From: an uncultured bacterium
GTDB lineage: Bacteria > CAIJMQ01
NCBI GenBank assembly: GCA_903821905.1
Contig: CAIJMQ010000047.1
Location: 1 to 14,331, forward strand
Reading direction: 5' to 3'
DNA: 14,331 nucleotides
Made by a program: the position numbers and the translations under genes. Positions 1-14,331 of the stretch are shown piece by piece. The notes beneath the pieces are model-generated. The model was not told the DNA's origin. It ran no database searches and was given only the letters and a program-made list of their open reading frames with translations. Position 1 is the first letter of the stretch. Every line of letters begins with the position of its first letter.

Positions 1-779
1 ATACCGCAAAGGCGATGTCCGTCAAAATGGTATTTACCTTCTTGAGGAAAAAATTCTATTGTATATAGAAATTTTTCTCCTGTTTTTAATGTTTTTATTA
101 TTTCTTCATACCTAAGTGGACAATCAAGTACATTTGCTTCTCTACCAATTTTTGCCGGAGAATGGGCATCGGAATTAGAGACAAGATTAAATTTATCTAG
201 GGAAGACAATCTCCTATTCATTGGCGGGTCTGAGGAAAGACCTGTTTCCAAGGCAAATATTTCTCCAGTAGCATCCTGAAAACAGTCTTCGATTTTATTG
301 AAACCGGAATTCGAACCAAAAAGAGAGAAATGAGGTGTCCATATATGGGCCGGAATTATATGAGAAGATGGAGATACTTTTTTAATAATCTTAACCATGG
401 AATAACAGTTTAAATCCAAGATGGGACGACCATCACTGGAAAGATTACCGTATTTTTTCAGTTCTTCATTTATTCTTTCTGCGTCAGAAAAATGAGGAGC
501 AAGGAGAATATTATGAATTTTTTTGACTTTACCTTTATGCGGGAAAATATTACATACTTCAGCAGTTAATAGGAAATATGTGTCTTGATACTTATAAATC
601 CCATCTTCATAATGGAGTTTGCTTTTTAACTCATTAAGCCAATCAGGATGAGTAAAATCTCCTGTCCCTAATAATCTCAACCCTTTTAACTGTGCCCATT
701 CTGATAGATGTTCCAGATCCATGTCAAAACTGGTAGCCCGTGAAAATTTGGAGTGGATATGTAAATCTGCTATAAACAT
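1..779 (-). CDS. EndoQ-type PHP-domain endonuclease (TIGR00375 family), 3' end outside window
   Basis: I translated this by hand: 259 codons read from the ATG at 777-779 to the window edge without a stop. The N-terminal PHP phosphoesterase domain is plain: HIH at residues 7-9, GTGDFTHPDW at 38-47, TAE at 72-74, IIPAHIWTPHFSLFG at 141-155 and SNSDAHSP at 201-208. These supply the His/Asp/Glu metal ligands. The stretch FFPQEGKYHFDGHRLCG (243-259) leads into what is normally a Cys-rich zinc-binding region, and C258 would be its first cysteine. Family members include endonuclease Q, which nicks DNA 5' of deaminated bases (uracil, hypoxanthine, xanthine) and is typical of Thermococcales and some methanogens, with scattered bacterial members. 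A GGAG lies 10 nt before the start. The gene begins 20 nt after the ymdB stop and is probably cotranscribed with rny-ymdB. Family assignment is strong. The exact biochemical activity is inferred, and the C-terminal half is unseen. Confidence 0.85.
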   Translation of the reverse strand, partial: MFIADLHIHSKFSRATSFDMDLEHLSEWAQLKGLRLLGTGDFTHPDWLNELKSKLHYEDGIYKYQDTYFLLTAEVCNIFPHKGKVKKIHNILLAPHFSDAERINEELKKYGNLSSDGRPILDLNCYSMVKIIKKVSPSSHIIPAHIWTPHFSLFGSNSGFNKIEDCFQDATGEIFALETGLSSDPPMNRRLSSLDKFNLVSNSDAHSPAKIGREANVLDCPLRYEEIIKTLKTGEKFLYTIEFFPQEGKYHFDGHRLCG

Positions 780-799
780 TCAACCAAATCTCCAACCTT

Positions 800-1573
800 T
801 CAACATGCCTCTTTTATGCGTTGGATTTCTTCTGCTCTTCCTTCAGAACTTATTTTAACTATCACCGCACTCAATACACCTTTTCCTAAAGCAGGTTTCA
901 TCCCATAAGGTATCCCTGTCAGAAACCTTTTTAAAACTATATCAACTTCTACTCCTATTATAGAATCACTTGGTCCAGTCATACCTACATCAGTAATATA
1001 TGCAGTTTTATTGGGTAAAATACACTCGTCTGCAGTCTGAATATGAGTATGTGTACCAAAAACCGCGGAAACTTTACCATCCAGGAATCTGCCCATAGCC
1101 ACTTTTTCCGATGTTGCTTCTGCATGAAAATCAACAAATATTATGGAAGTACGCTTTTTTATAATATCTATCTCTTCTAAAACCTTTTGGAAAGGACAAT
1201 CAACTATAGGCATAAAAACACGGCCAGCTAAATTTATTACGCCTACCGTTACATCGTTATCGGTTTTTATAATACAACTGCCATGACCTGGTGCTTGAGG
1301 AGGATAATTTAATGGCCTTAATAGATTTTTATATTGATCAATGTGTGGAATTATCTCTTTTTTATCCCAGATGTGATTGCCGGTAGTAATGACATCAATG
1401 CCTGTTTCAAAAAGTTCTTCTGCTATCTTGGGAGTCAAGCCAACTCCACCGGAAGCATTTTCTCCATTTGCTATGCAAAGATTTACTTCCTTTCGATGAC
1501 ACCCAAGATAATCTTTAACTAAGTTTCTACCTGCTGAACCAACAATATCTCCTATAAACAGAACTTTTATCAT
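800..1573 (-). CDS. ymdB: YmdB-family metallophosphoesterase (TIGR00282), cyclic-nucleotide phosphodiesterase
   Basis: The 257-residue protein is full length for the YmdB family of calcineurin-like dinuclear phosphoesterases. Visible metal and catalytic motifs are GDIVG (D9), NGENASGG (E38, N39), TTGNHIWD (N66, H67), VDFHAEATSEK (H150) and GTHTHIQTAD (H175, H177). In Bacillus the protein hydrolyses 2',3'-cyclic nucleotides, affects biofilm and sporulation decisions, and is encoded next to RNase Y, exactly as here. The start lies 32 nt downstream of the rny stop. No Shine-Dalgarno sequence is evident before the ATG at 1571-1573, so translation may depend on coupling to rny. The domain is complete and undamaged. 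The biological role in this organism is inferred from the family. Confidence 0.93.
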   Translation of the reverse strand: MIKVLFIGDIVGSAGRNLVKDYLGCHRKEVNLCIANGENASGGVGLTPKIAEELFETGIDVITTGNHIWDKKEIIPHIDQYKNLLRPLNYPPQAPGHGSCIIKTDNDVTVGVINLAGRVFMPIVDCPFQKVLEEIDIIKKRTSIIFVDFHAEATSEKVAMGRFLDGKVSAVFGTHTHIQTADECILPNKTAYITDVGMTGPSDSIIGVEVDIVLKRFLTGIPYGMKPALGKGVLSAVIVKISSEGRAEEIQRIKEAC

Positions 1574-1605
1574 ATCGCAGGGAGCTAAATATATATCAAG
1601 CTCAA

Positions 1606-3171
1606 TTATTTTGCATAATCTACTGATCTTTTTTCCCTAATCACAGTAATTTTAATTTGCCCTGCATATTCTACCTCTTTTTGAATCCTCTGGGATAAAT
1701 CATGAGCTAAAATTGAAGTCTGCTCATCACTAATTATTTCCGGTTCAACCATAACCCTAATTTCTCTACCAGCCTGAATAGCGTAGGATTTTTTAACACC
1801 ATTGAAAGAATTAGCAATATTCTCCAGTTTTTCTAATCTCTTAATATAATTCTCCAGACTTTCTCTTCTTGCTCCGGGCCTTGCTGCTGAAATAGTATCT
1901 GCTGCCTGTAAAAGTACAGCATACACATTAACAGCAGTAGTTTCTGTTTCATGATGGCTTCTAACGGCGTTGATTAAATCTACCGATTCATTAAATTTCT
2001 CTGCTAACTGAGCGCCTATCTGATCATGAGGACCTTCTACCTCATGGTCTACAGCTTTGCCTAAATCGTGCAAAAGCCCTACTCTTTTTGCTAATTTTAT
2101 ATCTAACTTCAATTCCCCAGCCATTATTCCCATCAGATAAGCCATTTCGACAGAATGTTGTAAAACATTTTGCCCATAACTGGTTCTGAATTTTAACCTG
2201 CCCAAAAGAATTTTCTCTTCGGGTTTTAAATCGTGTATACCTAATTCAAAGGATGCCTTTTCTCCTTCTTCCCTAATGGAAGCTTCTATCTTCTCTTTTA
2301 CTTTTGCCACAACCTCTTCTATTCTGGCAGGATGTATTCTCCCGTCTGAAATTAGTTTTTCTAAAGATAATCTAGCAATTTCTCTTCTGACAGGGTCAAA
2401 TCCCGACAGAGTTACAGCTTCGGGGGTATCATCTACAATAACATTTACGCCTGTTGCATTTTCTAAAGCTCTAATATTTCTGCCTTCTCTTCCAATAATT
2501 CTTCCTTTCATCTCATCAGAAGGCAAAGCAACAACCGAGGCTGTGGTTTCAACAACCTGGTCCATAGCTATCCTTTGAATAGCAGAAGACACAATTTCCT
2601 GAGCTTTTTTCTCTGAAGTTTCTTTTATTTCATCTTCCATCCTCTTAGTTAAAATGGCTTTCTTTTCCTTAAGCTCCAGATCTATCCTTTCCAACAACAA
2701 CTTTTTAGCTTCTTCTTCCGATAGATGAGAAATCCTCTCTAAGTTAGTTTTCTCTTCTTGTATTACTTTTTGAAGGTCACTATCTTTTTCAATTAGAACT
2801 CTTTCTCTATCCTTAATCTTCTCTGACTTTCCCTCAAGTTCTTTTTCTTTCTGTTCCCATAATTCTACTTTTCTATCTAAATTCTCTTCTCTATGTAGTA
2901 TTTTTTCTTCTCTTGTAAAAAGTTCTTGACGCCTTCTTTGGATTTCCGCTTCGGATTTAGACCTTAAATGATATAACTCTTCCTTAGCTTCTAACTGTAG
3001 TTCTTTACGTTTTGCTTCTATTTGACTTTCTGCATCTGAAATAAGCTTTTTTACTTTTTCTTCAGCTCTTTTTATCTTTTTTTCTGCTACGAACTTCCTG
3101 ATGAAATATCCGACAAAAAATAAGGTTATTCCTGTCATCAAGACAGAAATAACCAAAACGTTTATTGACAA
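1606..3171 (-). CDS. rny: Ribonuclease Y (membrane-anchored KH-HD endoribonuclease)
   Basis: RNase Y starts mRNA decay by endonucleolytic cleavage at the inner membrane. The domain order is diagnostic: an N-terminal transmembrane helix (about residues 4-24), a long charged coiled coil (about 30-200), a KH RNA-binding domain with GRIIGREGRN at 223-232, and an HD domain with LLHDLGKAVDHE at 366-377 (catalytic H368, D369). The open frame extends to a GTG at 3178-3180. That GTG sits inside the sequence AAAGGGGGTGATT, which looks like the Shine-Dalgarno itself. I therefore place the start at the TTG at 3169-3171, 8 nt after the G run, giving 521 residues, close to the usual length of about 520. 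The alternative GTG start would add three residues. A promoter and probable structured RNA precede the gene, and ymdB and the EndoQ-like gene follow on the same strand. Confidence 0.95.
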   Translation of the reverse strand: MSINVLVISVLMTGITLFFVGYFIRKFVAEKKIKRAEEKVKKLISDAESQIEAKRKELQLEAKEELYHLRSKSEAEIQRRRQELFTREEKILHREENLDRKVELWEQKEKELEGKSEKIKDRERVLIEKDSDLQKVIQEEKTNLERISHLSEEEAKKLLLERIDLELKEKKAILTKRMEDEIKETSEKKAQEIVSSAIQRIAMDQVVETTASVVALPSDEMKGRIIGREGRNIRALENATGVNVIVDDTPEAVTLSGFDPVRREIARLSLEKLISDGRIHPARIEEVVAKVKEKIEASIREEGEKASFELGIHDLKPEEKILLGRLKFRTSYGQNVLQHSVEMAYLMGIMAGELKLDIKLAKRVGLLHDLGKAVDHEVEGPHDQIGAQLAEKFNESVDLINAVRSHHETETTAVNVYAVLLQAADTISAARPGARRESLENYIKRLEKLENIANSFNGVKKSYAIQAGREIRVMVEPEIISDEQTSILAHDLSQRIQKEVEYAGQIKITVIREKRSVDYAK

Positions 3172-3190
3172 GCTAATCACCCCCTTTAAA

Positions 3191-3371
3191 CCGCAGAGGG
3201 GATTAATGTTTTAAATGAACAATCCTAAATGAGGGGACATCTCGACTCGTAACCTTTTTCTTTTATTCATTTTCCCTTTATCTAGGATTATCTGTTCCAA
3301 GTTTTCTTCTATTCAAAACCTTATATTTTGTTATCTATATTAAATAAATAATCTCTTTCTCTGCGGTAATC
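3191..3371 (-). ncRNA. Structured RNA upstream of rny; 6S RNA (ssrS) candidate
   Basis: The RNA predicted from the promoter just upstream can fold end to end. CCGCAGAG near the 5' end (3359-3366) pairs with CTCTGCGG (3191-3198). Next, GATTA (3349-3353) pairs with TAATC (3201-3205) across a small internal loop. Further in, GAAC-(4 nt bulge)-AATCCTA (3283-3297) pairs with TAGGATTGTTC (3217-3227), followed by a short AGGG/CCCT helix. A long, mostly unpaired 5' side (about 3298-3348) faces a short 3' side. A closing stem, a large bubble, a terminal stem and a length of about 181 nt resemble 6S RNA, the RNA polymerase mimic. I recall ssrS next to rny in some Deltaproteobacteria, but cannot verify this here. 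No terminator separates it from rny, so it would need processing from the rny transcript, or it may simply be an rny leader. That the region is structured is better supported than the 6S name. Confidence 0.4.
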
Positions 3372-3377
3372 AAAAGG

Positions 3378-3406
3378 ATTATAAGAACTTATAGATTAAA
3401 AGTCAA
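3378..3406 (-). promoter_or_regulatory. Sigma-70-type promoter for the rny unit (TTGACT-N17-TATAAT)
   Basis: On the minus strand, TTGACT (3401-3406) and a perfect TATAAT (3378-3383) are separated by exactly 17 nt. Transcription would start near 3370-3371. That is right where the paired 5' arm of the predicted structured RNA begins, about 200 nt before the rny start codon. Confidence 0.75.
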
Positions 3407-3427
3407 ATTTTACCGTTGAATGTGTAT

Positions 3428-4537
3428 TTAACGGATTTTACCGACAGACTTTCTGCCAGTGTATTCCAGTAAAGCAATTATTATAAATATCACAACCGCC
3501 TGTAGTAAAATTACCATTGCGCCTAATCTGCCTACAGTAGAAAGCAATGTAGCATTTATTCCTATACAGAAAGTTACAAGATAGATGAAAGCAACAGCTC
3601 GACGTTGAGTCATACCAAGCTGTACCAATCTATGCGAAAAATGGTTTTTATCACCCACAAAAAGAGGTTTTTTTCTTACCAGACGAATCAGCATAACTGA
3701 AACAGTATCAAAGATTGGTACTCCTAAGATAAGAATTGGCATAACCACCGGGAATAATGTCTTTTGCCCTTCTGAATAAAAAGTGGAGAGAATAGTCAAA
3801 GTAGCTAGCATAAAACCTATCCACATGCTGCCAGCATCGCCCATAAATATAGAAGCAGGATGCCAATTGAAGATAAGGAAACCAGCAATACAACCGGCAA
3901 ATATAATTAACATAGAAGATGTAAATAGTTGGCAATGAAAAGATGTAATTCCCGCAAAAATAAAAGTTGCAACCAAAGCAACCCCTCCTGCCAAGCCATC
4001 CATATTATCCAAAAGGTTAAAAGAATTCATAATAAGCACCATCCATATAACTGTAAGTACTCCACCCCAAAAAGGGTTAGGCGTAAAAAGGGTTATTCTC
4101 ACTCCTAAGAACACCATAAAAAGAGCAACAAGAATTGAAGAAATAATCTTAACAGAAGCTTGCATTCTCTTGCCTTTTATATCATCAATCAACCCAACGA
4201 GCATAATCAACGTGCCCCCAAAAACAATAGGTAATATTTTATGGATTTCCCTCTGTAAAGGAGGGATTTTTCCAAGAATAGAAGATGGTATAAGTTGGAT
4301 AAGATGGGAAGAATTCCAAAAAATCTTTAAAAAAATGAGGTTTAGAAGTATTGTTAGTATAAAAGAAAAATAAAAAGCTACTCCACCAAGCAGTGGTTTG
4401 GGTAATATATGAACTTTTCTTGCAGAAGGGATATCCAGAACTTTTAATCTTAAAGCAATCCTACGAAATAATGGTGTCAAAACTAAAGATAGAATAAATG
4501 AGAAAATAAAAAGATAAAAGTAAATTATTATCCACAT
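3428..4537 (-). CDS. WecA/MraY-family undecaprenyl-phosphate sugar-1-phosphate transferase
   Basis: This 369-residue polytopic membrane protein belongs to glycosyltransferase family 4 (WecA, TagO, MraY). It would transfer a HexNAc-1-phosphate from a UDP-sugar to undecaprenyl phosphate, the first step of a lipid-linked glycan. Cytoplasmic-loop motifs are intact: LIDDIKGKR (D118, D119), NSFNLLDNMDGLAGG (N171, N174, D177, D180), FMGDAGS (D234) and the HFSHRL motif (H299, H302). About ten hydrophobic segments flank these loops. The order of motifs and the HxxH loop favour WecA/TagO over the peptidoglycan enzyme MraY. The acceptor sugar cannot be read from sequence. Its ATG overlaps the stop of the upstream SDR gene by 10 nt (4528-4537) and has no Shine-Dalgarno of its own, so the two are probably translationally coupled. 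Confidence 0.88.
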   Translation of the reverse strand: MWIIIYFYLFIFSFILSLVLTPLFRRIALRLKVLDIPSARKVHILPKPLLGGVAFYFSFILTILLNLIFLKIFWNSSHLIQLIPSSILGKIPPLQREIHKILPIVFGGTLIMLVGLIDDIKGKRMQASVKIISSILVALFMVFLGVRITLFTPNPFWGGVLTVIWMVLIMNSFNLLDNMDGLAGGVALVATFIFAGITSFHCQLFTSSMLIIFAGCIAGFLIFNWHPASIFMGDAGSMWIGFMLATLTILSTFYSEGQKTLFPVVMPILILGVPIFDTVSVMLIRLVRKKPLFVGDKNHFSHRLVQLGMTQRRAVAFIYLVTFCIGINATLLSTVGRLGAMVILLQAVVIFIIIALLEYTGRKSVGKIR

Positions 4538-5511
4538 TTTTCTTTATTTTTATAGTATTTAATAACATCTTTCAATATATCTTCTAGAGATTTCGTTGGT
4601 TTGAAACCTACAGCTTTAGAGATTTTTGATATGTCAGGTACACGATATCTTAAATCTTCAAAACTATCATCATAAATTTGCGTATATGGAATATATTTAA
4701 TATCGGATTTACTTTCTGTAAGCTTCTTAACAGCATATGCTAGATTAGAAATGGTAACAGCTTCCGGGTTCCCAAGATTGAATATTTCTCCAATTGTATT
4801 TTTACTTTCCATCATAGAAATTAAGTTCCGAACAACATCTGTTACATGTATAAAACTCCTCGTTGAGCTCCCATCGCCATAAACGGTAATTGGTTCACCC
4901 TTTAACGCCTGATTAACAAATCGCGGGATAACCATACCATAAGCTCCCGTTTGCCTTGGCCCTGCTACATTGAAAAGACGAGTTATTACTATAGGAAGAC
5001 CCTTTTCTTTATGATATGCAAGAGCTAAAAATTCATCTATTGCCTTGCTTGACGAATAACTCCATCTTAGTTTAGTAGTTGATCCAAGTATCCTGTCGGA
5101 TTCTTCCTTGAACGGATAATTTTCGTTCTTGCCGTATATCTCAGAAGAAGAAGTAATAAGTACCTTTTTTTTATCTCTTGAAGCCATTTCCAATACGTTC
5201 TCTGTTCCTTCAATATTAATCTTCATGGATTCAATGAGATTATCCATAACATACTTTACTCCAACGGCAGCAGCGAGATGATAAATTACTTCGCATCTGT
5301 CTATTAGTTCCTTGAGAAGGCTCTCATTTAATATTGACCCTTGATGAAAATGTAGTTTTGGATTATTCAAGAGATGCGATATGTTATCTTTACTGCCTGT
5401 AGAGAAATCATCAATTGTCCACACATCATTGTTGCTATCAGATAACAACTGTTCTATTAAGTGGGAACCAATAAAACCAGCACCTCCCGTAACTAAACAT
5501 CTCTTCTTCAT
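4528..5511 (-). CDS. Extended SDR NAD-dependent nucleotide-sugar epimerase/dehydratase
   Basis: The 327-residue protein is a complete extended short-chain dehydrogenase/reductase. It has the Rossmann motif GGAGFIGSHL (residues 9-18), the acidic D34-D35 after beta-2 typical of NAD preference, a Ser-rich strand ITSSSEIYG (119-127) and the catalytic YSSSK (Y152, K156). The NVAGPRQTGAYG and YGDGSSTRSFIHVTDV stretches (181-226) bind the nucleotide sugar in UDP-glucose 4-epimerase and UDP-glucuronate decarboxylase relatives. The substrate is undecided between a UDP-hexose epimerase and a UDP-glucuronate decarboxylase. The gene overlaps the following WecA-like gene, suggesting that the pair makes and loads a sugar for a surface glycan. 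No clear Shine-Dalgarno precedes the ATG at 5509-5511. A TATAAT lies about 40 nt upstream. Confidence 0.88.
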   Translation of the reverse strand: MKKRCLVTGGAGFIGSHLIEQLLSDSNNDVWTIDDFSTGSKDNISHLLNNPKLHFHQGSILNESLLKELIDRCEVIYHLAAAVGVKYVMDNLIESMKINIEGTENVLEMASRDKKKVLITSSSEIYGKNENYPFKEESDRILGSTTKLRWSYSSSKAIDEFLALAYHKEKGLPIVITRLFNVAGPRQTGAYGMVIPRFVNQALKGEPITVYGDGSSTRSFIHVTDVVRNLISMMESKNTIGEIFNLGNPEAVTISNLAYAVKKLTESKSDIKYIPYTQIYDDSFEDLRYRVPDISKISKAVGFKPTKSLEDILKDVIKYYKNKEKCG

Positions 5512-5550
5512 AATTTTTACATTTTAAGAATTTCAAATAGATAAATTAGT

Positions 5551-5556
5551 ATTATA
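5551..5556 (-). promoter_or_regulatory. Candidate -10 element for the SDR/WecA-like pair
   Basis: A perfect TATAAT on the minus strand lies about 40 nt upstream of the SDR start codon and just after the MC1 terminator. No convincing -35 hexamer is present at 16-18 nt, since that position falls in the terminator stem. The assignment rests on the -10 alone. Confidence 0.35.
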
Positions 5557-5572
5557 GCTATATAGAATATAA

Positions 5573-5610
5573 AAGAATCTGCTGCTCTTTTCAAGGAGCA
5601 GCAGATTCTT
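5573..5610 (-). terminator. Intrinsic terminator of the MC1-like gene
   Basis: A perfect 15-bp inverted repeat (5573-5587 and 5596-5610, loop of 8 nt) is followed on the minus strand by TTTTAT-type sequence (T run made by AAAA at 5571-5574). It lies 36 nt beyond the MC1-like stop codon and separates that gene from the SDR gene. The stem is GC-containing (CTGCTGCTC) and is the strongest hairpin I saw in the window. Confidence 0.88.
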
Positions 5611-5646
5611 TCAAAACCCTTAGGATTAATTAAATATATGTCTCGT

Positions 5647-5943
5647 TTATATTTTGGCCAGTTTATCTACACGCACCTTCTTTACGGAAGGTTTATTAAT
5701 CTTAGCCGGCATCCAGTCCGGTGCATTAGCAGGTTTGTTAACCTTTTCTACTTTACCCTTGAATACATGCACTCTCCATTTGCCATCTTTCTTCCTTGAA
5801 TGCTCTCTCAACTTAATGAGACCTTCGCTATCTTTCAACCCTCTAGTAGCTGCTTTCAACGCAGCAGCTCTTGGAGACCTACCTGTGAATACATGATTCT
5901 CCTTACTGCCTACTCTTAAAGAGTACTGTTTAACTGCGGCCAT
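5647..5943 (-). CDS. MC1-family chromosomal (DNA-bending) protein
   Basis: This small basic protein of 98 residues matches the archaeal non-histone chromosomal protein MC1 (Pfam MC1) along its whole length. It has HVFTGRSPRAAALKAATRG (residues 17-35), IKLRE (43-47), RVHVFKGK (57-64) and the C-terminal signature PDWMPAKINKPSVKKVRVDKL (75-95). In Methanosarcina MC1 binds as a monomer, bends DNA sharply and prefers distorted or junction DNA. The W77-M78 pair corresponds to the tryptophan-methionine pair at the MC1 DNA interface. Relative to my memory of MC1, a few residues are inserted around 51-56, and the second interface tryptophan (FKAW in Methanosarcina) is replaced by lysine (FKGK). Its own promoter, an AAAAGGAGG ribosome site 7 nt before the ATG and a strong terminator suggest abundant expression, as for a nucleoid protein. 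The family call is confident. Its role as a bacterial nucleoid protein is inferred. Confidence 0.85.
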   Translation of the reverse strand: MAAVKQYSLRVGSKENHVFTGRSPRAAALKAATRGLKDSEGLIKLREHSRKKDGKWRVHVFKGKVEKVNKPANAPDWMPAKINKPSVKKVRVDKLAKI

Positions 5944-5950
5944 CTTTGTA

Positions 5951-5959
5951 CCTCCTTTT
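5951..5959 (-). promoter_or_regulatory. Strong Shine-Dalgarno of the MC1-like gene
   Basis: AAAAGGAGG lies 7 nt upstream of the ATG at 5941-5943. It is one of the two best ribosome binding sites in the window, supporting the chosen start and high expression. Confidence 0.85.
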
Positions 5960-6039
5960 ATTAAAAATTAAAACATTTGACAACTAATCCCATGGGTTTT
6001 CTTTAGAATTTATAACCTCCATGCATGCTTGTTTTATCC

Positions 6040-6068
6040 TTTATATCAAAAAGAAGTGGCTTTGGCAA
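6040..6068 (-). promoter_or_regulatory. Promoter of the MC1-like gene (TTGCCA-N17-TATAAA)
   Basis: On the minus strand TTGCCA (6063-6068) and TATAAA (6040-6045) are 17 nt apart. The start site would lie near 6033, giving a leader of about 90 nt before the MC1-like ATG. It sits immediately after the end of the upstream 257-residue protein gene, making the MC1-like gene an independent unit. Confidence 0.6.
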
Positions 6069-6077
6069 GTGTTTTTA

Positions 6078-6851
6078 TTATTTTTCCGCAAAAAGAACGG
6101 AGACTTTTTTAGAAAAATCCTCTATTTTTTTATTATCTGGATTCACTTTTAGTGCTTCTTTTGTATATATTTTAGATTTATTATAATCACCGTTTTCAAA
6201 ATACCACATGGCGGTTGTATAATATGCTTCCTCTTTCTTATTGTGAAAAATAAATTCCAACATCTTGTCCCATTCACCCTTACCGTATACTTTTTCAATT
6301 AATTCTTTGTTCTCTACAATATATCTTACAACAAGTTTATTCTCCTTGTAAGAAGGTAGCATTAACTTTATTAATTTAGCCGATGTTTCGAATAATTCTT
6401 TGGCAGACTCTATTTCTCCCGGCATTTCTTCTCTAACTTTTGCCATCAACTTTTTAAAATCACCTAAAGCTCCCGAGAGTTCTTCATCCTTTCCTTCAAA
6501 CTTTTTTCTTACTATATTTTCGTATTGTTCCAAAACGTAGATATGTTCCTTAAAACTCATCAGTTGATGGAAAATTAAATGTATTGCACGTTCAAAAGCA
6601 ATTTCATGTGTCAAGAACTGATGAGGCCTGTCCAAAAGATTATGAATCAAATCTTTTAAATTCCAAAGGGGTCCTTTATTATCCTCAGTCCCTACCCACT
6701 GGGCAAAATGAGAAAATTTAATTTTCCCTTCTTTCTTGAATTGTTGATATTCTTTTTTAAAGTCCCAATAAGCACTAAAAAATTGTTGAATAGCATCTCT
6801 CAAAAATTCATCTTTTCTTTCCTCTAACCATAGATTCTCTTTTTGTGCCAT
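6078..6851 (-). CDS. Unrecognised helical protein with a C-terminal TPR-like repeat
   Basis: I do not recognise this 257-residue protein as a named family. It has no signal peptide or membrane segment and should be cytoplasmic. The N-terminal 120 residues are predicted helical and rich in Trp, Phe and His (for example FFSAYWDFKKEY at 24-35 and HLIFHQLMSFKEH at 91-103). The middle is charged and helical. The C-terminus (about 207-240) fits a single 34-residue tetratricopeptide repeat: EEAYYTTAMWYFENGDY followed by KALKVNP-like spacing. A GGAGG site 9 nt before the ATG supports the start. It follows lolD by 34 nt on the same strand and is probably the last gene of the lysS-lolC-lolD unit, but that does not define a function. 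The helical front half might bind a partner. Confidence 0.8.
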   Translation of the reverse strand: MAQKENLWLEERKDEFLRDAIQQFFSAYWDFKKEYQQFKKEGKIKFSHFAQWVGTEDNKGPLWNLKDLIHNLLDRPHQFLTHEIAFERAIHLIFHQLMSFKEHIYVLEQYENIVRKKFEGKDEELSGALGDFKKLMAKVREEMPGEIESAKELFETSAKLIKLMLPSYKENKLVVRYIVENKELIEKVYGKGEWDKMLEFIFHNKKEEAYYTTAMWYFENGDYNKSKIYTKEALKVNPDNKKIEDFSKKVSVLFAEK

Positions 6852-6885
6852 TTTTCTTATCCTCCATTAGCCCATTTCCCCGACA

Positions 6886-7572
6886 TTACACCGAGGTAGG
6901 CTCTATTCTACCATCTACAATCCTCATAAAACGACTTGTTTTAGATGCTATGCTTTCTTGATGAGTAGCTATAAATAAAGTTTTGCCTTTGTCTTTAGTT
7001 AAACTCAAGAGAAGCTCAAGGACTTTTCCCTCTGTTACTCTATCCAGGTTACCTGTGGGTTCGTCCGCAAACATAATAAATGGATTGTTTATTATAGCTC
7101 TACCAATAGCCACCCTTTGTTGCTCACCACCAGATAACGCATAAGGATAATGAGATGCCCTATCTAATAATTTTAATTCTTTAAGGATTCCTTCCGCTTT
7201 TTCTTTAACTAAATATGCAGACTGATTATCAATCAAACCCGGCAACATAATATTTTCTAAGGCAGAAAGCTCCGGCAATAAATTAAAAAATTGAAAGACA
7301 AACCCCATATCTTTTTTCCTCAAATTTGCTCTCTGGGTATCGGAGAGTTCGCTTATATCCTTCCCCTTCCAGTAAATCTTGCCCCTAGAGGGTTCTTCCA
7401 TTCCTGCTAAAAGACAAAGAAGAGTTGACTTGCCGGACCCGGAAGGTCCCAATAAAGCAATTGTTTCTCCTTCATAAATTTCCAAATCAATTCCTCTTAT
7501 TACCTCTAAAACATCTTCTCCCACAGGATAACTCTTATGCAGGTCCACAACTTTTATTAATGGATTATTCAT
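6886..7572 (-). CDS. lolD: LolD-type ABC transporter ATP-binding protein
   Basis: The 228-residue protein is a complete ABC ATPase. It has Walker A GPSGSGKST (42-50), Q-loop Q94, signature LSGGEQQRVAIGRA (146-159), Walker B FIMFADEPTGNLD (165-177, catalytic E171) and switch H204. The short length and the EPTGNLD/LSGGEQQRV wording are typical of the LolD/MacB/FtsE branch. It powers release of lipoproteins from the inner membrane when paired with a LolC/E permease. Its start overlaps the end of the permease gene by 8 nt (ATGAATAA at 7565-7572), a translational coupling consistent with subunits of one complex. A MacB- or FtsE-like exporter is the alternative, but the adjacent LolC/E permease favours Lol. 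Confidence 0.88.
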   Translation of the reverse strand: MNNPLIKVVDLHKSYPVGEDVLEVIRGIDLEIYEGETIALLGPSGSGKSTLLCLLAGMEEPSRGKIYWKGKDISELSDTQRANLRKKDMGFVFQFFNLLPELSALENIMLPGLIDNQSAYLVKEKAEGILKELKLLDRASHYPYALSGGEQQRVAIGRAIINNPFIMFADEPTGNLDRVTEGKVLELLLSLTKDKGKTLFIATHQESIASKTSRFMRIVDGRIEPTSV

Positions 7573-8740
7573 ATCTTAAGGTCTCCGCTACTCCAAGTTT
7601 AGATGCCCGGGATGACGGATAAATCGTAGCAAGAATAGAGATACAAAAAGCTAACAATCCTACCACAACAAATACGCTCCATTCCAATTTAATAGGAAGA
7701 GAAGATATGGAATATACTTCTTCCGGCAAGCTAATAAAATGATATTTCTTGAGTACTATGCCGAGAATAAAACCTATGGCACAACCTGATATTGTCCCGC
7801 AAAATCCTATAATAGAACCCTGGTAGAGGAATATCCTTCTTATATCGCCTGAAGTTGCTCCTAAAGATTTTAGAATCCCTATCTGTCTTCTTTTCTCCAT
7901 CACCATCACAACCAATGTAGAGGCAATATTAAAAGACGCAACTATTACAATAAGAGTAAGAATAGTGAACATAGCTATTTTCTCGAGTTTCAAAGCTTCG
8001 AAAAGTGTTCTATCCGTCTCTTGCCATGTCTTAACTATGCACATTGGACCCAAAACACTCTGTAATTTCTTCTTCATATCTTCAGCTTTGAATACATCCT
8101 TTATTTTCACTTGGATACCCGAATATTCATTCCCCAATACGAATAACTTCTGCGTATCTTCTAAAGACAAAAAGACCAATGAATTGTCATACTCATACAT
8201 TCCCGAATTGAAAAATCCCTTCACTTTAAATTCCTGACTGTTTAACTGTGGAGAAATTATAGAGACTTTATCGGAGATTCGAATACCTAAATTTTTTGCA
8301 AGCTCTTCGCCTATTAAAATTCCGTCTTTTGAGGACGAAACATCGCCGCCCTTAATATATTTCTTTAAATCGGTAACTTTTATCTCTTTTGGGTAATCAA
8401 TGCCTTTTATTATTATCCCTTTTGCTCGGTTCCTGTATTGTATGATACCTTCTTCCCAGATAACGGGAGAACTTGCTATAACACCATTAATTTTTTCTAT
8501 CTTTTCCAAGGTTTGGGATATATCGGACATAGTCCCGAAGGTTTGCACGAGTATGTTGGGCTTTAATCCTAAAATTTTACTTCTAATCTCCTCCGTGAAC
8601 CCAGTCATTACACCCATGACAACAATAGTCGCCGCAACACCAAGCGCAATGCCTATTATTGATATAAAAGTAGCAAAAGATAGGAATTTCCCATTCCTAC
8701 TTTTCATCTGCCTTGTTGCCAAAAAAAGTCTGTAATCCAT
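7565..8740 (-). CDS. LolC/LolE-family lipoprotein-releasing ABC permease
   Basis: The protein has the LolC/E layout. There is one N-terminal transmembrane helix (about residues 22-46), a long periplasmic domain (about 47-255), and three C-terminal helices (about 256-281, 305-330, 352-375). Conserved landmarks are EKRRQIGILKSLGAT (282-296) and the terminal YPSSRASKLGVAETLRYE. The open frame continues upstream to 8812, but that would overlap lysS by 38 nt. The ATG at 8738-8740 has AAGGA 8 nt upstream and gives the usual MDYRLFLATRQMKSR opening, so I use it (391 residues). Only one permease gene is present, so the transporter is probably a homodimeric LolF-like permease with LolD, rather than the LolC/LolE heterodimer of gammaproteobacteria. 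LolA and LolB are not in the window. Confidence 0.88.
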   Translation of the reverse strand: MDYRLFLATRQMKSRNGKFLSFATFISIIGIALGVAATIVVMGVMTGFTEEIRSKILGLKPNILVQTFGTMSDISQTLEKIEKINGVIASSPVIWEEGIIQYRNRAKGIIIKGIDYPKEIKVTDLKKYIKGGDVSSSKDGILIGEELAKNLGIRISDKVSIISPQLNSQEFKVKGFFNSGMYEYDNSLVFLSLEDTQKLFVLGNEYSGIQVKIKDVFKAEDMKKKLQSVLGPMCIVKTWQETDRTLFEALKLEKIAMFTILTLIVIVASFNIASTLVVMVMEKRRQIGILKSLGATSGDIRRIFLYQGSIIGFCGTISGCAIGFILGIVLKKYHFISLPEEVYSISSLPIKLEWSVFVVVGLLAFCISILATIYPSSRASKLGVAETLRYE

Positions 8741-8774
8741 ATCTATAATCCTTACTTTTGGGAAATTATCCTTT

Positions 8775-10226
8775 TTAGACTTCTGGTCTAAGAAGTGGAA
8801 ATAGGATAACATCGCGGATGGACTTTACATCTGTAAGTAGCATTGTAAGCCGGTCTATACCTATCCCAAGACCTGCAGTAGGTGGCATGCCAAATTCAAG
8901 CGCTGTTATGAAATCTCTGTCAAGATAATGCGCTTCTTCGTCGCCTTTGTCGCGCATTTCTGCTTGTTTAGTAAACCGCTTCTCTTGCTCTTTAGGGTCA
9001 TTTAATTCGGAATATGCATTACCTAATTCAAGTGCGCCGATAAATGGCTGGAATCTTTCTACTATTTTCCCTTCGCTGTCTTGTTTTTCTTTTGCAAGCG
9101 GCGAAAGTTCAATAGGAAAATCCACAACAAAGATTGGCTGTATAAAGTTGGGGATGGCAAATTTCTTGAACAATGAGTCTAAAATTCTCCAGAAGGAGTC
9201 CTCTGTATCAATACCTTTTTTCTTGGCTTCTTGTTTTATTTTGTCTTCCGAGTCTTTCAGTACATCAATACTGCAGTATTTCTTAAACGCTTCTGCATAA
9301 GTAATTCTTTCCCATTTTTTCGGGAAAGAAATAGTCTGGGACTGATAGACAAGTTCTTCTTTACCTTTTACTTCTCTTACCAGCTCATTTAACATCTGTT
9401 CGGTAAATTCCATTAGGATTTCATAATCAGCATAAGCCCAGTAAAGCTCCATCATCGTGAATTCAGGATTGTGTCTTGTAGAAGTACCTTCATTCCTGAA
9501 GTTCCTGTTTATTTCATAGATTTTTTCATATCCGCCGACAATCAATTTCTTAAGATAAAGTTCGGGGGCAATCCTCAAATAAAGATCAATATCCAGAGCA
9601 TTATGATGTGTAATAAACGGTTTTGCCAACGCTCCTCCGGGGATAGGCTGCATCATGGGCGTTTCCACTTCTATAAAATCGTGTTTGTTAAGAAAGTTCC
9701 TCATGCTGGTTATTATTTTGCTTCTTGAAAGGAAGATATTTTTGACATCGGGATTCATCACTAAATCCAGATATCTCTGCCTATACCTTGTTTCTACATC
9801 CTGTAATCCATACCATTTTTGAGGAAGCGGTCTTAAGCATTTTGTTAAAGGTGTAAGGTTTTTGGCTACTATAGTAACTTCTCCTGTCCTGGTTTTGAAA
9901 ACCTCACCTGTTACACCTATGTGGTCGCCGATATCCAATAGCTGCAAAATATTATAAGTTTCTTCTCCTGATGTGTCTATTTTCAAATAAACTTGAATCT
10001 TGGAGTCCTTGTCCTGAATATCCATAAAAGTTGACTTGCCGTGTTCCCTTATGCTCATTATTCTGCCGGCTACTTTTACAGATTTACCTTGAAATTGTTC
10101 AAACTGCTGAATTATCTGGCTCAGAGGAATAGGAAGGGGGAATTTATTGCGGAATGGGTTTTGGCCTTTCTCTTCCAGTTTATTGAGTTTTTCTTCTCTT
10201 ATTTTAGTTAGGTCGTCGTGTTCCAT
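8775..10226 (-). CDS. lysS: Lysyl-tRNA synthetase, class II
   Basis: The 483-residue enzyme charges tRNA-Lys in the cytoplasm. An N-terminal OB-fold anticodon-binding domain (about residues 50-130; VAGRIMSIREHGKSTFMDIQD region) is followed by the class II catalytic core. The core has motif 1 around 165-190 (FIEVETPMM), motif 2 FRNEGTSTRHNPEFTMMELYWA (243-264, R244) and motif 3 GLGIGIDRLTMLLT (452-465, R459). The C-terminal VILFPLLRP is also typical. A GAGGAA site lies about 11 nt before the ATG, with a near-consensus promoter just upstream. It heads the unit that continues with lolC/E (34 nt gap from the lysS stop to the chosen permease start) and lolD. LysS followed by LolCD is, to my knowledge, a recurring bacterial arrangement. 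Confidence 0.97.
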   Translation of the reverse strand: MEHDDLTKIREEKLNKLEEKGQNPFRNKFPLPIPLSQIIQQFEQFQGKSVKVAGRIMSIREHGKSTFMDIQDKDSKIQVYLKIDTSGEETYNILQLLDIGDHIGVTGEVFKTRTGEVTIVAKNLTPLTKCLRPLPQKWYGLQDVETRYRQRYLDLVMNPDVKNIFLSRSKIITSMRNFLNKHDFIEVETPMMQPIPGGALAKPFITHHNALDIDLYLRIAPELYLKKLIVGGYEKIYEINRNFRNEGTSTRHNPEFTMMELYWAYADYEILMEFTEQMLNELVREVKGKEELVYQSQTISFPKKWERITYAEAFKKYCSIDVLKDSEDKIKQEAKKKGIDTEDSFWRILDSLFKKFAIPNFIQPIFVVDFPIELSPLAKEKQDSEGKIVERFQPFIGALELGNAYSELNDPKEQEKRFTKQAEMRDKGDEEAHYLDRDFITALEFGMPPTAGLGIGIDRLTMLLTDVKSIRDVILFPLLRPEV

Positions 10227-10255
10227 TAATATAATTTCCTCGTTAAAGTTGACAG

Positions 10256-10284
10256 ATTATAGAAAACCGCACTATATAAGTCAA
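10256..10284 (-). promoter_or_regulatory. Sigma-70-type promoter for lysS-lolCD (TTGACT-N17-TATAAT)
   Basis: On the minus strand TTGACT (10279-10284) and a perfect TATAAT (10256-10261) are 17 nt apart. Transcription would begin near 10249, about 23 nt before the lysS ATG, leaving just room for the ribosome site and no leader regulation such as a T-box. Confidence 0.8.
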
Positions 10285-10304
10285 TTTCATGTAAAAATCT
10301 CTTT

Positions 10305-10415
10305 AAGTTAAAAGTAAAAACGAAAAAGGTAAAACCACAAGTTAAAAGGCAAAATCTAAATAAAGAGTTTACTTTTTAGTTTTTAATTGTAGTGTTGACT
10401 TTTTACTTTTGACTT
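10305..10415. repeat. AT-rich imperfect inverted repeat between divergent genes
   Basis: The sequence at 10305-10320 (AAGTTAAAAGTAAAAA) is the reverse complement of 10400-10415 with one mismatch in 16. The interior adds weaker complementarity (around 10333-10350 against 10371-10396) and repeated AAAGTAAAA/TTTTACTTT words. It could be a degraded miniature element or simple low-complexity sequence. It encodes nothing visible and lies between the lysS promoter and the start region of the UPF0280 gene. Confidence 0.5.
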
Positions 10416-10447
10416 CTCACTTTTCCATATGTTTCTGAACTTTTACA

Positions 10448-10456
10448 TGTTAAAAT
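10448..10456 (+). promoter_or_regulatory. Extended -10 promoter for the UPF0280-rpsU-apgM unit
   Basis: TG-T-TAAAAT (10448-10456) fits an extended -10 element, with no good -35. The start site would be near 10463, only about 7 nt before the UPF0280 ATG, and no Shine-Dalgarno precedes that ATG. The -10 is embedded in the palindrome-like TTTTACATGTTAAAA (10441-10455), which could be an operator. Confidence 0.4.
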
Positions 10457-10469
10457 ACCTTCGCTAAAC

Positions 10470-11210
10470 ATGAAAGACGATTTATATACATATAGATTTT
10501 ATAGAGAAACTGCTAAATCAGAGGACCTCTATTGCTATGAGGTAAAAGAAAAAGAGAGTGACCTTTTTATAAGCTCGGGAAAGAACCTTAAGGAACCGGC
10601 TACGGAAAATTTGAAAAAATATAGAAGACAGATTGAAGAATATATAAAAAGAGACCCCTCTTTCCTATATGCTTTAACTCCCTGTGAACTTTTAAAAGAT
10701 GCACCTATTATTGTGAAAAAGATGAATGAAGCAGGGAAAATCTGTGGGGTAGGCCCTATGGCTGCCGTAGCAGGAGCAATCAGTCAATTTTTAGGGGAAG
10801 ACCTTTTAAAATTGACTGATGAAGTAATAATAGAGAATGGCGGCGACATATTTATAAAAACTAAAAAAACAAGAAAAGTAGCAATATTTTCAGGGGAGAC
10901 TGTTTGGAAGAACAAATTGATTTTAAAAATAAACCCAGAGCAAACTCCGCTTGGTATCTGCACATCAAGCGGAACAGTAGGCCATTCCCTGTCATTCGGA
11001 AATGCAGACGCTGTAGCTATAATATCCAACTCTGCTATTTTAGCTGATGCGATTGCCACTGCAGTTGGGAATATGATAAAATCCCACGAAGATATTCCTA
11101 AGGCTATCCATTATTGTAAAGAAATCAAAGAAGTAAAGGGTGTAGTTATCGTAAAGGATAGTAATTTAGGAGTATGGGGAGATATTCAGTTAGAAGAAAC
11201 TTTGAAGTAA
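10470..11210 (+). CDS. UPF0280 family protein (ApbE-like fold)
   Basis: The 246-residue protein matches the UPF0280 (COG2122) family, distantly related to the ApbE flavin transferases. Recognisable stretches are YRETAKSEDLYCYEVKEKESDL near the N-terminus (residues 11-32), GVGPMAAVAGAI (93-104), ENGGD (122-126), GICTSSGTVGHSLSFGNAD (162-180) and DAIATAVGN (193-201). ENGGD and the TSSG/ATA segments echo the ApbE nucleotide and metal site, but flavin transfer has not been shown for this family as far as I know. No signal peptide is present. The family N-terminus starts close to this Met, supporting the chosen ATG although it lacks a Shine-Dalgarno. The gene is followed by rpsU after 45 nt. Methanogens carry many family members. 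Confidence 0.85.
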   Translation: MKDDLYTYRFYRETAKSEDLYCYEVKEKESDLFISSGKNLKEPATENLKKYRRQIEEYIKRDPSFLYALTPCELLKDAPIIVKKMNEAGKICGVGPMAAVAGAISQFLGEDLLKLTDEVIIENGGDIFIKTKKTRKVAIFSGETVWKNKLILKINPEQTPLGICTSSGTVGHSLSFGNADAVAIISNSAILADAIATAVGNMIKSHEDIPKAIHYCKEIKEVKGVVIVKDSNLGVWGDIQLEETLK

Positions 11211-11237
11211 ACCCGTTTTAGTTTGTAAAAAATATTT

Positions 11238-11248
11238 AAAGGAGGTGA
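11238..11248 (+). promoter_or_regulatory. Shine-Dalgarno of rpsU
   Basis: AAAGGAGGTGA is an uninterrupted match to the 3' end of bacterial 16S rRNA. It precedes the TTG start at 11256-11258, with 10 nt between GGAGG and the start codon. The strong site compensates for the weak start codon and fixes the start. Confidence 0.88.
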
Positions 11249-11255
11249 AAAGTAA

Positions 11256-11453
11256 TTGCCTTACGTTAAGCTGGATAAAGGTGAACCTTTAGACAAGGTT
11301 TTAAGAAAATTCAAGAGACTGCTGGAAAGAGAAGGGTTATTTAAAGAATTAAAGAAAAGAGAGTATTACGAAAAGCCTACAGAGAGACGAAGAAAAAAAT
11401 ATCTAAAAACAATGAAGAAGGTTGCATATGCAAAGAGACACCCAGAAGCATGA
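11256..11453 (+). CDS. rpsU: 30S ribosomal protein S21
   Basis: The 65-residue, very basic protein is S21 of the small ribosomal subunit. It opens MPYVKLDKGEPLDKVLRKFKR, continues with EREGLFKELKKREYYEKPTERRRKK, and ends in a basic tail. S21 sits near the 16S 3' end and helps in initiation. The initiation codon is TTG, chosen because the family starts with MPYVKL-like sequence and because of the strong upstream ribosome site. The last 26 nt overlap the start of apgM, so translation of the two genes may be coupled. Confidence 0.95.
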   Translation: MPYVKLDKGEPLDKVLRKFKRLLEREGLFKELKKREYYEKPTERRRKKYLKTMKKVAYAKRHPEA

Positions 11454-12642
11454 TTTATTGAAAAAATTAAGTAAAACTACGCCGTCAAAAATTATACTTT
11501 TTGTAATGGACGGTTTGGGAGGATTGCCAATAGAAGGTAAAACAGAACTTGAGCATGCCACTATCCCTAATTTAGATTCCTTAGCAAAGAATAGCGTTTG
11601 CGGAGTAGTTGATCCCGTATCTCCTGGAATAACTCCAGGCAGTGGACCTGCACATCTTGGATTATTTGGATGCGACCCTCTCCAGTACGAAATCGGCAGA
11701 GGTGTTCTTGAAGCTTCAGGCATAAACTTCCCTTTAGAAAAGGATGACCTGGCAGTCCGTATAAACTTTGCGACGATTGACAAAGAAGGAAAAATTACCG
11801 ACAGAAGAGCGGGAAGAATCTCTACTGAAATCAATGCAAAGCTATGCGAGGAACTAAATAAAATAAACATTGAATCTGTAAAAATTTTCGTAAAACCCGT
11901 TAAAGAACATCGCGCAGTAGTAGTATTTAGAGGAAAAAATCTGTCTGAAAAAATTTCAGAAACAGACCCACAAGAAATAGGAGCTCTGCCGCTGGAACCA
12001 AAACCTCTTTCAAAAGAAGCGGAAGCTACTGCCAAAATTATAAGTAAATTCGCATCTGAAGCAAAAAAAGTACTCGCACCTCATCATCCTGCAAACATGT
12101 TACTTTTGAGAGGTTTTTCAAACCCTCCACATCTGCCTTCTTTCCAAGAAACATATCATCTTAATCCGGCAGCTATCGCAACATATCCGATGTATAGAGG
12201 GCTTGCCCGTCTTGTCGGAATGAAAATTTTGGATTTGAAAGGGAGTGACATTGAAGATGAAATAAAAGCTTTGGAAGAAAATTACAAAAACCACGATTTT
12301 TTCTTCATTCATATAAAGGGAACTGACAGCTCCGGTGAAGATGGCGACTGGAAAAGAAAAGTACAAGTAATCGAAAAAGTAGATAAATTTATTCCGAGAA
12401 TTTTAAATCTCAACCCTGATGTCCTTATAGTAACCGGCGACCATTCTACTCCAGCTATACTCAAATCTCATTCTTGGCACCCTGTTCCGATTCTGCTTTA
12501 TTCGCCAGTATGCAGAGTTGATGATGTGACTGAATTTTCTGAAAATGCCTGCGGGAAAGGCGGATTAGGTAGGATACCCGCAATAGACATAATGCCTCTT
12601 GCTTTGGCTCACGCGCAGAAATTGGAAAAATACGGCGCTTAG
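11428..12642 (+). CDS. apgM: Archaeal-type 2,3-bisphosphoglycerate-independent phosphoglycerate mutase
   Basis: This alkaline-phosphatase-superfamily enzyme interconverts 3- and 2-phosphoglycerate in glycolysis. Numbered from the ATG at 11428 (404 residues), the metal and catalytic sites are FVMDGLGG (D28), TPGSGPAHLGLFGCDP (S72, the phosphorylated serine position), DRRAGR (125-130), HIKGTDSSGEDGDW (D300) and VTGDHSTP (D338, H339), with HSWHPVP (348-354). Layout and motifs fit the ApgM branch rather than the longer GpmI. Where classical members have DxxGH, this protein has DSSGE, a His-to-Glu change at a position that normally binds metal. I recall similar GED versions in other bacteria, so it is probably a clade trait. 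The frame is open from a TTG at 11422. GAAGG 6 nt before the ATG favours 11428. The start lies inside rpsU. Confidence 0.92.
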   Translation: MQRDTQKHDLLKKLSKTTPSKIILFVMDGLGGLPIEGKTELEHATIPNLDSLAKNSVCGVVDPVSPGITPGSGPAHLGLFGCDPLQYEIGRGVLEASGINFPLEKDDLAVRINFATIDKEGKITDRRAGRISTEINAKLCEELNKINIESVKIFVKPVKEHRAVVVFRGKNLSEKISETDPQEIGALPLEPKPLSKEAEATAKIISKFASEAKKVLAPHHPANMLLLRGFSNPPHLPSFQETYHLNPAAIATYPMYRGLARLVGMKILDLKGSDIEDEIKALEENYKNHDFFFIHIKGTDSSGEDGDWKRKVQVIEKVDKFIPRILNLNPDVLIVTGDHSTPAILKSHSWHPVPILLYSPVCRVDDVTEFSENACGKGGLGRIPAIDIMPLALAHAQKLEKYGA

Positions 12643-12667
12643 GAAGAACGTTCTCTTCTTGTCAATT

Positions 12668-13624
12668 TCAATACGGTTCTTGAGTGATAGTGCCTGTAAG
12701 AGACATCGGTATTGACATTGGTTGTTGCATTTCAGGAGATTGGACCGTTATACTCCCAGTTAATCTCAAACTCTGGTTAGAACGTATTGGCCAACCCGTA
12801 GATTCTTGCATTTCCATAAGACCCGTAATAGAACCTGACATATTGTATTGGGAGGTCATAGCACCCATCTGTGTCGGACTAGCATCTCTGTTAGTTTGAA
12901 TCATTGCAAATACATCGATAGTGGCTATTCCGTCTTTTCGCTCCTTCAAAGTGTATATAGTATCAATAATCATGGGGAATCCTTGGTTCATTGTAGTTCT
13001 CTTTTGCCAAGTATCTCCAATGCCAACCGGGCTATCAGGATACATATCAAATGAATTCCCTGTATTTGTTTTTAATGCTTCTTCACTGTATTGTGCTTTT
13101 AAATTTGATTCAATAGCAGCTCTTGTTTGGACATCGGGTAACTCATTGATTTTCCCCTGTATACGCTCCAAAAGTGCATCTGCACCCTGAATTCCTTTTA
13201 CATGCCCGTCAGAAGTCATGGTTACTGTAAAACTTTGCCCTACTATAGAATCAAATATGGGTAACATAGGACCAACAGCAGTAGAAGTATCGGCGGAATC
13301 ATATTCCATTGCCTCCGCCATGGGATTCTCCATTCTAAAGAGGATTCCATCATGCGTAATTTTTAGAACAATAGTACTATCCGGCTGTACATCTTCTACA
13401 GTATATATATTACTATTGCCTGTTTTTTGGTTTATTGTCATTGCTTGCTGCTGCCCAGGAATCATCATGTTAATCTTCATGTCGCTAAGAGTTCGTGTTT
13501 TATAAGATTGCCCCTTCTTTAACCGAAGTTTTAAATCTACCTTCTCTTGTGCATAAACAAAAGAAAATGTTACGCTAAGTATCATTACAACTATAAAAGA
13601 TACAAATATATTTTTATTTTTCAT
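12668..13624 (-). CDS. Secreted DUF6263-like protein
   Basis: The 318-residue protein has a clear Sec signal peptide. It has a basic MKNKN start, a hydrophobic core (residues 6-20) and a probable cleavage after VYA (residue 25), giving a mature form starting QEKVDLKLRLKKGQSY. There is no lipobox cysteine, so it should be periplasmic, outer-membrane-associated or secreted, not a lipoprotein. The body is predicted beta-rich, with LKKGQSYKTRTLSDMKI, DSIVGQSFTVTMTSDGHV and PVGIGDTWQKRTTM, wording that I associate with DUF6263. Function is unknown. The frame is open to an ATG at 13642, but AAAGGAGA sits 8 nt before the ATG at 13622-13624, which I take as the start. It converges with apgM, with only 25 nt between the two stops. 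Confidence 0.75.
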   Translation of the reverse strand: MKNKNIFVSFIVVMILSVTFSFVYAQEKVDLKLRLKKGQSYKTRTLSDMKINMMIPGQQQAMTINQKTGNSNIYTVEDVQPDSTIVLKITHDGILFRMENPMAEAMEYDSADTSTAVGPMLPIFDSIVGQSFTVTMTSDGHVKGIQGADALLERIQGKINELPDVQTRAAIESNLKAQYSEEALKTNTGNSFDMYPDSPVGIGDTWQKRTTMNQGFPMIIDTIYTLKERKDGIATIDVFAMIQTNRDASPTQMGAMTSQYNMSGSITGLMEMQESTGWPIRSNQSLRLTGSITVQSPEMQQPMSIPMSLTGTITQEPY

Positions 13625-13655
13625 CCTAATTTCTCCTTTCATTTTTACGGACTGA

Positions 13656-13661
13656 ATTATA
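13656..13661 (-). promoter_or_regulatory. Candidate -10 element for the DUF6263-like gene
   Basis: A perfect TATAAT on the minus strand lies about 31 nt upstream of the start codon. The -35 region is poor (TGGATT at 17 nt). The 45-base gap to the phosphofructokinase stop leaves little room for anything else, and readthrough from that gene is possible. Confidence 0.35.
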
Positions 13662-13709
13662 CGCTACTATATGCATCGAATCCACAATCTACTAAACTTA
13701 AAAATTTTC

Positions 13710-14331
13710 CTATATTCTTACCTTCTTAAATCTAATATAAGGATGCAACGGTTCTCCTATAAGAGGACGGACATGTTCAAGAAATCTCTCGGTTACATCG
13801 TTTCCATCTTCATTTACAAAATCAGAGGGAAGAGATTTTCTTAAGTTCGCAACTTTCTCTAATCCAACCAAATCTGCATTAACTTTATATATTATCCCTT
13901 TCTCGCGAATAAGTGTCACCATAAAACCAGATTTTCCTCTTATTGACGATTGAACCGCAAACTTGCCTACAAGATATGCTTCTTCAATATCAACTTTTGA
14001 TACTCTATCCATCGCTGACCTTTGCATTGTTCCGGGTTTCTCCCAACGTGCTTTTAGTTTTAGTTTATCTTTGATAAGTTCTGTAAGATATGCACCAACA
14101 TCACCATATTGTCGATGTCCAAACCCATCCAGGTCTACTTTACTTGTTGAAGCAGATAAAGGTTCACCACCCTTTCCTACTAAACCCTCCGATATAGCAA
14201 TAAATGTATACCCTAATCTATCATAAACTTTCTGCACATCATTTAGTAACCTATCAATATTCACTGGTTTTTCAGGTACATATATCAGTTGAGGTGCATC
14301 ACTTTCGTCTTCTCTTGCAAGAGCACTTCCG
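13710..14331 (-). CDS. 6-phosphofructokinase, C-terminal part (N-terminus outside window)
   Basis: About 207 codons are open from the right edge to the TAG at 13710-13712. The visible sequence starts GSALAREDESDAPQLIYVPEKP and continues AISEGL, LSASTSKVDLDGFGHRQYGDVGAYL, WEKPGTMQRSAMDRVSKVDIEEAYLVGKFAV and ends HPYIRFKKVRI. These match the C-terminal half of the phosphofructokinase family, in the branch that mixes ATP- and PPi-dependent enzymes. The enzyme makes fructose-1,6-bisphosphate in the cytoplasm. The phosphoryl-donor motif that distinguishes ATP from PPi lies outside the window, so the donor is undecided. A GTG at 14262-14264 is internal to the domain and is not the start, since conserved PFK sequence continues upstream of it. 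Confidence 0.88.
   Translation of the reverse strand, partial: GSALAREDESDAPQLIYVPEKPVNIDRLLNDVQKVYDRLGYTFIAISEGLVGKGGEPLSASTSKVDLDGFGHRQYGDVGAYLTELIKDKLKLKARWEKPGTMQRSAMDRVSKVDIEEAYLVGKFAVQSSIRGKSGFMVTLIREKGIIYKVNADLVGLEKVANLRKSLPSDFVNEDGNDVTERFLEHVRPLIGEPLHPYIRFKKVRI

Follow-up and report, generated by a model that had tools for sequence, protein, structure and literature searches.

What is a gene for an archaeal chromatin protein doing among bacterial genes? The question is raised by a contig of an uncultured bacterium (CAIJMQ010000047.1), all 14,331 nucleotides of which were analysed and are referred to here as the window. A sequence-only reading had picked out, by eye, an independent gene for the archaeal protein MC1 at positions 5647-5943, without giving its strand. 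The open reading frame has exactly these bounds and lies on the minus strand. The gene and its immediate surroundings are as follows.

4528..5511, minus strand: SDR protein, an NAD-dependent sugar-nucleotide epimerase/dehydratase (Pfam); downstream neighbour, adjoins MC1 in four genomes
5570..5613, minus strand: intrinsic terminator of the MC1 gene, 18-bp stem with 7 G-C pairs and a T-rich tail
5647..5943, minus strand: gene for an MC1-family chromosomal protein of 98 aa, opening with ATG and with its stop codon at 5649-5647
5951..5957, minus strand: Shine-Dalgarno sequence AAGGAGG, 7 nt upstream of the ATG, read from the sequence
6040..6068, minus strand: sigma-70-type promoter, TTGCCA-17 nt-TATAAA, giving a leader of roughly 90 nt
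6078..6851, minus strand: TPR protein (Pfam); upstream neighbour, adjoins MC1 in four genomes

An MC1 gene in bacterial surroundings

The frame is a genuine MC1 gene, and it is an independent gene of a bacterial genome. Its product scores 81.9 bits (E 4.2e-23) against the Pfam MC1 profile (PF05854), for which the cut-off is 23 bits, and the match spans profile positions 11-95 of 96, which is nearly the full length. No other family matches. A sequence search of the PDB also returns MC1 (1t23/2khl/2nbj) as the sole match (E 3e-18, residues 13-95), with an alignment of 83 residues to the solved Methanosarcina structure. In a control run over 14 genomes the profile found matches only in Haloferax and Methanosarcina. 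The predicted protein has a mass of 11.0 kDa and a pI of 10.8. Together with the synteny described below, the Pfam and PDB matches bear out what had been proposed by eye. An 80-residue antisense frame lies opposite the gene (5654-5896, plus strand) and is open in many relatives; it most likely just mirrors the conservation of the MC1 codons on the other strand.

The surroundings are bacterial, as the sequence-only reading had stated. Pfam identifies RNase Y, YmdB, a class II LysRS, a LolCDE-type (FtsX-like/MacB) permease, the TPR protein and the SDR epimerase, and the partner ATPase of the permease is recognised from its own sequence. Three other genomes of the bacterium's family (G001, G002, and G003) have MC1 orthologues with 86-87% identity, flanked as in the window by the TPR/ATPase genes on one side and the SDR gene on the other. 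The locus is common to four separate assemblies (G000, G001, G002, and G003), and in G002 it shares a single 593-kb contig with a gene for HU.

MC1 is under strong purifying selection. It is better conserved than its neighbours (86% identity versus 71-77%), and its pairwise NG86 dN/dS is lower (0.03-0.06 versus 0.07-0.13). Synonymous sites are nearly saturated between genera, which makes the nearer pair G001/G002 (dS 0.09) the safer source of a dN/dS figure: 0.05 for MC1 and 0.14-0.19 for the neighbours.

The gene is also a conserved transcription unit of its own. Its promoter was recognised by comparing relatives, and the -35 element, spacer length, and -10 element are all kept (consensus over four genomes TTGYCA-17-TATAAR). 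A consensus promoter scan passed over it because the scan demands T as the last -10 base. A scan for terminators found two where 0.3 were expected; that of MC1 is the strongest, and its stem is kept in four genomes with changes from G-C to G-U. The promoter, ribosome site, and terminator claimed by the sequence-only reading are therefore present, the promoter and terminator being kept in three relatives. The Shine-Dalgarno sequence is a clear GGAGG in two relatives and less exactly placed in the third. Two further conserved stretches were seen, a leader block GGATTAGTT...TTTTAATTTTTAA between promoter and Shine-Dalgarno sequence (5958-6000, minus strand) and TTAATCCTAAGGGTTTT directly before the terminator. 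Both are possible regulatory elements, and the leader block might perhaps serve as an autoregulatory site.

Could the gene have reached this contig by an accident of assembly or binning that joined archaeal to bacterial DNA? All of the genomes are metagenome assemblies, most of them with short contigs, and the G003 bin does contain a second, unrelated MC1 on a separate, foreign-looking contig. However, each of four independent assemblies has the same genes to either side of MC1, in one case on a 593-kb contig, the promoter and terminator are conserved, and the contigs of other MC1 copies bear bacterial leuS, murA, cimA, and NiFe hydrogenase genes. The conserved synteny refutes a chimera for the window gene, and the chance of one is negligible. 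The other possibility is that the gene is recent cargo of a mobile element, for example a virus or a plasmid. Haloarchaeal plasmids do have MC1 genes, and MC1 has been reported in eukaryotic viruses (PMC5671483). Against this, there are no relatives among 50,697 phage records and none was found in viral contigs, plasmid matches are limited to Halococcus at 32-35% identity, and the gene has a fixed locus among housekeeping genes, with ~86% identity and low dN/dS. A mobile-element origin was rejected on these grounds as very improbable.

The second MC1 of the G003 bin (L137 8130-8504, on the 60.6-kb contig G003:C2) is Methanosarcina-like. Its contig carries short unknown frames and a phage-type RNA ligase and has the appearance of a viral or archaeal element binned in error. 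A search of viral contigs found no relatives of the protein.

DNA-bending residues and predicted fold

The roles of individual MC1 residues in DNA contact and bending have been described (PMC6776556, PMC3928310). Mutants of Arg25, for example, bind DNA more than 100-fold less well (PMC6776556, PMC3928310). Pro75, Trp77, Lys89, and Val92 of the window protein correspond to Pro72, Trp74, Lys86, and Ile89 of Methanosarcina. All of the contact and bend residues (Arg25, Pro72, Trp74, Lys86, and Ile/Val89) are kept in the window protein. In its own numbering, Arg25, Lys30, Pro75, Trp77, Lys84, Lys89, and Arg91 match their MC1 counterparts and Val92 takes position 89. Across 18 archaeal and bacterial MC1s, Arg25, Lys30, Pro72, Trp74, Pro76, Lys81, and Lys86 are invariant, and position 89 is I, V or L.

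Compared with the MC1 of Methanosarcina thermophila CHTI55 (1t23, 2khl, 2nbj; 93 residues versus 98), the window protein belongs to the same family, is similarly basic and has the same predicted order of strands and helix. The two share Arg25, Lys30, Pro72, Trp74, Pro76, Lys81, Lys86, and Arg88. They differ in the bacterial host of the window protein, in its five-residue insertion in the beta3-beta4 hairpin (KDGKW region) and in four substitutions: Gln23 to Ser, Gln26 to Ala, Phe83 to Ser, and Ile89 to Val. Gln23 and Gln26 are helpers that stabilise the bend. In the second bacterial subtype (subtype B, see below) Pro24 is replaced by Ala. The stretch Pro24-Lys30 is wholly conserved in MC1 of Methanomicrobia and Halobacteria (PMC3928310), whereas the window protein reads PRAAALK and the second subtype ARQAALK or ARGAALK. 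This mismatch places them outside the euryarchaeal MC1 subgroup, but still within the family.

The published MC1 fold is a beta-beta-alpha-beta-beta-beta pseudo-barrel with a hydrophobic LP5 arm (PMC3928310). An AlphaFold model of the window protein (mean pLDDT 88) predicts the same order, with strands at 5-11, 14-21, 42-47, 56-69, and 81-95, a helix at 24-34, and boundaries near-identical to the published ones. A fold search with this template-free model (Foldseek and VIA-align) gave no significant PDB match and listed no MC1 chain. Its outcome is taken as uninformative because the sequence search finds 1t23 at E 3e-18.

The retained residues suggest how the protein might act. Most likely its DNA binding depends little on sequence. 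Into one minor groove it would insert Trp77 and Pro75, and Lys89 and Val92 would contact another, while Arg25 would neutralise phosphates drawn close to each other, producing a sharp bend in the DNA.

Distribution and origin

In the phylum of the window, labelled Ratteibacteria/Omnitrophota, MC1 is present in six of the seven genomes examined, and the one that lacks it is 64% complete. All five genomes examined from a second bacterial phylum (group f77) have it, in two or three copies each, with murA and cimA among the bacterial genes near them. No credible MC1 was found beyond these two phyla among ~386 sampled bacterial genomes. A match in G193 (L138 4832-5446; 22.7 bits, near the cut-off) was set aside as chance, inspection by eye suggesting that its frame encodes an FtsJ/RlmE-like rRNA methyltransferase. 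In G001 a second copy, which belongs to the other subtype, shares its contig with bacterial leuS, and family f2 has the same subtype. The f77-phylum proteins (L003, L009, L028, L031, L033, L047, L048, and L050) fall mostly into two subgroups, which suggests duplication and specialisation. In the MC1 copy of G004 (L007 1501-1758, G004:C159) the frame is interrupted by a stop close to the C-terminus, through either decay or sequencing error; the closely related copy in G005 is intact.

Among archaea, 230 of 249 Methanothrix relatives have MC1, as do 14 of 29 Altiarchaeota genomes, and it also occurs in DPANN. The family has been described as archaeal, from Methanomicrobia, Haloarchaea, and MG-II, the last via transfer (PMC7613761, PMC8999374), and has been noted in eukaryotic viruses (PMC5671483). 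The sequence-only view of MC1 as chiefly a protein of Methanosarcinales and Halobacteria omits MG-II (PMC7613761), Altiarchaeota, and DPANN. A literature search found no description of bacterial MC1 or of PF05854 in bacteria, although most subscription journals lay outside its scope, so this is weak evidence.

Where did the bacterial proteins come from? In trees of 58-64 proteins (~95-99 alignment columns), they fall beside the two MC1 copies of the Altiarchaeales archaeon WOR_SM1_SCG. The closest relatives are of Altiarchaeota type, not of Methanosarcina type. The window-type bacterial MC1s and both WOR_SM1 copies form one clade (99/95), within which WOR_SM1b branches first, WOR_SM1a next and the bacteria last (99-100/73-75), so that the bacterial proteins are nested among archaeal ones. 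They split in turn into subtype A (Ratteibacteria, including the window) and subtype B (f2, the second copy of G001, and f77), which would have arisen either by early duplication or by two transfers. Placing WOR_SM1 away from the bacteria, with other Altiarchaeota, is rejected (p-AU 0.0198 and 0.0125).

The WOR_SM1a contig encodes archaeal-type DnaG and LonB and is therefore archaeal. An insertion in the beta3-beta4 hairpin (NKDGTYS / KKDGxWR) is found in most Altiarchaeota, in WOR_SM1 and in all bacterial MC1s of the clade; in the alignment, Methanosarcina MC1 lacks it. The WOR_SM1_SCG proteins (L017, L108) neighbour the bacterial clade in the tree and resemble the window protein in this insertion, in a REH motif (LREH/IREH) and in 65-76% identity. 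They differ in their archaeal contig with DnaG and LonB, in keeping Gln26 and in lacking four extra residues (SEGL) that follow the helix in the window protein. No HU was found in the WOR_SM1_SCG genome by profile search, whereas the window genome has one.

The best reading is a transfer from archaea to bacteria with an Altiarchaeota-like donor, its direction being moderately supported. The direction is not firm because the alignment has only ~95-99 columns and the branch putting WOR_SM1a outside the bacteria has 99/75. What if a bacterium was instead the donor of this subtype to the WOR_SM1 archaeon, with spread among two phyla and a deeper origin in archaea? The close subtype does occur in only one archaeal genome, WOR_SM1, at 65-76% identity, the bacterial clade without WOR_SM1a has a support of 99/75, and a tree that joins WOR_SM1 to the Ratteibacteria proteins is not rejected (p-AU 0.105). 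However, both WOR_SM1 copies split off one after the other outside all bacteria, the hairpin insertion (KKDGxW/KDGTY) is common to other Altiarchaeota MC1s, and the second WOR_SM1 copy is an intermediate sequence. These points make a bacterial donor unlikely. Under the preferred archaea-to-bacteria transfer, an ancestor most likely received MC1 from an archaeon related to Altiarchaeota (WOR_SM1 lineage), and vertical inheritance at a stable locus would have followed.

A probable role beside HU

The sequence-only reading had taken the expression signals as a sign of an abundant protein, possibly a main nucleoid organiser. A good promoter and Shine-Dalgarno sequence are no proof of high MC1 abundance. 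The second idea finds no support either. A profile search (PF00216) shows that the window genome has another general nucleoid protein, HU, in the form of a fragment of 71 residues cut off by the end of its contig (5.7e-20). HU is found in five of seven genomes of the window phylum and in all five of the second. Since the window genome and most relatives have a gene for HU, MC1 has likely been added to HU and does not replace it. HU/IHF and MC1 have much in common, as both lie on the concave side of bent DNA, insert hydrophobic residues into the minor groove and neutralise phosphates (PMC6776556). They differ in that HU/IHF has an unrelated fold, is dimeric and is a separate gene in the same genomes. 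MC1 most likely acts beside HU as an accessory architectural, DNA-bending nucleoid protein.

Another possibility is that MC1 has been repurposed in these bacteria, as a DNA-binding specific regulator or protection factor. HU in the same genomes, the altered bend-supporting helix residues and the conserved leader block, as a possible control site, would all fit this idea. What does not fit is that the minor-groove contact residues and Arg25 are all retained, the basicity is high (pI 10.8), no domain has been added and two or three copies are retained in the second phylum. Repurposing is therefore thought improbable, and an accessory architectural role is preferred. As a whole, the reading that seems probable is of a true monomeric MC1 DNA-bender, fixed in one small phylum of bacteria and in a second phylum, with an Altiarchaeota-like donor, vertical descent and an accessory role beside HU. 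Somewhat short of an even chance is given to a bolder version, in which archaeal MC1, through transfer from Altiarchaeota-like archaea, is a standing part of the nucleoid with HU in both phyla, making a mixed chromatin.

The opposite direction has a precedent in the bacterial HU that became HTa of Thermoplasmatales (PMC7613761). An archaeal MC1 that has become fixed in bacteria and is passed down vertically would offer a natural experiment on the interchangeability of architectural proteins, on how DNA is divided between MC1 and HU and on the reasons for the sideways spread of MC1.
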